This document shows positions 1 to 64,000 of a DNA stretch of 64,000 nt, piece by piece (positions within the stretch are counted from its first letter, which is position 1; each line of letters opens with the position of its first letter). The DNA is taken from the NCBI GenBank assembly GCA_000317655.1, contig CP003940.1:1736001-1800000 (forward strand), read 5' to 3'. Source of the DNA: Cyanobacterium stanieri PCC 7202 (GTDB lineage Bacteria; Cyanobacteriota; Cyanobacteriia; Cyanobacteriales; Cyanobacteriaceae). The notes beneath the pieces were generated by a model, which saw nothing but the letters and a program-made list of their open reading frames with translations, made no database searches and was not told the origin of the DNA. The translations under genes and the position numbers were made by a program.

Positions 1-240
1 TGATGAACGCCAAGGCTTTGGGGGGGAAAGCTCTACTTTTTCCCAGAGTTGTTCTATATATTTGTAGGCTTGTTGAGAGGACAGTTTGCCATTGCTGTGT
101 AATGCCGATATGTAACCCACTCGGTGAGTGAACTCCTGTAAATTAGTGTTAAAAAGGAATCCTTGTAGATAGTCTTGTCCATGATAAGGAGTTTTGGGAC
201 AAAGAAAATCGTTTCGGGAATTGTTAGAAAGATTTTTCAT
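1..240 (-). CDS. DUF7219-like small protein (partial, 3' end outside window)
   Basis: Reading leftward from an ATG at 238-240, the frame stays open for 80 codons to the window edge. The product starts MKNLSNNSRNDF and contains the segment CPKTPYHGQDYLQGFLFNTN, followed by a helical stretch (SALHSNGKLSSQQAYKYIEQ). This looks like the short cyanobacterial family I know as DUF7219, which has no assigned function. The family call is from memory of its sequence pattern. The stop codon lies outside the window, so the length is unknown. It is divergent from ssb, with about 200 AT-rich bases between them. Confidence 0.6.
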   Translation of the reverse strand, partial: MKNLSNNSRNDFLCPKTPYHGQDYLQGFLFNTNLQEFTHRVGYISALHSNGKLSSQQAYKYIEQLWEKVELSPPKPWRSS

Positions 241-436
241 AGTTTTTTGACCTTATACACTACTTATTTTTTTAGGTTAATCTTTTTGTTAACCTTTTCT
301 TAACTTTATCTTAACCTAAGAAAATGGAAAGGTAGAATAGAAAGATCAAAACTTAATAACATAATCCTTATTTCGGCAATCAATCCTACAGATTTTATAA
401 TAAAATATTAGTACAATATAAGAACATGGCAAAAAA

Positions 437-793
437 ATGAGTCTAAACATTGTCAATTTAGTTGGTCGTACAGGCACAGATCCAGAAATTCGTTACTTTG
501 ACTCTGGGAGTGTGAAATGTCGCCTTACCTTGGCGGTAAACCGTATTAGAAGAAGAGATGAAGGACCAGACTGGTTCGAGTTAGAAATTTGGGGAAAAAC
601 CGCCGAAATCGCCGCCAATTACACAAAAAAAGGTAGTTTAATTGGGGTGCAAGGTTCCCTTAAAATAGATACCTGGAGCGATCGCAACACAGGGGTAAAT
701 CGTTCCAAACCAATTATCAGAGTAGATCGTCTTGATTTATTAGGTTCAAAAAGAGATAATGAAGGCTACAATTCCGATAACGATGAATTCTAA
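437..793 (+). CDS. ssb: Single-stranded DNA-binding protein
   Basis: A 118-residue protein that is essentially one OB fold. It starts MSLNIVNLVGRTGTDPEIRY, the typical SSB N-terminus, and has the core strands around residues 45-60 (DWFELEIWGKTAEIAANY) and 65-80 (GSLIGVQGSLKIDTWSD). SSB coats single-stranded DNA in replication, recombination and repair. The tail is short and ends DNDEF, acidic like the bacterial SSB tip but without the long Gly/Pro-rich linker. Short forms like this are common in cyanobacteria. The glycosyltransferase gene starts 6 bases after the stop, so the two could share a transcript. Confidence 0.93.
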   Translation: MSLNIVNLVGRTGTDPEIRYFDSGSVKCRLTLAVNRIRRRDEGPDWFELEIWGKTAEIAANYTKKGSLIGVQGSLKIDTWSDRNTGVNRSKPIIRVDRLDLLGSKRDNEGYNSDNDEF

Positions 794-799
794 ATCTTC

Positions 800-1924
800 A
801 TGAAAACAGCATTAGTCCATGAATGGTTGACTCCCAAGGCAACGGGAGGATCCGAATTAGTGGTCAAAGAAATTTTGCAGTTAATAGATGCTCAACTATA
901 CGCTTTGATTGACTTTGAATCTTCCAACCCCCAGAGTTATCTTTATGGACAAAATATTCGTACTTCTTTTCTGCAACATTTGCCCCTCAGTAGAAACGGA
1001 GTACAAAAATATTTGCCCCTATTACCCATTGCCATAGAACAATTAAACCTCACAGAATACGATCTGGTCTTGTCCTCCTCCCATGCAGTAGCAAAAGGGG
1101 TAATTACCCGACCAGATCAACCCCATATATGTTATTGTCATACTCCCATGCGCTATGCTTGGGATTTAACTTTTGATTATCTCGATCGCACCTCCGCCAT
1201 CAAAAGATTTTTTGCCCGTTATTTCCTTCACCAACTACGACAATGGGATGTCATCTCTGCTAATAGAGTGGATTTCTTCATTGCCAACTCCCACCATACC
1301 GCCCGAAGAATATGGCGCTGTTATCGACGAGAAGCAGAAGTAATCTATCCCCCCGTACAGGTGGATGATTTTCCCTTTGAAGCTCAAAAATCCGATTATT
1401 ATGTAACGGTATCTCGTTTAGTAAGTTATAAAAAAGTGGGCTTAATCGTTGAAGCCTTTAATCAACTAGGAAAGCCCTTAGTGGTGATTGGGGATGGTCC
1501 AGAATTTAAGCAAATACAAGCCATTGCCAAGGACAACATTACCCTCCTCGGCTCTGTGGATGACAAAACCCTCAAAAACTATTTATCTTCTGCCAAGGGC
1601 TTTATATATGCTGCCTGTGAAGATTTTGGCATCGCCGTAGTAGAAGCCCAAGCCTGTGGCACCCCTGTAATTGCCTATGGTAAAGGAGGGGCCTTAGAAA
1701 CGGTCATCGATATACAACAAAACCCTCAAAATGGTACAGGGATACTATTTCCTTCACAAACTGTAGAATCTTTGGTCAATGCCGTTAAAACCTTTGAAAA
1801 TGTAGGCTTTTCCTTAAATGCCGAAAATTGTTTAATTAACGCCCAAAAGTTTAGCCTGAGAGTGTTTCAGCAGTCTTATCAAAGATTTATTGCCCAATCT
1901 ATGGAAAAATTCGCCGAAAAATAA
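800..1924 (+). CDS. Glycosyltransferase family 4 (GT-B fold)
   Basis: A 374-residue GT-B glycosyltransferase. The N-terminal acceptor domain starts MKTALVHEWLTPKATGGSEL, with the glycine-rich GGSE loop near residues 16-19. The C-terminal donor domain carries the E-x7-E type nucleotide-sugar motif (CEDFGIAVVEAQACGTPVIA, about residues 273-292). It probably transfers a sugar from a nucleotide-sugar donor onto a lipid-linked glycan at the inner face of the plasma membrane. The next gene is a priming sugar transferase in the same direction, so a role in extracellular polysaccharide is likely. The exact sugar and acceptor cannot be read from the sequence. Confidence 0.88.
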   Translation: MKTALVHEWLTPKATGGSELVVKEILQLIDAQLYALIDFESSNPQSYLYGQNIRTSFLQHLPLSRNGVQKYLPLLPIAIEQLNLTEYDLVLSSSHAVAKGVITRPDQPHICYCHTPMRYAWDLTFDYLDRTSAIKRFFARYFLHQLRQWDVISANRVDFFIANSHHTARRIWRCYRREAEVIYPPVQVDDFPFEAQKSDYYVTVSRLVSYKKVGLIVEAFNQLGKPLVVIGDGPEFKQIQAIAKDNITLLGSVDDKTLKNYLSSAKGFIYAACEDFGIAVVEAQACGTPVIAYGKGGALETVIDIQQNPQNGTGILFPSQTVESLVNAVKTFENVGFSLNAENCLINAQKFSLRVFQQSYQRFIAQSMEKFAEK

Positions 1925-2053
1925 GTCATCTTTCACAATTTTGAGTAATAATAAAACCAACTTAATTAATGAACTATTTTCCCTTTATTGTCGAGTAATC
2001 AACTATGTTTATTCTCGAAAATAGTTAACTTGGTGTGAATTAGAGGAGTAACA

Positions 2054-2782
2054 ATGACAATAGATACCCAATTTGTGTCTTTAAAAAAGGCTCAAGATAC
2101 AGTGACGCACCGTCGCAGTCTTGATTTGCCCAGAAAAAGTGCGATCGCCCAAGAAACAACATCTCAGAGCTATCGTTACAAAAGAATATTTGACATCATC
2201 TTTTCTGCCACAGTTTTAATTGTCTGTTTTCCCATCTACTTCATCATTAGTATACTAATCCTTGTTAGCTCCCCCGGACCTATTTTTTACTACCAAGAAA
2301 GAGTCGGCAAAAACTTCAAAAGTTTTAAATGTATCAAATTTAGAACCATGGTCAAAAACGCCGATCAAATTTTAGATCAAGTATTAGCAGAATGTCCCCT
2401 CAGAAGAGAAGAATTTGAAAATAACTTTAAACTCAAAAAAGATCCTCGTATCACTTGGATTGGTCACTTTTTAAGAGCCAGTAGCCTCGATGAATTTCCC
2501 CAGTTTTGGAACGTCTTAAAAGGTGATATGAGCATTGTTGGTCCTCGTCCCCTCGTTCCTGATGAGCTTCACATGTACGGAAACAAGATAGATAAGGTAT
2601 TAACCATTAAACCGGGTATCACTGGATTATGGCAGGTGTCAGGGCGTAATGACATTCCCTATAATCGCAGGATATTAATGGATGTTTATTATGTTATTAA
2701 TAATAATTTTATATTTGATATTTGGATTATTCTTAAAACCATTACAGTAATGTTTTTTACTAAAAATAATGGAGCCTATTAA
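2054..2782 (+). CDS. Polyprenyl-phosphate sugar-1-phosphate transferase (exopolysaccharide priming)
   Basis: A 242-residue bacterial sugar transferase of the WbaP/CpsE catalytic-domain type. One strong membrane segment lies at about residues 46-70 (IIFSATVLIVCFPIYFIISI). The conserved cytoplasmic motifs follow: KFRTM (about 95-99), SLDEFPQFWNVLKGDMSIVG and PRPLVP (about 143-168), and PGITGLWQVSGR (about 188-199). These enzymes load sugar-1-phosphate onto undecaprenyl phosphate to start a polysaccharide repeat unit. The long N-terminal sensor domain of full WbaP is absent. The ATG follows a good ribosome site (GAGGAG). Its stop overlaps the stop of the convergent kinase gene in the tetranucleotide TTAA. 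Confidence 0.9.
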   Translation: MTIDTQFVSLKKAQDTVTHRRSLDLPRKSAIAQETTSQSYRYKRIFDIIFSATVLIVCFPIYFIISILILVSSPGPIFYYQERVGKNFKSFKCIKFRTMVKNADQILDQVLAECPLRREEFENNFKLKKDPRITWIGHFLRASSLDEFPQFWNVLKGDMSIVGPRPLVPDELHMYGNKIDKVLTIKPGITGLWQVSGRNDIPYNRRILMDVYYVINNNFIFDIWIILKTITVMFFTKNNGAY

Positions 2783-4416
2783 TCTTGAATCCATATTTCA
2801 AGTTGATTTGTTGGGGTTCTAAATCCTCGTGTTGATAAGTCAATCATTTCAATATTTTTAGTAACTCCCATATTTCTATAAAACGACTCAATTTCATTTT
2901 TAACAGCTCTTGCGAGAGGTAATGCAGAAGAATTTGAGTAACGTATATCATTCCTCCTAATACCATTTTGACGGTCAATATCATCTCCTATATTTACTCC
3001 TTGTGATAATAAATAATTTTGTAGAGAACGAGCGATGAATTCGTCAGATTGATAGTGAATATAAATAGTTGCATTAGAAAGAATACTATGGTCACTATTA
3101 TTACTTATTGGTGTTGTAGTATTATCTTGTAGGGAACTATTGGAAGAAGAATTATTACTAACTTGAGGAGGTTTGTTTCTCGCTTCTGCTTCTGCCCTTC
3201 TTCTTTCTTCCTCAGCCTTATTTCTCGCCTGTTCGGCTTCCAATCTTAATCGCTCTGATTCCGCCCGTCTTAATTCTTCCTCTTCTCTCTTTTTTTGTTC
3301 CTCAATTAATTTTTGTTCAGTTTCCGCTTTTTCTCGTTCGATACGATCTAAATTAGCTTGATTCGCCCTTAGTTGCTGAGTCATAAAAAAGCTACCCGAT
3401 ATTCCAAGGGTAACGAGAATACCTGCCAATAAAATCACAATGATATTATTATTATCCTGATTATTATCATTTCGAGAAACATAACCTTGACTGTCATTTG
3501 GACTACTAACAGTATGAGCAATATTTTCCACGTTTAAATTTTCTCTTACGGGAAAAACAGCTACAGTGCGATCATAGCTAATGGTATCTTGGTTTATAGT
3601 ATGGGGTTGACTTTGATGTAGAGCTAAATACATCTCCTGTGCCGTATGGTATCTTTGCCCCACCTCCATTTTTACTGCTTTTTGTAATACCCCTTTTAAA
3701 TTATTGGGAATATTGGGTAATGCACTATGCCAATCCAACTCTCCTGTAAGGGGATTATTGCTAAACTCAATAGGATATTTTCCCGTCAAACCATAAATCA
3801 TGCTTAAACCGAGGGCATATAAATCACTACTAAACAAGGTTCTACCTGCCCCCTGCTCTGGTGCCATAAAACCCCTTGTTCCCACTATTACAGAGCTTAC
3901 CGTAGAGCCATTACTTCTGCTTTGCATCCCCATGGTTTCTTTTACCGCTCCAAAATCAATCAGTACTGGTAAACCATCACTTTTACGAATAATGATATTT
4001 TCTGGTTTGATGTCACGGTGAATAATGTTTTGACCATGAACATATTTAAGGGTATTGAGAAGAGAGGAGAGAATGGCTTCACACCTTGCAAAATTGATCA
4101 CCCCAATTTCTGCGAGGCTTTCTCCTTCGATATGCTCTTGAATCAAATAAAACTGCTCATCTTCCACAATATAAGCATAGAGAGTAGGAATCTGAGAACA
4201 GTTTTGTCCCAGTTGTTCTAACACTTGAGCTTCTTTGGCAAATAGTTTTTGTACCAACTCAAGGTTAATGGAATTATTATCGAGGGGTTGTAGTTTTTTG
4301 ATAACAACAAATTTCTCCGATGGCATTTGAGTATCTTTGGCAAGAAATGTTTCCCCAAAGCCCCCTCTTCCCAGAGTTTCTAAGATTTCATATCTGCCAT
4401 TAATTTTTTCTGCCAT
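2779..4416 (-). CDS. Serine/threonine protein kinase, membrane-anchored, with coiled coil
   Basis: A 545-residue Hanks-type kinase. The glycine-rich loop is GRGGFG at residues 16-21, the catalytic loop HRDIKPEN at 133-140, the DFG motif at 154-156 and the APE motif (MAPEQ) near 184-188. All key kinase residues are present. After the kinase domain come an Asn-rich linker, one membrane segment at about 325-346, and a long Glu/Arg/Lys-rich coiled coil (about 350-415). The C-terminal 90-residue domain (about 455-545) is unrecognised and presumably periplasmic or a sensor. This kinase, membrane segment and coiled-coil plan is common in cyanobacterial SpkB/SpkC-like kinases. The substrate is unknown. 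The stop overlaps that of the convergent sugar transferase. Confidence 0.92.
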   Translation of the reverse strand: MAEKINGRYEILETLGRGGFGETFLAKDTQMPSEKFVVIKKLQPLDNNSINLELVQKLFAKEAQVLEQLGQNCSQIPTLYAYIVEDEQFYLIQEHIEGESLAEIGVINFARCEAILSSLLNTLKYVHGQNIIHRDIKPENIIIRKSDGLPVLIDFGAVKETMGMQSRSNGSTVSSVIVGTRGFMAPEQGAGRTLFSSDLYALGLSMIYGLTGKYPIEFSNNPLTGELDWHSALPNIPNNLKGVLQKAVKMEVGQRYHTAQEMYLALHQSQPHTINQDTISYDRTVAVFPVRENLNVENIAHTVSSPNDSQGYVSRNDNNQDNNNIIVILLAGILVTLGISGSFFMTQQLRANQANLDRIEREKAETEQKLIEEQKKREEEELRRAESERLRLEAEQARNKAEEERRRAEAEARNKPPQVSNNSSSNSSLQDNTTTPISNNSDHSILSNATIYIHYQSDEFIARSLQNYLLSQGVNIGDDIDRQNGIRRNDIRYSNSSALPLARAVKNEIESFYRNMGVTKNIEMIDLSTRGFRTPTNQLEIWIQD

Positions 4417-4546
4417 CGTTATATCGCCCTAGGTGCTATTAATATAAAAACTGATTTCTTTTGTATTACTAAATGTAATTAAAAAACCTTTAGGTACTAC
4501 TATTTAATGTACCCATTTTTTATATTTTTAATAACAGAAAATAAAA

Positions 4547-5608
4547 TTAGGCGGCGGGGAAAATACGGGCGGATTGGGGGGCTATGTTCAATTTTACTTT
4601 GGTTCCAATGGGTAACTGCATGGAGGCGTTGGTTCGAGCATGAACCCTTTTGCCTGAAGGGGTTTGTAAACAGTAACGATATTCCCTCCCTAAAAATTCT
4701 CTTTCTTGAACAATGGTCGGGCTTTGTTCATCGGGGGATAAAATCACATCTTCTTGACGGAACATTAATTCGCCAATATCACAACTGGCGGCTATATCCA
4801 ATTCTAGTTCTCCTAGTTCCGTTGTCCAGATGTTATCTCTTTGTCTTTTTGCTTGTACAAAGTTGGCTTGAGTCACAAATTCAGCTACAAATCTTGATTC
4901 GGGTTGCACATAAAGATTTTCTGGGGTATCCAACTGTTCTAAGTTACCGCTGTGCATTACGCCAATGGTATCTGCGATCGCCATGGCTTCCTCTTGGTCA
5001 TGGGTTACAAAGATGGCGGCAGTATTGGTAGTTTTAAGGATAGTTCTGATTTCATGGCGCAATCTCTCTCTTACCTGCACATCCAGATTGCTCAAAGGCT
5101 CATCTAAAAGGATTAATTCTGGTTGGGGTGCTAAAGCTCTTCCTAGGGCTATACGTTGTTGTTGTCCGCCAGATAGTTCATGGGGATAGCGTTTTTCCAA
5201 ACCTCCTAAACCCACCAAATTAAGAATTTCCCGGACTCTTTTCCCAATGGCAATACGATTAAGACGAGGTTTTTTACTTCTCAAACCAAAGGCAATGTTA
5301 TCGGCCACTGTTAGATGGGGAAAAAGAGCATAATCTTGGAATACCATACCCGTGTGCCTTTTTTCTGGTGCTACCCAAAAACCATTACCACTAACAAACT
5401 CCCCTGCCAATTCAACGGTGCCATTATTGGGCTTTTCAAAACCAGCAATCATTCTCAATAAAGTTGTCTTACCACAGCCAGAAGGACCAAGTAACCCTAA
5501 TAATTCTCCTTTCTTCAACTCAAAGCTGACTTTATTCACGGCGGGGGGTTGACTACCATTAAACTGTTTGGTTACTTCACTGACCTTAAGAATAACTGAC
5601 TCTGACAT
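4547..5608 (-). CDS. ABC transporter ATP-binding protein, probably ferric iron type (FutC/FbpC-like)
   Basis: A 353-residue importer ATPase. Walker A GPSGCGKTT is at residues 41-49, the Q-loop (FQDYALFPHLT) at about 90-100, the signature LSGGQQQR at 145-152, Walker B ILLDEP at 166-171, and the switch histidine in VTHDQEEA. The last ~110 residues form a TOBE/MOP-like regulatory domain (FRQEDVILSPDE; LGREYRYCLQTPSGK). This architecture and these motifs fit the FbpC/FutC, PotA and CysA group. The sequence looks closest to iron transport, but that is a judgement. No permease or binding-protein gene is adjacent, so the partners must lie elsewhere. Confidence 0.88.
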   Translation of the reverse strand: MSESVILKVSEVTKQFNGSQPPAVNKVSFELKKGELLGLLGPSGCGKTTLLRMIAGFEKPNNGTVELAGEFVSGNGFWVAPEKRHTGMVFQDYALFPHLTVADNIAFGLRSKKPRLNRIAIGKRVREILNLVGLGGLEKRYPHELSGGQQQRIALGRALAPQPELILLDEPLSNLDVQVRERLRHEIRTILKTTNTAAIFVTHDQEEAMAIADTIGVMHSGNLEQLDTPENLYVQPESRFVAEFVTQANFVQAKRQRDNIWTTELGELELDIAASCDIGELMFRQEDVILSPDEQSPTIVQEREFLGREYRYCLQTPSGKRVHARTNASMQLPIGTKVKLNIAPQSARIFPAA

Positions 5609-5812
5609 AACTTTATGAATAGAACTGTAGATGATGTTGATAGATTTAGATAAGAATACTTCTCAACAGTTATCAATATAACCTAAATGTATCACTTGTT
5701 GCTAAATTTTCTAGTTTATTTTTGCTCAAAAATCAAAACGATAATGTTTTTCTGACGATCGCACCAAGGACTATCATAGAATTATTAACAGGATTTTTCT
5801 TACAAAATAGTA

Positions 5813-6295
5813 ATGTTTAATCAAAAATTAGAGCAGGAATCGGTCTGGGATTATCCTCGTCCTCCTAAGTTGGAGGCTATTGATGCTCATATCGAGATAG
5901 TTTATCAAGGAATCAAAATAGCTGATACCAAAGGGGCTTATCGTGTCTTGGAAACTAGCCATCCCCCCGTCTATTATTTACCTCCTGATGATGTGCAGAT
6001 GGAGTATTTAATCCCTGTTTCTGGACAGTCTTTTTGTGAATGGAAGGGAGTGGCAAAATATTATAATATCCAAGTAGGAGATCAAGTTTTATCAAAGGTG
6101 GCATGGTATTATCCCGAACCCACCGAAAAATTTGGGGCGATCGCCCATTACATCGCTTTCTATGCCTCTCCCATGGATGGATGCTATGTAAATGGGGAAA
6201 AGGTGACACCCCAACCGGGTAACTTTTATGGTGGTTGGATTACTTCTAATCTTATTGGCCCATTTAAGGGGGAACCGGGTAGCTGGGGCTGGTAA
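5813..6295 (+). CDS. DUF427 domain protein
   Basis: A 160-residue soluble protein with one DUF427 domain. Features are the start WDYPRPPKLEAI, the central strand region TSHPPVYYLPPDDVQMEYL (about residues 48-67), CEWKGVAKYY (about 75-84) and VAWYYPEPTEKF (about 95-107). No biochemical role is established for the family. It stands alone: the flanking genes are the ABC ATPase (divergent) and the YrdC-domain protein. A dispersed repeat begins immediately after its stop codon. The ATG start fits the family's usual N-terminus. Confidence 0.88.
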   Translation: MFNQKLEQESVWDYPRPPKLEAIDAHIEIVYQGIKIADTKGAYRVLETSHPPVYYLPPDDVQMEYLIPVSGQSFCEWKGVAKYYNIQVGDQVLSKVAWYYPEPTEKFGAIAHYIAFYASPMDGCYVNGEKVTPQPGNFYGGWITSNLIGPFKGEPGSWGW

Positions 6296-6452
6296 TTGAT
6301 ATATTATACTAAATCCTGTTTGAATAATAAATACCCTAATTAGGGCGGGGAACAGGGAACGGGGAACAGGCAAAAGATGATAATTTTTTATTGTCAATTG
6401 TTACACGGTGGATAATAGTAACCTTTACTAATCGGATTTGGTATTATTAAAA
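6296..6452. repeat. Dispersed repeat, family C copy 1
   Basis: This begins directly after the DUF427 stop codon. Its left part (ACTAAATCCTGTTTGAATAA and CTAATTAGGGCGGG) and middle part (AGGCAAAAGAT, TTATTGTCAATT) recur in the opposite orientation at about 17145-17230. The right end near 6427-6450 (CGGATTTGGTATTATTA) is an imperfect inverted copy of the left end. This suggests a MITE-like unit with terminal inverted repeats. It carries tandem GGGAACAGG-type motifs and no coding potential. Confidence 0.6.
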
Positions 6453-6489
6453 ATCTGATTCTCGATTCGTTGCAACATTTTTAATTGAT

Positions 6490-7062
6490 ATGGTTCTTGT
6501 TTCAAAATCTGATTTGGTCAAAAGTGCGATCGCCCTTAATGTGATTAGTTTTCCCACGGACACAGTACCAGCCTTGGCTGTAGCCCCCCATAAAGCCGAT
6601 TTAATTTTTGAGTTAAAACAACGTTCCCAAGAAAAACCCCTTATCCTCATGACAGGGGATATTAAAGATATATGGGAATATGTGCAGGGGAGTAAAGAGG
6701 AGTTGGCAATCTGGGAACAGATGGCTCATAAATACCTCCCGGGGGCGCTAACCATGGTATTACCTGCATCCCCCAAAGTACCTGCCACCATGAACCCCCT
6801 AAACCCCGATTCCATCGGTGTCAGAGTACCTAACCATACCATCGCAAGGGATATTCTTCGCCAAACTGGTCCCCTAGCCACCACCAGCGCCAATTTATCA
6901 GGGGAGGATGCTTTAACGGATATGGGTGCGATCGCCCTTAAATTTCCATCCATAGCAGTGTTAGATCATCAGAACAATATTACCGAGGCAACCCCATCCA
7001 CGGTGATTAAATGGACGGGGGAAACTTGGCAACTACTTCGCCAAGGAAAAATAGTCTTGTGA
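6490..7062 (+). CDS. YrdC/Sua5-domain L-threonylcarbamoyladenylate synthase
   Basis: A 190-residue single YrdC domain. The substrate-pocket motif is SFPTDTVPALAVAP (about residues 20-33), the KQRSQEKPL loop at about 43-51, the PGALTMVLPA strand at about 81-90, and TSANLSGEDAL at about 135-145, all typical of the family. The enzyme makes threonylcarbamoyl-AMP from threonine, bicarbonate and ATP for the t6A37 modification of ANN-decoding tRNAs. It is the short form without the C-terminal Sua5 domain. Cyanobacteria can carry more than one YrdC protein, so this may be a YciO-like paralogue and not the main TsaC. Confidence 0.82.
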   Translation: MVLVSKSDLVKSAIALNVISFPTDTVPALAVAPHKADLIFELKQRSQEKPLILMTGDIKDIWEYVQGSKEELAIWEQMAHKYLPGALTMVLPASPKVPATMNPLNPDSIGVRVPNHTIARDILRQTGPLATTSANLSGEDALTDMGAIALKFPSIAVLDHQNNITEATPSTVIKWTGETWQLLRQGKIVL

Positions 7063-7089
7063 AGATGATGGAGAGTGGGGGTGATTCAT

Positions 7090-7806
7090 CTAGCCTTTGT
7101 AAAACAGAGACTTAATAAAAAAACGGGGTAACATCATCATCCTCTTCCAGCGCCAAGGTTCCTGATAAAGACGATATAACCACTCCAAGTTATTATCACA
7201 AAAAAACTTAGGCGCCCTTTCCTTTACCCCACCCCAAATATCAAAACTCCCCCCTACCCCAATCCAAACCGCATTAGGAGCAAGATGGCGATGGTTTACA
7301 ATCCATTCCTCTTGACGGGGTACACCCAAACCCACCAAAATTAATTTTGGTTGTACTTGTTTAATTTTTTCACACCATGCCTGAAGGTCATCACCCTGCA
7401 AAAAACCATGGTTGTTAATAATATATATATCTGGAATCAAAGCCTGAAATTTTTTCGCAGCTTTATCGGTTACTCCCACCGCCGCACCATAAAAACAGAT
7501 GGGATTTTCCTTCCCTTTTTGTCCCAAACGTTTAACCAAGGATTCCGCCAACTCAATCCCTGCCACCCTTTTTTGTTTTTGTCCCCTTTGACGCAGATAT
7601 AAAACCACCCCAGAGCCATCAGGAACCACCAAATCAGCGTTTTGGATATATTGCTTGAGATCGTTATTTTTTTGTGCCATCATTGCCATTTCAGAATTCA
7701 TGGTGACAACGTGGGTACCAATATTATGGTAAATGCGATCGCACAACCATCCTTCATAATCATCACTCAAATGGATAGGTAAATCAAAAACAGAAAAAGT
7801 TTTCAT
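7090..7806 (-). CDS. WecG/TagA/CpsF-family glycosyltransferase (GT26)
   Basis: A 238-residue GT26 protein. Family marks are TMNSEMAMMAQ (about residues 35-45), the DLVVPDGSGVVLYLR stretch (about 58-72) containing the conserved Asp-Gly, RVAGIELAE (about 80-88), CFYGAAVGV (about 103-111) and VGLGVPRQEEW (about 158-168). Members transfer N-acetylmannosamine, N-acetylmannosaminuronic acid or a similar residue onto polyprenyl-linked sugars. It fits with the other polysaccharide genes of the window but is transcribed alone, convergent with the YrdC-domain gene and divergent from fabD. Confidence 0.9.
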   Translation of the reverse strand: MKTFSVFDLPIHLSDDYEGWLCDRIYHNIGTHVVTMNSEMAMMAQKNNDLKQYIQNADLVVPDGSGVVLYLRQRGQKQKRVAGIELAESLVKRLGQKGKENPICFYGAAVGVTDKAAKKFQALIPDIYIINNHGFLQGDDLQAWCEKIKQVQPKLILVGLGVPRQEEWIVNHRHLAPNAVWIGVGGSFDIWGGVKERAPKFFCDNNLEWLYRLYQEPWRWKRMMMLPRFFIKSLFYKG

Positions 7807-7928
7807 TTAAAATTAATAACGATCTTATAGACATCCTGAGAAATATTATCGCAAAATTGTAATTTTTTTTACCCCCTCCTTTGGACTATAATGTCACAGC
7901 GACACAGTTTAAAAAAAGAGTATATAAA

Positions 7929-8792
7929 ATGACTAAAATAGCATGGGTATTTCCCGGACAAGGTTCCCAAGCCCAGGGAATGGGTGTAACCCTTCAGGAA
8001 ACAGAAATCGGTAAACAAAAATTTCAACAGGCAGAAGAGATTTTGGGTTGGTCAGTATTAGAAATATGTGAGGCAGGGGATGAACGTCTTTCTCAAACCC
8101 TCTATACCCAACCCTGTTTATACACCGTAGAATGTATCCTCGTTGATCTACAAAAGCAAGAAGGTAAACAACCCGATTTAGTAGCAGGGCATAGTTTGGG
8201 GGAATATGTTGCCCTTTATGCCGCAGGGGTTTATGACTTTGCCGAGGGGTTGAAATTGGTAAAACGTCGTGCCGAATTGATGAGTACCGCCGCAGGGGGA
8301 AAAATGGTCGCCCTCATGAAATTTGATCGTAATATCTTGGAAAGTGCGATCGCCTCCGAGGACAATGTGGTCATTGCCAATGATAATAGTGAAGGGCAGG
8401 TGGTAATTTCAGGAAAACCAGAGGCGATCGATATAGTATTAGAAAAGGTACAAGCCAAAAAAGCAGTAGAACTAAACGTTTCGGGAGCATTTCATTCCCC
8501 TTTCATGGCCCAAGCCGCCAACGAATTTACCCAAGTATTAGACACCATCACCTTCAAAGATGCCCAAACCCCCATCATGTCTAACGTAGACCCCACCCCT
8601 AGCACCTCCGCATCAGCAATAAAACAAAGACTAATTGAACAGATGACAGGGGGGGTACGTTGGCGAGAAATCATGTTAAACTTCCCTCACCAAGGCATTA
8701 CCGAAGTAGTAGAAGTCGGGCCAGGAAAAGTCCTCACAGGATTAATAAAACGCACTAATAAAGAATTAAACCTAAGCAACATTTCTGCCTAA
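7929..8792 (+). CDS. fabD: Malonyl-CoA:ACP transacylase
   Basis: FabD moves malonate from CoA to acyl carrier protein to start type II fatty acid synthesis. I take the ATG at 7929 because MTKIAWVFPGQGSQAQGMG is the usual N-terminus. The frame is open 16 codons further upstream but that extension looks unlike the family. The protein is 287 residues. The nucleophile motif GHSLGEY is at about residues 86-92 with Ser at 88. RRAELM and the catalytic His in GAFHSPFM (near residue 190) follow, and the C-terminus has VEVGPGKVLTGL. All expected catalytic residues are visible. A hairpin terminator follows. Confidence 0.95.
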   Translation: MTKIAWVFPGQGSQAQGMGVTLQETEIGKQKFQQAEEILGWSVLEICEAGDERLSQTLYTQPCLYTVECILVDLQKQEGKQPDLVAGHSLGEYVALYAAGVYDFAEGLKLVKRRAELMSTAAGGKMVALMKFDRNILESAIASEDNVVIANDNSEGQVVISGKPEAIDIVLEKVQAKKAVELNVSGAFHSPFMAQAANEFTQVLDTITFKDAQTPIMSNVDPTPSTSASAIKQRLIEQMTGGVRWREIMLNFPHQGITEVVEVGPGKVLTGLIKRTNKELNLSNISA

Positions 8793-8817
8793 CCGAGAAA
8801 TAACCCCTCGGACTACT

Positions 8818-8850
8818 CCCACACTAATATCAGTTATAGTGTGGGCTTTA
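8818..8850 (+). terminator. Intrinsic terminator after fabD
   Basis: A perfect 9-bp stem CCCACACTA / TAGTGTGGG (8818-8826 and 8837-8845) with a 10-base loop is followed by CTTTATT. It lies 25 bases after the fabD stop and before kaiA. Confidence 0.7.
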
Positions 8851-8955
8851 TTGCAGATGGCACCAGATTTTATTGATTATTCCTTATCAGTCAAGCTACC
8901 ATAGACATAAACAAACTATCATAGTTATTAACAACCCGTTTACCCGATCAATCCT

Positions 8956-9906
8956 TTGTCTTCCAGATTATATATTTGTATCTTTGTTCCCGAACCAACT
9001 ACCAACCAGTCATTAACCCAATGGCTGGAAAATGATGCTGTAAAAGAATCTCAACATGAACACCACCTACACATCATCAAATCATCATCAGAATTTACAG
9101 AATTTGTCACCGAGAATAAAGAAAAAATAGATTGCCTCATCGTACTCTACAACGCAGTCAGTGAGGAAATTATCAACAATCTCTATGAGCAAGGATTAAT
9201 TCTCCCCATCGTGATCATCGAATCTCCAGATTACCCCATCAACAAAGGAGAATATCAAACCGACTTGACCGCAGAAATGCCCCCAGAGCAGGATCTATCT
9301 ATTCTCTATCATGTTGGAGAGATAAAAATAAAACCTGAACAAATCAAAAACATTGCCAATCATATAGACAAAGCCATCACCCAATTTTTATATCTTGCCC
9401 CCAGTTGTTCTATTAGTGAAAAAGAAAAAGCCATCCCTCCCCAAAGTGAAGAAAAACAAAACTTTTTATTACTACAACAAAGAAGACTAGCATCAAAACT
9501 AAAAGAAAGGCTAGGATATTTGGGGGTATATTATAACCGCAAAACAGATTACTTTTATCGTAACTTATCCAACGAAGAACGCCAACAATTACTCAAACAA
9601 TTAGGAGCAGAATATCGAGAAATTATTATTCTTTATTTTGGACAAGAAAATGAAGTAAATCAGTTAATTGATCAATTTGTCAATCAATGTTTCTTCGCTG
9701 ATTTATCCGTTTCACAAATACTTGAAATTCACATGGAATTAATGGATGAATTTGCCCAACAACTAAAACTAGAAGGACGAAACGAAGAAGTATTATTAGA
9801 TTATCGTCTTGCTTTAATTGATATAATTGCTCATCTTTGTGAGATGTATCGTCGCTCAATTCCTAGGGAAGATTTGCCCTTTGAAGTATTGTTTCCCGTT
9901 GATTAA
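8956..9906 (+). CDS. kaiA: Circadian clock protein KaiA
   Basis: KaiA stimulates KaiC autophosphorylation by binding the KaiC C-terminal tail. The protein is 316 residues. The N-terminal pseudo-receiver domain (about 1-135) begins LYICIFVPEP. The C-terminal four-helix dimer domain is highly recognisable: RLGYLGVYYNR, EIHMELMDEFAQQL and LDYRLALIDIIAHLCEMYRR. The frame has an in-frame stop at 8929-8931 and no ATG before the pseudo-receiver domain, so the start is read as TTG at 8956, with no Shine-Dalgarno sequence. The protein is longer than Synechococcus elongatus KaiA (284 residues), partly from a C-terminal extension ending FEVLFPVD. kaiB follows after 45 bases. Confidence 0.95.
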   Translation: MSSRLYICIFVPEPTTNQSLTQWLENDAVKESQHEHHLHIIKSSSEFTEFVTENKEKIDCLIVLYNAVSEEIINNLYEQGLILPIVIIESPDYPINKGEYQTDLTAEMPPEQDLSILYHVGEIKIKPEQIKNIANHIDKAITQFLYLAPSCSISEKEKAIPPQSEEKQNFLLLQQRRLASKLKERLGYLGVYYNRKTDYFYRNLSNEERQQLLKQLGAEYREIIILYFGQENEVNQLIDQFVNQCFFADLSVSQILEIHMELMDEFAQQLKLEGRNEEVLLDYRLALIDIIAHLCEMYRRSIPREDLPFEVLFPVD

Positions 9907-9951
9907 AATAGTAAAATATCACCTTAGTTAAAAGCCGATAAAAATAATAAT

Positions 9952-10257
9952 ATGAGTCCTTTAAAAAAAACTTATGTCCTCAAATTATACGTGGCAGGGA
10001 ACACTCCGAACTCTGTTAGGGCATTAAAGACTTTAAAAACCATTCTCGAAGAAGAATTTAAAGGGGTGTATGCCCTCAAAGTTATTGATGTATTAAAAAA
10101 TCCTCAACTAGCCGAGGAAGATAAAATATTAGCAACTCCAACTCTTTCCAAAGTTTTACCTCCCCCCGTGAGAAAGATTATCGGTGATCTTTCCGACCGA
10201 GAAAAAGTCCTTATCGGTTTAGATTTACTTTATGAAGAAATCAAAGACCGAGAATAA
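9952..10257 (+). CDS. kaiB: Circadian clock protein KaiB
   Basis: A 101-residue thioredoxin-like fold-switching protein that binds phosphorylated KaiC, sequesters KaiA and recruits output factors. The sequence matches the family end to end: [20 protein letters not shown] (about residues 8-27), [20 protein letters not shown] (about 43-62), [20 protein letters not shown] (about 62-81), and an acidic tail EEIKDRE. The length is close to the 102 residues of S. elongatus KaiB. The tight spacing to kaiA (45 bases) and kaiC (90 bases) indicates an operon, with a possible extra promoter inside kaiA as known from other cyanobacteria. Confidence 0.97.
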
Positions 10258-10347
10258 GTTATGATCTCAAAAGGTTAAAAATATAACAATTTTAAATAAC
10301 AATTTATTTTTTTTTAATATTAATTTTTAATAGAATAAATATTGACA

Positions 10348-11907
10348 ATGACTAAAGATTTTATTAGTGAAGAAAGAAAAGAAGAATTAAGAGCAAAAGG
10401 GGTCAAAAAAAGACGCACCATGATAGAAGGTTTTGACGAAATCAGCCATGGTGGATTGCCCATTGCCAGAACTACTTTAGTCAGCGGTACATCGGGAACA
10501 GGTAAAACTCTCTTAGCAATTCAATTTTTATATCACGGTATTAAACATTTTGATTGTCCCGGTTTATTTATTACTTTTGAAGAATCCCCCAATGATATTA
10601 TCCAAAATGCCTATAGTTTTGGTTGGGATTTACAAAGTTTAATTGATCAGGGAAAACTGTTTATCTTAGATGCTTCCCCAGATCCCGAAGGGCAAGAAGT
10701 GGTGGGCAATTTTGACTTGTCAGCTTTGATTGAAAGAATCCAGTATGCCGTCAACAAATATAAGGCGAAATTAGTTTCTATCGATTCTGTCACTGCGGTT
10801 TTCCAACAGTATGATGCGGCTTCGGTGGTGCGTAGGGAGATTTTTCGCCTAGTGGCAAGACTAAAACACCTAGAGGTGACATCTATCATGACCACCGAAA
10901 GGATTGATGAATATGGCCCTGTGGCTAGGTTTGGGGTGGAGGAGTTTGTGTCTGATAATGTGGTAATTGTGCGTAACGTTTTGGAAGGGGAAAGAAGAAG
11001 GCGAACCATTGAGATACTCAAGTTACGAGGTACTACCCACATGAAAGGGGAATATCCTTTTACTATTACAGGGGATGGTATCAATATCTTTCCTCTGGGT
11101 GCTATGCAACTTACTCAGCGCTCGTCCAATGCCCGTAGTTCTTCTGGCATCAAAACCCTTGACGAGATGTGTGGGGGTGGTTTCTTCAAAGATTCTATTA
11201 TCCTTGCCACTGGTGCCACGGGTACGGGTAAAACTTTGTTGGTCAGTAAGTTTTTAGAAGAAGGTTGTCGTCAGGGAGAAAGGGCGATTTTGTTTGCCTA
11301 TGAGGAATCGAGGGCGCAGTTATCCCGTAATGCTTCTTCTTGGGGTATTGATTTTGAAGATATGGAGCGTAAGGGTTTATTAAAGCTATTATGTTCTTAT
11401 CCTGAGTCCGCTGGTTTAGAAGATCATTTACAGATGATTAAGTCAGAGATTGCCGAGTTTAAACCAAGTCGCATTGCGATCGATTCTTTGTCGGCTTTGG
11501 CGAGGGGAGTTACTAATAATGCTTTCCGCCAATTCGTTATCGGGGTGACAGGATATGCAAAACAGGAAGAAATCACTGGTTTCTTTACCAATACGACGGA
11601 TCAGTTTATGGGTGCCCATTCCATTACCGAATCCCATATTTCCACAATTACCGACACTATTTTAATGTTGCAGTATGTAGAAATTAGGGGTGAAATGTCG
11701 AGGGCGATTAATGTCTTTAAAATGCGTGGTTCTTGGCATGATAAGGGCATTAGGGAATATAGCATTAGCAAGGAAGGGCCTAATATTAAGGATTCTTTCC
11801 GTAATTATGAGCGGATTATCAGTGGTTCACCTAGTCGGATTAGTGTGGACGAAAAGAGTGAGTTGTCCCGTATTGTTAAGGGGGTAAAGGATAAAACTCA
11901 AGATTAA
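10348..11907 (+). CDS. kaiC: Circadian clock ATPase/autokinase KaiC
   Basis: KaiC is the hexameric clock protein with tandem RecA-like CI and CII domains. I place the start at the ATG at 10348, giving 519 residues, the S. elongatus length; a TTG six bases earlier is also possible. Walker A GTSGTGKT is at residues 47-54 and the second P-loop GATGTGKT is in CII near 290. Catalytic glutamate pairs are visible in TFEESP and AYEES. The phosphorylation pair is Ser432-Thr433 (S431/T432 in S. elongatus) in SHISTITD. The C-terminal KaiA-binding tail (ERIISGSPSRISVDEKSELS) is intact. The clock therefore looks fully functional. Confidence 0.97.
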   Translation: MTKDFISEERKEELRAKGVKKRRTMIEGFDEISHGGLPIARTTLVSGTSGTGKTLLAIQFLYHGIKHFDCPGLFITFEESPNDIIQNAYSFGWDLQSLIDQGKLFILDASPDPEGQEVVGNFDLSALIERIQYAVNKYKAKLVSIDSVTAVFQQYDAASVVRREIFRLVARLKHLEVTSIMTTERIDEYGPVARFGVEEFVSDNVVIVRNVLEGERRRRTIEILKLRGTTHMKGEYPFTITGDGINIFPLGAMQLTQRSSNARSSSGIKTLDEMCGGGFFKDSIILATGATGTGKTLLVSKFLEEGCRQGERAILFAYEESRAQLSRNASSWGIDFEDMERKGLLKLLCSYPESAGLEDHLQMIKSEIAEFKPSRIAIDSLSALARGVTNNAFRQFVIGVTGYAKQEEITGFFTNTTDQFMGAHSITESHISTITDTILMLQYVEIRGEMSRAINVFKMRGSWHDKGIREYSISKEGPNIKDSFRNYERIISGSPSRISVDEKSELSRIVKGVKDKTQD

Positions 11908-11947
11908 TTTTTTCTTAATATTTTTATCCGTTTTATTGTTAGGTTGT

Positions 11948-11974
11948 GCCCCTTTTTCTGTGAGGGGCTTTTTT
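11948..11974 (+). terminator. Intrinsic terminator closing kaiABC
   Basis: The stem GCCCCT / AGGGGC (11948-11953 and 11963-11968) is followed by six T residues, 40 bases after the kaiC stop. Confidence 0.85.
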
Positions 11975-12145
11975 GTATGTGTGGGATTGAGAATTTTTCA
12001 TAATTAAAAATTAATAAATATCTTATTGATGGATAAGAATATTAACACTTCTCTTATTTCTGGTCATTTTTGTATGTTGATATTTCAAATAATTTAAGAT
12101 AGTTTTAAAGTGGAAAAATAAATTTATTTTCAATAATTTAAGATA

Positions 12146-12895
12146 ATGAACATACAAAATCAATTTAACAAGAATAATTCATCTACACAGGCACCAAAGC
12201 AAATTGAGGAAATAACCTTAACTATTGGAATCAAAAATTTGAGTCCTAATATGGTGAGTGCTGAGTTTTTACAAATGAGTGGAATTACTCCGGGGGATTG
12301 GGAAGTGGCTCAACAACCCATTGTTACCCCTAATGGTTCCCAGATTACTTATAAGAGTGGTGTAAAAATTATTGTTCAACCGGGAGTGATTAATTTTGTT
12401 GAAGGTTTGGGTACAAAAAGCATTAGTGATTTAAGTTTTGCCAAGGTTGCTATTCGTTATATTGAGAAGTTTTCCAATGCGGAGTATCAAGGTTTAAGTA
12501 TTGCTCCTAAAATAATTGCTCCTTTATCTGGAGATGAGACAGCAGGAAAAAGGTTTATTAATGAACAGTTGTTAAAAACTGGTGGTTGGTCACATTTTCA
12601 GGGCATGGAGCCTCAAGCGGCGGTCAATTTATTCTATCAGTTACAGGGTTACACTTTGGCGGTTAATATTAATCCCGCTCGACTACAACAAGCTAATAAT
12701 ATGGTCATTCCTGCGGTTTTGTTTGCGGGAAATTTCACTTATAGATTTGATGGACTTCAGGGGGGAGTGAGTACCTTACAAGGTTTAATGGATAGGATTA
12801 ATGGCTGGGAAGATAATTTAAATACTTTTCGGGTATTGGTAAATGAGCAGTTTTTACATCAAGCCATTTCTTATCCCCAAAGTTTATTTAATTAG
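12146..12895 (+). CDS. Conserved-looking hypothetical protein
   Basis: A 249-residue soluble protein that I do not recognise by name. After a polar N-terminus (about 20 residues) comes a strand-rich region ITLTIGIKNLSPNMVSAEFL (about 24-43) and GDWEVAQQPIVTPNGSQITY (about 51-70), then alternating strands and helices up to the C-terminus. There is no signal peptide or membrane segment. The product looks globular and uses ordinary codons. Its own leader of about 170 bases after the kai terminator suggests an independent promoter. Homologues of this general kind are common in cyanobacterial genomes as uncharacterised proteins, but no function can be offered. Confidence 0.8.
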   Translation: MNIQNQFNKNNSSTQAPKQIEEITLTIGIKNLSPNMVSAEFLQMSGITPGDWEVAQQPIVTPNGSQITYKSGVKIIVQPGVINFVEGLGTKSISDLSFAKVAIRYIEKFSNAEYQGLSIAPKIIAPLSGDETAGKRFINEQLLKTGGWSHFQGMEPQAAVNLFYQLQGYTLAVNINPARLQQANNMVIPAVLFAGNFTYRFDGLQGGVSTLQGLMDRINGWEDNLNTFRVLVNEQFLHQAISYPQSLFN

Positions 12896-13017
12896 ATTTT
12901 CATGTTGGTGGGGGGTTGAATGGTTTTCAACTCCTACCTCACGATGTACTATGAAAGGGAAATTTCATCCAAATTTGAAAGTACACGACTATTAAATATT
13001 TACAACATAAAATTTAC

Positions 13018-13947
13018 ATGAGCATATTTGAATCAATATTATTGGGAATCATTCAGGGAATTTTTATGTTTTTTCCTGTTAGTTCAACCAGTCACCTTGT
13101 TTTAACTCAACATTGGTTGATTGAAAGGGGTTCTAGTATTCCTGCCCCAGAAAGTCCTGAAATGATTTTTTTTGATTTAATTGTTCATGTGGGTACTCTT
13201 GTTTCTATTGCGGTGGTTTTTCGCAAAAGTTTGGGTCGTTTTCTTTTTCGGGTTTGGCAGGATGTTATCAGTGTAATTAATAATCCTAAATCTTTTCCCC
13301 GTAAACCTTTAACGTTTAAATTGTTTGTCAAGGAAAATCCTTCTTTGAGCAAAATAAAACAGGATAGAAGGGATGAAAAACTTTATTTACGTTTAGCATT
13401 ATTGGGAATGTTGTCAGTTTTTGTGACGGGCTTGATTGGTTTTCCTCTCAAGTCGGTTTTTAAAGAAGTTTTTGCTACTCCTGGGGCGATCGCCGTTACC
13501 CTAAGTATTACAGGAATATTGCTATGGTACACAGATATGAAACTAAAGCAACCGAGGGGATTAAGAAAAATAGATCCCTTTGTTGCCACCATCATCGGTA
13601 TTGGGCAAGGATTAGCCCTTATTCCGGGCTTAAGCCGTAGTGGTATGACCATCTCATTTGCCCTGTTTGTGGGCTTAAAACGGCAATGGGCAGCCGAATA
13701 CAGCTTTTTTATTGCTTTTCCCACCATTTTAGGAGCTACCCTACTTCAACTGATTGAAATATCCCAAGCAGATACCATTAACCTAAATCTTTTACCCCTT
13801 ACCATCGGCTTTATAGTCTCCGCCATCGTCGGTGTATTCGCCTTACAAATCGTTCTCAACTTTCTCTATCGAGCAAAATTCCGTTATTTTTCCTTTTATC
13901 TTTGGATACTCGCCATCATCGTCGCCTTTGGTATGGGAAGCAATTAA
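13018..13947 (+). CDS. uppP: UppP/BacA-like undecaprenyl-diphosphate phosphatase
   Basis: A 309-residue polytopic membrane protein of the BacA family, whose classical members dephosphorylate undecaprenyl diphosphate to recycle the carrier used for peptidoglycan and polysaccharide. The second signature ALIPGLSRSGMTIS (about residues 200-213), with the conserved Ser and Arg, is intact. The first signature reads GIIQGIFMFFPVSSTSHL (about 9-26). Classical BacA has a Glu at the position of the Met in GIFM (the second Glu of E/Q-x3-E), so this is a variant. A polar insert (about 90-118) separates two membrane segments. Family membership is clear, but enzyme activity is less certain. Confidence 0.85.
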   Translation: MSIFESILLGIIQGIFMFFPVSSTSHLVLTQHWLIERGSSIPAPESPEMIFFDLIVHVGTLVSIAVVFRKSLGRFLFRVWQDVISVINNPKSFPRKPLTFKLFVKENPSLSKIKQDRRDEKLYLRLALLGMLSVFVTGLIGFPLKSVFKEVFATPGAIAVTLSITGILLWYTDMKLKQPRGLRKIDPFVATIIGIGQGLALIPGLSRSGMTISFALFVGLKRQWAAEYSFFIAFPTILGATLLQLIEISQADTINLNLLPLTIGFIVSAIVGVFALQIVLNFLYRAKFRYFSFYLWILAIIVAFGMGSN

Positions 13948-14059
13948 CATTTTTTCCATACACGGATCCTGCGATAAATACAAAAGTCTGATAAGATAGA
14001 GAAGCTATACTAAAAATCTTAGAAAACAAAAGTCGTAGGGAAAAAAAGCGCAATCGAAT

Positions 14060-15379
14060 ATGGGCAATAAGCCAACCATCGCCGTCTCTCATTTAGGATG
14101 TGAAAAAAATCGTATTGATTCTGAGCACATGCTCGGTTTGTTAGCACAATCAGGCTATCAAATTGATAATACGGAAGAATTAGCAGATTACGTCATTGTA
14201 AATACTTGTAGTTTTATTGAATCTGCCAGACAAGAATCTGTCAGAACCTTAGTAGAATTAGCAGAAAATAATAAAAAAATTATTATCTCTGGTTGTATGG
14301 CGCAGCACTTCCAAGAGGAGTTATTAGCTGAATTACCAGAAGCTGTGGCATTGGTAGGCACAGGAGATTATCAAAATATTGTTGATGTCATTCAAAGAGT
14401 GGAAAAAGGAGAAAGAGTAACCGCTGTTTCTGCCCAACCCACCTACATCGCCGATGAAAATATACCTCGTTATCGCACCACCACCGAAGGAGTTGCCTAT
14501 TTACGGGTAGCCGAAGGTTGTGACTATAGTTGTGCTTTTTGCATTATCCCCCATCTCAGGGGCAAACAAAGATCAAGAACCATTGAATCTATTGTTAACG
14601 AAGCCAAGCAATTGGCGGATCAAGGGGTTCAAGAATTAATATTGATCTCCCAGATTACTACTAATTATGGCGTTGACATTTACGGTGAACCCAAATTAGC
14701 AGAATTATTAAGGGCTTTGGGTAAAGTTGATATTCCTTGGATTCGCATTCATTATGCCTATCCCACAGGATTGACGGATAAAGTAATTGAAGCTATCCGA
14801 GAAACTCCCAACGTTCTACCCTATTTGGATTTACCCCTACAACATTCTGATCCAGATATTTTAAAAGCTATGAACCGCCCTTGGCAGGGTCAGGTAAACG
14901 ATCGCATCATAGAACAAATCAAGATCGCCCTCCCCGAAGCAGTAATGCGCACGACATTTATTGTCGGATTTCCGGGAGAAACGCAACAAAACTTCAAACA
15001 TTTGTTACAATTTGTAAAAAGGCATCAATTTGATCATGTGGGAGTGTTTACATTTTCCCCCGAAGAAGGAACCAAAGCCTATAACTTAGGTGATCAAGTT
15101 CCCGAAGAGGTGAAAATTGCTCGTAGAAATGAATTAATGGAAATACAACAGCCCATTGCGGCGGCAAGAAATGAAGCCGAAATAGGTAAAGTAGTTCCTG
15201 TATTGATTGAGCAAGAAAACCCTGCCACTGGAGAATTAATCGGTCGTTCTCCTCGCTTTGCCCCCGAAGTAGATGGTATCGTCTATGTCGGTGGTGAGGC
15301 CAACCTAGGTTCAATAACATCAGTCAGAATTACTGATGCCGATGTCTATGATCTCTATGGTGAAATTGAAATAAGTTAG
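14060..15379 (+). CDS. rimO: Ribosomal protein S12 methylthiotransferase RimO
   Basis: RimO adds a methylthio group to an aspartate of ribosomal protein S12. The 439-residue protein has the three expected parts: an N-terminal UPF0004 domain with cluster cysteines ([24 protein letters not shown]), a radical-SAM domain with the Cys-x3-Cys-x2-Cys motif CDYSCAFC (about residues 154-161), and a C-terminal TRAM domain (about 370-439). [12 protein letters not shown] is closer to RimO than to MiaB, which begins with GCQMN-type motifs. The ATG at 14060 gives the standard N-terminus. Confidence 0.95.
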
Positions 15380-15619
15380 TAAATATTTTTAATCTAGTTT
15401 TCTTACTGGGTTACACCGTTGTTTACTACTTGTGTATCAAGGAAGAGTTTACTATGAAGTAAGAACCAATAAAGTAGGGAATAATTGCATAATAATATGA
15501 AATTATAGATTCCGTAAATCCTTTGATCCCGTACCCTTAACCAGTTTTGCTTCATTTCAGGTTTTCCCCCAATTCATCTGTGGAGACATCTTTCAGTTCA
15601 CAAATAAAATAAAATACAG

Positions 15620-17071
15620 ATGACAACTTCTTTCGCAAGTTTAGGACTTTCAGAAACTCTCGTTAATCAATTAGATAATATTGGTTTTAATACTCCTACT
15701 AAAATTCAAACCCTTGCAATCCCTGAACTAATTGCAGGTCGTGATGTGGTGGGACAATCGCAAACTGGGACGGGTAAAACCGCCGCTTATTCTCTACCTA
15801 TTTTGGACAAAATCGATAAGAGTGACAAAAATGTACAGGCTCTTATCCTCGCTCCTACCAGAGAATTAGCTCAACAGGTGGCCGAAGCCTTTAAGGATTT
15901 AATCGGCAGAGAGAGAATTTTTGTAACCACCGTTTATGGTGGTCAGTCCATGGAGCGTCAAATTCGCTTTTTGGAAAAGGGATCCCATATTGTGGTGGGT
16001 ACTCCCGGACGTATCATTGACCTACTCAATCGTAAACATCTCAAGCTCGATAGCTTACGCTATGTGGTACTAGATGAAGCGGATGAGATGCTCAGTATGG
16101 GCTTTATCGATGATGTGAAAACCATCCTCTCCCGTACTCCTGATACTCGTCAAACCACTTGTTTCTCGGCTACCATGCCCAAGGAAATTCAGTTATTGGT
16201 TAAAGAGTTCATGACTGATGCGGTAAATGTCACTGGGGAAAAACCTCAAGACACTCCTTCGCGCATCGAACAGGTGGTTTATATGGTGCCTCGGGGTTGG
16301 TCAAAAATTAAGACCATTCAGCCTATTTTGGAAATTGAAGATCCCCAGTCGGCGATTATCTTTGTACGCACCAAGCGCACAGCTTCTGAGTTGACTTCTA
16401 AGTTACAAGAAGCCGGGCAAAGTGTGGATGAGTACCATGGTGATTTGAGCCAACAACAACGGGAGCGTTTAATCCAACGTTGGCGTGATGGCAAAATTAA
16501 GGTGGTAGTGGCGACGGATATTGCGGCCCGTGGTTTGGATGTGTCGGATCTTACCCATGTTTTTAACTTTGATTTACCTGATAATACCGAGACTTATATT
16601 CACCGTATTGGACGTACGGGAAGGGCTGGTAAGGAAGGGAAAGCCATTGCTTTGGTGGAACCGAGCGATCGCCGCTTATTACGTCAAATTGAGCGTCGTT
16701 TAAAACAATCTATTACTGTGGAAACGGTGCCTAATCGTTCTACCGTAGAAGCCAAAAGAATGCTCAAACTCAAGGAGCAAATCCAAGAGTCTCTTAGTGG
16801 TGAGCGTTTAGCCTCTTTCCTTCCTATGGTAAAAGAGTTAAATGATGAGTACGATTCCAGTGCGATCGCAGCGGCAGTGTTACAGATTCTTTATGATCAA
16901 AACTGTCCTGCATGGTTACAGCAAGATTGGGAAGTTCCCCCCCCTGCTACTCCTAAGCCCAATATCGGCGGTAAAAAATACGGTCGTGGCGGCGGAAAAT
17001 ATAACCGTGGTAAATCTGGTTATGGTGGTGGTAAACCCAGTCGTAAATACGATCGCCCCCGGGTAAGATAA
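15620..17071 (+). CDS. crhR: DEAD-box RNA helicase, CrhR-type
   Basis: A 483-residue DEAD-box helicase. The motifs in order are the Q motif (TKIQTLAIP), motif I QTGTGKT (about residues 48-54), Ia PTRELAQQ, II DEAD (about 152-155), III SAT, IV IIFVRTK, V ATDIAARGLD and VI HRIGRTGRAG. The C-terminal tail is rich in Gly, Lys and Tyr (repeated GGGK and KYGR-like units), an RNA-binding tail. Synechocystis CrhR is of similar length (about 490) and is cold- and redox-induced with a regulated leader; the 240-base untranslated gap upstream here fits that. A terminator follows at 17095. Confidence 0.92.
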   Translation: MTTSFASLGLSETLVNQLDNIGFNTPTKIQTLAIPELIAGRDVVGQSQTGTGKTAAYSLPILDKIDKSDKNVQALILAPTRELAQQVAEAFKDLIGRERIFVTTVYGGQSMERQIRFLEKGSHIVVGTPGRIIDLLNRKHLKLDSLRYVVLDEADEMLSMGFIDDVKTILSRTPDTRQTTCFSATMPKEIQLLVKEFMTDAVNVTGEKPQDTPSRIEQVVYMVPRGWSKIKTIQPILEIEDPQSAIIFVRTKRTASELTSKLQEAGQSVDEYHGDLSQQQRERLIQRWRDGKIKVVVATDIAARGLDVSDLTHVFNFDLPDNTETYIHRIGRTGRAGKEGKAIALVEPSDRRLLRQIERRLKQSITVETVPNRSTVEAKRMLKLKEQIQESLSGERLASFLPMVKELNDEYDSSAIAAAVLQILYDQNCPAWLQQDWEVPPPATPKPNIGGKKYGRGGGKYNRGKSGYGGGKPSRKYDRPRVR

Positions 17072-17094
17072 TTTTTATCAATCCCTAAATAGTT

Positions 17095-17142
17095 AAACCC
17101 CTCTTTATGCCTTTATTCTGGTGATATGGAGGGGTTTTTCAT
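17095..17142 (+). terminator. Intrinsic terminator after crhR
   Basis: The 9-bp stem AAACCCCTC / GAGGGGTTT (17095-17103 and 17129-17137) with a 25-base loop ends in a T run, 23 bases after the crhR stop. Confidence 0.8.
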
Positions 17143-17144
17143 TG

Positions 17145-17230
17145 GTCACTAATTGACAATAAACAACTGTTATCTTTTGCCTGTTTCCCGCCCTAATTAG
17201 TATATTATTCAAACAGGATTTAGTATTAAT
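17145..17230. repeat. Dispersed repeat, family C copy 2 (inverted relative to copy 1)
   Basis: The reverse complement shares with 6296-6400 the blocks ACTAAATCCTGTTTGAATAA, CTAATTAGGGCGGG, AACAGGCAAAAGAT and TTATTGTCAATT, in the same order. This copy is shorter because it has fewer GGGAACAGG units. It follows the crhR terminator. Confidence 0.65.
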
Positions 17231-17317
17231 TATTCACAGATGGCACAAAAAATAAAAAGACAAGTCAAAATGGAAGTAGAGAACTAATTTTATGACGGTA
17301 TTTTCGGAGGCAGACTA

Positions 17318-17857
17318 ATGAATAATGTTCCTACCAGTTATCTATTTTGGTTATTTTGGTTAGCTGGTTGTGCTGGAATACATCGTATCTACAATAAAAA
17401 GTATGTAAGTGGGCTATTTTGGTTATGTACTTGGGGTGTTTTTGGTATTGGACAGTTATTGGATTTATTTTTGATTCCCGATATGGTAGAGGAACATAAT
17501 TGGAAGATGCAACGACGTTTGGGTATGACTCCACAACCCAATTATTTGGCAGGAGGTTTCCATGCACCAAATCAAATCTATACTCCCTCAGTACATCCCC
17601 CTGTGATGGAAGTCAATCAGGGTAAATCTGAAGAAATGAAACAACGCTTGTCGGATGAAGATATTATGGTCAGATTAGCTCAAACTGCCAGTAATCATAA
17701 CGGTAGGTTATCAGTGACTAGGGCTGTCATTGACACGGGTATGACTTTTGAGCAGGTGGAAAGAGGTTTACAGATAATGTTGGAGAAAGGTTATATTGTG
17801 ATGGATAATGATCCTGTTAAGGGTCATATTGTCTATGACTTTATGGATATTTCTTAG
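17318..17857 (+). CDS. TM2-domain membrane protein with C-terminal winged-helix-like domain
   Basis: A 179-residue protein. The N-terminal half is a TM2 domain: two membrane segments (about residues 5-20 and 28-50) joined by the characteristic turn GIHRIYNKKYVSG. A polar linker (about 60-105) leads to a C-terminal domain from about 108 (LSDEDIMVRLAQTASNHNGR) ending in HIVYDFMDIS, which has helix-turn-helix/winged-helix-like spacing (LSVTRAVIDTGMTFEQVERG). No function is established for this combination. A strong Shine-Dalgarno site (CGGAGG) precedes the ATG. The stop codon overlaps that of the convergent gene at 17854. Confidence 0.85.
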   Translation: MNNVPTSYLFWLFWLAGCAGIHRIYNKKYVSGLFWLCTWGVFGIGQLLDLFLIPDMVEEHNWKMQRRLGMTPQPNYLAGGFHAPNQIYTPSVHPPVMEVNQGKSEEMKQRLSDEDIMVRLAQTASNHNGRLSVTRAVIDTGMTFEQVERGLQIMLEKGYIVMDNDPVKGHIVYDFMDIS

Positions 17858-18777
17858 TTATTACCGTTGATATTAAAGACTTTCCCATTCATTAATATTC
17901 TGGTAATACCTTTAGATTTTAGGCAAGGGGCAGTTTTTTCAATTATTTTTGTATCGGGTAATTTTATTACCTTACCACGGCGATCGCAAAATCTCTTGGC
18001 AACACGATGATTATCAAAAATAGGCAGGGTTTTTTGATTAACTTCCTCTTGGGGTATTTTTCCTAATTCAGCAAAATCTTTGAGAGGGCGTGTCATTAAT
18101 TCGGCGGTGCGATCGATAGCTAAATAACAGTTACGATTAAATTTAGCTTGGGAAAGGGGTAAAACAGTTAACTCTTGTACTTTAATCTGAGGTTTAGCAT
18201 TGATTTCATCATAATCTTCATAATCTTCATCCTCATCATCGAATTCTTCTTCGTCATCCTCATCAACGATTTCCTCCCCAAACATTTCTTTAACCGTGTT
18301 AACGGATTCTAAATCTTGTTGGTCATCTTCATCATCGATGTCTTCCTCCTCCAATGGTTCAGGGGAAGTAACATTAACGCTCTCCTTTTGTTTTAAAATT
18401 GGTTTTTCGATAGGATTTTCTATCTCCTCAGAGGTAGAAGTGGTTTCATTGCTAGAAGTGGTTTCATTTTGCGTTGTATCTGCTGACTCTTCTATTTTTT
18501 GATCCTTGCTAGAAGACTTGGTTTTTTTGGGAGTTGGCTTCTCTGATTGAGCGATGCTAGAATTAGCTTTTTTATTCTTGGAGTTGCTACGGGCAAGGCG
18601 TTTTTGTTGAATCAGGGAGTCGTATTCTTCTTGGGATAAACTATTTTTTAGGAAACGGCTGACAGTGGAATTACTCACCCCATAGCGATCTGCCAAAGTA
18701 GATGATGTTGCATCCGTATTACGGTACAAATCTAAGATTTCCGTGCGATCGCCTTCAGATAGTTTTCTGGGACTCAT
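17854..18777 (-). CDS. Helix-turn-helix protein with acidic disordered middle
   Basis: A 307-residue protein. Residues 1-65 form a resolvase/transposase-like HTH (LSEGDRTEILDLYRNTDAT then LADRYGVSNSTVSRFLKNSL). Residues 66-195 are a low-complexity Lys/Ser then Asp/Glu-rich stretch, with runs such as DEDDEEEFDDEDEDYEDYDE, predicted disordered. The last 110 residues form an ordered domain (FNRNCYLAIDRTAELMTRPL; CDRRGKVIKLPDT). The HTH resembles transposase DNA-binding domains but no catalytic DDE domain follows, so it is more likely a regulator or nucleoid protein. Function unknown. It is convergent with the TM2 gene, with overlapping stop codons. Confidence 0.82.
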   Translation of the reverse strand: MSPRKLSEGDRTEILDLYRNTDATSSTLADRYGVSNSTVSRFLKNSLSQEEYDSLIQQKRLARSNSKNKKANSSIAQSEKPTPKKTKSSSKDQKIEESADTTQNETTSSNETTSTSEEIENPIEKPILKQKESVNVTSPEPLEEEDIDDEDDQQDLESVNTVKEMFGEEIVDEDDEEEFDDEDEDYEDYDEINAKPQIKVQELTVLPLSQAKFNRNCYLAIDRTAELMTRPLKDFAELGKIPQEEVNQKTLPIFDNHRVAKRFCDRRGKVIKLPDTKIIEKTAPCLKSKGITRILMNGKVFNINGNN

Positions 18778-19220
18778 AGTGCCAACCCTAGGTATTTTCT
18801 AAAACGTAGTCTAATTCACTGCCTTTAATAATTTGACTTATTAATGACTCGTTTGTCAAGAATAGCTGATGTTTTGGTTCAATAATCAAAAAATTGATGT
18901 AAGTTTCTTATTAGGACAACTAAGTCAGTTGTTTTATTTTAACTTTTATCCAGAGTATTAAAACCTGACCGATGGTTAAATTTATCCTAAAATTTTAACC
19001 ATAATGACAAAAAATTGTTGTCCTTGCTCTGTGGTAAAATCAACGAGAAATAAACAGCTAGACCTCAAATAAACAGTGAGACAGAAGGCTAACCATCTAT
19101 CAAAATTATTTTGCCCTCAATCTAACTTGAATCACGGCTGTAACCATATTTCTTGACTCATAATCAATTTTCTCCCTTTGTCGTGGGGGAAAAAATATAT
19201 TCAAAAATAAATCTTTCCTT
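18778..19220. promoter_or_regulatory. Divergent intergenic region between the HTH gene and carA
   Basis: 443 bases with no gene seen. Two perfect inverted repeats stand out: ACAACT-N5-AGTTGT at 18916-18932, followed by TTTATTTT, and ATGGTTAAA-N13-TTTAACCAT at 18972-19002. They could be operators for the divergent pair or the hairpin of a small RNA. No promoter boxes could be fixed with confidence. Near carA the DNA is AT-rich. Confidence 0.4.
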
Positions 19221-20363
19221 ATGTCTATCTTAAAAACCACAAAAGCGATTTTAGTTTTAGCTGACGGCACATCCTATACAGGTTACTCTTTTGGTGCAAA
19301 AGGAACCACTTTTGGAGAAGTGGTGTTTAACACAGGAATGACTGGTTATCAGGAAGTATTAACAGATCCTAGTTATTCTGGACAAATTGTTACTTTCACT
19401 TATCCTGAGTTGGGTAATACAGGGGTTAACCCCGAGGATGAGGAATCCTATAAACCCCATGTTAAAGGTGCGATCGCCCGTAACCTTTGTAAACGTCCTA
19501 GCAATTGGCGCTCTACCGAATCTCTACAAGACTATTTAACCCGCCATAAGGTTGTGGGAATCTACGGCATCGATACCCGTGATTTAACCCGTCGCTTACG
19601 CTCTTCTGGAGCCATGAATGGAGCTATTTCTACCGATATGCTAGAACCAGAAGAACTCTTAATGGAATTACAAAAAGTTCCCTCCATGGCAGGTTTAAAC
19701 CTCGTCAAAGACATTACCACCAAAGAAGTATATGAATGGAATGAAGCCACCGATAAAGAGTGGGAATTTAGTCCCCGTGCCAATTTAGGAGAAGGAGAAA
19801 ATTTAACAGTTGTGGCGGTAGACTTCGGAGTCAAGCGTAATATTTTGCGTCGTTTAGCTAGTTATGGTTGTAAAGTGATTGTCGTTCCTGCTAATACACC
19901 CCCCGAAGACATCTTAAAATATAATCCCGATGGTATTTTCCTATCCAATGGCCCAGGAGATCCCGCCGCCGTAGCCGAAGGCATTGCCACCGCCAAAGCC
20001 CTCTTAGAAGCCCAAAAACCGACCTTTGGTATCTGTATGGGGCATCAAATTCTCGGGCTTTCTTTGGGAGCAGAAACTTTTAAATTAAAATTCGGTCATC
20101 GTGGCTTAAATCAACCAGCAGGATTAAGTCAGAAAGTAGAAATCACTAGCCAAAATCATGGTTTTGCCGTCACCGAAGAATCTTTAGGGGTCGATGTAGA
20201 AATTACCCATCTCAATTTGAACGATCGCACCGTAGCAGGTTTAAAACACAAAACCTTACCTTTCTTTTCTGTACAATATCACCCCGAAGCCAGTCCGGGC
20301 CCCCATGATGCAGACTATCTTTTTGAGCAGTTTGTGAAGTTGATGCGCGATCATCGAAAATAA
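19221..20363 (+). CDS. carA: Carbamoyl-phosphate synthase small (glutaminase) subunit
   Basis: CarA hydrolyses glutamine and passes ammonia to CarB for carbamoyl phosphate, the precursor of arginine and pyrimidines. The 380-residue protein has the N-terminal CPSase domain ([40 protein letters not shown]) and a C-terminal class I amidotransferase with SNGPGDP (about 239-245), the nucleophile in [12 protein letters not shown] (Cys near residue 271), and the His-Glu pair in [12 protein letters not shown]. All catalytic residues are present. carB is not in the window, as is usual in cyanobacteria where carA and carB are unlinked. Only 4 bases separate its stop from the convergent cobD. Confidence 0.96.
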
Positions 20364-20367
20364 TAAT

Positions 20368-21417
20368 TTAGGGGTCATAAGCCATATTAAGGGCATCAAT
20401 CAACCGTTGATTTTCTTGGGGGGTACGTATGGCAATACGGAAAAAATCATCCCCCAATTCAGGAAAACTGAGGCAATCTCGAATTAAAATTTGGGATTGC
20501 TTTAATAATTTTTGTTGTAGTTGACTACTAGGTATTTTTGTTTTCACCAACAGAAAGTTAACAGCACTGGGTAAGGGAGCAAATAGGGGATTTTGTTTGA
20601 GGGCATTTTCTAAGGCTATTCGAGCGGGGGTTAACCATTGATAAGTTTTTTGTTGAAATTCTTGGTCTTTAATCACCGTTTCCCCTACCAAAGAAGCAAA
20701 ATTGTTCACACTCCAAGGATCTCGCCATTGTTGCCATGTCTGGCATCTTTGGGGGTTGGTGATGGCATAACCTAATCGTAACCCCGGTATGGCATAAAAT
20801 TTTGTGAGCGATCGCACCACAATCAAGTTAGGATAATCTGTTACTAAATCTATTAAACTCGGAGCATATTCGGGGGTGATAAAATCCATAAAAGCCTCAT
20901 CGATGATAACGAGGGCAAATTTATTGAGATGACGTTGTAGGGTGGGTTTATCCCATAATTTTCCCGTGGGATTGTGGGGATTATTAATAATTAAACCTGA
21001 TGGGCTGGTATCCTCCTTAAATCCTTTCTCTAAGGCATCTAGGGGATAAAACTTGGTAGGTATTTCAAAAGTTTTGACTGCTCGGCGATAATCAGCAAAA
21101 CAAGGGCTAGGGAGATAAAAATCTGTCAGTTTACTGCCTTCATACGCTCCCCATGTCAATAGTTCGGCGGCACCATTACCCACAACAATTTGCTCGGGTG
21201 TCACCCCATGATGATCAGCAAGGGCTTTTCTTAGTTTGTGATAACTGGGATCGGGATAATGTTGTAATGTATCGATATTATCACGGATAAGGGCGATCGC
21301 GCTTGGGGGAATACCCAGAGGATTGATACTGGCAGAAAAATCAAGAATATCATCGGGCGCACAACCTGCAATTTCTGCCGCCCAATCTAAATTACCGCCA
21401 TGGATAGGTCTAACCAT
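20368..21417 (-). CDS. cobD: Threonine-phosphate decarboxylase (cobalamin biosynthesis)
   Basis: A 349-residue fold-type I PLP enzyme. The start MVRPIHGGNLDWAAEIAGC and FSASINPLGIPP (about residues 28-39) are characteristic of CobD and not of histidinol-phosphate aminotransferase. VGNGAAELLTW binds PLP phosphate, and the PLP lysine lies in RSLTKFYAIPGLRLGYA (about 204-220). It makes (R)-1-amino-2-propanol phosphate from L-threonine O-3-phosphate for the lower-loop linker of the corrinoid. CobD and HisC are related, so substrate preference is inferred from these motifs. A short AATTGTCCATTGTCAATTAG repeat lies just upstream. Confidence 0.85.
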   Translation of the reverse strand: MVRPIHGGNLDWAAEIAGCAPDDILDFSASINPLGIPPSAIALIRDNIDTLQHYPDPSYHKLRKALADHHGVTPEQIVVGNGAAELLTWGAYEGSKLTDFYLPSPCFADYRRAVKTFEIPTKFYPLDALEKGFKEDTSPSGLIINNPHNPTGKLWDKPTLQRHLNKFALVIIDEAFMDFITPEYAPSLIDLVTDYPNLIVVRSLTKFYAIPGLRLGYAITNPQRCQTWQQWRDPWSVNNFASLVGETVIKDQEFQQKTYQWLTPARIALENALKQNPLFAPLPSAVNFLLVKTKIPSSQLQQKLLKQSQILIRDCLSFPELGDDFFRIAIRTPQENQRLIDALNMAYDP

Positions 21418-21549
21418 TTATTGATGGATAATTGTTAATTATTAATTGTCCATTGTCAATTAGTCACTTATCCCCCCTTTGAAAACCAAAAGGGGGCAGA
21501 AAGAGGGGTTGTTCTTTTTGCCCCTACAAAAAGTTAAGCGAGGCTATAA

Positions 21550-21834
21550 CTATGATTTGGGGGGGGCTACTCTCTCTTTGAATAATTTACCTGCAGAGAA
21601 AGCTGGTACTTTGGTGGCAGGAATATCCATTTTTTCACCAGTTTTAGGATTACGTCCTTCACGGGCTTTTCTGTCACGGCTTTCAAAAGAACCAAAACCA
21701 ACGAGGGTTACTTTATCTCCACTAGAAACCGCTTCCATAATGGCTTCCACGGTGGCACTAATGACGGAATCTGCCTGTTTTTTGGTTACAGATGCCTTTT
21801 CTGCTACTGCATCGACTAATTCACCTTTGTTCAT
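21550..21834 (-). CDS. HU-family nucleoid DNA-binding protein
   Basis: A 94-residue HU protein. It starts MNKGELVDAVAEKASVTKKQ, has the helical dimer region (ADSVISATVEAIMEAVSSGD), and the beta-arm signature VGFGSFESRDRKAREGRNP (about residues 46-64) with the intercalating arm (NPKTGEKMDIPATKVP). HU bends and compacts DNA and is highly expressed. The short C-terminal tail (FKERVAPPKS) is typical of cyanobacterial HU. The upstream region is about 130 AT-rich bases before repeat sequence begins, so the promoter should lie at about 21840-21960. Confidence 0.95.
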   Translation of the reverse strand: MNKGELVDAVAEKASVTKKQADSVISATVEAIMEAVSSGDKVTLVGFGSFESRDRKAREGRNPKTGEKMDIPATKVPAFSAGKLFKERVAPPKS

Positions 21835-22243
21835 AAAATATGCTCCTATTTATTTTGCTTTTACTTTTAACACTTTTAGAGGTTTTCAGATCTTAAGATT
21901 TTATTTGCTGAAATAACCATCAAATAAGTGTTTGACTGTTTTTAACACTAGATCTGATATTACCTGATTAATTGCTGAAATGTCCAAAAAATGTCGTTTT
22001 TCTCGTTTTTTTTACATTTTTTCCTATTTTTGTAAAGAAAAGTAACAGTTTAAGGGCGTTTGAGGTGATCGGAGAATGGGCAATAGGCAATAGGCAAAAG
22101 ATAATAATTAACCTCAATTTGGGATAATAGTTGTCAGTGGGCAATGGGCAATGGGCAATAGGCAATAGGCAAAAAAATAATTGTCAATTGTTAATTCTTC
22201 ACACCTTTACAAGATTATGAATTTTATACCGAACTCAGATTAA
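21835..22243. other. Intergenic region: HU upstream DNA plus a dispersed repeat
   Basis: 409 bases without a gene. The right part of this gap (22109-22243) is a copy of repeat family B. Bases 22075-22100 and 22140-22175 contain runs of GGCAATAGGCAA units. A 65-codon frame on the minus strand (21968-22165) is built largely from these units and is not taken as a gene. Confidence 0.6.
22109..22243 (-). repeat. Dispersed repeat, family B copy 1
   Basis: Read on the minus strand it starts TTAATCTGAGTTCGGTATAA, continues with ATAATCTTGTAAAGGTGTGA, and ends CTATTATCCCAAATTGAGG then TTA. Both ends match the copy at 25742-25983, and the ends are imperfect inverted repeats of each other. Its outer end touches the stop codon of the dehydrogenase gene (22244-22246). 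Confidence 0.7.
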
Positions 22244-23605
22244 TTATTTTTGCCAGATAGTTTTGATATTGACAAATTCTCGGATTCCCTCCACGCTCAA
22301 CTCCCGTCCATAACCAGAGCGCTTGACACCTCCAAAGGGTAAACGAACATCAGATTTTACTAAGCCATTAATAAATACTGCCCCCGCTTCGATGTCTCGG
22401 ATACATAATTCGATATGTTTTTCATCCTTTGTCCATACGGAAGCACCTAAGCCAAAACTGGTACTATTGGCAAGGGCGATCGCACTTTTGACATCTTTTA
22501 CAGAAAATAGAAGAGCCACCGGCCCAAAAAACTCTTCTGTCATGGCGGGGGAATCCGCTGGAATATTGGTCAAAATAGTAGGGGGATAAAAATTACCTTT
22601 TCCTTGGATGGGCTTACCACCAATTAAGACTTTTGCCCCACACTCAACACTTTTTTGTACCTGTTGATCCAATTCTTCCAAAATACTAGGGGTGGCCAAA
22701 GGGCCTATATCCGTATCTTCTGCCATGGGATCGCCTATTTTCAGGGCTTGGAACCTCTCCAATAACATTTTTTCAAATGTAGGGGCGATCGCCTCTACGA
22801 CAATAAATCTTTTCGCCGCAATACAAGATTGACCATTATTAAGCATTCTCGCCGTCACCGCAACCTCCACGGCTTCCTCTATATCCGCATCCTCCAAAAC
22901 AATAAAGGGATCACTACCCCCCAATTCCAATACCGACTTTTTCAACTCCTCCCCTGCCACAGAAGCGACTTTCTGCCCTGCCAACTCACTACCTGTAAGG
23001 GTAACGGCTTTTACCCGAGAATCTCTAATTACCTGCTCCACTTGCCCCGATTCAATTAACAAAGATTGAAATGCCCCCTTGGGAAATCCTGCTGCTTTAA
23101 AAATAGTGGCGATCGCCAAAGAACATTGAGGCACATTAGAAGCGTGTTTTAAGAGGGCTACATTCCCCGCCATAAGCGTGGGAGCCGCAAACCGAAAAAC
23201 CTGCCAAAAGGGGAAATTCCAAGGCATCACCGCCAATATAGACCCCAAAGGTTGATAGCTTACATAGCTATAGGAAGCATCTGTTTCTACCACCTTATCT
23301 TGCAAAAAATCTGCTCCATTTTCCGCATAAAAACGACATACCCAAGCGCATTTTTTTACTTCCGCCACGGCACTTTGAAAAGGTTTGCCCATCTCCAAAG
23401 TCATCAACTGTGCCCACTCATGAGCATCATCTTCCAAAATCATGGCGGCTTTCAGTAATTTATTCGCCCTAGACTCAAAGGAACTTTTGCGATAATTTTG
23501 GAAAGTAGAGTCCGCCAAGTCTAATTTATTCTCAATTTCTGCGGTGGTAAGAGGGGTAAAGGTTTGGATAGTTTCTCCCGTAGCGGGGTTAATGGTAGCG
23601 ATCAT
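22244..23605 (-). CDS. gabD: Succinate-semialdehyde dehydrogenase (NAD(P)+)
   Basis: A 453-residue aldehyde dehydrogenase. It starts MIATINPATGETIQTFTPL. Coenzyme-binding PWNFPFWQVFRFAAPTLMAG is at about residues 126-145, the catalytic Glu in LELGGSDPFIVLEDAD (about 225-240), and the catalytic Cys in NNGQSCIAAKRFIV (about 254-267). This short form without an N-terminal extension is the usual cyanobacterial enzyme that oxidises succinic semialdehyde from the 2-oxoglutarate decarboxylase bypass or the GABA shunt. Substrate is inferred from overall family resemblance. A 2-oxoglutarate decarboxylase gene is not in the window. Confidence 0.85.
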   Translation of the reverse strand: MIATINPATGETIQTFTPLTTAEIENKLDLADSTFQNYRKSSFESRANKLLKAAMILEDDAHEWAQLMTLEMGKPFQSAVAEVKKCAWVCRFYAENGADFLQDKVVETDASYSYVSYQPLGSILAVMPWNFPFWQVFRFAAPTLMAGNVALLKHASNVPQCSLAIATIFKAAGFPKGAFQSLLIESGQVEQVIRDSRVKAVTLTGSELAGQKVASVAGEELKKSVLELGGSDPFIVLEDADIEEAVEVAVTARMLNNGQSCIAAKRFIVVEAIAPTFEKMLLERFQALKIGDPMAEDTDIGPLATPSILEELDQQVQKSVECGAKVLIGGKPIQGKGNFYPPTILTNIPADSPAMTEEFFGPVALLFSVKDVKSAIALANSTSFGLGASVWTKDEKHIELCIRDIEAGAVFINGLVKSDVRLPFGGVKRSGYGRELSVEGIREFVNIKTIWQK

Positions 23606-23666
23606 GATATTATCAATCCTCAGAATATGTGATCCTAACCCCTCGATCTTAGCAACAAACCTTAAA

Positions 23667-23915
23667 TTATTCCCATTTTAAAACAGCTTTGTCTATACCC
23701 TCTTCTCTTCTAATTTTGCTGTCTTTTTCCATCCAAGTAATGATTTGCTGAGGGGTTAATTGACTTATTTCTACTTGTAAATCTGCCGCAATTATCTTTA
23801 ACAAACGTAAAGAAGAAATTGTTAGACGGGTCAAAAATTTTTCTTGGGAAGTCAATAAAGCCATTTCTACTTCCATGGATTCTTCTTGACTTAAGTATTG
23901 TTGATCATTAATCAT
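23667..23915 (-). CDS. Small hypothetical protein (82 aa)
   Basis: An 82-residue, mostly helical, Gln/Glu-rich protein without membrane segment or signal peptide. It contains an amphipathic segment KFLTRLTISSLRLLKIIAAD (about 26-45) and ends KAVLKWE. I do not recognise it. It lies 56 bases downstream of sufR on the same strand and 61 bases upstream of the dehydrogenase gene, so it may be cotranscribed with sufR. The frame has ordinary codon use and an ATG start. Confidence 0.6.
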   Translation of the reverse strand: MINDQQYLSQEESMEVEMALLTSQEKFLTRLTISSLRLLKIIAADLQVEISQLTPQQIITWMEKDSKIRREEGIDKAVLKWE

Positions 23916-23971
23916 TACATAACCTCAATATCAATCACTTTTTCTTACATAATAGATTAATCAATTGCAGA

Positions 23972-24622
23972 CTATTCATGGGTGATCAAATAACCACAAC
24001 GATGTTCTCCATCATTAATCCAATTTGTCCTTTCTACCTTACAATCAGGAAATAAGGAAACAAACATTTCCAACTCATGACCACACACTTGAGGATAAGA
24101 CTCAGCAACATCAGAAATGGCGCAGTTATGTTCATTGAGAAAAAACTTTTCTACCCCCGGTTGATGGGAATCATTTAAACAGTATAACTCTGCCATATAT
24201 CCTTCTCTACGGCGAATTTCGGCTAGTTTCTGTACCCTTTCTGCTAAATTTTTCCCTTTGATATGTTCACGATAAAAAGAGGCTTTTTTTTGCCATTGTT
24301 TGGCTAATACTTGGCTTACCTGATTTTCTCCCACTGTTTCCGCCATGGTGTCTAAAAAAGAAACCGCAAAATCTCCATAATTCTGAGGAAACAAGTCTCG
24401 CCCTTGCTGACTCAAATAATACAAGTGTTGGGGGCGCCCAGATTTGAGGGGCATAATTTCATGGTCTATCAAGTTTTGATTTTCCAAATCTTTGAGATGG
24501 CGCCTGATGGCTTGGGGTGTAATATCTATGGCATGGGCAATTTCTTGTACTGTCGCTTTATTGTTTTTCAATAGATATTGCAAAATTATCTCTTTACTAG
24601 ACTGATTTAGGGAAATATTCAT
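23972..24622 (-). CDS. sufR: Iron-sulfur cluster biosynthesis transcriptional repressor SufR
   Basis: A 216-residue DeoR-type winged-helix repressor. The HTH is at about residues 19-48 (ATVQEIAHAIDITPQAIRRH). The C-terminal half carries the four cluster-ligand cysteines with SufR spacing in LNEHNCAISDV, YPQVCGHELE, LFPDCKVERT and EHRCGYL, plus an earlier Cys in AELYCLND. SufR senses a 4Fe-4S cluster and represses the suf operon and itself. The suf genes that normally neighbour it are absent here: upstream, divergent, is a GT2 gene. A clear SufR operator lies in the shared promoter region. Confidence 0.93.
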   Translation of the reverse strand: MNISLNQSSKEIILQYLLKNNKATVQEIAHAIDITPQAIRRHLKDLENQNLIDHEIMPLKSGRPQHLYYLSQQGRDLFPQNYGDFAVSFLDTMAETVGENQVSQVLAKQWQKKASFYREHIKGKNLAERVQKLAEIRRREGYMAELYCLNDSHQPGVEKFFLNEHNCAISDVAESYPQVCGHELEMFVSLFPDCKVERTNWINDGEHRCGYLITHE

Positions 24623-24681
24623 TGTCTCCCTCTATGTTAATCGGTAAAATTTATCATCTTAACCATGGATGGTTATGGGTA

Positions 24682-24701
24682 AAACAACATAAAGGTTGTT
24701 T
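24682..24701. promoter_or_regulatory. Probable SufR operator
   Basis: A perfect inverted repeat AAACAAC-ATAAAG-GTTGTTT contains the published SufR core CAAC-N6-GTTG. It lies 60 bases upstream of the sufR start and 89 bases upstream of the divergent GT2 start. A second inverted pair, AACCAT-GG-ATGGTT, sits at 24661-24674. Autoregulation of sufR is the likely use; control of the glycosyltransferase is possible. Confidence 0.8.
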
Positions 24702-24789
24702 AAATCTTAGTTTAACAGATATTTACCGTTACCGTGAAAACAAATTGAGAAATATTGTTAAAATGAACTGGTCATGATGATTTTTGTAT

Positions 24790-25713
24790 ATGTCTCTGAT
24801 TACTGCCATTATTTGCACCCATAATCGAGCTAGTTATTTAGCTGCTGCCATTGATAGTTTATTACATCAGGATATGGATGATTATGATGTAATCGTGGTG
24901 GATAATGGCTCTACGGATAACACTGCTGATGTGGTAAAGGAGCGTTTGGATAATCCTCGTTTGACATATATTTATGAACCAAAGTTAGGTTTATCTGTGG
25001 CGAGAAATACTGGGGCTATGAATACTGATGCTCAGATTTTGGCTTATTTGGATGATGATGCTGAGGCTTCCGTGTCTTGGTTAAAAAATCTGGTGCAAGT
25101 ATATCAAAATGATAGTCAAGTGGCGATCGCAGGGGGTTCGGTAAATCTCATTTTGCCAGAGGGGTATGATCAATTACCTGAATGGATTTCTGAGGATTTG
25201 GCGGGGGCTTTGGGGTTATACAATTTGGGGGAAGAAATTAAATACATTACAGAGGCAGGATTGACTCCTAGGGGATTAAATTATTCCATTCGTCGTCAAT
25301 TTTTAATGGATATTGGCGGATTTGACATTAATTTAGGAAGAGTCGGCACGAAATTGTTATCAAATGAGGAGCTTTATATGACGGAGTTGGCTTTGAAAAA
25401 AGGTTATAAAGTTGCCTATATCCCCGATGCCAAAGTAGGTCATAATGTGCAACCAGAAAGGTTAAAAAAAGATTGGTTTTTGCGTCGTAGTTGGTGGCAA
25501 GGCATTAGTGAATATTATCGAGCGCAGGGTAAAAAAACCAACAAATCCCAACAGTTTTTAAATACTGCTGAGAGGATTTTGCGGGGGATTTATAAGAGTT
25601 TTAAATATTATGGAAATCCTGCTGTCCGTTTTGAAAATTTACTCTACGTATATGGACAGTTTGGTTATTTAAAACACTTGATCAGTGGAGGTGAATTAGA
25701 GACAAGGGAATAG
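24790..25713 (+). CDS. Glycosyltransferase family 2
   Basis: A GT-A fold transferase. The ATG at 24790 gives MSLITAIICTHNRASYLAAA, the usual GT2 start; a TTG six bases earlier is less likely. The nucleotide-sugar motif is VDNGSTDNT (about residues 37-45) and the metal-binding DXD motif is in LAYLDDDAEASVSW (about 88-101). A later acceptor-loop ED-like region reads SNEELYM. Length 307 residues. It probably acts in surface polysaccharide or glycoprotein assembly, but neither donor nor acceptor is known. It is divergent from sufR and convergent with the SLH gene; a family B repeat fills the gap. Confidence 0.87.
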   Translation: MSLITAIICTHNRASYLAAAIDSLLHQDMDDYDVIVVDNGSTDNTADVVKERLDNPRLTYIYEPKLGLSVARNTGAMNTDAQILAYLDDDAEASVSWLKNLVQVYQNDSQVAIAGGSVNLILPEGYDQLPEWISEDLAGALGLYNLGEEIKYITEAGLTPRGLNYSIRRQFLMDIGGFDINLGRVGTKLLSNEELYMTELALKKGYKVAYIPDAKVGHNVQPERLKKDWFLRRSWWQGISEYYRAQGKKTNKSQQFLNTAERILRGIYKSFKYYGNPAVRFENLLYVYGQFGYLKHLISGGELETRE

Positions 25714-25741
25714 TCTCTAATGTCATCAAAAAGTAATCTAG

Positions 25742-25983
25742 TTAATCTGAGTTCGGGATAAAATTTATAGTCTTGTAAAGGTGCCAGGTATCGGGTGTCA
25801 GGTATCAGGTTAAGAAATTTACAAAAACTGTAATGTTAATTAATTTTCTGATACTTAGTTCCATCAAGGAACTAACAAAGGCTGGTCGTATTTTAAACCT
25901 GTAACCTGCAACCTGTAACCTGTACGGACGTAGCATGCTACGTCCCCTACCATACTGACAATTGTTATCCCGAACTGAGGTTA
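25742..25983 (+). repeat. Dispersed repeat, family B copy 2
   Basis: It begins TTAATCTGAGTTCGGGATAA, continues TTATAGTCTTGTAAAGGTG, and ends TTATCCCGAACTGAGGTTA. The interior has GGTATCAGGT and TAACCTGCAACCTG units plus a perfect short palindrome GACGTAGCATGCTACGTC. The final TTA at 25981-25983 is also the stop codon (minus strand) of the SLH gene. It lies between the convergent GT2 and SLH genes. Confidence 0.75.
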
Positions 25984-27228
25984 GTTAGCTACAAAATCAC
26001 TGTTGAGGGTAATATTCAGGTTAGTTTCAGGTCTGATGACTAATAAGTCAACTCGGTTTCTGCCCAAAAATTGGGGGATGAGGGTTGCCAAAAGTCCTGC
26101 TCCTGTACCGATTAATAACTCTCCTGTGGTGATGGTGCGATCGCCCGTTACCCCTGCAATAGCCGCTGCGGCAGCAGTACCAAGGGCGGCATTACGAACC
26201 AAAGTTCCTACATTAGTACCACGAGAAACACTTTCAGTTTCGGTGATAACTTGAGAAGAAGCGTTGATATTATAACTTCTGCCATCAGGTAACTCTAGGC
26301 GTTGAGCAAAAAATTGAGTGCCATTGCCACTGGGACGAAGTTGACCAACCACTACACTATTACGGGGAATAACCACAACATTGGAACTGTTAACAATATT
26401 TTCCCGAATAGTAAGACTAATAGGCACGGTTTCATCTTGTGTCAAGAGGATTTTTTCTGCTTCATAAGTCACAGGGATTTGAGTACCTGCCATCACACGA
26501 TTATCCGTAGCCACAGGTAATTGGCTGACAATGTAAGGAGAGCTTAAAGTTGCCACTTGTCCTCGAGAAGACAATGCCTGATAAATAAAAGCGGCAACCT
26601 CTGCACGGGTAGCATTACGGGTAGGATTTAGCTGTCTGGTGTTGGGGTAGTTGACCACAATTCTATTCTCCGTGGCAGCGGCGATGGGCGATCGCGCAAA
26701 ACCCGAAATAGCATTGGAATCATTGAAAAATCCCACCACCGTATCAACATTATTAGTAGGGGAATAATTTAAACCATTGGCCAAGGAAACCAACACCTGC
26801 TCACGGGGGATATTTTGCTCAGGACGGAACACATTACCCGGATAACCCGACAAAAAGCCCATGCGGTAAGCATTATTAATCGCCCCCGTAGCCCAATAGT
26901 TGCTAGGAACATCGTTAAAATTAATACCCCCACGAATAGCATCTTGAGGCAACGCACTTTGAACCATCGCCGCAAACTGAGCCCTCGTTACAGGTGCCTC
27001 TGGGCGAAAAGTACCATCAGGAAATCCAGCAATGACTCCCCTTTGTACCAACGCCGTCACAAACTCAGAAGCCCAATGATTAGGAGAAAGATCATTAAAC
27101 TGGGTAGTCTGAGCCATTACAGGTGCGGGATTAAGTAAAGCCGTAGTTAAGGGCAAAGTAGAAGTAGAACCAAGAGTAAGAGATAAAAATAAGGCAGTAC
27201 CTGCTTTATAAGAATTGAATTTAGACAT
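25981..27228 (-). CDS. SLH-domain cell-envelope protein
   Basis: A 415-residue exported protein. A signal peptide (about residues 1-39, ending PVMA) is followed by three SLH repeats: FNDLSPNHWASEFVTALVQR (about 43-62) with GFPDGTFRPEAPVTRAQFA, a second near 103-160 (GYPGNVFRPEQNIPREQ), and a third near 165-225. SLH repeats bind peptidoglycan-linked polymers. The C-terminal 180 residues form a strand-rich domain with a glycine/alanine-rich segment (LGTAAAAAIAGVTGD) resembling the VRR/porin-less SLH proteins of cyanobacteria. It lacks the long beta barrel of SomA/SLH porins. Its stop codon is supplied by the adjoining repeat. Confidence 0.88.
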   Translation of the reverse strand: MSKFNSYKAGTALFLSLTLGSTSTLPLTTALLNPAPVMAQTTQFNDLSPNHWASEFVTALVQRGVIAGFPDGTFRPEAPVTRAQFAAMVQSALPQDAIRGGINFNDVPSNYWATGAINNAYRMGFLSGYPGNVFRPEQNIPREQVLVSLANGLNYSPTNNVDTVVGFFNDSNAISGFARSPIAAATENRIVVNYPNTRQLNPTRNATRAEVAAFIYQALSSRGQVATLSSPYIVSQLPVATDNRVMAGTQIPVTYEAEKILLTQDETVPISLTIRENIVNSSNVVVIPRNSVVVGQLRPSGNGTQFFAQRLELPDGRSYNINASSQVITETESVSRGTNVGTLVRNAALGTAAAAAIAGVTGDRTITTGELLIGTGAGLLATLIPQFLGRNRVDLLVIRPETNLNITLNSDFVAN

Positions 27229-27307
27229 AATATTTAAACAAATAAATGATTGCTAATATGTCTATGGACTAACTTAAGCCCCATCAAGTTCCCACTTTTT
27301 TCCCATA

Positions 27308-29134
27308 CTAATTATTATTATCATTAAAATGAGCCGATAAAACCCTTTGTACAATGGGCGCAGCCACCGCACCACCACCACCGCCAGAATGCTCCACAAA
27401 AGCCACCACCACAATGGAAGGATCATCATAAGGTGCATAGGCACCAAACCAAGCATGGGATTTTCCAGGGGGGGCTTCTGCGGTTCCACTTTTACCTGCG
27501 ACGGCTATATTCGGCACAGCTGATCCTCCACCAGTACCGCTAGTAACCACTGCTCTGAGAGACTGTCGAAGGGTATTAATAGTCTCGGGCTTCATATTTA
27601 AAGATTCCCGTCTGGCTAGATAAGTTTCGGGATCATTTTCCAAATGGGGAGTTACCCGATAACCACCGTTGGCTGGTACTGCAAACATCACCGCAACCTG
27701 TAAAGGGGTAGCAAGGGTAAAACCTTGCCCAATGGACATATTAATCGTATCCCCTGCTGTCCAATCTGTATTAAATCTTCTTTGTTTCCATTCATTATCA
27801 GCAATTAAACCGGGGGTTTCTTCCCTCAATTCAATACCGGTCCTACTACCAAAACCAAATTTGCGTGACCATTCAATTAAATTTTCTCCCCCTACTCCAT
27901 AGCCTATTTGACCATAAAAAGTGTTACTACTCCACGCCATGGAGCGAATATAGTTCATCGGGCCAAAACCTGAACGATTCCACTCCCCCAATGCCATGCC
28001 CCCCCGACGCAAAAAGGCATAGGTAGGTAACACTGTATTGGGGGGATATTTCCCTGTTTCCATTCCAGCCGCAGCGGTAACTACCTTGAAGGTGGAAGCA
28101 GGAGGAAAGCCAACAATGGAGCGATTAATAAAAGGGTTGCCCTGTCCTTGGACTTCTCGCCAAATTTCATCGGTGATTCGATCTGAGAAAATATTGGGAT
28201 CAAAGCCCGGATAACTAACCATGGCAAGAACTGCCCCTGTATTGGGATCTAGGGCTACAACTGCTCCTCGACGGGCGCCGAGGGCTTCTTCTGCCACTTT
28301 TTGCAATTCTAGGTCTAAGGTTAGTTGTATGTCTTGTCCAGATACCGCTTCTTGCATACCGACTCTACGGACTACTCTTCCTGCACCATCGGTTTCGAGG
28401 ACAATACCGCCCCATTCTCCCCTCAGTTTATTTTCTAATCCTGCCTCTACGCCCATTTTGCCAATAACATCCCCTAAGCGATAACCCTCACTGCGGAGTT
28501 GTTCTAATTCTTGGGCATCTATTTCTCGGGTATAACCTAGTACGTGGGAGGCTATTCTATTGTTGGGGTAGTGACGGATACTATCAATATTTAATTCTAC
28601 GTCTCCTAATACTTGTCTATTTTCTTCGATCGCCGTTATTTGTTGAGGGGTAAGGTTACTACCTACTTTAACGAGGGTGGGACTGTCTAAATTCTCGCCT
28701 TTGAGCTTTTCTTGTAATTCTTCGGGGGGTATGTTGAGGATGGTGGCAAGTTCAACCTTAACCTCTTCCCAGTTCGGTTGTATTTGTATGCGAGGTAATA
28801 AATAGGCAGAATGAGATAGACGAGTGGAGGCTAAAATTCTTCCTTGACGATCAAATAAATTGCCTCTGACAGGGGCTTGGGGAATAATTTTGGTACGATT
28901 ACTGGTGGCTTTTTGGGCAAATTCTTGTCCCTGAATAATTTGCAGATAGGCAAGTCGAGAGGCAATGCCACCAAAGAGGAACAAACTGACCAAGATTAGA
29001 ATCATGATCGGTTGATCTTTTTGTCCCACCGTTAACCATTTTTTCTTTTTCTGTTGGGAAATGTTGGAAAGGGTGGTGTAAGGTCTGGGATTGACTGGGT
29101 TTTTTGATTTGCGCCGACGGTTGACTATTTGCAT
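27308..29134 (-). CDS. mrdA: Penicillin-binding protein 2 (peptidoglycan transpeptidase)
   Basis: A 608-residue class B PBP. One N-terminal membrane anchor (about 43-68) is followed by the dimerisation domain (NLFDRQGRILASTRLSH) and the transpeptidase domain. The active-site motifs are all present: STFK in FPPASTFKVV, the SxN motif in WSSNTFYG, and KSGT in VAGKSGTAEAP near residue 545. It cross-links peptidoglycan during cell elongation, normally with the SEDS partner RodA, which is not in the window. The IS605-type element begins 274 bases upstream of its start. Confidence 0.95.
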   Translation of the reverse strand: MQIVNRRRKSKNPVNPRPYTTLSNISQQKKKKWLTVGQKDQPIMILILVSLFLFGGIASRLAYLQIIQGQEFAQKATSNRTKIIPQAPVRGNLFDRQGRILASTRLSHSAYLLPRIQIQPNWEEVKVELATILNIPPEELQEKLKGENLDSPTLVKVGSNLTPQQITAIEENRQVLGDVELNIDSIRHYPNNRIASHVLGYTREIDAQELEQLRSEGYRLGDVIGKMGVEAGLENKLRGEWGGIVLETDGAGRVVRRVGMQEAVSGQDIQLTLDLELQKVAEEALGARRGAVVALDPNTGAVLAMVSYPGFDPNIFSDRITDEIWREVQGQGNPFINRSIVGFPPASTFKVVTAAAGMETGKYPPNTVLPTYAFLRRGGMALGEWNRSGFGPMNYIRSMAWSSNTFYGQIGYGVGGENLIEWSRKFGFGSRTGIELREETPGLIADNEWKQRRFNTDWTAGDTINMSIGQGFTLATPLQVAVMFAVPANGGYRVTPHLENDPETYLARRESLNMKPETINTLRQSLRAVVTSGTGGGSAVPNIAVAGKSGTAEAPPGKSHAWFGAYAPYDDPSIVVVAFVEHSGGGGGAVAAPIVQRVLSAHFNDNNN

Positions 29135-29408
29135 TTTGAATGGAGGGGTGATTACTTGAGATCAGGGGAAAAAGATTATTACCAGTTAAGGTTTTACTAA
29201 TTAGTTATTTTTTGGCACTCTAAACTTACATTGATACAAGTTTTATTAATAATACAATAAGGTTACAAAATTATTTCCTATTTCTCGGGCAGGGGGATAT
29301 TTTGTGTTCGGGAAAAAGTGTGTGATTACAGATTGAGATTAACACATTTTGTTTATTTTTGTGACCATTTCAGAGTTTCGACATTACCTAGAAATAAACA
29401 AATCCCCT

Positions 29409-29510
29409 TTGACATACTCACCGTCCTAAAGGAGCGGTGATTCTTGACGCTTCACGGACTGACGCTACCGAAGTAGTCTTACTCTGTCTCTGCGTCCGTT
29501 TAGAGTCGTG
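29409..29510 (-). ncRNA. Putative omega (reRNA) at the 3' end of tnpB
   Basis: In IS605-type elements the guide RNA of TnpB is read through the 3' end of tnpB into the right end and flank. Here that region contains a stable hairpin just beyond and overlapping the tnpB stop (TCACCG...CGGTGA). The guide would be the chromosomal sequence left of 29409. Boundaries are estimates. Confidence 0.4.
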
Positions 29511-30605
29511 GCAATGCCCTATCCCGACTTTGTTTATCATTTTTGCTGCATTCTCGTCTCTATCATGTTCCGTGCCGCAATTTAAACATTTGACGGTACG
29601 AACAGATAAATCAAGTTTTCCCCAGCGATAACCGCACTCTGAACACACTTGGCTGGTTGGCTCCCAGGGACTAATTACCAAGAACTCACGGTTAAATTTA
29701 TCAGATTTTGCTTCGCACAAAGTTCTAAACTCTCGCCACCCTTGCTGACTAATCGCTCTAGAAAGTTTACGGTTTTTAACCATGCCCGACACGTTCAAAT
29801 CCTCCAAGACGATAGTTTTGTTTTCACTAACGACCTTGGTTGATAATTTGTGTAGAAAGTCTTTACGGGTATCCGCAATTTGATTATGCAGTTTTGCAAT
29901 CCTGATTCGAGTTTTGTTTCTTCGTCGTGAGTCTTTTTGTTGCCGTGCTAACTTTTTTTGGAGTTGACGAATTCTTTTGTCTAGCAATGAGTAATCTGGA
30001 CTTTCAGCTTTTTCACCATTGCTCATTACCGCAAAAGTTTTGATTCCCAAATCAATACCAATGCTTTGGTTCTTAGCACCAATATTAACTGGTTCAATTT
30101 CTACTACAAAGCTAAGAAAATAGCGATTAGCACAATCCTTAATTACTGTAACTGAAGTAGGTGGCGCTGGTAATTCTCTAGACCAAATAGGGCTAACATT
30201 GCCAATTTTAGCAAGATAAATTTCATTTCCTTTTATGGAAAATCCGCCGATTCTAAATCGTGCTGATTGTTGATTGGCTTTCTTTTTAAACTTGGGATAG
30301 CCTAGTTTTTTGCCCTTGCGCTTGCCTTTGATGGAATCAAAATAGTTTTTAAAAGCTACCCCTAAATCTGCAACTGACTGTTGCAATGGAATATTTGATA
30401 CTTCAGACAGCCAACTACGTTCATCAGTCTTTTTAGCTTGAGTAATTACCAACTTTTGCAAGTCGTTATTACTCGGTAACTTTTCTGACTGCTTGCAAAT
30501 AGCCAGTGCATCGTTCCAAACCACACGGACACAACCAAACAACTGAGATAAACTCTGTCGCTGTTGGTCTGTGGGATAAAAACGATATTGATACCTAGCT
30601 TTCAT
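29418..30605 (-). CDS. tnpB: TnpB, RNA-guided endonuclease of an IS605-type element
   Basis: A 395-residue TnpB. The N-terminal part (about 1-110) begins MKARYQYRFYPTDQQRQSLS, the standard HTH/WED start. The RuvC active site is intact: Asp185 in GIDLGIKTF, Glu269 in VLEDLNVSGM, and Asp350 in TEHDRDENAA. The zinc finger has Cys321, Cys324, Cys340 and Cys343 (CSECGYRW; CLNCGTEHD). Known TnpB proteins cut DNA under guidance of an RNA from the element's right end, helping transposon retention. No frameshift or stop interrupts it, so it is probably functional. It is divergent from tnpA by 51 bases. Confidence 0.95.
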   Translation of the reverse strand: MKARYQYRFYPTDQQRQSLSQLFGCVRVVWNDALAICKQSEKLPSNNDLQKLVITQAKKTDERSWLSEVSNIPLQQSVADLGVAFKNYFDSIKGKRKGKKLGYPKFKKKANQQSARFRIGGFSIKGNEIYLAKIGNVSPIWSRELPAPPTSVTVIKDCANRYFLSFVVEIEPVNIGAKNQSIGIDLGIKTFAVMSNGEKAESPDYSLLDKRIRQLQKKLARQQKDSRRRNKTRIRIAKLHNQIADTRKDFLHKLSTKVVSENKTIVLEDLNVSGMVKNRKLSRAISQQGWREFRTLCEAKSDKFNREFLVISPWEPTSQVCSECGYRWGKLDLSVRTVKCLNCGTEHDRDENAAKMINKVGIGHCHDSKRTQRQSKTTSVASVREASRITAPLGR

Positions 30606-30656
30606 GATTAATGATATAATTGGTCTGTATTTACATTATATATTGGTCTGCATAAA

Positions 30657-31055
30657 ATGGCAACTATATTTAGAATAGAAAGACACAGCGTTACAGATTT
30701 AAAAATACACTTGGTCTGCGTGACTAAATATCGTAAGTCTGTGTTCACATCAGATAGTATTGATTTGATTGAAAAGTCGTTTAAAAAGGTTGCTGAAAAA
30801 ATGGATTTTCAAGTGATCGAATTCAATGGGGAAGGAAATCACGTCCATGCACTGATTGAATATCCACCAAAATTGTCTATTTCTCAAATAGTGAATGCGT
30901 TAAAAGGCGTTTCTAGTCGTCGTTATGGGCAAGCTGGATATAAAAAACCACACAAAGAATCTTTATGGAGTCCTAGTTATTTTGCTATTTCAGTAGGAGG
31001 TGCGCCATTGGAAATTCTCAAGGAATATATTAAGAATCAAGAAAAGCCGTCCTAG
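30657..31055 (+). CDS. tnpA: TnpA, IS200/IS605 single-strand transposase (Y1 HUH)
   Basis: A 132-residue Y1 transposase. The HUH metal motif is His62-x-His64 in EGNHVHALIEYPP and the nucleophile is Tyr124 in LKEYIKNQEK, with the Gln four residues later. Such enzymes excise and insert a single-stranded transposon circle at a short target tetranucleotide or pentanucleotide. The full length and intact catalytic residues indicate a recently active element. A subterminal hairpin overlaps and follows its stop codon. Confidence 0.95.
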   Translation: MATIFRIERHSVTDLKIHLVCVTKYRKSVFTSDSIDLIEKSFKKVAEKMDFQVIEFNGEGNHVHALIEYPPKLSISQIVNALKGVSSRRYGQAGYKKPHKESLWSPSYFAISVGGAPLEILKEYIKNQEKPS

Positions 31056-31179
31056 AAGGACGGGGCTTGTATCCCATGATTTTTGGTCAATGCAAGGGAT
31101 TTCTCGAGGGAATCGTCCCACACGAAACTTTTTTATGCGGTATATTATTTACGGTGTGGGGCTTCTCTCGATATTTAAC

Positions 31180-32172
31180 CTAAAAAAACCAACCGTAGGA
31201 ATGGAGTCCTTTTCCTAAAATATTGACTCCAAGATAGCAAATCCAAACGACAAAAAATCCACTGGCGGCGAGAATCGCAGGTTTTTTTCCTTGCCAACCC
31301 TTGGTGATTCGGGCGTGGAGGTAGGCGGCAAACACAAGCCAAGTAATGAGCGCCCATGTCTCTTTGGGATCCCAACTCCAGTATGATCCCCATGCTTCGT
31401 TTGCCCACACAGCACCTGATATAATACCGATGGTGAGCAGAGGAAATCCTAGACCAATAATGCGATAACTAATGTTATCGAGGGTATCTACGAGGTTTAG
31501 ACGTTCGGGGGAAAGGGAAATGGTACTTTCTACTGGTTTTGTGAGTACAGCGGTACCTCCTTGATTATTGGTTAAGTCGGGTTGCACTGATTCACTGTTA
31601 TATTTTAGGTTTAATTTTTTGACGTTACGATATGCCCCTGTACCGACGGAACTTCCTCTTAATTGGATTTCTTTTCCTTGGGTTAAGATTAAAAAGGCGA
31701 TCGCAATGAGAGAACCAACCATAAGGGCAGAGTAACTAAACATCATCACGCTGACGTGCATCATCAACCAATTGGACTTGAGGGCAGGGACAAGGGGTTC
31801 GCTATGTTGCATTTCTGAGGGTAAAGAAAGGGTGCCAAAAGCTGTAATTCCCATGGCAACGGGGGTTGTAAAAACACCCACTAAGCGACTACCGCTCATA
31901 TTCTCGGCGATAAGATGAATTACCGTAATACCCCAAGTGAGGAAAAAGAGGGATTCGTAAAGATTACTCAACGGGAAATAACCTCCCTCAATCCATCTTG
32001 CACCCAATAAAGTGGCGATCGCCAAGTTAGCAATAATCATTCCCGTAGTTCCCAATTTAGGCAACCAAGTAAAAGTAGGGAAAGCCGTACCTACCCAATA
32101 TAAAAGCATTGTAACGAATAATACTGCAAAAGAAATATTATCTAAAGTATTCTGGAGGGCAACTAGATCCAT
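31180..32172 (-). CDS. ccsA: Cytochrome c biogenesis protein CcsA (ResC-type; called CcsB in some annotations)
   Basis: A 330-residue polytopic membrane protein of the System II heme-handling family. The WWD motif region reads [19 protein letters not shown] (about residues 250-268), flanked by conserved histidines ([17 protein letters not shown] near the C-terminus). With Ccs1/ResB it exports heme to the thylakoid lumen or periplasm side and attaches it to CxxCH apocytochromes such as c6 and f. The second partner is not in the window. Naming differs between chloroplast (CcsA) and bacterial (CcsB) conventions. Residues 180-225 form a polar loop. Confidence 0.93.
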
Positions 32173-32436
32173 AGGTTAATGTTTTTTAAATAAAGAGAAT
32201 AAGAATAGTTCACATATATCTAGTACCATTTTAAACCCCCATTGACCCCATTAAAAAAGACCGATGGTCAATGAATAAATTTTTTCTTCTCATTGTTCAT
32301 AGATAACATCAACCGAACTTCGGAAATCGCAACGAAAAGTTAAAATAGATTAAGAGTTAGCTTAATTATCAATTGTACTCGTTATTGAAAGATATAATTA
32401 ACTATCTGCATCCAAACAAGGATCAACCTATTTATT

Positions 32437-33522
32437 ATGATTGACGCTATTATTATTTTTATATTTGTCCTTGCCTTTGCAGGGGTTGGCTTTGATATAG
32501 TCCAAGTTTTGCCCGGTGATATACAAGGACAAGTTTCCAACATTCAAGCCCTTCGATGGTTAGCCGCAGGTTTTGCTTCTATCATCGGTTTAGCCATGGG
32601 TTTAGTGGCTCAAACCACTTATCGCCGTTTAGAACAAAGAATCCGCAATACTCCCATAGAAGTAATTATAACAAGGGCGATCGGATTGGTACTAGGTTTA
32701 TTGTTGGCTAACCTAATGTTAGCACCCATCTTCCTCCTACCAATTCCTAGCGAATTTAGTTTCCTTAAACCCATGTTGGCAATACTCGGCAGTGTTATTT
32801 TTGCCGTGTTAGGAGTATCCCTTGCGGACACCCATGGTAGAACTTTCCTAAGATTAATTAACCCTAATAGCATCGAATCGATGTTAGTGGCAGAAGGTAC
32901 TCTAAAACCCGTAGCAACCAAAATTCTTGATACTAGCTGTATCATTGATGGACGTATTCAACAGTTATTGGATACAGGTTTTATCGAAGGGCAGATTTTA
33001 GTACCACAGTTTATTTTACAAGAATTACAACAATTAGCAGACGCAACCAATGACCAAAAAAGAGTCAGAGGGCGCAGGGGATTAGATATTCTTAATCAAA
33101 TGCAAGAAAGATACCCTGACATCATCGTTATTCACCCTGAAGAATATGAAGATGTGGCAACGGTAGATGCAAAACTATTACATCTTGCCCATGATATTAA
33201 CGCCACTTTGATCACTAATGATTTTAATTTAAGTAAGGTGGCTAGTTTACAGAAAATTCTGATCCTCAATATCAATGATTTGGCCCAAGCCATTCGCCCT
33301 ATCTATTTACCGGGGGATTATATCGATTTAAAAATTTTGAAAAATGGAAAAGAACCCAGTCAAGGTATTGGTTATCTTGATGATGGTACTATGGTAGTGG
33401 TAGAGGATGCCAATGACCATGTCGGGGAAGAGTTGAGGGTTACGGTAACTTCAGCCTTGCAAACTTCGGCAGGTAGAATGATTTTTGCCAAAACCAATAG
33501 TTCTACGGTGAACCAATATTAA
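32437..33522 (+). CDS. PIN/TRAM-domain membrane protein (YacL-like)
   Basis: A 361-residue protein with four N-terminal membrane segments (about residues 2-22, 40-62, 75-105 and 110-132), a PIN nuclease domain from about 165, and a C-terminal TRAM domain from about 288. PIN acidic residues are visible in ILDTSCIIDGR (about 167-177), TVDAKLLHLAHD and LITNDFNL. The organisation matches Bacillus YacL-type proteins, widely conserved in cyanobacteria. An RNase role is presumed but not established. A terminator follows at 33559. Confidence 0.9.
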   Translation: MIDAIIIFIFVLAFAGVGFDIVQVLPGDIQGQVSNIQALRWLAAGFASIIGLAMGLVAQTTYRRLEQRIRNTPIEVIITRAIGLVLGLLLANLMLAPIFLLPIPSEFSFLKPMLAILGSVIFAVLGVSLADTHGRTFLRLINPNSIESMLVAEGTLKPVATKILDTSCIIDGRIQQLLDTGFIEGQILVPQFILQELQQLADATNDQKRVRGRRGLDILNQMQERYPDIIVIHPEEYEDVATVDAKLLHLAHDINATLITNDFNLSKVASLQKILILNINDLAQAIRPIYLPGDYIDLKILKNGKEPSQGIGYLDDGTMVVVEDANDHVGEELRVTVTSALQTSAGRMIFAKTNSSTVNQY

Positions 33523-33558
33523 AATTAGGATGAATCCTTATTATTGTTTTGTTCCCTG

Positions 33559-33585
33559 AATCCCCCAACTTGGGGGATTTTTCGG
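33559..33585. terminator. Bidirectional-looking intrinsic terminator
   Basis: The stem AATCCCCCA / TGGGGGATT (33559-33567 and 33571-33579) with a 3-base loop is followed by TTTTC on the plus strand. It serves the PIN/TRAM gene ending at 33522; the convergent small gene ends just beyond it. Confidence 0.75.
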
Positions 33586-33590
33586 TGATA

Positions 33591-33929
33591 TTAGAGTTGG
33601 TTTTCTAATTCTATTTCCCCAGAATTGTTGTTTTGTTGTTCCATTTCTCTCATTCTTTGCAGTTGTCTTTCCCTAAAACTTTGGGCGGCATTACGAATAT
33701 TTCTGCTAGAATCTTCGGCGGAAGTGCCTCCACTCATACGATTCATCATATTAGCATTGTGAATTAACTGCATGGGATTGATACTGTCTCCAAAGAGGGA
33801 GTTTTGCTCGTTGGATTGGAACATACTATCTTGTGGACTGGTATTGATATTTTGGGCTTGGGCAAGATTACCATAACCAATAACTAAACCTGCCGTAAGG
33901 ATGGTTGTGTATAAGAGTTTGTTTTTCAT
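33591..33929 (-). CDS. Small secreted hypothetical protein
   Basis: A 112-residue protein with a clear signal peptide (MKNKLLYTTILTAGLVIGYG...AQAQ, cleavage after about residue 25). The mature part is Asn/Gln/Ser/Met-rich (MLIHNANMMNRMSG-type segment around 55-68) and ends in a charged helix (FRERQLQRMREMEQQNNNSG). I do not recognise it. It lies 36 bases downstream of the ABC permease gene on the same strand, so the two may be cotranscribed. Likely periplasmic. Confidence 0.65.
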   Translation of the reverse strand: MKNKLLYTTILTAGLVIGYGNLAQAQNINTSPQDSMFQSNEQNSLFGDSINPMQLIHNANMMNRMSGGTSAEDSSRNIRNAAQSFRERQLQRMREMEQQNNNSGEIELENQL

Positions 33930-33965
33930 GATTGAATTATTCCTAATATTAATTTACATGGAAGA

Positions 33966-34853
33966 TTAAGCAAAACGGCGACTTAATAGGGGTTTGATTG
34001 CCAAGAGAATCAGGGCATCAAAGGCACATAGTAGCAGTAGTACAACGCCGAAGTTAATTTCTGTCCAAGGGGTGTTAATCACTATACTAGCTAAGTTCGG
34101 GTCACCATTTTGATAAATATAGCGGATGGGTTCGATAGCGTAGGTTAGGGGGTTAAGACTGGCGATGATTTGTAACCAGTTTGCCATAAATGCCATGGGG
34201 GCAAGGGCTGTACTTGCAAATAATAGAGGTAAGTTAATTACAAATATTACGGCGAGTAGTTCGATGTGTCCAGGTAGGGCGAAAGCTAGTCCTAGACTTA
34301 ATCCTGTCACTCCTAAAACTATTAAGAAAGTTATAAGGGCGATCGCACTTAAACCAGTCAAACTAGGTAAACCAGCCCCAATAAAAGCACTGGCAGTAAT
34401 AATTACGGCAGTTTGAATCAAACTCAGACTAATAATATAAATAGTCGAAGCGGCCACAATGGAAAATCGAGAGGCTAGGGGGGCGACTAATAGCCGATTT
34501 AAAAAGCCAAATTCTCGATCAAACATAATGGGTAAACCTGCATTCAAAGCCCCAGAAAAAGCCGTAAAAACAATGATACCCGGAGCCAAAAACTGCCCAT
34601 AACTAAAATCATCACCAAATAAACTTTGGGGAGCATTATAAAACAAAGCACCGAATAAAATTAACCACATAAAAGGTTGAATAACCCCCGCCACGAGGGT
34701 AGAAGGGCGACGTTGTAACTGAATGAAAAGACGCTTAGTGAGGGCAAAAGTTTCCTGCAAAAAATCATTAAACCCATTACTCTCAAAAGTTATATTTTCA
34801 GAGTTAGGGGCTAAAATTGCCCGATATTTTTGATTATCTATAGTTTGAGTCAT
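33966..34853 (-). CDS. ABC-2 type transporter permease
   Basis: A 295-residue permease with six membrane segments and a cytoplasmic N-terminus (about 1-50). The family signature region is FGFLNRLLVAPLASRFSIVA (about 132-151) and LNPLTYAIEPIRYIYQNGD (about 233-251). It resembles DrrB/NodJ-like exporters of lipids, drugs or polysaccharides. No ATPase gene is adjacent, so the partner lies elsewhere and the substrate is open. Confidence 0.9.
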   Translation of the reverse strand: MTQTIDNQKYRAILAPNSENITFESNGFNDFLQETFALTKRLFIQLQRRPSTLVAGVIQPFMWLILFGALFYNAPQSLFGDDFSYGQFLAPGIIVFTAFSGALNAGLPIMFDREFGFLNRLLVAPLASRFSIVAASTIYIISLSLIQTAVIITASAFIGAGLPSLTGLSAIALITFLIVLGVTGLSLGLAFALPGHIELLAVIFVINLPLLFASTALAPMAFMANWLQIIASLNPLTYAIEPIRYIYQNGDPNLASIVINTPWTEINFGVVLLLLCAFDALILLAIKPLLSRRFA

Positions 34854-35026
34854 TTTATTTTTAACAATTATAATAATTTCCCTAACTTCATTTTACCTTG
34901 CCTAATCAAAGCTCAAATTAAATTAATTAGCAATCTCAACGCCCTATGATGGTATCACCCCCTAACCTGAAATTTGTTAAAATAATCATTTACAGAAAAA
35001 ATTTCTGCTAATATTAAATTTTAAAA

Positions 35027-36205
35027 ATGCTCAATCCTAATTTAGACTCTATAGAACTGAATAAAGATGAGTACGAACGCTATGCACGACACATAATTTT
35101 GCCCGAAGTCGGATTGGAAGGGCAAAAACGTCTCAAAGCAGCGAGTGTACTCTGTATCGGCACGGGGGGATTAGGTTCACCCCTTTTACTATATTTAGCC
35201 GCTTCTGGTATTGGGCGGATTGGTATAGTTGATTTTGATGTGGTAGATCATTCCAACCTCCAAAGACAGGTAATTCATGGAACCTCATGGGTAGGAAAAC
35301 CCAAAATTGAATCCGCCAAAAATCGTATTTTAGAAATCAATCCTACCTGTCAGGTTGACTTATACGAAACCCGTCTGAGTTCAGAAAATGCCCTCAAAAT
35401 TCTTGAACCCTACGACGTAATCATTGATGGTACAGACAATTTCCCCACCCGTTACCTTACCAATGATGCCTGTGTATTGTTAAACAAACCTAACGTTTAT
35501 GGATCTATCTTTCGTTTTGAAGGACAGGCCACCGTCTTCAACTACGAAGGGGGACCTAACTATCGTGACTTATATCCCGAACCACCACCGCCAGGAATGG
35601 TGCCTTCTTGTGCCGAAGGAGGAGTTTTAGGAGTTTTATGTGGCATCATCGGTACAATTCAAGCCACCGAAGCCATTAAGATTATTTTAGGAGTTGATCC
35701 TGCCAAAACCCTAAGCGGTAGATTATTACTATATGATGCCATGGGTATGAAATTTAGGGAATTGAAATTACGCCCCAATCCCGAGCGCCCTGTCATCGAA
35801 AAACTCATTGACTACGAACAGTTTTGTGGCATTCCCCAAGCGGCTGCAGAAGCCACCCAAAGCGAAGCAGAGTTGCAGGAAATGACTGTAACTGAATTAA
35901 AAGAATTATTGGATAGTAATGCCGATGATTACGTATTGGTTGATGTGCGTAATCCCAATGAATATCAGATCGCCAAAATTCCCCATGCTACCCTGATTCC
36001 TTTACCTGATATTGAAGATGGTGACGGAGTCGCAAAAGTTAAGGAGTTAGTGGGAGATAAACGTCTCATTGCCCATTGTAAGCTAGGAGGACGCTCTGCG
36101 AAGGCTCTGAAAATTTTGAAAGAGGCAGGAATTGAGGGAATTAATGTCAAAGGTGGTATTGCTGCCTGGAGTGAAGAAGTTGATCCTTCTGTACCTCAAT
36201 ATTAA
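35027..36205 (+). CDS. moeB: MoeB/ThiF-type adenylyltransferase with C-terminal rhodanese domain
   Basis: A 392-residue E1-like enzyme. The ATP-binding glycine motif is GTGGLGSPLLLYLAASGIGR (about residues 45-64), with the fingertip Arg in HSNLQRQVIHG and the adenylation Asp in IIDGTDNFPTRYL (about 133-145). A rhodanese domain spans about 285-392 with the persulfide cysteine in AHCKLGGRSAKAL. It adenylates the C-terminus of MoaD or another ubiquitin-like sulfur carrier and may also load sulfur. The fused form is common in cyanobacteria. A terminator follows. Confidence 0.92.
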   Translation: MLNPNLDSIELNKDEYERYARHIILPEVGLEGQKRLKAASVLCIGTGGLGSPLLLYLAASGIGRIGIVDFDVVDHSNLQRQVIHGTSWVGKPKIESAKNRILEINPTCQVDLYETRLSSENALKILEPYDVIIDGTDNFPTRYLTNDACVLLNKPNVYGSIFRFEGQATVFNYEGGPNYRDLYPEPPPPGMVPSCAEGGVLGVLCGIIGTIQATEAIKIILGVDPAKTLSGRLLLYDAMGMKFRELKLRPNPERPVIEKLIDYEQFCGIPQAAAEATQSEAELQEMTVTELKELLDSNADDYVLVDVRNPNEYQIAKIPHATLIPLPDIEDGDGVAKVKELVGDKRLIAHCKLGGRSAKALKILKEAGIEGINVKGGIAAWSEEVDPSVPQY

Positions 36206-36215
36206 TTAATGTCAA

Positions 36216-36246
36216 AAAAGGGGTGTTTAACGCTCCTTTTTTCTTT
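36216..36246 (+). terminator. Intrinsic terminator after moeB
   Basis: The stem AAAAGGGGTG / CGCTCCTTTT (36216-36225 and 36231-36240, with G-U pairs) is followed by TTCTTTT, 10 bases after the moeB stop. Confidence 0.7.
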
Positions 36247-36337
36247 TATCGGTAGGGACGAAATAAAGAAAAAGTTTGATTAAGATATGTGAATATGGGA
36301 TAATGTAGGCGTTAAATTACGAAAAAAGCAACCATAT

Positions 36338-39300
36338 ATGTCAGCGCCCTTTACCCCTGAAGAAATCGCCTCCGAAGGTTTAAAACCCTCTGAATATGAA
36401 GATATTGTCCAACGTTTAGGCAGACACCCCAACCGAGCAGAATTAGGGATGTTTGGGGTAATGTGGTCAGAGCATTGTTGTTATAAAAATTCCCGCCCTC
36501 TCCTTTCCCAATTTCCCACCACAGGAGAAAGGATTTTGGTCGGGCCGGGGGAAAATGCCGGGGTGGTAGATTTTGGTGATGGTTTACAGGTCGCCTTCAA
36601 GATTGAATCCCATAATCATCCCAGTGCGATCGAACCTTTCCAGGGTGCCGCCACAGGGGTAGGGGGTATCCTCAGAGATATTTTTACCATGGGGGCGCGT
36701 CCCATCGCCATTCTCAACTCCCTTCGATTTGGTAATTTAGATAATCCCCACACCAAGAGAATTTTTCAAGGAGTAGTAGAGGGTATAAGTCATTACGGCA
36801 ACTGTTTGATTGCAGAAGAAACCCTTATATGGCGTGATGAGAAAGGAATACATTTTGACACCATTGGCAACTTTGTAGAAAAACATTTATCAGATACCCA
36901 TGAGGATACCTTAGAACTACAAAAATCCGTTGAAACCCTATCCTTTAACCAAGAAACCCAAGAAACCACTTGGCAACCCATTCGCCGTATATATAAACGA
37001 TTCACGAACCAACTAATCACCCTCAAAACGGCTTTAGGCAGAAAAATTACCCTCACCCCAGATCATCCCCAGTTAGTAGCGCAAAACGGACAATGGCAAA
37101 TTAAAGATGCCAAAGAACTACAAAAAGGAGATTTAATACCTTTATTACTAAATTTACCCGTTAATGAAGCAAAAACAGAAGATTTAAACTTAATTTCCCT
37201 TTTAGGAGAAGAATTTAACGACGTTTATGTCGATTTTCCAGATCATTGGTGTGAATTACAAAGCGAAGCCTTAAAAAGAAAACTCAAGGAAATCGAACCT
37301 AATGCAGAACCAAGACACCGTTATCTCACACAGGGATATTTACCCATTAATCTTTATCGTCAACTAGAATCCTTAGTTAACATTGAACCTTCAGAATTAC
37401 GTCTTTATCGCCGTAGTGGTAAAGCTAATTATATGAAAGCGGTTTTAAAAATAAATGAAGATTTTGCCCGTTTATTAGGCTATTACTTGTCAGAAGGTTG
37501 TGTTTCTCAAAATGGTAACACTTACAAAATCATCTTTACTTTTGGACTCCATGAAAAAGAATATGTGGAAGATGTCATTAACTTAATTGAAAAATTAGGT
37601 TTAAAAGCCTGTATTGAAGAAAGAAAATCAACTTTTGCTGTTTATACTACTTCTTGGCTACTAGGACATCTCTTAAAAGAAGTTTGGCAATGCGGACATA
37701 AAGCACCCCTCAAAGCCTTCCCTGATTGTTTCTTTACTTGGTCACCTGCATTACAAGAAGAAGGATTGAAAGGTTTATTGAGAGGGGATGGTTCATTAAC
37801 CACAAAAACCAATGGTAATCACGCCAAAATAGGTTTTGCCACAACTAGCCAAAAACTATTTGAACAAACAATATTTTTATTACAAAATTTAGGGGTAGTT
37901 CCTTATATTTACCGTAAACCTGCCCAAATATCTACCATTGAAGGCAGACAGTATAAATCTTTACCCCAATGGCACCTAGAAATTAATAACGTTGATAATT
38001 TAGCTAAATTTGTCAAGGTTTTTAGTGAAGAAAGAAATCAACAATTAGTCTCTGCTTTAGAAAAATATCAAGGCAATAAACATTCGTTCCCTCGTTATCA
38101 TGTTTCCAATCAAGTAGCCTTTGTCAAAATAAAAGACATCGAAGTTCAAGAGGTTGAAAATTACCCCGTGTATGATATTGAGGTTGATAATACCCATTTA
38201 TTTGTAACTACTTCAGGAATCATTACCCATAATTGTATCGGAGTTCCCACTGTGGGAGGAGAAGTTTACTTTAATTCCGCCTATAAAGGAAACCCCCTCG
38301 TTAACGCCATGGCTATCGGCTTGATGGAAACTGAAACCATTGTTAAATCAGGGGCTTCTGGGGTAGGTAATCCTGTTTTATATGTGGGTTCGACCACAGG
38401 GAGAGATGGTATGGGGGGAGCTAGTTTCGCCAGTGCGGAGTTAACGGATGATTCCATGGACGATCGCCCCGCAGTCCAAGTAGGAGATCCTTTTCTGGAA
38501 AAATCCCTCGTAGAAGCCTGTTTGGAGGCTTTTAAAACGGGGGCAGTGGTCGCTGCCCAAGACATGGGCGCGGCAGGAATTACCTGTTCTACCTCAGAAA
38601 TGGCCGCCAAGGGAGGGTTAGGCATCGAGTTGGATTTAGACAAAATTCCTGCAAGGGAAACGGGCATGATTCCTTATGAATACCTGCTTTCCGAATCTCA
38701 AGAAAGAATGTTATTTGTGGCTCAAAAAGGCAGAGAGCAAGAATTAATCGATATTTTTGAGCGTTGGGGACTCCATGCCGTAGTGGCAGGGGAAGTAATC
38801 GAGGAGCAAATCGTGCGCATTCTCCACCAAGGAACCATCGCCGCTGAAGTGCCTTCCACTGCCCTAGCTGACAATACCCCCGTCTATCACCACGAGTTAT
38901 TATCCGAAGCTCCCGAATATGCTCAAAAGGCATGGGCTTGGCATGAGAAAGAATTGCCTGATTGCGATGAGAATGGGGTCAAAGGTCAAAAATGGTCTGA
39001 AGTGCTGTCAACTCTCCTAGATCAGCCTACTATCGCTTCTAAACGATGGATTTATCGTCAATACGATCACCAAGTACAAAACAATACCGTGATGCTCCCT
39101 GGGGGCGCTGATGCCGCCATTGTTCGGGTGCGTCCTGTAAATGGAAAACCTCAATTAGCAAAAACGGGTATTGGGGCAACCACTGACTGCAACCCCCGTT
39201 ATGTCTATCTTGATCCCTATGTAGGGGCATCTTTGGCAGTGGCAGAAGCCGCCCGTAACCTTAGCTGTGTGGGAGCCGAACCCATTGCGGTAACAGATAA

Positions 39301-40048
39301 CCTTAATTTTGGTAGTCCTGAAAAGCCCATCGGTTATTGGCAGTTACACCATGCCTGTAGTGGTATCTCCGAAGCCTGTCGTCAGTTTGAAACCCCTGTA
39401 ACGGGGGGTAATGTTTCCCTGTATAACGAAACAGTGGATAGCGAAGGTAATCCTCAACCCATTTATCCTACCCCCGTCATTGGGATGGTGGGTTTGATTC
39501 CCGATATTACCAAAATTGCGGGACAAGGATGGCAAAAAGATGGGGATTTAATTTATTTCTTAGGGGCTTTTAATCCTAGTTTGGGGGCTTCTGAATATTT
39601 AGCGACTATCCATGACACCATCGCTGGAAAACCCCCTGCTCTCGATTTTGATTTAGAAAAGGCGGTACAAAAAGCCTGTCGTGAAGGGATTCGTCATGGT
39701 TTGGTGAAATCTGCCCATGATTGTGCGGAGGGTGGTTTAACGGTTGCCCTCGCTGAATGTTGTATCGGTGGCAGTTTGGGTGCTGTAATCAATTTACCTG
39801 CTTTTGCTGGTCGTCTGGATACGGCTTTGTTTGGGGAGTTGGCTAGTGCCATTATTGTTTCCGTTTCCCCAGAAGATAAGATGGCATGGGAACAGTTTTT
39901 GACCGATAATTTAGCTAATAATTGGCAGGAAATTGGTTCTGTACAAGGTGATAGTTTACAGGTTAATTCTTCTAGTATTTCCCTAGTTAATCTTAATCTT
40001 ACTATTATGGTTGATACTTGGGAAAGTGCGATCGCCCGTCGCCTCTAA
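36338..40048 (+). CDS. purL: Phosphoribosylformylglycinamidine synthase PurL, interrupted by an intein
   Basis: PurL converts FGAR to FGAM in purine synthesis, together with PurS and PurQ. The frame encodes 1236 residues, but 477 of them (156-632) are an intein, leaving a normal 759-residue small-type PurL. Extein motifs include [14 protein letters not shown] (about residues 44-57), [20 protein letters not shown] (about 90-109), [11 protein letters not shown] just after the intein, and [11 protein letters not shown] in the second half. The intein splits the conserved YGN-CIGVP loop, so PurL cannot work unless it splices. The stop overlaps that of the convergent pentapeptide gene. Confidence 0.97.
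36803..38233 (+). mobile_element. Intein with LAGLIDADG homing endonuclease inside purL
   Basis: A 477-residue in-frame insertion starting with Cys1 ([10 protein letters not shown]) and ending in [10 protein letters not shown]-like block G (final His-Asn), with Cys as the +1 extein residue. Block B TPDH (Thr85, His88 of the intein) and block F ([15 protein letters not shown]) are present, so all class 1 splicing residues are visible. The central region holds two LAGLIDADG helices, LLGYYLSEG (224-232) and LKGLLRGDG (322-330), both with their acidic residue, so the homing endonuclease looks intact. Confidence 0.95.
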
Positions 40049-41049
40049 ACGTGAATTTTACCATCAGGCATAGTCGCCCCTGTCAGAATCGCATCTGATA
40101 AGTCTGTGCCTGATAAATCAGCATCCCGTAAGTTTGCCCCTGTGAAATTAGCACCCTTAACTATGGCACCATCAAGACAAGCACTCCAAAGATAAGCACC
40201 GTGCAGGTTAGCATTGGTCAAATCAGCACCCCTTAAATTCACCAAATTCAGATTAGTAAAACTTAAATCCGCCATCCTCAAATCCGTTTCGCTCAAATCA
40301 CTTTTCATCAAGTTTGCCTGAACAAATTGAGCCCCCTTCAACTGCCCTTGATTTAGCACCACATTTTTTAAATTTGCCTTATCCAACACACTACGGCGCA
40401 TAAAAGCCGATTGTAGATTGCTACCACTAAAATTACTACCGTATAACTTCATACCACTCATTTTAGTTTCTTCCAAATCCATGGCACTAAAATTAACACC
40501 ATGTAAATCTAAACCATTGAGAAAAGCTCCTTTCAACTTAATTCCATAAAGTTTCGCACCCCGTAAATTAGCACCACTCAACCTCGCCCCATTTAAGTTA
40601 GTCCAATTCAAATTCGCCCTTTCCAAATTTGCACCCCTTAAATTAATTCCCTCCAAATTTGCACCGCACAGATTAACCCCCGGTAAATTTGCCATGTAAA
40701 GACTTACCCAATTTAATACCGCACCGCTGAGGGTCGCCCCTTGTAAATTTACCTTATGCAGTTGAGCACCTTTTAAATCTGCTTTAGTTAAATCAGCACC
40801 TACTAATAAAGCCTCTTTAAGTTTCACAAAACTAAGATTTGCACCATAAAGAAAAGCACCCCTTAAGTCTGACTCTAATAAGAAACATCGTTGTAAATCT
40901 GACCATGCCAAATGAGCTTCTGTTAATTTAGAACGAGATAAATTCGCATAACTCAAGTTCATTCCACTTAAATTACTTTTACTTAAATTTATTTCTCTAA
41001 AGTCGCGATCGCCCTGATTGTAGCGTTTAAGTATATCACTTATGAGCAT
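40045..41049 (-). CDS. Pentapeptide-repeat protein
   Basis: A 334-residue protein made almost entirely of A(D/N)LxX pentapeptides from about residue 20 to 330 (for example [35 protein letters not shown]). These fold as a right-handed quadrilateral beta helix. The first 20 residues ([20 protein letters not shown]) form the small N-terminal cap seen in many cyanobacterial members, including the second family member in this window at 50753. There is no membrane segment, so it is not HglK-like. Function unknown. Its stop codon overlaps that of purL. Confidence 0.92.
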
Positions 41050-41399
41050 TTTCTTGTCTCCTCAGACTAGGGGTTAAATTAAATAAAGCTCCTCTTCAAA
41101 TCACAAAAAATAACGATAATTTGTACCCAAAAAACAATTATTGAAGCTCTTTTTATCAATAGTTTAATTCAGTTTACTAATTTTAAAACAACCCCTATAA
41201 GTTAAATAATATAAACAATTTTAATAATGTTTTTGAGTCATTTGTCTTTATTATATGATCTTATTTTGAGAATACCTTTATTATTAATAAATTCTCGCCA
41301 AAGTTATTTAAACTTTATTTTTAGTTACAAAAATATACAAAAAAATACCCGTAGAAATACGGGTATTAATAATAAAAAACAAATATATAAAAAAATTAA
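41050..41399. other. Intergenic region with terminator; otherwise nothing seen
   Basis: 350 very AT-rich bases between two minus-strand genes. Apart from the hairpin at 41344-41367 I see no gene, RNA or repeat. The promoter of the pentapeptide gene should lie in its left part (about 41050-41200). Confidence 0.5.
41330..41367 (-). terminator. Intrinsic terminator after the gene at 41400
   Basis: The perfect 10-bp stem AATACCCGTA / TACGGGTATT (41344-41353 and 41358-41367) with loop GAAA on the plus strand is followed on the minus strand by a T-rich run (TTTTTGTATATTTTT). It is 33 bases after the minus-strand stop. Confidence 0.88.
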
Positions 41400-42224
41400 T
41401 TAAGACTCCCGAGGAATAAACTCCTTTTCATCTTCCTTATAAAACCAAGGAATGCCATCAGGATCTCGACTTTGACTCCAGATGCTAAAATCATCATCTA
41501 ACTTTCTTTTACCAACGGTGCTAGGGCTAACCTCTAACCTTTTTGCCAACTCAGTTTGATTCAAAACCAAAGTAGAAGTTTCGATCACTTCCCCCAAATC
41601 AGATTGTATAACCTCTGGGGGTGTTGCCGTGGGTATTTCATCCCCTTCGGAAGAATTATCACTTTCACGATCATTAATAGATTCTTGTACCACCGATGAA
41701 TTATCTTTATCCGCTGAACTATCAACAACCGCAGGGGATTCAGCCTGAGATTCACTTATTACCGTGGTAGCCTCACCTTTGGAGTGAGCATCAGATGAAG
41801 AGACTAAACTTTTTTTTGGTGCAGATTCAGTTTCACTATCATCAAAAATACTGCCCAAAGTATTAGCTGTTAAAAAATAATAAACAACTCCTTGGTCGTC
41901 ATAAAGTCTTTTTACTGCTCCATATTGTTCTTTTTTGCGATCCAAATACCATTTAGATCCACTAGCACTCAAACCTGTTTTTGAGGATATATCCAATACG
42001 GTTAAACATCCTTGATTAGCGTTGACTAATTGATTAAATAAAGGATCAATTTTTGCAGATAGTTGTTGCCATTGGTAGGTTTGCCAGAGCTTCCATCCTA
42101 ACGCAAAAGCAAAAACTCCTACAATTAGGGGCCAGGCGACAAAAACCACCATGGTTACAAGAGCGAAAGGCAGTAATACTAATAGTAAACCGTTAGCACC
42201 ACTATCTATTACTTTTCCAGTCAT
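41400..42224 (-). CDS. Membrane protein with winged-helix-like and C-terminal HTH segments
   Basis: A 274-residue protein I do not recognise. Residues 12-45 form two adjacent membrane segments (LLLVLLPFALVTMVVFVAWP then GVFAFALGWKL). Residues 53-120 look like a small winged-helix domain (CLTVLDISSKTGLSASGSKW). A Ser/Glu-rich disordered stretch (about 130-215) leads to a C-terminal HTH (LNQTELAKRLEVSPSTVGKR, about 222-241) and a short Trp/Tyr/Asp-rich end (SIWSQSRDPDGIPWFYKED). The layout suggests a membrane-tethered regulator or scaffold, but this is inference only. Confidence 0.75.
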   Translation of the reverse strand: MTGKVIDSGANGLLLVLLPFALVTMVVFVAWPLIVGVFAFALGWKLWQTYQWQQLSAKIDPLFNQLVNANQGCLTVLDISSKTGLSASGSKWYLDRKKEQYGAVKRLYDDQGVVYYFLTANTLGSIFDDSETESAPKKSLVSSSDAHSKGEATTVISESQAESPAVVDSSADKDNSSVVQESINDRESDNSSEGDEIPTATPPEVIQSDLGEVIETSTLVLNQTELAKRLEVSPSTVGKRKLDDDFSIWSQSRDPDGIPWFYKEDEKEFIPRES

Positions 42225-42317
42225 AGTGTTAAGTGGTTAATTTGATTATGAACATTTTATTTTAGCTGATTTTGGGCTATATCCTGAGATTGCAAAAAAA
42301 AATTAATGAATGGGCTA

Positions 42318-42470
42318 AGAGCAATTGACAATGGACAAAAGGCAAGAGGCAATAGGCAATAGGCAATGGTAAACCATCATTGACAATCAACTGGGGTTGA
42401 TAAACAATAAATGTATTATTCATTATCAATTCTCAATTATCCATTATCCATTATCCATTATCAATTAAGA
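42318..42470. repeat. Repeat-rich leader upstream of the cysteine desulfurase
   Basis: It contains GGCAATAGGCAATAGGCAA units (from about 42350) and three exact tandem heptamers TTATCCA at 42437-42457 followed by a variant TTATCAA. Similar units occur at 22075-22175 and 21430-21465. It reaches within 3 bases of the ATG at 42473, so any promoter must lie in or before it. Confidence 0.6.
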
Positions 42471-42472
42471 TC

Positions 42473-43624
42473 ATGCGTCCAATATATTTAGATTGTCATG
42501 CGACAACTCCCATGGATAAAAGAGTTTTAGAGGCGATGATGCCCTTTTTTACCGATTATTTTGGTAATGCTTCTAGTGTTGCCCATATTTATGGTTGGGA
42601 AGCTGAAGCAGGGATAAAGAAGGCGAGGGAAATCATTGCGAGGGCAATTAATGCGAAGGAAAATGAAATTGTTTTTACCAGTGGAGCAACCGAGGCGGAT
42701 AATTTAGCCATTAAAGGGGTGGCGGAGGCTTATTTTGATAAGGGAAAACATATTATCACCGTGGCAACGGAACATAAGGCGGTAATCGAACCCTGCGAAT
42801 ATTTGATGGATTTAGGTTTTGAGGTGAGTTTTTTACCAGTAAATAAAAATGGTTTACTGGATTTGGATTTGTTACGGCAAACCATCAGGGATGATACTAT
42901 TTTGGTGTCGGTAATGGCGGCAAATAACGAAATTGGGGTATTACAACCTTTGGCAGACATTGGGCAAATTTGCCATGATAGGGGTGTTATTTTCCATACG
43001 GATGCGGCTCAAGCCATCGGTAAAATTCCCCTAGATGTACAAGCAATGAATATTGATTTGATGTCTTTGACGGCTCACAAAATTTATGGACCAAAGGGTA
43101 TTGGGGCTTTGTATATCCGTCGTCGCAATCCGAGGGTAAAAATTGCCTCCCAGATTCAGGGGGGAGGGCAAGAGAATAAGATTCGCTCTGGTACTTTATG
43201 CACTCCTAATATTGTGGGTTTTGGTAGCGCGGTAGAAATTGCCATGAATTCCATGGAAAAAGAAAACCAAAAACAAAAAAAAATGAGGGATTATCTCTGG
43301 GAAAATATCAGCCAACTAGATGGCATTATCCTTAATGGAGATTTGGAAAAAAGACTATCGGGGAACCTTAATATTAGTGTCGAAGGTGTGGATGGTGCTG
43401 CATTGTTACTCGCCCTACAGCCCACCGTTGCGGTTTCCTCTGGTTCTGCTTGTACTTCTGAATCTACTAAACCCTCCCATGTTTTAACTGCTTTAGGACA
43501 TCCGAAATCCCTCGCTCAAGCCTCATTACGGTTTGGCATTGGCAGATTTAACACTGATGAAGAAATGGAAAAGGTGACCGAAGCCACCCTTAAAGCCATC
43601 AGAAGTTTACGAAAATCTCATTAA
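42473..43624 (+). CDS. iscS: Cysteine desulfurase (IscS/NifS family)
   Basis: A 383-residue PLP enzyme that releases sulfur from cysteine as a persulfide for Fe-S clusters and thiolation. It starts MRPIYLDCHATTPMDKRVLE. The conserved His is in TVATEHKAVIEP, the PLP lysine in LTAHKIYGPKGIGALYIRRR (about residues 199-218), and the catalytic Cys loop is SSGSACTSES (about 323-332). The long loop makes it a group I (IscS/NifS) enzyme, not SufS. Cyanobacteria usually have two or three such genes, so its main client is not fixed. No iscU lies nearby. Confidence 0.93.
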   Translation: MRPIYLDCHATTPMDKRVLEAMMPFFTDYFGNASSVAHIYGWEAEAGIKKAREIIARAINAKENEIVFTSGATEADNLAIKGVAEAYFDKGKHIITVATEHKAVIEPCEYLMDLGFEVSFLPVNKNGLLDLDLLRQTIRDDTILVSVMAANNEIGVLQPLADIGQICHDRGVIFHTDAAQAIGKIPLDVQAMNIDLMSLTAHKIYGPKGIGALYIRRRNPRVKIASQIQGGGQENKIRSGTLCTPNIVGFGSAVEIAMNSMEKENQKQKKMRDYLWENISQLDGIILNGDLEKRLSGNLNISVEGVDGAALLLALQPTVAVSSGSACTSESTKPSHVLTALGHPKSLAQASLRFGIGRFNTDEEMEKVTEATLKAIRSLRKSH

Positions 43625-43638
43625 CTATGGTGAGTTTA

Positions 43639-44310
43639 TTATTCTCTGATGACTCCTCTTAATTCACCGCCACGATTTTCGGTGGTGTGAATGTCGATGT
43701 ATAAATTTCCTTCTCCTAATGCCTCAACTTCTTCATCGGATAATTGATAAGTACCAGTGAAAAGACCACTTAAACCATCTTCAGAGGTAGTTACAGACAA
43801 AGCATGGATAAAAGAACCATTTTCCTCTGGGGTACCAATATGTAAATGTACAGCAGAGGTAATAGCAGGATTAGGAGGATCTACAGGATCGGTTTCATAG
43901 TCTCTGAGGGGGCTACTTAAAGCGTTGAAACTACCATAAACCATTAAGGTGTTATTTTCGCTCAAAATCGCTACGGCAACACCACCTGCATTGGTTTCCA
44001 CGGGGGTAGGATAAACATTATCTCCTGATAACATTGCTGTCATCACTTTGAAGCCCATTTCTTGTTCTTCTTCCATGGATGACTCTTCCATCATCTCCAT
44101 TTGGGCTTCCATGGTTTCACTACCTTCCATTGCTTCCATTTCTTCCTCTGATGCTCCATCGTGCATCATGGCTAATTTTCCTGCCTCAAGGTCAGACTCA
44201 GAGGAGGATAAAGCGTGAGATGGTACGGCAAAATTGGTTGCAAAAATCAGGGCAAAGGCACTGATGGAAAATTTAGATAGTAATGTTTGATACTTTCTCA
44301 TGTTTTTCAT
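43639..44310 (-). CDS. Secreted CHRD-domain protein with Met/Glu-rich N-terminal segment
   Basis: A 223-residue exported protein with a signal peptide (about 1-33, ending SHA). Residues 45-95 are unusually rich in Met and Glu (SEEEMEAMEGSETMEAQMEM and similar). From about 92 follows a CHRD domain: AMLSGDNVYPTPVETNAGG, the His-rich strand TSAVHLHIGTPEENG and the closing IDIHTTENRGGELRGVI. CHRD domains occur in chordin and in many bacterial secreted proteins and their role in bacteria is unknown. The Met-rich part recalls copper- or silver-binding segments, but no metal gene is nearby. Confidence 0.85.
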   Translation of the reverse strand: MKNMRKYQTLLSKFSISAFALIFATNFAVPSHALSSSESDLEAGKLAMMHDGASEEEMEAMEGSETMEAQMEMMEESSMEEEQEMGFKVMTAMLSGDNVYPTPVETNAGGVAVAILSENNTLMVYGSFNALSSPLRDYETDPVDPPNPAITSAVHLHIGTPEENGSFIHALSVTTSEDGLSGLFTGTYQLSDEEVEALGEGNLYIDIHTTENRGGELRGVIRE

Positions 44311-44534
44311 TAGGAAATGAACCTATTAATGTTTATTTAATGTTTTGGGTAAATGAATTAGTACGGAGTAGCTTAATGAAGACTACGCCCCTATAGACAG
44401 TGAATTAATATGTAAGGTTCACAAAATCTTAAAAAAATCTTTTATTTTTTTGGGGTTCGTATTACTAAATTTTATGGAGAGCCTTCTATTGTTATATAAT
44501 GTGTAAAGAAAAGTTAAGAGTATGATAAAAAAGA

Positions 44535-45968
44535 ATGCGAGTTGCCATCGTCGGTGCTGGATTAGCAGGGTTAGCCACAGCCATTGATTTAGTTGATGCT
44601 GGTTGTGAGGTTGAAATTTTTGAATCTCGTCCTTTTGTGGGGGGGAAGGTTGGTAGTTGGGTTGATAAGGATGGTAATCACATTGAGATGGGGTTACACG
44701 TCTTTTTTGGCTGTTATTACAATCTTTTTGCTCTGATGGAAAAGGTAGGGGCGATCGACAATTTACGGTTAAAACAACACACTCACACCTTTATCAATGA
44801 GGGGGGCAGAGTGGGAGAGCTTGATTTTCGTTTCATCACAGGCGCTCCTTTTAATGGTTTGAAAGCCTTTTTTACTACTTCTCAGCTTTCGGCGGTGGAT
44901 AAAGTTGCCAATTCTTTAGCCCTTGGCACTAGCCCCATTGTAAGGGGATTGGTGGATTTTGAAGGTGCTATGCGAGATATTCGCAAGTTAGATAAGGTTA
45001 GTTTTGCGGATTGGTTTAGAAGCCATGGGGGTAACCAAGGTAGTTTGGATAAGATGTGGAATCCCATCGCCTATGCTTTGGGTTTTATTGATACGGAAAA
45101 TATTTCGGCTCGTTGTATGTTGACCATTTTCCAATTTTTTGCAGCAAAAACTGAGGCTTCTGTACTCAGGATGTTGGAAGGTTCTCCCCATGAGTATTTA
45201 CACAAGCCCATCGTCAATTATTTAGAAGAAAGAGGGGTAAAAATTCATACTCGCCGACGGGTGAGGGAAATTCAGTACGAGGAAAATGGCAAGGCTAACG
45301 TAACGGGGTTATTGATTGCTGACGGTGAAACGGAGGAGTTGGTAACAGCGGATAAATATGTATGTGCTTGTGATGTGCCGGGTATTCAGCGATTGTTACC
45401 TGAAGGGTGGCGTAAGTGGTCTGAGTTTGACAATATCTATAAGTTGGATGCGGTGCCTGTGGCTACGGTGCAGTTACGTTTTGATGGTTGGGTAACGGAG
45501 TTAAATGATCCTCAAAAACGTAGTCAGTTGGAGAAGGCGGAGGGCATTGATAATTTGCTTTATACGGCGGATGCTGATTTCTCTTGTTTTTCTGATTTGG
45601 CTTTGTCTAGTCCTGGGGATTATTATCGTGAGGGTGAGGGTTCTTTGTTACAGTTGGTGTTAACCCCGGGAGATCCTTTTATTAAGGAAAGTAATGAAAA
45701 GATTGCCCACCATGTTTTGGATCAGGTACATAAGTTGTTTCCTTCTTCTCGGGAGCTTAATATGACTTGGTTTAGTGTGGTGAAGTTGGCTCAATCTTTG
45801 TATCGTGAGGCTCCGGGGATGGATGTTTATCGTCCTGCTCAAAAGACTCCTATTGATAATTTTTTCTTGGCTGGTAGTTATACTCAGCAGGATTATATTG
45901 ATAGTATGGAGGGAGCTACTATTTCGGGAAGACAGGCGGCCGCTGAGGTTTTGGCTTCTAAGGGATAA
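44535..45968 (+). CDS. crtQ: Zeta-carotene desaturase (CrtQ/ZDS)
   Basis: A 477-residue CrtP/CrtQ-type FAD enzyme that desaturates zeta-carotene towards lycopene in carotenoid synthesis. The dinucleotide motif [17 protein letters not shown] is at residues 3-19, with the second Rossmann-like segment [20 protein letters not shown] (about 30-49), [17 protein letters not shown] (about 50-66) and the C-terminal FAD motif [39 protein letters not shown] favours CrtQ over the phytoene desaturase CrtP. The start has GTCGTTGC-like coding right after ATG, with no alternative upstream. Confidence 0.93.
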
Positions 45969-46075
45969 TTTTAACTTATGAGCTAAGGGCGATCGCCCCT
46001 TACCAAATAACTTAGTTTCGCCCCCCAATACATCCCCCTATTGTGGGGGACTATCCCACATTTTGGCAATAAATT

Positions 46076-46243
46076 ATGATGAAGGAAAGAGATAAATATG
46101 CGGTATTTTTGGGTCTTTTTATTGTCTTAGGGGCGATCGCCCAGAGATACTCGTTGATGTTGCCTCAGTTTTGGGATGTGACTATTACTGTGCTGACTAG
46201 CTTCTATTTAGGCTATTTAATCAAAAAGACCATGGCGAAATGA
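46076..46243 (+). CDS. Small membrane protein (55 aa)
   Basis: A short frame from ATG at 46076 (a second ATG follows at once) to TGA at 46241-46243. The product MMKERDKYAVFLGLFIVLGA begins with charged residues, has a hydrophobic segment (about 9-23), then QRYSLMLPQFWDVTI and a second hydrophobic stretch (about 35-48), and ends IKKTMAK. This topology is typical of real small membrane proteins. It lies 107 bases after crtQ on the same strand. I do not recognise the family. A family B repeat starts right after its stop. Confidence 0.6.
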   Translation: MMKERDKYAVFLGLFIVLGAIAQRYSLMLPQFWDVTITVLTSFYLGYLIKKTMAK

Positions 46244-46380
46244 CCTAGGTTAGGGCAAGTGGCAAAAGGCAAGGGGTAAGAAATGATAGTTATTTATTAT
46301 CCATTGTTTTACCTCTGTTCCCCGTTCCCTATTCCCTGTTCCCCGCCGACCCCTGAAAATTTTATCCCGAATTGAGGTTA
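46244..46380 (+). repeat. Dispersed repeat, family B copy 3 (degenerate left end)
   Basis: The right end TTTATCCCGAATTGAGGTTA (46361-46380) matches copies 2 and 4. The interior has GGCAAAAGGCAAGG and CCCTATTCCCTGTTCCCCG units. It fills the gap between the convergent 55-residue gene (ending 46243) and the GerMN gene (stop at 46383-46385). Confidence 0.6.
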
Positions 46381-46382
46381 CT

Positions 46383-46994
46383 TTAAAATTGATACTGCTC
46401 TTGATATAGTTCTCTGGTCATGGGTTGTTCTACTTCCAAACCTTCGCCTCCCAAAAGCTCTAAAGGTTCACCGTCAACACTTAACCATACAGGGGTATCA
46501 GGTTCAAGGCTACTGGCGGTATATATCACCTGACCCAAACGTCCTACCATAGAAGCACTACCGCCCCCTGTGGTAAATTCAAAGGATAAATCAACATGAA
46601 CTCCATCCTCCCTTACATCCAAATCTAACAGTTGGGTATTTTCAGGAATGGCACTAAAATCATCGGTATCCGAACCCTGTAGAAGCATATTAAAGGCATT
46701 GGTTAATACTTCTTCTTGGGTGGTTGCCCTTGGTAAGTCGGTAGTACGGGGGATAATTTCTAAATTTTCGTTGAGCCAATAGAGATTTACCCTTTGTCCT
46801 TCGGGTTGGGTGGGTTGTTCTGGATCAGTTGGTTGGGTGGGTTCTACGATGGTAGGATCAGGAACCTGGGTGGTTTCTCTGTTGAGGGAAGTATAAGCCA
46901 GTAGGGCGGCGGCAGTACCTAGTACGAGAACGACACCGCCGACAACGATGGTATTTTTCAAAGAGGAAAAGGGGTTAGTATTTTTATCTGCCAT
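46383..46994 (-). CDS. GerMN-domain envelope protein
   Basis: A 203-residue protein with one N-terminal membrane anchor (about residues 14-32, VVGGVVLVLGTAAALLAYTS), a Pro/Thr/Gln-rich linker (about 38-66), and a GerMN domain: VNLYWLNENLEIIPRTTDLP (about 69-88), EEVLTNAFNMLLQGSD (about 94-109), VHVDLSFEF and GRLGQVIYTASSLEPDTPVW. In spore formers GerM acts in the envelope; in cyanobacteria the role is unknown. Probably periplasmic and anchored. It is 41 bases downstream of the DUF2993 gene on the same strand, a likely operon. Confidence 0.88.
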   Translation of the reverse strand: MADKNTNPFSSLKNTIVVGGVVLVLGTAAALLAYTSLNRETTQVPDPTIVEPTQPTDPEQPTQPEGQRVNLYWLNENLEIIPRTTDLPRATTQEEVLTNAFNMLLQGSDTDDFSAIPENTQLLDLDVREDGVHVDLSFEFTTGGGSASMVGRLGQVIYTASSLEPDTPVWLSVDGEPLELLGGEGLEVEQPMTRELYQEQYQF

Positions 46995-47035
46995 GGTAAA
47001 AAATAGATATTTAAATATTTATAGTTGAACTAATT

Positions 47036-47809
47036 TTAACGATTAGGAACATGAATTAATGCAGTCATTCCTATATTGTCATCTTCTATATTGAATTCTG
47101 ATAGTCTGGCGATGACACCAAATCTTTGTAAACCATTTAAGTCTAACCGAGCATTAAGATTTTGGGTGAAACCTTGTAATAGTTGATCTGATATGGCACG
47201 ACCGTTTAATGTTCCCCTTGGTTCAACAATTCTTAACCTTTGTCCTGCTACTAATTCTATGCCAAATTCTAGGTTAAAATCTACTCTTACCCCCGGCATC
47301 TGGGATCTAGCAACGGTACTTAGTCTTAATCTTTGATCTGGTCTTAGGTTTATACTAACTTCTTCTAATTCAAAGCCTTCTGGTACGGAGGGGGGAATGG
47401 ATGAGGATATAATTTCAAAGGCTCGGGGCGATCGCACCATAGCATTAAGATCATCTTCCGTCAAAACCGTACGAATACCCACATTAATATCACTCTGGAC
47501 AATTTCTCGCCAAGTTTCGGCATTAATCTCTCGAATACGACCAAAATCAAATTGAAGGGGATCTGTTTCTAACTCAAAGACATCTAAGCGGAAATTTTCT
47601 CGCAATTCCCAACCCCGCACAGCCAACCTCACTCGATCAACTTTTCCCTTAACAATGTTGTGGGTAGGAACATTCTCCACCCTTACCTCTATTTCTTCCA
47701 CGGATTCGGAATTTTGTTTGATGGCATTGGTAAAGGCACTATCAATAATAAATCCCCCCGAAGACATTAAAGTCGTAAAAATTGTAAAGGTGCTAATAAA
47801 AAATTCCAT
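47036..47809 (-). CDS. DUF2993 (LmeA-like) lipid-binding domain protein
   Basis: A 257-residue protein with the DUF2993 pattern of alternating strands: VEEIEVRVENVPTHNIVKGK (about 36-55), VDRVRLAVRGWELRENFRL, then FELETDPLQFDFGRI and repeated amphipathic strands to the end. The N-terminus (MEFFISTFTIFTTLMSSGGF) is hydrophobic and may be an uncleaved signal. DUF2993 proteins such as mycobacterial LmeA bind phospholipids or act on lipomannan in the envelope. The cyanobacterial role is unknown. It forms a probable two-gene unit with the GerMN gene. Confidence 0.85.
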   Translation of the reverse strand: MEFFISTFTIFTTLMSSGGFIIDSAFTNAIKQNSESVEEIEVRVENVPTHNIVKGKVDRVRLAVRGWELRENFRLDVFELETDPLQFDFGRIREINAETWREIVQSDINVGIRTVLTEDDLNAMVRSPRAFEIISSSIPPSVPEGFELEEVSINLRPDQRLRLSTVARSQMPGVRVDFNLEFGIELVAGQRLRIVEPRGTLNGRAISDQLLQGFTQNLNARLDLNGLQRFGVIARLSEFNIEDDNIGMTALIHVPNR

Positions 47810-47958
47810 TATTTTAATAAATACTTAGAATGTGATAAACAAGTGAAATAGTGAGGCTGAAGAATAAGGAACGGTGTTAGCAATTAATAGTAATTATCCT
47901 CAACAAATATGATCGTACAACTTTTATCTTGGAACCTAAACCCTAACACCTCCTTTGG

Positions 47959-48870
47959 CTAAAGATCGATAACCGTAATCCAATCTTGATAATTAGGATC
48001 TCTATTTTCCGTAATAGCAGTCAAAGTCTCTTTAATTTTAGTGGTAATAGGTCTTTCGGGAGACAGGTGATAATTTTCTACCCTCTTCACAGGAGTTACC
48101 TTCGCCGCCGTACCACATAAAAATAACTCATCGGCAATGAACAATTCTGTTTTATCAATTTCCCTTTGTTCTACTTCTAAGCCCAAATTTTTGGCAATGG
48201 TAATGACACTATCTCTGGTAATACCTTCAAGAATATCTTGATCAAAACTAGGAGTAATTAGTTTATCATTTCTGACCATAAAAATATTCATCCCCGTGGC
48301 TTCGCATACCTTACCTTGGGAGTTCATCAAAATAGCTTCATCAAAACCAGCATCCACCGCCTCAGTCTTGGCTAACGCAGAGGTAATATACGCACCACTG
48401 ATTTTACCTCTAAGGGGTAAACTACGGTCTTCTTGGCGATACCAAGAGCTAATCCTGCAACTAATACCATCGGGGGATAAATAATCACCCATTTCTAAAC
48501 CGTAAACAAAAAAGTTTTTTTCAATATTATGTAAACGGGGGGCAACCCCTAAGTCGGAGGTATAAACGAAAGGACGAATATAAAAAGGATTTGTGGGAGC
48601 ATTTTTACTGACAAAATCCTTAATGACATCATAAATTTTTGTGGCGGGTAAGTCGTAGTGAAGATATTTGGCACTATTACTTAATCTCTTGCAGTGACGA
48701 TCTAAACGAAATAATAACACCTGTTTAGGATTTTGAGGGTTGATAGTACCTCTCAAGCCACCAAAGGCACCTGTGCCATAGTGTAGGGCGTGGGTAGCAA
48801 TAGAAATATTAGCATCTTTAAAGGGAACGAAGTTACCTTCAAAATAGGCGATGGGTAAAAAATCAGGCAT
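47959..48870 (-). CDS. ilvE: Branched-chain amino acid aminotransferase
   Basis: A fold-type IV PLP enzyme catalysing the last step of valine, leucine and isoleucine synthesis. I take the ATG at 48868-48870 (MPDFLPIAYFEGNFVPFKDA); a TTG four codons earlier is less likely. Length 303 residues. Motifs are HALHYGTGAFGGLRGT (about 27-42), the PLP lysine in SALAKTEAVDAGFDEAILMN (about 164-183), NSQGKVCEATGMNIFMV (about 183-199) and FLCGTAAKVTPV (about 252-263). Similar fold-type IV enzymes (D-amino acid transaminase, ADC lyase) are shorter and lack these combined motifs. Confidence 0.94.
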   Translation of the reverse strand: MPDFLPIAYFEGNFVPFKDANISIATHALHYGTGAFGGLRGTINPQNPKQVLLFRLDRHCKRLSNSAKYLHYDLPATKIYDVIKDFVSKNAPTNPFYIRPFVYTSDLGVAPRLHNIEKNFFVYGLEMGDYLSPDGISCRISSWYRQEDRSLPLRGKISGAYITSALAKTEAVDAGFDEAILMNSQGKVCEATGMNIFMVRNDKLITPSFDQDILEGITRDSVITIAKNLGLEVEQREIDKTELFIADELFLCGTAAKVTPVKRVENYHLSPERPITTKIKETLTAITENRDPNYQDWITVIDL

Positions 48871-48968
48871 AATTTGGATCAATAAATTCTAGTCAGTCTT
48901 ATAATTATATAGGTGTTTTTATCCTATCATTAAAACACTCAACATTATTTATTGTTAGGGTTTAGGGG

Positions 48969-49274
48969 ATGGTTATTGAGTGGATAAAGTTTGAGGTCTG
49001 TTCTTCCTACCATGGCTTTTTTTTGGCACAAGATCAATTAATTTGGACTAATGCCTTACAAAGATATGAGGGGTTTATGGATAAGCAAGTTTGGCTCAAT
49101 CCTAACCACAAAGATGAAATTATTTTTGTCATTTCTTGGGCTTCTCGGGAGTTGTGGAAAGGTATTCCTCCTGAAGATTTAGCATTAATTGATCAGGAGT
49201 TTCAAAGGGCGATGGGGGATATTTCTTTTCGGATGGTTGAATCAAGGGAGTTTAATCTTCATCAATTCCCTTGA
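48969..49274 (+). CDS. TIGR03792-family protein
   Basis: A 101-residue soluble protein of the alpha/beta ABM-like type. It starts MVIEWIKFEV, with LIWTNALQRYEGFMDKQVWL (about residues 24-43), a strand EIIFVISWASRELWKGIPPE (about 50-69) and an end DISFRMVESREFNLHQ. This is the small cyanobacterial family TIGR03792 of unknown function; the ferredoxin-like fold suggests a monooxygenase-type barrel, which is inference. It is divergent from ilvE. A short GGGAACAGG repeat follows. Confidence 0.82.
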   Translation: MVIEWIKFEVCSSYHGFFLAQDQLIWTNALQRYEGFMDKQVWLNPNHKDEIIFVISWASRELWKGIPPEDLALIDQEFQRAMGDISFRMVESREFNLHQFP

Positions 49275-49320
49275 CAGTTTTTTGGGTGTTGCTGATTTTA
49301 GATATGATTTATCATTGAGG

Positions 49321-49352
49321 CAGGGAACAGGGAACGGGGAACAGGGGACAGT
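49321..49352 (+). repeat. Short GGGAACAGGG tandem repeat
   Basis: CAGGGAACAGGGAACGGGGAACAGGGGACAG-type units (about 31 bases) match those in the repeats at 6350-6370 and 46320-46350. There is no associated gene. Confidence 0.6.
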
Positions 49353-49443
49353 TATAATATTTTGAAGTCTCAATTTTTAGTGTCATTCAATTATATTTCA
49401 TACCATGATTAAGCAATGCCGTCTTTTGAACAGTCATATCGCC

Positions 49444-49644
49444 TTAATTCACTCTTGTTAAGGGTTTGAGACGCACAGAAGCTATTAATCCAAAAGTACC
49501 TGCGATCGCCCCTATCAATAACCAAAGAGCAAAGGAATAACCCTTAGTATCAGCGACAATTCCAGCTGATAGACCGATAAAACAATGTAATAAAGCTAAT
49601 AAAAAAATTACATTTGGACTAGGATTTGTTATTAAATCTAACAT
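49444..49644 (-). CDS. Small two-segment membrane protein (66 aa)
   Basis: A 66-residue protein with two hydrophobic segments (about 12-31, VIFLLALLHCFIGLSAGIVA, and 38-58, FALWLLIGAIAGTFGLIASV) and a basic end RLKPLTRVN. The topology is what is expected of a genuine small membrane protein. It lies 44 bases downstream of era on the same strand. I do not recognise the family. Confidence 0.6.
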   Translation of the reverse strand: MLDLITNPSPNVIFLLALLHCFIGLSAGIVADTKGYSFALWLLIGAIAGTFGLIASVRLKPLTRVN

Positions 49645-49688
49645 AATAAATAACTATAAATTTTAACTATATTAAAACGATAAATATA

Positions 49689-50630
49689 TTAATTTTTATC
49701 GACTTGATAACCAAATTCAGCTAATCTTAACCGTGATTGTCTCCATTTTGGTTCAACCTTAACAAACAACTCTAAATATACCTTACCAGTTAATATTTTC
49801 TGCATTTGTTGACGGGAAGCAGAACCAATTTCCTTCAACATACTACCTTTATCGCCAATTATAATCCCTTTTTGGGATTTTCTTTCCACACTAATGGCGG
49901 CATAAATTTTAGTTAGCTTAGGAGTTTCCACCATCTTTTCAATGGTGACAGCCACAGAATGGGGTATTTCTTCTCTGGTTAATAATAAAATTTGTTCCCT
50001 AATCAATTCTCCCATAATAAACCTTTCGGGTTGATCTGTTACTAAATCAGGAGGATAATAATAGGGACCAAAATCAAGATTTGTGATTAATTTTTGTTGT
50101 AATTCTTCTAACCCAAAACCATTAACCGCAGAAAACTTTACCTGTTGCCAATTATCCCGACAAATTTCCCTATAACTAGCATCGATTTCCTCTCCATTAC
50201 CCTTTTGTAAATCCGCTTTATTTAAACCCAGAATTACAGGGGTATTACTATTTTGCAATAAATCGGCTATGTAGCGATCGCCCCCACCAGCCTTTTGCGC
50301 ACAATCAACTACAAACAAAACCACATCCACATTATTAATTGCTGACACCGCATTTTGTACCAAAACCCTTCCTAATTCATGGTGGGGCTTATGAATACCG
50401 GGAGTATCCACAAAAATAATTTGAGCCTCATCGGTGGTTAAAATCCCCTGTAAACGGTTACGAGTAGTTTGTGCCACTGGGGAAGTAATCGCCACCTTTT
50501 GCCCAATTAATTGATTCATCAAAGTAGACTTACCCACATTGGGGCGCCCGATAATAGCAATAAAACCAGATTTGAAATTTTCTGGGGCAATGGGGATAAT
50601 ACTAGAAACTAAATCATTAACATTCGACAT
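49689..50630 (-). CDS. era: GTPase Era
   Basis: A 313-residue Era GTPase needed for 16S rRNA 3'-end maturation and 30S assembly. G1 GRPNVGKST is at about residues 28-36, G3 DTPGIHKPHHELG at about 75-87, G4 NKAD at about 137-140, and the KH domain from about 215 includes the GxxG-type loop IIIGDKGSMLKEIGSASRQQ. Complete. It is divergent from the pentapeptide gene. Confidence 0.96.
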   Translation of the reverse strand: MSNVNDLVSSIIPIAPENFKSGFIAIIGRPNVGKSTLMNQLIGQKVAITSPVAQTTRNRLQGILTTDEAQIIFVDTPGIHKPHHELGRVLVQNAVSAINNVDVVLFVVDCAQKAGGGDRYIADLLQNSNTPVILGLNKADLQKGNGEEIDASYREICRDNWQQVKFSAVNGFGLEELQQKLITNLDFGPYYYPPDLVTDQPERFIMGELIREQILLLTREEIPHSVAVTIEKMVETPKLTKIYAAISVERKSQKGIIIGDKGSMLKEIGSASRQQMQKILTGKVYLELFVKVEPKWRQSRLRLAEFGYQVDKN

Positions 50631-50752
50631 AGAATATTTTATATAACTATTTAACTATACAATGCAATTATAAGAAATTAAGATTTCACCCATCTCAAAA
50701 GTATCCACAATAATTGGCATCCTTCACATTTTACTCTAATCACCACCAGCAA

Positions 50753-51478
50753 ATGAATTTAACCACAGAACAAATCTTAACCAAATATCACAACGGAGAA
50801 AAAGACTTTAGCCATAGTAAGCTATTAGAAGCAGAAATAATCAAGGCTAACCTATCTGGTACTAACTTTGCCCATAGTGATTTACGACAATCAAGATTAG
50901 GGCAAACTGATTTTAGTGATAGTAATTTTAGTCATGCTGATTTGAGTGAAGCTATTTTGTGGGGAACAAATTTTAATCAGGCAAACTTAAAACAGGCAAG
51001 TTTTCGAGATGCAGATTTAAGCAATGCTCATCTGATAGACAGTAATTTGCAAGGTGCCAATTTGATTCAAGCTATTTTGTGTGGCGTTAACTTTAAAGGT
51101 GCAAATTTAACCAATGTTATGGCTATCTATGCCGACTTTCGTATTTCTTCTGATTATCGTACCAACTTAAGTGAAGTAAATCTGAGTAATGCCGATTTAA
51201 GCTATAGTTTTTTATCCCAAGCCCTTTTATATCGAGCTAATTTGAATGGTGCAAAGCTATGTCGAGCGCACCTAGGCAAAAGAAAATACAATCAAAGTAA
51301 CCTTGTTACTGACTTAACCGAAGCTAGTTTACAAAATGCCGATTTGAGCTATGCAGACTTATCAGGAGTTATTCTGGTGGGTGCAAATCTTCGGGGTGCA
51401 GATTTAACAGGCACAATTTTGGATGGGGCAATTTTGACTAATGCTATCATGCCCGATGGTCAAGTTATAGTCTTGTAA
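50753..51478 (+). CDS. Pentapeptide-repeat protein (second in window)
   Basis: The ATG at 50753 gives MNLTTEQILTKYHNGEKDFS, an N-terminal cap like that of the protein at 40045 ([17 protein letters not shown]). A TTG start 13 codons upstream would add an unrelated sequence. The 241-residue product is a run of A(N/D)LxX repeats from about residue 25 to the end, interrupted at about 120-140 and 180-200 by short inserts (FRISSDYRTNL; LGKRKYNQSNL). Function unknown, probably cytoplasmic. The last codons and stop (VIVL then TAA) are written in sequence shared with a family B repeat. Confidence 0.9.
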   Translation: MNLTTEQILTKYHNGEKDFSHSKLLEAEIIKANLSGTNFAHSDLRQSRLGQTDFSDSNFSHADLSEAILWGTNFNQANLKQASFRDADLSNAHLIDSNLQGANLIQAILCGVNFKGANLTNVMAIYADFRISSDYRTNLSEVNLSNADLSYSFLSQALLYRANLNGAKLCRAHLGKRKYNQSNLVTDLTEASLQNADLSYADLSGVILVGANLRGADLTGTILDGAILTNAIMPDGQVIVL

Positions 51479-51585
51479 AGGTGTGAAGAATGGATAATTG
51501 ACAATTAACAATTAATAAACTGCACCCTGCAACTAGAAGCCTGAAACCTAACCATACTGACAGCTTTTATCCCCAACTGAGGTTA
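51465..51585 (+). repeat. Dispersed repeat, family B copy 4 (left end truncated)
   Basis: It starts TTATAGTCTTGTAAAGGTG (identical to part of copy 2) inside the end of the pentapeptide gene, and ends CTTTTATCCCCAACTGAGG then TTA, one base before the stop codon of the convergent protease gene (51587). The interior includes GGATAATTGACAATTAACAA. Confidence 0.7.
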
Positions 51586-51586
51586 T

Positions 51587-52693
51587 CTATCTTTGAGATT
51601 GTAGAAGTTGAGTAATTCCTTTTTTCTCCACTAATCCCAATAGGGTACCATCTTCTTTGATGACAGTTAACTCAGTTTCTTTTTGTTGTTCCAACATTTT
51701 AACTACTTCCAAAAGAGTTTCTGTATCACTGACAGTTTTAACATCGTCATGGGATTTCATTAATTCCTTGATAGTTGTTTCACCCCAAAGATGAGTAGAA
51801 ATATTTTTCAAGTCTTCTACTTCTAAAACCCCTACTAACATATTTTCTTCGTTGGTAACAAGAAATTTGCGCCAAGGCTGTTTACCAATGATGTAGTTAT
51901 TGGCAAATTCTCTGAGGGTTAAGTTTTCTTTGACAATGGGGCTTTCTTTGGTGATAGCGTCACTAGCTGTAAAGTGATTTAGCTTATCTTCTAATCTAGC
52001 AGACTGGGCAGCGGTACCTGCATTTTGAAGTAAAAACCAACCGATTAGGACTGTCCAAAAGTTACCAAAAGGAATTACTCCTAATGTACCTAATGCACCA
52101 ATGATAACGGCTGTCCAACCAAAAAACTGTCCAAAACGTCCTGCGAAGATAACACCTTTTTGAGGATTTCCTGTAATTTTCCAGACAATGGCTTTTAATA
52201 CGTTACCACCATCGAGGGGTAATCCCGGAATCATATTAAACAATGCCAAGATGAGGTTAATATAAGCCAATAGGGAGACAACAAGGGAAAGAGCCAATGG
52301 TAGGGGAGTAGTTACCTGAATGGCGGTAAAGATAGCAAATAGTATTATACTTACTAAAGGCCCGGCGATCGCAACGGCAAAGGCTTCTCCCGGAGATTTA
52401 GATTCTCTTTCTAAGGATGCTAAACCACCAAAGATAAAGAGGGTAATGGATTTTACCTCAATTCCTTGAGAAATCGCCACAAAACTATGCCCCAATTCGT
52501 GGGCTAACACTGAGGCAAAGAGTAGTAAAGAAGCAAATAAACCCACTAACCAAGGAAGTACCCCCGGAAGTTCGGTGGTAAATGCTAGTTGTCCACCATA
52601 GGTAAGAGTCATTAAACCCAATACTAAAAACCACGAGGGGTTGATATAAAAGGGAATCCCAAATAAATTCCCAACTCTGATATTACCATTCAT
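51587..52693 (-). CDS. Site-2 protease family (M50) zinc metalloprotease with CBS domains
   Basis: A 368-residue intramembrane protease. The zinc motif HELGH is at residues 65-69 and the third ligand in MIPGLPLDGGNVL (Asp161). Five or six membrane segments occupy about residues 15-220. Two CBS domains follow (about 245-300 and 310-368; FLVTNEENMLVGVLEVEDL; LTVIKEDGTLLGLVEKKG), a SpoIVFB-like plan of S2P enzymes that can sense adenylates. The natural substrate is unknown. The active site is complete. Confidence 0.93.
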   Translation of the reverse strand: MNGNIRVGNLFGIPFYINPSWFLVLGLMTLTYGGQLAFTTELPGVLPWLVGLFASLLLFASVLAHELGHSFVAISQGIEVKSITLFIFGGLASLERESKSPGEAFAVAIAGPLVSIILFAIFTAIQVTTPLPLALSLVVSLLAYINLILALFNMIPGLPLDGGNVLKAIVWKITGNPQKGVIFAGRFGQFFGWTAVIIGALGTLGVIPFGNFWTVLIGWFLLQNAGTAAQSARLEDKLNHFTASDAITKESPIVKENLTLREFANNYIIGKQPWRKFLVTNEENMLVGVLEVEDLKNISTHLWGETTIKELMKSHDDVKTVSDTETLLEVVKMLEQQKETELTVIKEDGTLLGLVEKKGITQLLQSQR

Positions 52694-53035
52694 ATATTGT
52701 TCGTCTCCTTATTTGACTTAGTATTTTAAATCGCTTTTGGAAATACGATTATCAAAAAATAATGTTTATTATTGCTAATACTATATTACGATATATTTTG
52801 AAATATAAAAAGCAAAAATAGAGCGGTAATCCGTCTATTTATTGTTCGGTTAAATGTTTCTATCATTTCCTGTTTACCAAAATATATATTTTAAAAAACT
52901 AATATTTTTGGGTAAATAAAATTACCATAAAAGACTTTATAACACCTAACAAAAAACCCTAAACTCTTGTGTAGTAAGAATTTAGGGAGCATTTAATTAA
53001 TTATTTAAGAGAAAATAAATTAATATAAATTTATT
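52694..53035. other. Intergenic region with terminator; otherwise nothing seen
   Basis: 342 AT-rich bases between two minus-strand genes. It holds the terminator of the Bax-inhibitor gene and presumably the promoter of the protease gene near 52700-52780. No small gene or repeat was seen. Confidence 0.5.
52951..52987 (-). terminator. Intrinsic terminator after the Bax-inhibitor-family gene
   Basis: Read on the minus strand: stem CCCTAAATTC / GAGTTTAGGG (10 pairs, one G-U) with an 11-base loop, followed by six T residues. It lies about 48 bases after the stop codon at 53036. Confidence 0.88.
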
Positions 53036-53764
53036 TTAGTCACGGCTATTAATGGCGATTAAAAGTCGAAGAATAAACACGAATAAATTGATGTAAGTTA
53101 GGTACATGGACAAAGCCGCACTCAGATATTGTTCATCTCTGTAGGTGCGAGGTAGGATATAAAAATCTACCACAGAAACTCCCGCAAAGAGAAAAACACC
53201 AAAACCAGAAATACCAACCTCTAACCAACTAGGAGTATATACCCCAAAAAGGCTAAAAATTAATTGTCCTACTAACACCACCAATAAACCAATCATCGCC
53301 ATAGAGACGGTTTTAGTCAGTGCCAAGCCATCTTCTTCTGATAGATTAGAGCCAATATTTCGGGCGGCAATGAACGTTACACCACAGCCCAAAGCTGCGA
53401 TCGCAACGCCATTAATACCTACCCCCTCAGTGCCTAACGCAACGTAAACCAAACCACTGAGAGTATAACCAGACAAAAGACTATAAACAGCCAAAAGAGG
53501 TAGAGCAGTAGAATTATTTGCCTTTTCTGCAATGCCTCTGACCACGAAAAATAGGATCAACTCAGCAACTAACGCCACGAAAAAAGTGGTCATAAAAATA
53601 CCGGGGTTAGAGCGAAGCACCCCCAAACCGCCATAGGTACCCACAGCAGTTAAAACTAAGCCACCGCCCAAAAATGGTAACGCATTGGGAATGACATTAG
53701 GACCTACTAATGCTTTATTTTGGGCATTTTGAATTGCCCCACGAAAATTACTACTTGTAGCCAT
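53036..53764 (-). CDS. Bax inhibitor-1 (YccA-type) family membrane protein
   Basis: A 242-residue protein with seven membrane segments from about residue 28 to 240. BI-1 features include the segment ending LLAVYSLLSGYTLSGLVYVA (about 87-106) and the C-terminal SAALSMYLTYINLFVFILRL (about 215-234), containing the conserved acidic pore-closing region DEQYLSAALS. In bacteria family members modulate FtsH protease or ion leak; here that is inference. Upstream (divergent) is ndhD. Confidence 0.9.
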   Translation of the reverse strand: MATSSNFRGAIQNAQNKALVGPNVIPNALPFLGGGLVLTAVGTYGGLGVLRSNPGIFMTTFFVALVAELILFFVVRGIAEKANNSTALPLLAVYSLLSGYTLSGLVYVALGTEGVGINGVAIAALGCGVTFIAARNIGSNLSEEDGLALTKTVSMAMIGLLVVLVGQLIFSLFGVYTPSWLEVGISGFGVFLFAGVSVVDFYILPRTYRDEQYLSAALSMYLTYINLFVFILRLLIAINSRD

Positions 53765-53987
53765 ATATTTTGTTCTTAAAACCTAAGATATTATTACTAT
53801 AGCTACTATTTTAAATCAGAAGATCTCTCTCCGACTTACGGAAAACCGATAACAAATATCGTTTGTGGGTGCAGAAATCAATAACTTCCAGAGGACAAGA
53901 AAAAACTTTTTACAAAATTTTACAAAACGTTACAAAACTATGATATAATTTTGCCACTCTAAATAAAACAATATAATAAAAGTGTAT

Positions 53988-55670
53988 ATGATAGCGGATC
54001 AATTTCCTTGGCTCACCGCAATTATAGCCTTGCCCCTAATCGCAGCCTTATTAATTCCCTTCATCCCCGACAAAGAAGGAAAAACCCTCAGATGGTATGC
54101 ATTAGGAATAGGCATAACCGATTTCATTTTAATGTGTTACGTTTTTTGGCAAAAATTCGATACAAACAATGCCAACCTACAATTAGTAGAAAGCTATAGC
54201 TGGATACCCGACATCGGATTAAATTGGGCAGTATCTGTTGATGGTTTATCCATGCCCCTTGTGTTGTTAGCAGGATTTGTAACCACCCTCTCCATTTTTT
54301 CAGCTTGGCAAGTAGATCGTAAGCCAAAACTATTTTACTTTTTATTATTACTACTATACTCGGCCCAAATCGGCGTATTTGTCGCCCAAGACATATTATT
54401 ACTCTTCATCATGTGGGAATTAGAATTAGTTCCTGTATATCTCCTCGTGTCCATCTGGGGCGGTAAAAAACGTCGCTACGCTGCCACCAAATTTTTACTC
54501 TATACTGCCCTTGCCTCTATTTTTATCCTCGTGGCAGGATTAGGGATGGCGTTATACGGTGGAGGTGCCATTACCTTTGACATGGTGGAGTTAGGCTTAA
54601 AAGATTATCCCCTCACCCTCGAATTATTACTATACGGTGGTTTATTAGTTGCCTTTGGTGTCAAACTGGCGGTTTTCCCCCTCCATACATGGCTACCTGA
54701 TGCCCATGGAGAAGCATCTTCTCCCGTTTCTATGATTTTGGCAGGGGTATTATTAAAAATGGGAGGCTATGGTTTAATTCGTCTTAACCTTGGTTTATTA
54801 TCCGAAGCCCATATTTATTTTGCACCTCTGCTCGTTATCCTCGGGGTGGTAAACATTATTTACGGTGCTTTTGCCTCCTTTGGACAAACTAATATGAAAC
54901 GTCGTTTAGCTTATTCCTCTGTGTCTCACATGGGATTTGTGTTAATCGGTATTGCTTCTTTTACCGACTTGGGTATTAGTGGGGCTATGCTACAAATGCT
55001 TTCCCATGGTTTAATTGCCGCTTTACTCTTCTTCCTTGCAGGGGTAACTTACGATCGCACCAAGACCATGTATTTAGACGAAATGGGTAATATAGGTAAA
55101 GTGATGCCCAAGGTTTTCGCTTTATTTACCGCAGGGGCGATGGCTTCCTTAGCCTTACCCGGTATGAGTGGTTTTGTCAGTGAGTTAGCAGTGTTTGTGG
55201 GTTATAGTAACAGCGATGTTTATGGTTCGACTTTCCGCACCGTAACTATCCTCCTCAGTGCAGTAGGTTTAATCCTAACCCCCATCTATCTACTATCGAT
55301 GTTAAGACAGTTATTTTATAGCTCGGATCAAACTTTGATGTGTAATTTGGGAGTACCTACCAATATCATTAACACAGACGAAGATAATGATGAGCCTGTA
55401 TGTTTCGGGAATGATTGTATTTTGCCTATGAATGCAAAATATGAGGATGCTAAACCAAGGGAGATTTTCATTGCGGCTTCTTTCCTGATTTTGATCATTG
55501 GGGTGGGTTTATATCCTAAGTTGGCGACTCAGTTATATGATGTGAAAACCGTGGCAATCAATGCTCAGGTAACAGAATCATATCAACAGGTTGCCCTTAC
55601 TAATCCTCGTTTTGGCAATAAATTTGTCGAATCCCCTAATCTGGTGGAAAAAGTAGCAATCAATCAGTAA
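53988..55670 (+). CDS. ndhD1: NAD(P)H-quinone oxidoreductase (NDH-1) chain 4, NdhD1/D2 type
   Basis: A proton-pumping membrane subunit of NDH-1, used in respiration and cyclic electron flow around photosystem I. The ATG at 53988 gives [20 protein letters not shown]; a GTG six bases earlier is also open. Length 560 residues with about 14 membrane segments. The antiporter-like motifs are [12 protein letters not shown], the conserved Glu in [20 protein letters not shown] (about residues 141-160), [20 protein letters not shown] and [13 protein letters not shown]. The C-terminal part ([20 protein letters not shown]) is characteristic of NdhD1/NdhD2 rather than D3/D4. D1 and D2 cannot be told apart here. 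Confidence 0.93.
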
Positions 55671-55678
55671 AAACTTAA

Positions 55679-55759
55679 TAACCTCAGTTTGATATGGTGG
55701 TTGTAAATATGCTTGGATTGCTGGTTTCGTACCTACAATTGTTCGTCAAACTGAGGTTA
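55679..55759. repeat. 81-bp element with 14-bp perfect terminal inverted repeats
   Basis: TAACCTCAGTTTGA (55679-55692) and its exact reverse complement TCAAACTGAGGTTA (55746-55759) bracket 53 unrelated bases. The terminal TAACCTCAGTT matches the outer end of the family B repeats. It starts 9 bases after the ndhD stop. Confidence 0.75.
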
Positions 55760-55830
55760 CAATAGATTTATAGGAGCTAACTTGAATTATATTTTTAGTA
55801 GTTCTTTATTGTTCTATTCTCAATTATTAA

Positions 55831-56784
55831 ATGTCAGAAGATTCTCAAACTATCTCCCTTCCCAGTGTTGAAAGTGCGATCGCCCTTGCAGGAAAACAAG
55901 AAGAAAACCTAAGATATATAGCGAAAATGACAGGGGCAAACTTATCGTTACAGGGGCAAGATGTCGCCATCTACGGTAAAGCAAAACCCGTTGCGAGGAG
56001 TATTGAAGTAATCAAGGCATTAGAAGCCTTTTGGTTAGAGGCAAAACCCATCACCGAGTCAGATATATTAGTGGTGTTTCATGCCCTTGACACCAATAAA
56101 ATGGAAGAATACGAGGGAATCCAAAAAGAAGTATTAGCCCGTACGAGAAATGGGGAATTAATACGAGCTAAAACTTTTAAACAAAGACAGTATGTTAAAA
56201 CTATCCAAAAATATGATATTACCTTTGGTATTGGTCCAGCTGGTACAGGAAAAACCTTTTTAGCGGCCGTTTTGGCAGTACAAGCCCTCTTGAATGATGA
56301 ATGTGAAAGACTTATCTTAACCCGCCCTGCCGTAGAAGCGGGAGAGAAATTGGGCTTTTTACCGGGGGATTTGCAACAAAAGGTTGATCCTTTTTTACGT
56401 CCTTTGTACGATGCTTTGTATCAATTCATTGAACCGATTAAAATTCCTGAACTGATTGAAAAAGGTAAAATAGAAGTTGCTCCCATTGCCTATATGAGAG
56501 GGAGAACCTTAAGTAATGCTTTTGTAATCGTTGATGAGGCACAAAATACCACCCCTGCACAGTTAAAAATGGTTTTAACCCGTCTTGGTTTTGGTTCTAA
56601 AATGGTGGTGACGGGGGATATTACTCAAACTGATTTGCCCAACCAACAACAGTCGGGCTTGATTGTGGCGGCAAAAATTTTACAGGATGTCAATGGTATT
56701 GGTTTCTGCAATCTCACCCAAGCAGATGTTATTCGTCATCCTTTGGTACAAAAAATTGTGGCGGCCTATGAAAAGCATCTTTAA
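55831..56784 (+). CDS. PhoH-family ATPase
   Basis: A 317-residue P-loop protein. The N-terminal KH-like part (about 1-95) precedes the PhoH ATPase domain: Walker A GIGPAGTGKTFLAAVLAVQA (about residues 132-151), LTRPAVEAGEKLGFLPGDLQ (about 160-179), IEVAPIAYMRGRTLSN, Walker B FVIVDEAQNTTPAQLK (about 231-246) and VVTGDITQTDLP. PhoH proteins are ATPases linked to RNA metabolism; in E. coli the gene is phosphate-regulated, but no Pho box was identified here. It is convergent with the unknown operon. Confidence 0.92.
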   Translation: MSEDSQTISLPSVESAIALAGKQEENLRYIAKMTGANLSLQGQDVAIYGKAKPVARSIEVIKALEAFWLEAKPITESDILVVFHALDTNKMEEYEGIQKEVLARTRNGELIRAKTFKQRQYVKTIQKYDITFGIGPAGTGKTFLAAVLAVQALLNDECERLILTRPAVEAGEKLGFLPGDLQQKVDPFLRPLYDALYQFIEPIKIPELIEKGKIEVAPIAYMRGRTLSNAFVIVDEAQNTTPAQLKMVLTRLGFGSKMVVTGDITQTDLPNQQQSGLIVAAKILQDVNGIGFCNLTQADVIRHPLVQKIVAAYEKHL

Positions 56785-56840
56785 ATGAGCTTTAGATTTA
56801 CTTCGTAATTGGAAACTTGCATTACTTACTTGATACTTTC

Positions 56841-58247
56841 TTAAAAAGGTACTTCAATAATAAGTAATAAAGATCTCTCTCGGCTATATTGATCTTCCTG
56901 CATATATTGCATTCTGGTTAGGTGGTGCTGTCTATATCTCACACTAATTTCTACTGGATTACTTCTCTTTCCTTTTGGATCTATGATTCTTGCTCCAAAA
57001 TTTCCCTCTAATGTTTTTCTTATATTAAACTCGATATTCCTTGGATTAAAATCTGAATTTGTAAGTAATTCTCCTCTTAAACTTCCTGTCATCCGTGCAA
57101 AAGGTGTAACTTCTTTTGAATAGATGTTAAATGATTGGAATTGCTGCTCTAGCCACGGTGATATTGTCAATCTAGCTCTCAATCTATTGTGTAAGGGGAA
57201 AAGATTTTCATTATTTTGAGAAAGGATAGAATTAGAGAAATCAAAATTCATACCTGATCCAGCCTTACCCAAAATATTTGGAGCCTCTTTTTTGAATTTT
57301 GCTAATAGTCGGGAATCTAGACTGACTTGTCCTCCTCTCTGTTGGTTTGGATATCTTAATGTTGTTCCAAAGCGCCCATTAATCGTTACTGAGTCTTTTA
57401 CTAAATTATCACTCACCGATGATTTATTCATCAACCAAATAATGGCGACACCTAACTCTCTAAGGTTTTCATTAGTACCTAGTGTAAATCCTGATTCAAC
57501 GCTAAACGGACCACCTATCGGCATCGTTATTTTCGTAAATTTTTGAAATCCAAATCGTTTTAATGGTGGTAATGGTGGATCTTGTGAATTGGTAACTTCT
57601 CTAACTTCTATTCTAGATTCTATACTTGCCTTTTTTTCTTTTTTAGCTTGATTTGGCTCAGAACTATCGGCTCTATCATCGGGGGAAGGTTCAGGATCCA
57701 TAGAAAAATCATCCCTGTGGTCTGCCTTCGCTCGGTCGGTTGGTTGTGGCTCATCCTCTGGTAGCTTCTGTTCCATAGAATTACCCTGTTCGATATTCGC
57801 TCGGTCATTTTGATTTATTTCCTGATCTGAAACATAATCTGATTCTGGCGAATTTATATCCTCACTGCTTTCAGCACGATCAACAGGGGTTTGCTCTTTT
57901 GTGGGCGATTTTTCGGGCTGTCTTGGCTCAATCCCCTGCCCCTTTAAATTACCTGTATTATCATCATGGTCAACTGGTGTTTTATCATCTATAAAACCGT
58001 GGTCAAGAGGATTATTAAATAGCAGTGATGAGTCTGGATTAGGCACTCCATCGAAAAAATCACCGTCCCAATGATTGTATCCTGAAGCATTTCCCTGTGG
58101 ATAATGGCACTGTGTACTATGACACTGAATAGAGGATATATCTTGTGAATCATTGCCAGCATTCATCTTTTGGCTAACAAGATCTCCTAATCCCTGAGAA
58201 GCAGATTCAGATAATGCCTCGATAACTGCAGTTATAAGGTCAGCCAT
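56841..58247 (-). CDS. Unknown protein, third gene of unassigned operon (468 aa)
   Basis: I recognise no family. The second ATG (58245-58247) is favoured over the one at 58259 because it follows GGAGGT at the right distance and starts MADLITAVIEALSESASQGL. The N-terminus is a short amphipathic helix. Residues about 55-210 are acidic, Pro-rich and disordered, with a recurring Asp-Arg-Ala unit (VDRAESSEDI, NDRANIEQGN, TDRAKADHRD, DDRADSSEPN). The last 240 residues are strand-rich (MPIGGPFSVESGFTLGTNEN; FARMTGSLRGELLT) and the protein ends LLLIIEVPF. No signal peptide. The start overlaps the end of the previous gene by 8 bases. Confidence 0.72.
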   Translation of the reverse strand: MADLITAVIEALSESASQGLGDLVSQKMNAGNDSQDISSIQCHSTQCHYPQGNASGYNHWDGDFFDGVPNPDSSLLFNNPLDHGFIDDKTPVDHDDNTGNLKGQGIEPRQPEKSPTKEQTPVDRAESSEDINSPESDYVSDQEINQNDRANIEQGNSMEQKLPEDEPQPTDRAKADHRDDFSMDPEPSPDDRADSSEPNQAKKEKKASIESRIEVREVTNSQDPPLPPLKRFGFQKFTKITMPIGGPFSVESGFTLGTNENLRELGVAIIWLMNKSSVSDNLVKDSVTINGRFGTTLRYPNQQRGGQVSLDSRLLAKFKKEAPNILGKAGSGMNFDFSNSILSQNNENLFPLHNRLRARLTISPWLEQQFQSFNIYSKEVTPFARMTGSLRGELLTNSDFNPRNIEFNIRKTLEGNFGARIIDPKGKRSNPVEISVRYRQHHLTRMQYMQEDQYSRERSLLLIIEVPF

Positions 58248-59259
58248 TACTACCTCCATATTGTTTATCTGTTATGGGAGGACGAACAATAACTTGTGCA
58301 TTCAAATGTGCTTCACAAATAGAGAAATAATCAGAATTTATTTCCAAAATAATGCTTTCATTTTCCACCAATAAAGCTGAGAGAGGTAGATAAGCTGTTA
58401 ATGTTTGTAAAGGAGGAGAAACTTCCAAGATCGAAAATTCACTACATTGACTTTCCAATTCATGGAGAGAGAAAATAGTATATGTAGAATCAATAGATTC
58501 CAATAAATGAAATTTTCTTAGTAATGGTCTTCCTAATGAATTATTTTGTCCTTGGCGAAATTGAAATTCAGTTAAGTAACTATCAAACTGAACATCGGCT
58601 TTGAATAAAATTCTATAGGCAATAATATCTTCCTTGGATTCGAGATTTGTTTGATGTCGTAAGTCCTCTGGTTGGGAAGGGGATGTAGAACCTTCTGAGA
58701 CAATTTCTATGGTGGTGGGGGAGTCATTTTCAGGATCTTGTCCTTGTACCCACATATCCAATGTCACCCCATATCCAAAACCATCGGAAGGTGTTAGCCT
58801 TGATGTTGCTAATTCCCAGGCGGCACCCTTTAACTGTATCGGTTGAGGAAAAACATAAATAGGACTTTGCCAACTACACTCGCCCACATTCAAAGATACA
58901 AGGGTTGCTTGTCCTTCCACTTCCATGGCTCGCATATTTCTTATTAATCCACGGTGAAAATCATCATATCCACCTATGGTGTGTACACGATGGGCATAGG
59001 GGTCCGCATAAAACTGCGGAAACATTTCCTTACGTAATGTAATCTTTAACATCGGTCTGTCTTCCAAGTTAGAACGTGACATTAATTCTAAAAGGTTGTC
59101 TGCTTTTAACAGTAAATTTATGCCACTAACGTCAACGCCCATACCCAGTTGAACAGATTTAGTTATTCCCATATTATTGGGGGATGAAGCTAAATTAATA
59201 TCCTCTGCATCTCGCAGATAAGCGTCTATTCCTGCTAGTTGAACACGATCAATAATCAT
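58240..59259 (-). CDS. Unknown protein, second gene of unassigned operon (339 aa)
   Basis: A 339-residue protein with no family I can name. It starts MIIDRVQLAGIDAYLRDAED and looks like a soluble mixed alpha/beta or beta-sandwich protein. Notable segments are SVQLGMGVDVSGINLLLKAD (about 36-55), GECSWQSPIYVFPQPIQLKG (about 127-146) and an acidic Ser/Thr/Pro-rich linker (about 188-210). There is no signal peptide, membrane segment or visible catalytic motif. The ATG is preceded by GAGGAGGT, a strong ribosome site lying inside the end of the upstream gene; the two genes overlap by 11 bases. Translational coupling is likely. Confidence 0.75.
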   Translation of the reverse strand: MIIDRVQLAGIDAYLRDAEDINLASSPNNMGITKSVQLGMGVDVSGINLLLKADNLLELMSRSNLEDRPMLKITLRKEMFPQFYADPYAHRVHTIGGYDDFHRGLIRNMRAMEVEGQATLVSLNVGECSWQSPIYVFPQPIQLKGAAWELATSRLTPSDGFGYGVTLDMWVQGQDPENDSPTTIEIVSEGSTSPSQPEDLRHQTNLESKEDIIAYRILFKADVQFDSYLTEFQFRQGQNNSLGRPLLRKFHLLESIDSTYTIFSLHELESQCSEFSILEVSPPLQTLTAYLPLSALLVENESIILEINSDYFSICEAHLNAQVIVRPPITDKQYGGSNG

Positions 59260-61990
59260 TTTTTACTACCTCCTCAAGCATATCAAACCAAACATCCATT
59301 ACGAGATCTTGTTCACAAGATCCAATATTTCCAGTTCTAAGTTTTTTCAAACCATTAACCATCCCATTACCAAAACGAATTCTGACCCATTCGTCACGGG
59401 TTGTATACAATTTGTCAGTTAGGGCTGGAAGTTCGAGGTTTAAGGGAATCGTACCCACCACAATATCTAAGGGTAATTCTTGCCAATGAAAGTTTACCCC
59501 TTCTCTTCGATTACGAATAGTGCCTGACTGAAGTAGATCACGTACTATTCTGCGATTTAGCTGTCCTCCTCGGTATTCGGTATAGGATTCGGACTCATCA
59601 TAACTATCATCACGGGTTTGAGCATAGTAACGACCTGTTTTGTTGGCTGTGAGACTAATTTTCCCTGTATTACCATTGGCGGATGTGCGGGTACTGGTGG
59701 GCAATGATGGAGTCATAGAAATACCTTTAGAAACTCCCCCCCCCACAATGAAAGATACACCTGCGTTGACTCCCAGATTAAATCCAATTCCATTTAACAT
59801 AAAATATCTACGGACTGTTTCTTCCCCCACAAAACTGGTCAGTGTGCTTACATCTACTCCATCGTCTAGGGTAAGAAAATCTGTTGCTCTATTTACCATG
59901 TCTGTAAATATTGAATCGATGGGTGGGATAGATAAGTTTAGCAGTCCGTCAATATCAGTAAGGCGATTAGAATCTAGTCCTTGCCACATTTGCCCACTAC
60001 CCCAGCCATCTCCTTGTAAAAGTACATTTTGTGGTGGTCTGTCAATAATTGTTGCACTCAATATACGTTGTAATTTAGTAACAAAACTAGGAATGGCGTT
60101 ATTGCTTCCATCCACAAAACCAATATGTTGTGTATGGGTACGACTTTCAGCATTACTGCTCATATAAAAGGAATCTGGTCCTGGATTGGGATTGTAGGTT
60201 GTGAGAGGAGAAGATGAAAAAGGCCATGAGGTGCCTTCCCCCGTTTGAGAGCGTTTCCAACCCTGAGAACCTCCGTAATGATAACGGTGATCAAAACTTT
60301 TATCTAGTGTTTCTGATCTTTCTACACTGACATCTCTAACGGTTTCTAAGTAACGCTGGTTGGCATATAATTTTACCCCTGATAATTGCAATAAATCTGT
60401 AAGGCTACGGGCTTCAAACAATATTTCTTTTAGTTCTCCTCCAACAACATGCTCAATGGTAAATTTGAATCCATGTTTGCCTAGACGACTATAGTCTTCG
60501 GCTAAATCTTTACCGATCATTCGGAAGTTGAGTTGGCGCATTTGTTGGCTACGGGATTGACGAGAACTAATAAACACATGGGCTGATTGAATTAGCTCTA
60601 ACTTTGTCAATGCGAGGTGTCCTTCTCTGGTACAGTGGAATACCGCCACAAAGTAACGGGCGTTGGTGGGACGAGAAAAACGGCATTGGAGGGTATCTCC
60701 TTCAAAGATTTGGTTTTGCTGATAGTAAATTAAATTACTGTATTGGTCATGGGCAGGATCTCGTTCCGATTCCATGGCAATAGGTGATACTCCTTCTACA
60801 GGATCAACTTCATAAATTAGTAAATCGAAGATACCAGAGTTATCATTGGTCAACGATGTAACTTGTCTAGGGTTGGGCAGACTGAGAGTTATGCCACTTA
60901 GACAGCGAGGATGTTCTTCTGTTTGTTGAAAATAAAGTCGAACTTGCTCTCTTTGTTGAACTTTTTGCGAGATAAAAATTTCATCGATATTTAAGGGGTT
61001 ATTATCACTTGGTATTTGATATAGGCGACCACCATTAAAAAGTGATGCGGCACTCATGGGGAAATATCCCACGGCATTGGTTCGGGTGAAAACAAAATCG
61101 GTGGATGTATTTTTCATTTGGTTTCTCATCTGGCGGGGAAATTTTCCCTGCTCGAAATAGCTTTGTTCTAATGAGTCGGACATTTTTACTGCCCCTAACA
61201 AACCCGCTGGAACTTTTGGAGTATAACGGACATCTTCTGAGTAGCTAAAAACTCCTAAGTAAGGTATGAATACTCCCCAAAATTCTACGGTGCGATCGCT
61301 ATCAGGTTGAATTCGACGTATAATACGGGGAAAATCGGCAAAGCGAATTCTGATTTTTTCACTTTTTACAGGACCTGTGGCGATTAGGTGTAAACCACTA
61401 TGGGAGGTTGGTTCTTGTCGTACGAATGCTACTTTTTCATCAAGAAATCCTGTTTGGATGTGATCTTCCCAAGAAACATGAATTTCTCGGGGCAGACCAA
61501 AATTAGCGGAATTTTCGCCTTGAGGTGTGATGTAATAGGGAAGATAAGGATAACCACCGAACAAAATTCCTCCTATGATAGGGCATTGAGTTCCACGCAT
61601 CGTCTCAAGGGTTATTTCAATTTCAAACCAGAATTCCTGTGACTTTTGATTTTCTTCTATAACTGGTCCACCCGCCCTTACGGTTATAAAAGGATTAGTA
61701 ACATTAGAAGGTAATCCTACTACTGTCTCTACATTGTCCAGATTAGAAGTTGGAAAAGTTAATGTTCCTGTGCCAGGAGCTCCACCCCTAACAAGAACAT
61801 CAGGCATGAAATCTTCTATATTTATGGGAGGAGGTTCAAATCCTGGTGGTGGTATCTCGTGAGCGGTTTCCGCATATACAATAGATCCCGAGCTTGATAA
61901 TATTGGAGAGCGACTAATTATACTCACATTTACCACTTCAATTAATTGCCCGACTGTGGTACGTAATGGCATATATTTGGTGCTATACAT
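59249..61990 (-). CDS. Large unknown protein, first gene of unassigned operon (913 aa)
   Basis: A 913-residue protein without signal peptide or membrane helices and with no family I recognise. Residues 40-330 are strand-rich with many Pro, Gly and aromatic residues (GGILFGGYPYLPYYITPQGE). A middle part (about 355-475) reads like a beta sandwich (DNSGIFDLLIYEVDPVEGVS; ARYFVAVFHCTREGHLALTK). Residues 475-560 are Arg/Gln-rich and helical. A glycine/serine-rich stretch (about 720-800, GVNAGVSFIVGGGVSKGISM) precedes a charged C-terminal domain. Together with its partners it looks like a structural or assembly protein, possibly tail-like or envelope-associated, but nothing proves this. Confidence 0.78.
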   Translation of the reverse strand: MYSTKYMPLRTTVGQLIEVVNVSIISRSPILSSSGSIVYAETAHEIPPPGFEPPPINIEDFMPDVLVRGGAPGTGTLTFPTSNLDNVETVVGLPSNVTNPFITVRAGGPVIEENQKSQEFWFEIEITLETMRGTQCPIIGGILFGGYPYLPYYITPQGENSANFGLPREIHVSWEDHIQTGFLDEKVAFVRQEPTSHSGLHLIATGPVKSEKIRIRFADFPRIIRRIQPDSDRTVEFWGVFIPYLGVFSYSEDVRYTPKVPAGLLGAVKMSDSLEQSYFEQGKFPRQMRNQMKNTSTDFVFTRTNAVGYFPMSAASLFNGGRLYQIPSDNNPLNIDEIFISQKVQQREQVRLYFQQTEEHPRCLSGITLSLPNPRQVTSLTNDNSGIFDLLIYEVDPVEGVSPIAMESERDPAHDQYSNLIYYQQNQIFEGDTLQCRFSRPTNARYFVAVFHCTREGHLALTKLELIQSAHVFISSRQSRSQQMRQLNFRMIGKDLAEDYSRLGKHGFKFTIEHVVGGELKEILFEARSLTDLLQLSGVKLYANQRYLETVRDVSVERSETLDKSFDHRYHYGGSQGWKRSQTGEGTSWPFSSSPLTTYNPNPGPDSFYMSSNAESRTHTQHIGFVDGSNNAIPSFVTKLQRILSATIIDRPPQNVLLQGDGWGSGQMWQGLDSNRLTDIDGLLNLSIPPIDSIFTDMVNRATDFLTLDDGVDVSTLTSFVGEETVRRYFMLNGIGFNLGVNAGVSFIVGGGVSKGISMTPSLPTSTRTSANGNTGKISLTANKTGRYYAQTRDDSYDESESYTEYRGGQLNRRIVRDLLQSGTIRNRREGVNFHWQELPLDIVVGTIPLNLELPALTDKLYTTRDEWVRIRFGNGMVNGLKKLRTGNIGSCEQDLVMDVWFDMLEEVVKNDY

Positions 61991-62513
61991 TTAACCCTCT
62001 TGGTATTATTTACATCAGAAATGTTGCATATTCAATACCTATAAAAGTATTTGCTCAATACTTCAATTTATCTATATAAATGCAACAAGTCTAATAAAAA
62101 TTACCTGTCATTCAAGAAAAATGGGAATATTTTTTGATGGGTGTTGTACAAAACCAAACACAGCAATCCCTCATTACTACCACAAAAAACTGATTTACAG
62201 GGATTATATTAACTTTCAGCTTTTATGGTTAATGGTAAATGTTTTAATAGTAGGTAATTTTATGGGTAAATTTTAACTGAAAAATTATTCAACTACCATA
62301 AATATTTTATTTTGTTTATAAAAATTAATGATATAAAATGTGGGTATATCATTTAATTGTTATACTCACAAAAAACAACTATACTTCAAAAAAAGCAACT
62401 CAGAAACCTATATCTGTTATGACAAAGTTTTTCTCTTTTGCTATATTTTTCTTGATTAAATAGACAGTTAAGATAATTCGTGGTTTTTTTCATGAACGCT
62501 CTCAAAGTCTTAT
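61991..62513. promoter_or_regulatory. Intergenic region upstream of the unknown operon
   Basis: 523 very AT-rich bases with no recognised gene. The operon promoter should lie at about 62000-62150. A near-perfect inverted repeat GTGGGTATA / TATACTCAC (62340-62348 and 62361-62369) could terminate the gene ending at 62514 (on the minus strand it is followed by ATTTTATATC). A 51-codon frame at 62121-62276 on the plus strand starts MGIFFDGCCTKPNTAIPHYY; I do not accept it as a gene. Confidence 0.4.
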
Positions 62514-63560
62514 TTATTCGACATTGCGATTATCTTCGATGAGGGTGGCGTCGACTTCTTGGGCATAGTCTTGATGATTGTCGTCGGGCAACATATTTTG
62601 ATTGGAGGCAATTTTTTCTAGGGCTAAAAGGGCAATTTCCCTTACTTCAGGATCTGGATCATTATAAGCTGTTTGGGTAATAATGGGCTGAATTTGGATG
62701 ATTAATTCATACACTTTGGTAATGTCTCTGAGGGCATTTTTGCGGACATTGCCATGATCATCCTGTAGGGATAATATTAGGGCTTGATTGATGGGTTTAA
62801 TACTATTAAATGCAATTTGAGATATGGCTTCTAAAATTAAGGTCTTTTCTTGAGAGTTACTTTTAATCATTATATCCAGCAAAGGGGCGATCGCCCTTGA
62901 ATCGGCTTCTGAAGCTAAACGCCAAATAATTTTACTCCTATTTTTCGATTCTCCTTGTACCAATTCTTGTAATAATTCTTCGGTTTTATCCCTAGGTTTT
63001 TTGACTTCAGGATTAATTCTTTTTGCTAGTTGTCCTTGAGCGTTAGATAACTCTTTTTTTTCTAAAATATTGTCATCATTATTTAATGATAATTGTTCAA
63101 CTTTTCGTTGAGAAATTTTCTTGGCAGAATTGTTGTTATTTGCTAATATTTTTATACCAATAATAATCAAGGTAATACTAATAATAATTACGAGAATAAC
63201 AAGGGAAATAAGTAACATAAATAAAATATTATCCATGTTCCAAGTATTGTTATCACGATTCGCCATCATGGTTTCAACATTATTAATCGCCCTTTGAGCA
63301 TAGGCATCCTCGGGACGATGGGAGAGGGCTGTTCTAAAATAGTTCAAAGCCTCTTCATATTGGCGATTATTGGTGGCCTGATAACCCCTTTGCATATTCT
63401 CGTCATAAAGAACCGCAGGATCTTGATTGATTTCTTGTGCAGAGGCGATCGCCCTTACTTTGTAACTAATTTGAGAATTATTAGGAGAAGATAAGTTAGG
63501 GAAAAGGTTACAAAAAATGATAAATAAAGTCAATTTTAACAGCCATTTTTTGCTATTCAT
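62514..63560 (-). CDS. Membrane protein with periplasmic TPR-like and cytoplasmic HEAT-like repeats
   Basis: A 348-residue protein. A signal-like hydrophobic N-terminus (about 1-24) precedes a TPR-like pair of helices (MQRGYQATNNRQYEEALNYF, about 56-75, and SHRPEDAYAQRAINNVE), one strong membrane segment (about 113-139, NILFMLLISLVILVIIISIT), a charged linker, and HEAT-like repeats from about 190 (SRAIAPLLDIMIKSNSQEKT; DPDPEVREIALLALEKIASN). Repeat proteins of this kind are scaffolds; a specific partner is unknown. It lies downstream of the release factor gene on the same strand, with 179 bases between. Confidence 0.78.
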   Translation of the reverse strand: MNSKKWLLKLTLFIIFCNLFPNLSSPNNSQISYKVRAIASAQEINQDPAVLYDENMQRGYQATNNRQYEEALNYFRTALSHRPEDAYAQRAINNVETMMANRDNNTWNMDNILFMLLISLVILVIIISITLIIIGIKILANNNNSAKKISQRKVEQLSLNNDDNILEKKELSNAQGQLAKRINPEVKKPRDKTEELLQELVQGESKNRSKIIWRLASEADSRAIAPLLDIMIKSNSQEKTLILEAISQIAFNSIKPINQALILSLQDDHGNVRKNALRDITKVYELIIQIQPIITQTAYNDPDPEVREIALLALEKIASNQNMLPDDNHQDYAQEVDATLIEDNRNVE

Positions 63561-63739
63561 AAAATTTAATTAATAATTTTATTTAAATGATTAAATATAT
63601 ATTCCTAAAAGTTAATTGACTGTCATAACGAAATAAATGATTCCGAACATGATCAATTAACTCATATACTAATCCTATTTCATCAAAAAATTAAGGTCAT
63701 CCTTTTCCCATTTATAACAAAAACTCCATACAACAAACT

Positions 63740-64000
63740 TTAAAGGGCGATCGCACTTAACCGTAAATCAGGATGATCAGCTGCTACCTGATTAATATTC
63801 CAATCGTTCTTAAATAATAATACAGGACGATCAAGAGCATCCTTAACCACCATAGTATTAAACAAACGACCCACCTTTTCAAGGGCTTCCCAACCATCTA
63901 CCACCCAACGGGCAGCCCCATAGGGCATCGGCTCAAGCCTAGAATCCACATTATACTCATTCAAGAGGCGATGTTGTACCACCTCAAATTGTAACTGCCC
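63740..64000 (-). CDS. prfC: Peptide chain release factor 3 (partial, C-terminal end)
   Basis: The window contains the last 86 codons of a minus-strand gene whose start lies beyond the right edge. The visible frame reads [40 protein letters not shown] and [20 protein letters not shown], ending LSAIAL. This is the C-terminal domain of RF3, the GTPase that removes RF1 and RF2 from ribosomes after peptide release. The motif FEVVQHRL and the ARWV segment distinguish it from elongation factor G. Confidence 0.92.

What the first reader, a model, noticed from the sequence alone, without database searches (positions are those of the whole stretch)
56841..61990. Three-gene operon of large proteins with no recognisable family
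Genes of 913, 339 and 468 residues overlap by 11 and 8 bases. Both internal starts carry the same strong ribosome site in the sequence GAGGTAGTA, unlike most genes here, so stoichiometric coupled translation is likely. None has a signal peptide or transmembrane helix. The first two are rich in beta structure and the third has an amphipathic N-terminal helix, a disordered acidic linker and a beta-rich end. This fits a structural assembly (phage-tail-like, vesicle-like or surface-associated), but no capsid, sheath, terminase or secretion gene is nearby.
Basis: partly seen in the sequence, partly recalled or inferred. Interest (0 to 1): 0.75.

Follow-up and report, generated by a model that had tools for sequence, protein, structure and literature searches.

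The report
Cyanobacterial operon with swappable toxin-like tip
Three overlapping genes of unknown family in a cyanobacterium form a rare unit that is found whole at a different genomic site in each relative, and its third protein keeps its front end but swaps its rear end between relatives (in one of them for a known bacterial toxin tip), so it is probably a toxin carrier with two new partner proteins.

Summary
In detail: three minus-strand genes (913, 339, 468 aa) overlap by 11 and 8 bp, and both internal starts carry a strong GGAGG site. None matches Pfam, NCBIfam, PHROGs, PADLOC or the PDB. The operon is very rare. I found it in one close relative (L031, 89/92% identity in genes 1/2) and in one distant cyanobacterium of another family (G563; genes 1 and 2 at 29/35%, profile E about 1e-47). 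It was absent from about 800 other cyanobacterial genomes, including four congeners.

The order 1-2-3 is kept in three unrelated genomic contexts. The decisive evidence is gene 3: its acidic, disordered front (about 195 aa, four xDRA motifs) is kept in L031, but the C-terminal halves are unrelated. In G563 the third-gene C-terminus is a nuclease-like (HNH-type) tip homologous to tips of RHS polymorphic toxins, which in Streptomyces are followed by SUKH immunity genes.

Best reading: a polymorphic toxin/effector operon, with gene 3 as modular cargo and genes 1 and 2 as conserved carrier or adaptor proteins. Delivery is inferred. The window's own tip is unidentified, no immunity gene is adjacent, and both structure predictions failed. 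'Phage-tail/vesicle-like structure' is not supported; 'an unknown co-conserved multi-protein unit' is.

The parts
59249..61990 (-). Gene 1, 913 aa; conserved partner protein of unknown family. Residues ~123-560 hold the core conserved in the distant relative (GGIxFxGYP, NxGLPREI, IQSAH, FRxxGxDLxEDY, RSLTDL).
   Evidence: dN/dS 0.24; no library hit
58240..59259 (-). Gene 2, 339 aa; conserved partner protein of unknown family (conserved KExFP, RVHxxxG, WELATSRL).
   Evidence: dN/dS 0.16; no library hit
56841..58247 (-). Gene 3, 468 aa; modular protein, proposed effector/toxin carrier.
57663..58247 (-). Constant front of gene 3 (residues 1-195): amphipathic N-terminal helix and acidic disordered linker with four xDRA motifs (residues 123, 148, 171, 191).
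   Evidence: 58-100% amino-acid identity per 20-residue block to L031; DRA count reached by 0 of 20000 shuffles; helix moment
56844..57662 (-). Variable C-terminal part of gene 3 (residues 196-468), unrelated to the C-terminus of the L031 gene 3; proposed cargo/toxin tip, activity unknown.
   Evidence: identity collapse after residue ~195, no BLASTP match between the tips; AlphaFold2 of residues 225-468 failed, pLDDT 33
59269..59274 (-). Shine-Dalgarno AGGAGG of gene 2, inside the end of gene 1
58253..58257 (-). Shine-Dalgarno GGAGG of gene 3, inside the end of gene 2
61991..62035 (-). Short 5' leader conserved with L031 (TGCAACATTTnTnATGTAnATAATAC) although sequence further upstream has diverged

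Best explanation
The operon is a polymorphic toxin/effector unit. Gene 3 is a modular effector: a constant acidic, disordered front carries an exchangeable C-terminal domain. Genes 1 and 2 are constant partners, translated in coupled fashion, that most likely bind the gene 3 front, keep the effector sequestered and inactive, and take part in carrying it out of the producer or onto a target cell. Shown here: the operon, its order in relatives, purifying selection on genes 1 and 2, the swap of the gene 3 C-terminus, and homology of one swapped-in C-terminus to RHS toxin tips. Inferred: that the window's own tip is toxic, that genes 1 and 2 bind gene 3, the route of delivery, and the target. The lack of an adjacent immunity gene fits targets other than close kin, or an effector held inactive inside a complex; missing immunity genes are also reported for many PVC/eCIS toxins (PMC3482391, PMC8213781).
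For: (1) Gene 3 against L031: residues 1-195 are 58-100% identical per block, then identity falls to chance with no BLASTP match, while genes 1 and 2 next to it stay at 89% and 92%. (2) In G563 the reading frame after gene 2 ends in a 153-aa domain that hits, at E=8e-8, the C-terminus of a 1417-aa RHS reading frame of Streptomyces sp. NBC_01483 followed by a SUKH immunity gene (Pfam 1.5e-17). It also hits Photobacterium GJ3 (E=1e-6) and S. dangxiongensis (E=4e-5, at an RHS gene followed by SMI1/KNR4). (3) Genes 1 and 2 co-occur in G563 with profile E=1.8e-47 and 1.1e-47. The gene 2 contig starts with a frame ending ...EKITNDSDF*, overlapping the gene 2 start much as ...EVVKNDY* does here, so adjacency is very likely. 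(4) dN/dS 0.24 and 0.16 for the partners, about 0.8 for the gene 3 front. (5) Sporadic distribution and three different genomic neighbourhoods (phoH/HEAT protein; EAL gene; HerA fragment), as for mobile conflict systems.
Against: The window's own gene 3 tip and the L031 tip match nothing known, so toxicity rests on one relative. That relative's gene 3 is split by a frame break (real or an assembly error), and its N-terminus shares only low-complexity character with the window's. No immunity gene is adjacent in the window or in G563. No secretion signal, RHS repeat, PAAR, WXG/LXG or metallopeptidase domain was recognised. A role of genes 1 and 2 in delivery has no direct evidence.
Confidence: 0.6

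Rival explanations
1. Modular surface or adhesion assembly: genes 1 and 2 form a surface or extracellular complex and the gene 3 C-terminus is an exchangeable binding or enzymatic domain that is not a toxin; the toxin-like tip in G563 is a secondary acquisition.
For: The window and L031 tips match no toxin. Large constant partners and an acidic linker could be scaffold.
Against: No secretion signal, anchor or transmembrane segment in any of the three. A C-terminal swap with an RHS toxin tip in one of three members is what toxin carriers do, not adhesins.
Confidence: 0.2
2. Phage-tail-like or capsid-like particle remnant: genes 1-3 are structural virion or tail-like proteins.
For: Three coupled, co-conserved genes; found at different genomic places.
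Against: No hit in PHROGs, 50,697 phage records, eight IMG/VR scans or plasmids. No Phage_sheath_1 in G000 or G563, with controls positive.
Confidence: 0.07
3. Intracellular defence (abortive) system: genes 1 and 2 sense or hold, gene 3 tip is a nuclease or other killer released on infection; no delivery to other cells.
For: In G563 the unit lies beside a HerA-type ATPase fragment and transposase; the tip is nuclease-like; no immunity gene and no secretion signal.
Against: No PADLOC match for genes 1-3. The HerA neighbour is not shared by the other two loci. Tips shared with RHS exotoxins are normally delivered.
Confidence: 0.1

Closest known systems
Classical polymorphic toxin systems (RHS, CdiA/FilH, LXG; Zhang et al. 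2012, PMC3482391)
   Same: Constant front with exchangeable C-terminal tip; one tip (G563) is homologous to RHS tips with SUKH immunity neighbours.
   Different: No recognised trafficking domain or repeats on gene 3; no adjacent immunity gene; two constant unknown partner genes upstream.
eCIS / PVC cargo effectors (PMC8213781, PMC3482391)
   Same: Variable C-terminal toxins after a constant front, often without adjacent immunity genes.
   Different: No sheath gene in either genome, no PVC-metallopeptidase; the operon has three genes instead of 15-28.
T7SSb LXG effectors with dual targeting factors (PMC9600955, title and abstract only)
   Same: Variable C-terminal toxin needing two partner proteins.
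   Different: No LXG domain; partners here are 913 and 339 aa, in a cyanobacterium; no sequence relationship found.
Tc toxins (from general knowledge)
   Same: Multi-protein toxin complex whose last component has a hypervariable C-terminus.
   Different: No RHS repeats and no Tc-type domain in any Pfam scan; far smaller components.

Membership tests
Polymorphic toxin system | Constant N-terminal part joined to C-terminal domains that differ between close relatives | tested here: met
   Window vs L031 gene 3: sharp break after residue ~195 while genes 1 and 2 are 89/92% identical
Polymorphic toxin system | C-terminal domain shared with other polymorphic toxin families | tested here: inconclusive
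   Met in G563 (RHS tips, E=8e-8); not met for the window and L031 tips
Polymorphic toxin system | Adjacent immunity gene | tested here: not met
   Gene 3 ends 56 bp from convergent phoH; in G563 the next ORF is a convergent 395-aa gene without an immunity match
Polymorphic toxin system | Recognised trafficking domain (RHS, FilH, LXG/WXG, PAAR, etc.) | tested here: not met
   No Pfam/NCBIfam/PHROG hit in genes 1-3 or relatives
Polymorphic toxin system | Toxic activity of the tip | not testable with these tools
   Needs an expression assay
eCIS / PVC system | Contractile sheath gene in the genome | tested here: not met
   PF04984 absent from G000 and G563, controls positive
eCIS / PVC system | PVC-metallopeptidase HExxH in the cargo | tested here: not met
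   No HExxH in P0003 or P0005 as printed
Phage tail / capsid | Homology to structural phage families or neighbours (capsid, terminase, sheath) | tested here: not met
   PHROGs, phage and IMG/VR searches negative
Anti-phage defence system | Match to a known or candidate defence family | tested here: not met
   PADLOC: none for genes 1-3; one E=0.014 match in the G563 gene 2, treated as chance

The most novel reading that the evidence does not exclude
Genes 1 and 2 are the core of a previously undescribed, minimal toxin-carrying or toxin-delivering complex of cyanobacteria that captures exchangeable toxin tips on gene 3, protects the producer without a dedicated immunity protein, and is unrelated to contractile, RHS, Tc or T6SS machinery.
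Probability: 0.25. Interest if true: 0.85.

Novelty: new variant of a known kind. Interest (0 to 1): 0.62.

Why it matters
Polymorphic toxins are normally recognised by their delivery domain or immunity gene. This operon has neither, so family searches miss it, and it was detectable only through comparison of relatives. If genes 1 and 2 carry or sequester the gene 3 effector, they are two new protein families for toxin carriage in cyanobacteria. The lack of immunity genes, an open question already raised for eCIS toxins (PMC8213781), could be addressed in a three-gene system.

Tried and rejected
Family libraries and PDB by sequence and profile: nothing. Weak hits of gene 1 to a 458-aa protein of small-genome cyanobacteria and others (E 0.002-1) were dropped: they vanished with the three-row profile. 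AlphaFold2 of gene 2 (two rows) and of the gene 3 tip (one row): pLDDT 26 and 33, unusable, so no fold search was made. Rows from G563 were not handed to the structure tool because its stated rule lists only other sources. Empty-site comparison with congeners: the phoH neighbourhood is not syntenic, so insertion versus loss cannot be mapped. A weak impression that gene 1 residues ~120-250 have a discoidin-like pattern is untested and not claimed. The impression that the window tip, with its alternating strands and terminal F, resembles an outer-membrane barrel is likewise untested. The promoter/terminator scan found no more than chance.

Full report
What was checked. Both internal starts have a GGAGG core within GAGGTAGTA. 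Of 48 window genes, 10 have any SD-like core of four bases and 6 one of five, so this is unusual here. The genome is one contig of 3,163,381 bp; from memory this is the size of Cyanobacterium stanieri PCC 7202. The three proteins hit nothing in Pfam, NCBIfam or PHROGs above noise, nothing in PADLOC, and no PDB chain by sequence or profile.

Distribution. Gene 1 was absent from 60 relatives, four of them congeners, and from 386 genomes drawn across the phylum. Gene 2 was absent from the same phylum draw and from 335 genomes of the class apart from an uninformative hit in a frame full of stops. Plasmids, phages and IMG/VR gave no relative. A scan of GTDB r220 contigs gave one locus, L031: a 5.8-kb contig binned into a Psychroflexus MAG, encoding the whole operon. 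The MAG name suggests a sediment sample, and the contig is probably misbinned cyanobacterial DNA. A profile of the two gene 1 sequences then found a distant homologue in G563, of another family of the order (E=1.8e-47). The gene 2 profile found its homologue in the same genome (E=1.1e-47). No other of the 27 family members searched has gene 1.

Order and context. In L031 the order and overlaps are the same. In G563 the two genes lie at the ends of two contigs. The first bases of the gene 2 contig hold, in another frame...NFEKLLISEKITNDSDF*, overlapping the gene 2 start as ...FDMLEEVVKNDY* does here, so the two contigs very probably adjoin. The flanks differ in all three: phoH and a TPR/HEAT protein in the window; the end of an EAL gene in L031; a HerA-type fragment and a transposase in G563. 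The unit therefore sits, whole, at a different place in each genome. In congeners the phoH region is not syntenic.

The key feature. Between the window and L031, genes 1 and 2 are 89% and 92% identical with dN/dS 0.24 and 0.16. The gene 3 front (residues 1-194) is also alike but evolves fast (dN/dS about 0.80). After residue ~195 identity drops to chance and BLASTP finds no match between the two C-terminal halves. The front holds an amphipathic helix (residues 2-19) and an acidic linker with four xDRA motifs, spaced about 20-25 residues apart, in both sequences. Such a constant front and exchanged end is the hallmark of polymorphic toxins (PMC3482391).

A known toxin tip in the third member. 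After gene 2, G563 has a short acidic, disordered ORF. A frame break follows (real or assembly error; not mended here), then a frame that ends in VHHAIELQVLDRYPG...ELNDFQNMRGI...LHNSYIRSAWNRHY. Searched on its own, this 153-aa piece hits three plasmid loci. In Streptomyces sp. NBC_01483 it is the extreme C-terminus of an RHS reading frame of more than 1400 aa, followed by a SUKH immunity gene (Pfam E=1.5e-17). In S. dangxiongensis it lies at an RHS gene followed by SMI1/KNR4. In Photobacterium GJ3 it is a short tip ORF followed by an unidentified small gene. The HH...E...N...H motif suggests an HNH/EndoVII-type nuclease, a class that PMC3482391 lists with SUKH immunity proteins, but no Pfam clade matched.

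Mechanism. I propose that gene 3 is the effector and genes 1 and 2 its constant partners, made by coupled translation so that the effector is bound as it is synthesised. Binding of the DRA front by genes 1 and/or 2, sequestration, and carriage to a target are inferences. No immunity gene adjoins (56 bp to phoH; a convergent ORF in G563). Both cited surveys report missing immunity genes for many PVC/eCIS toxins, and PMC3482391 suggests that such toxins act on distantly related organisms. No contractile sheath gene exists in either genome, so these are not eCIS cargo by that test.

Limits. Toxicity of the window's own tip is not shown and its fold is unknown; both AlphaFold2 jobs failed. The toxin assignment rests on one distant relative. 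The beta-rich claim is unverified. Three operons are few, and the genome search samples each group rather than searching all of it, so rarity is an estimate.

Verdict. The structural-assembly reading is replaced by a modular toxin/effector operon with two new, constant partner families: a new variant of a known kind, possibly a new carriage principle.

Noticed in passing
L052:2226-3053 (+), G563: HerA-type ATPase (HAS barrel + DUF87) beside gene 1 that appears to lack the first part of the central domain (profile match starts at position 90 of 220), followed by a DDE transposase: probably a decayed HerA system at the insertion site.
   Followed up: partly
L055:501-1688 (+), G563: Convergent 395-aa ORF after gene 3 that by eye resembles NurA, which would place the operon between nurA and herA; Pfam did not support this.
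   Followed up: partly
L031:1-5834 (PXBV01000294.1): Contig in a Psychroflexus (Bacteroidota) MAG with an operon 89-92% identical to a cyanobacterial one: likely misbinned.
   Followed up: partly
L058:3839-4689, Photobacterium GJ3 plasmid: Short toxin-tip ORF followed by a 139-aa gene without family match: possible orphan toxin cassette with a new immunity gene.
   Followed up: no
L056:3232-4805, S. dangxiongensis plasmid: RHS gene whose tip appears frame-broken before a SMI1/KNR4 gene: perhaps a decayed toxin with its immunity gene retained.
   Followed up: no
L052:5284-8166 (+), G563: 960-aa repeat protein with repeated 'VSTLEDENDGDFSEGDLSLREAI' units (CSLREA-like) near the operon.
   Followed up: no
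window:55831-56784: phoH is 81-96% identical in three congeners, but its neighbours differ completely, showing strong gene-order shuffling in this genus.
   Followed up: partly
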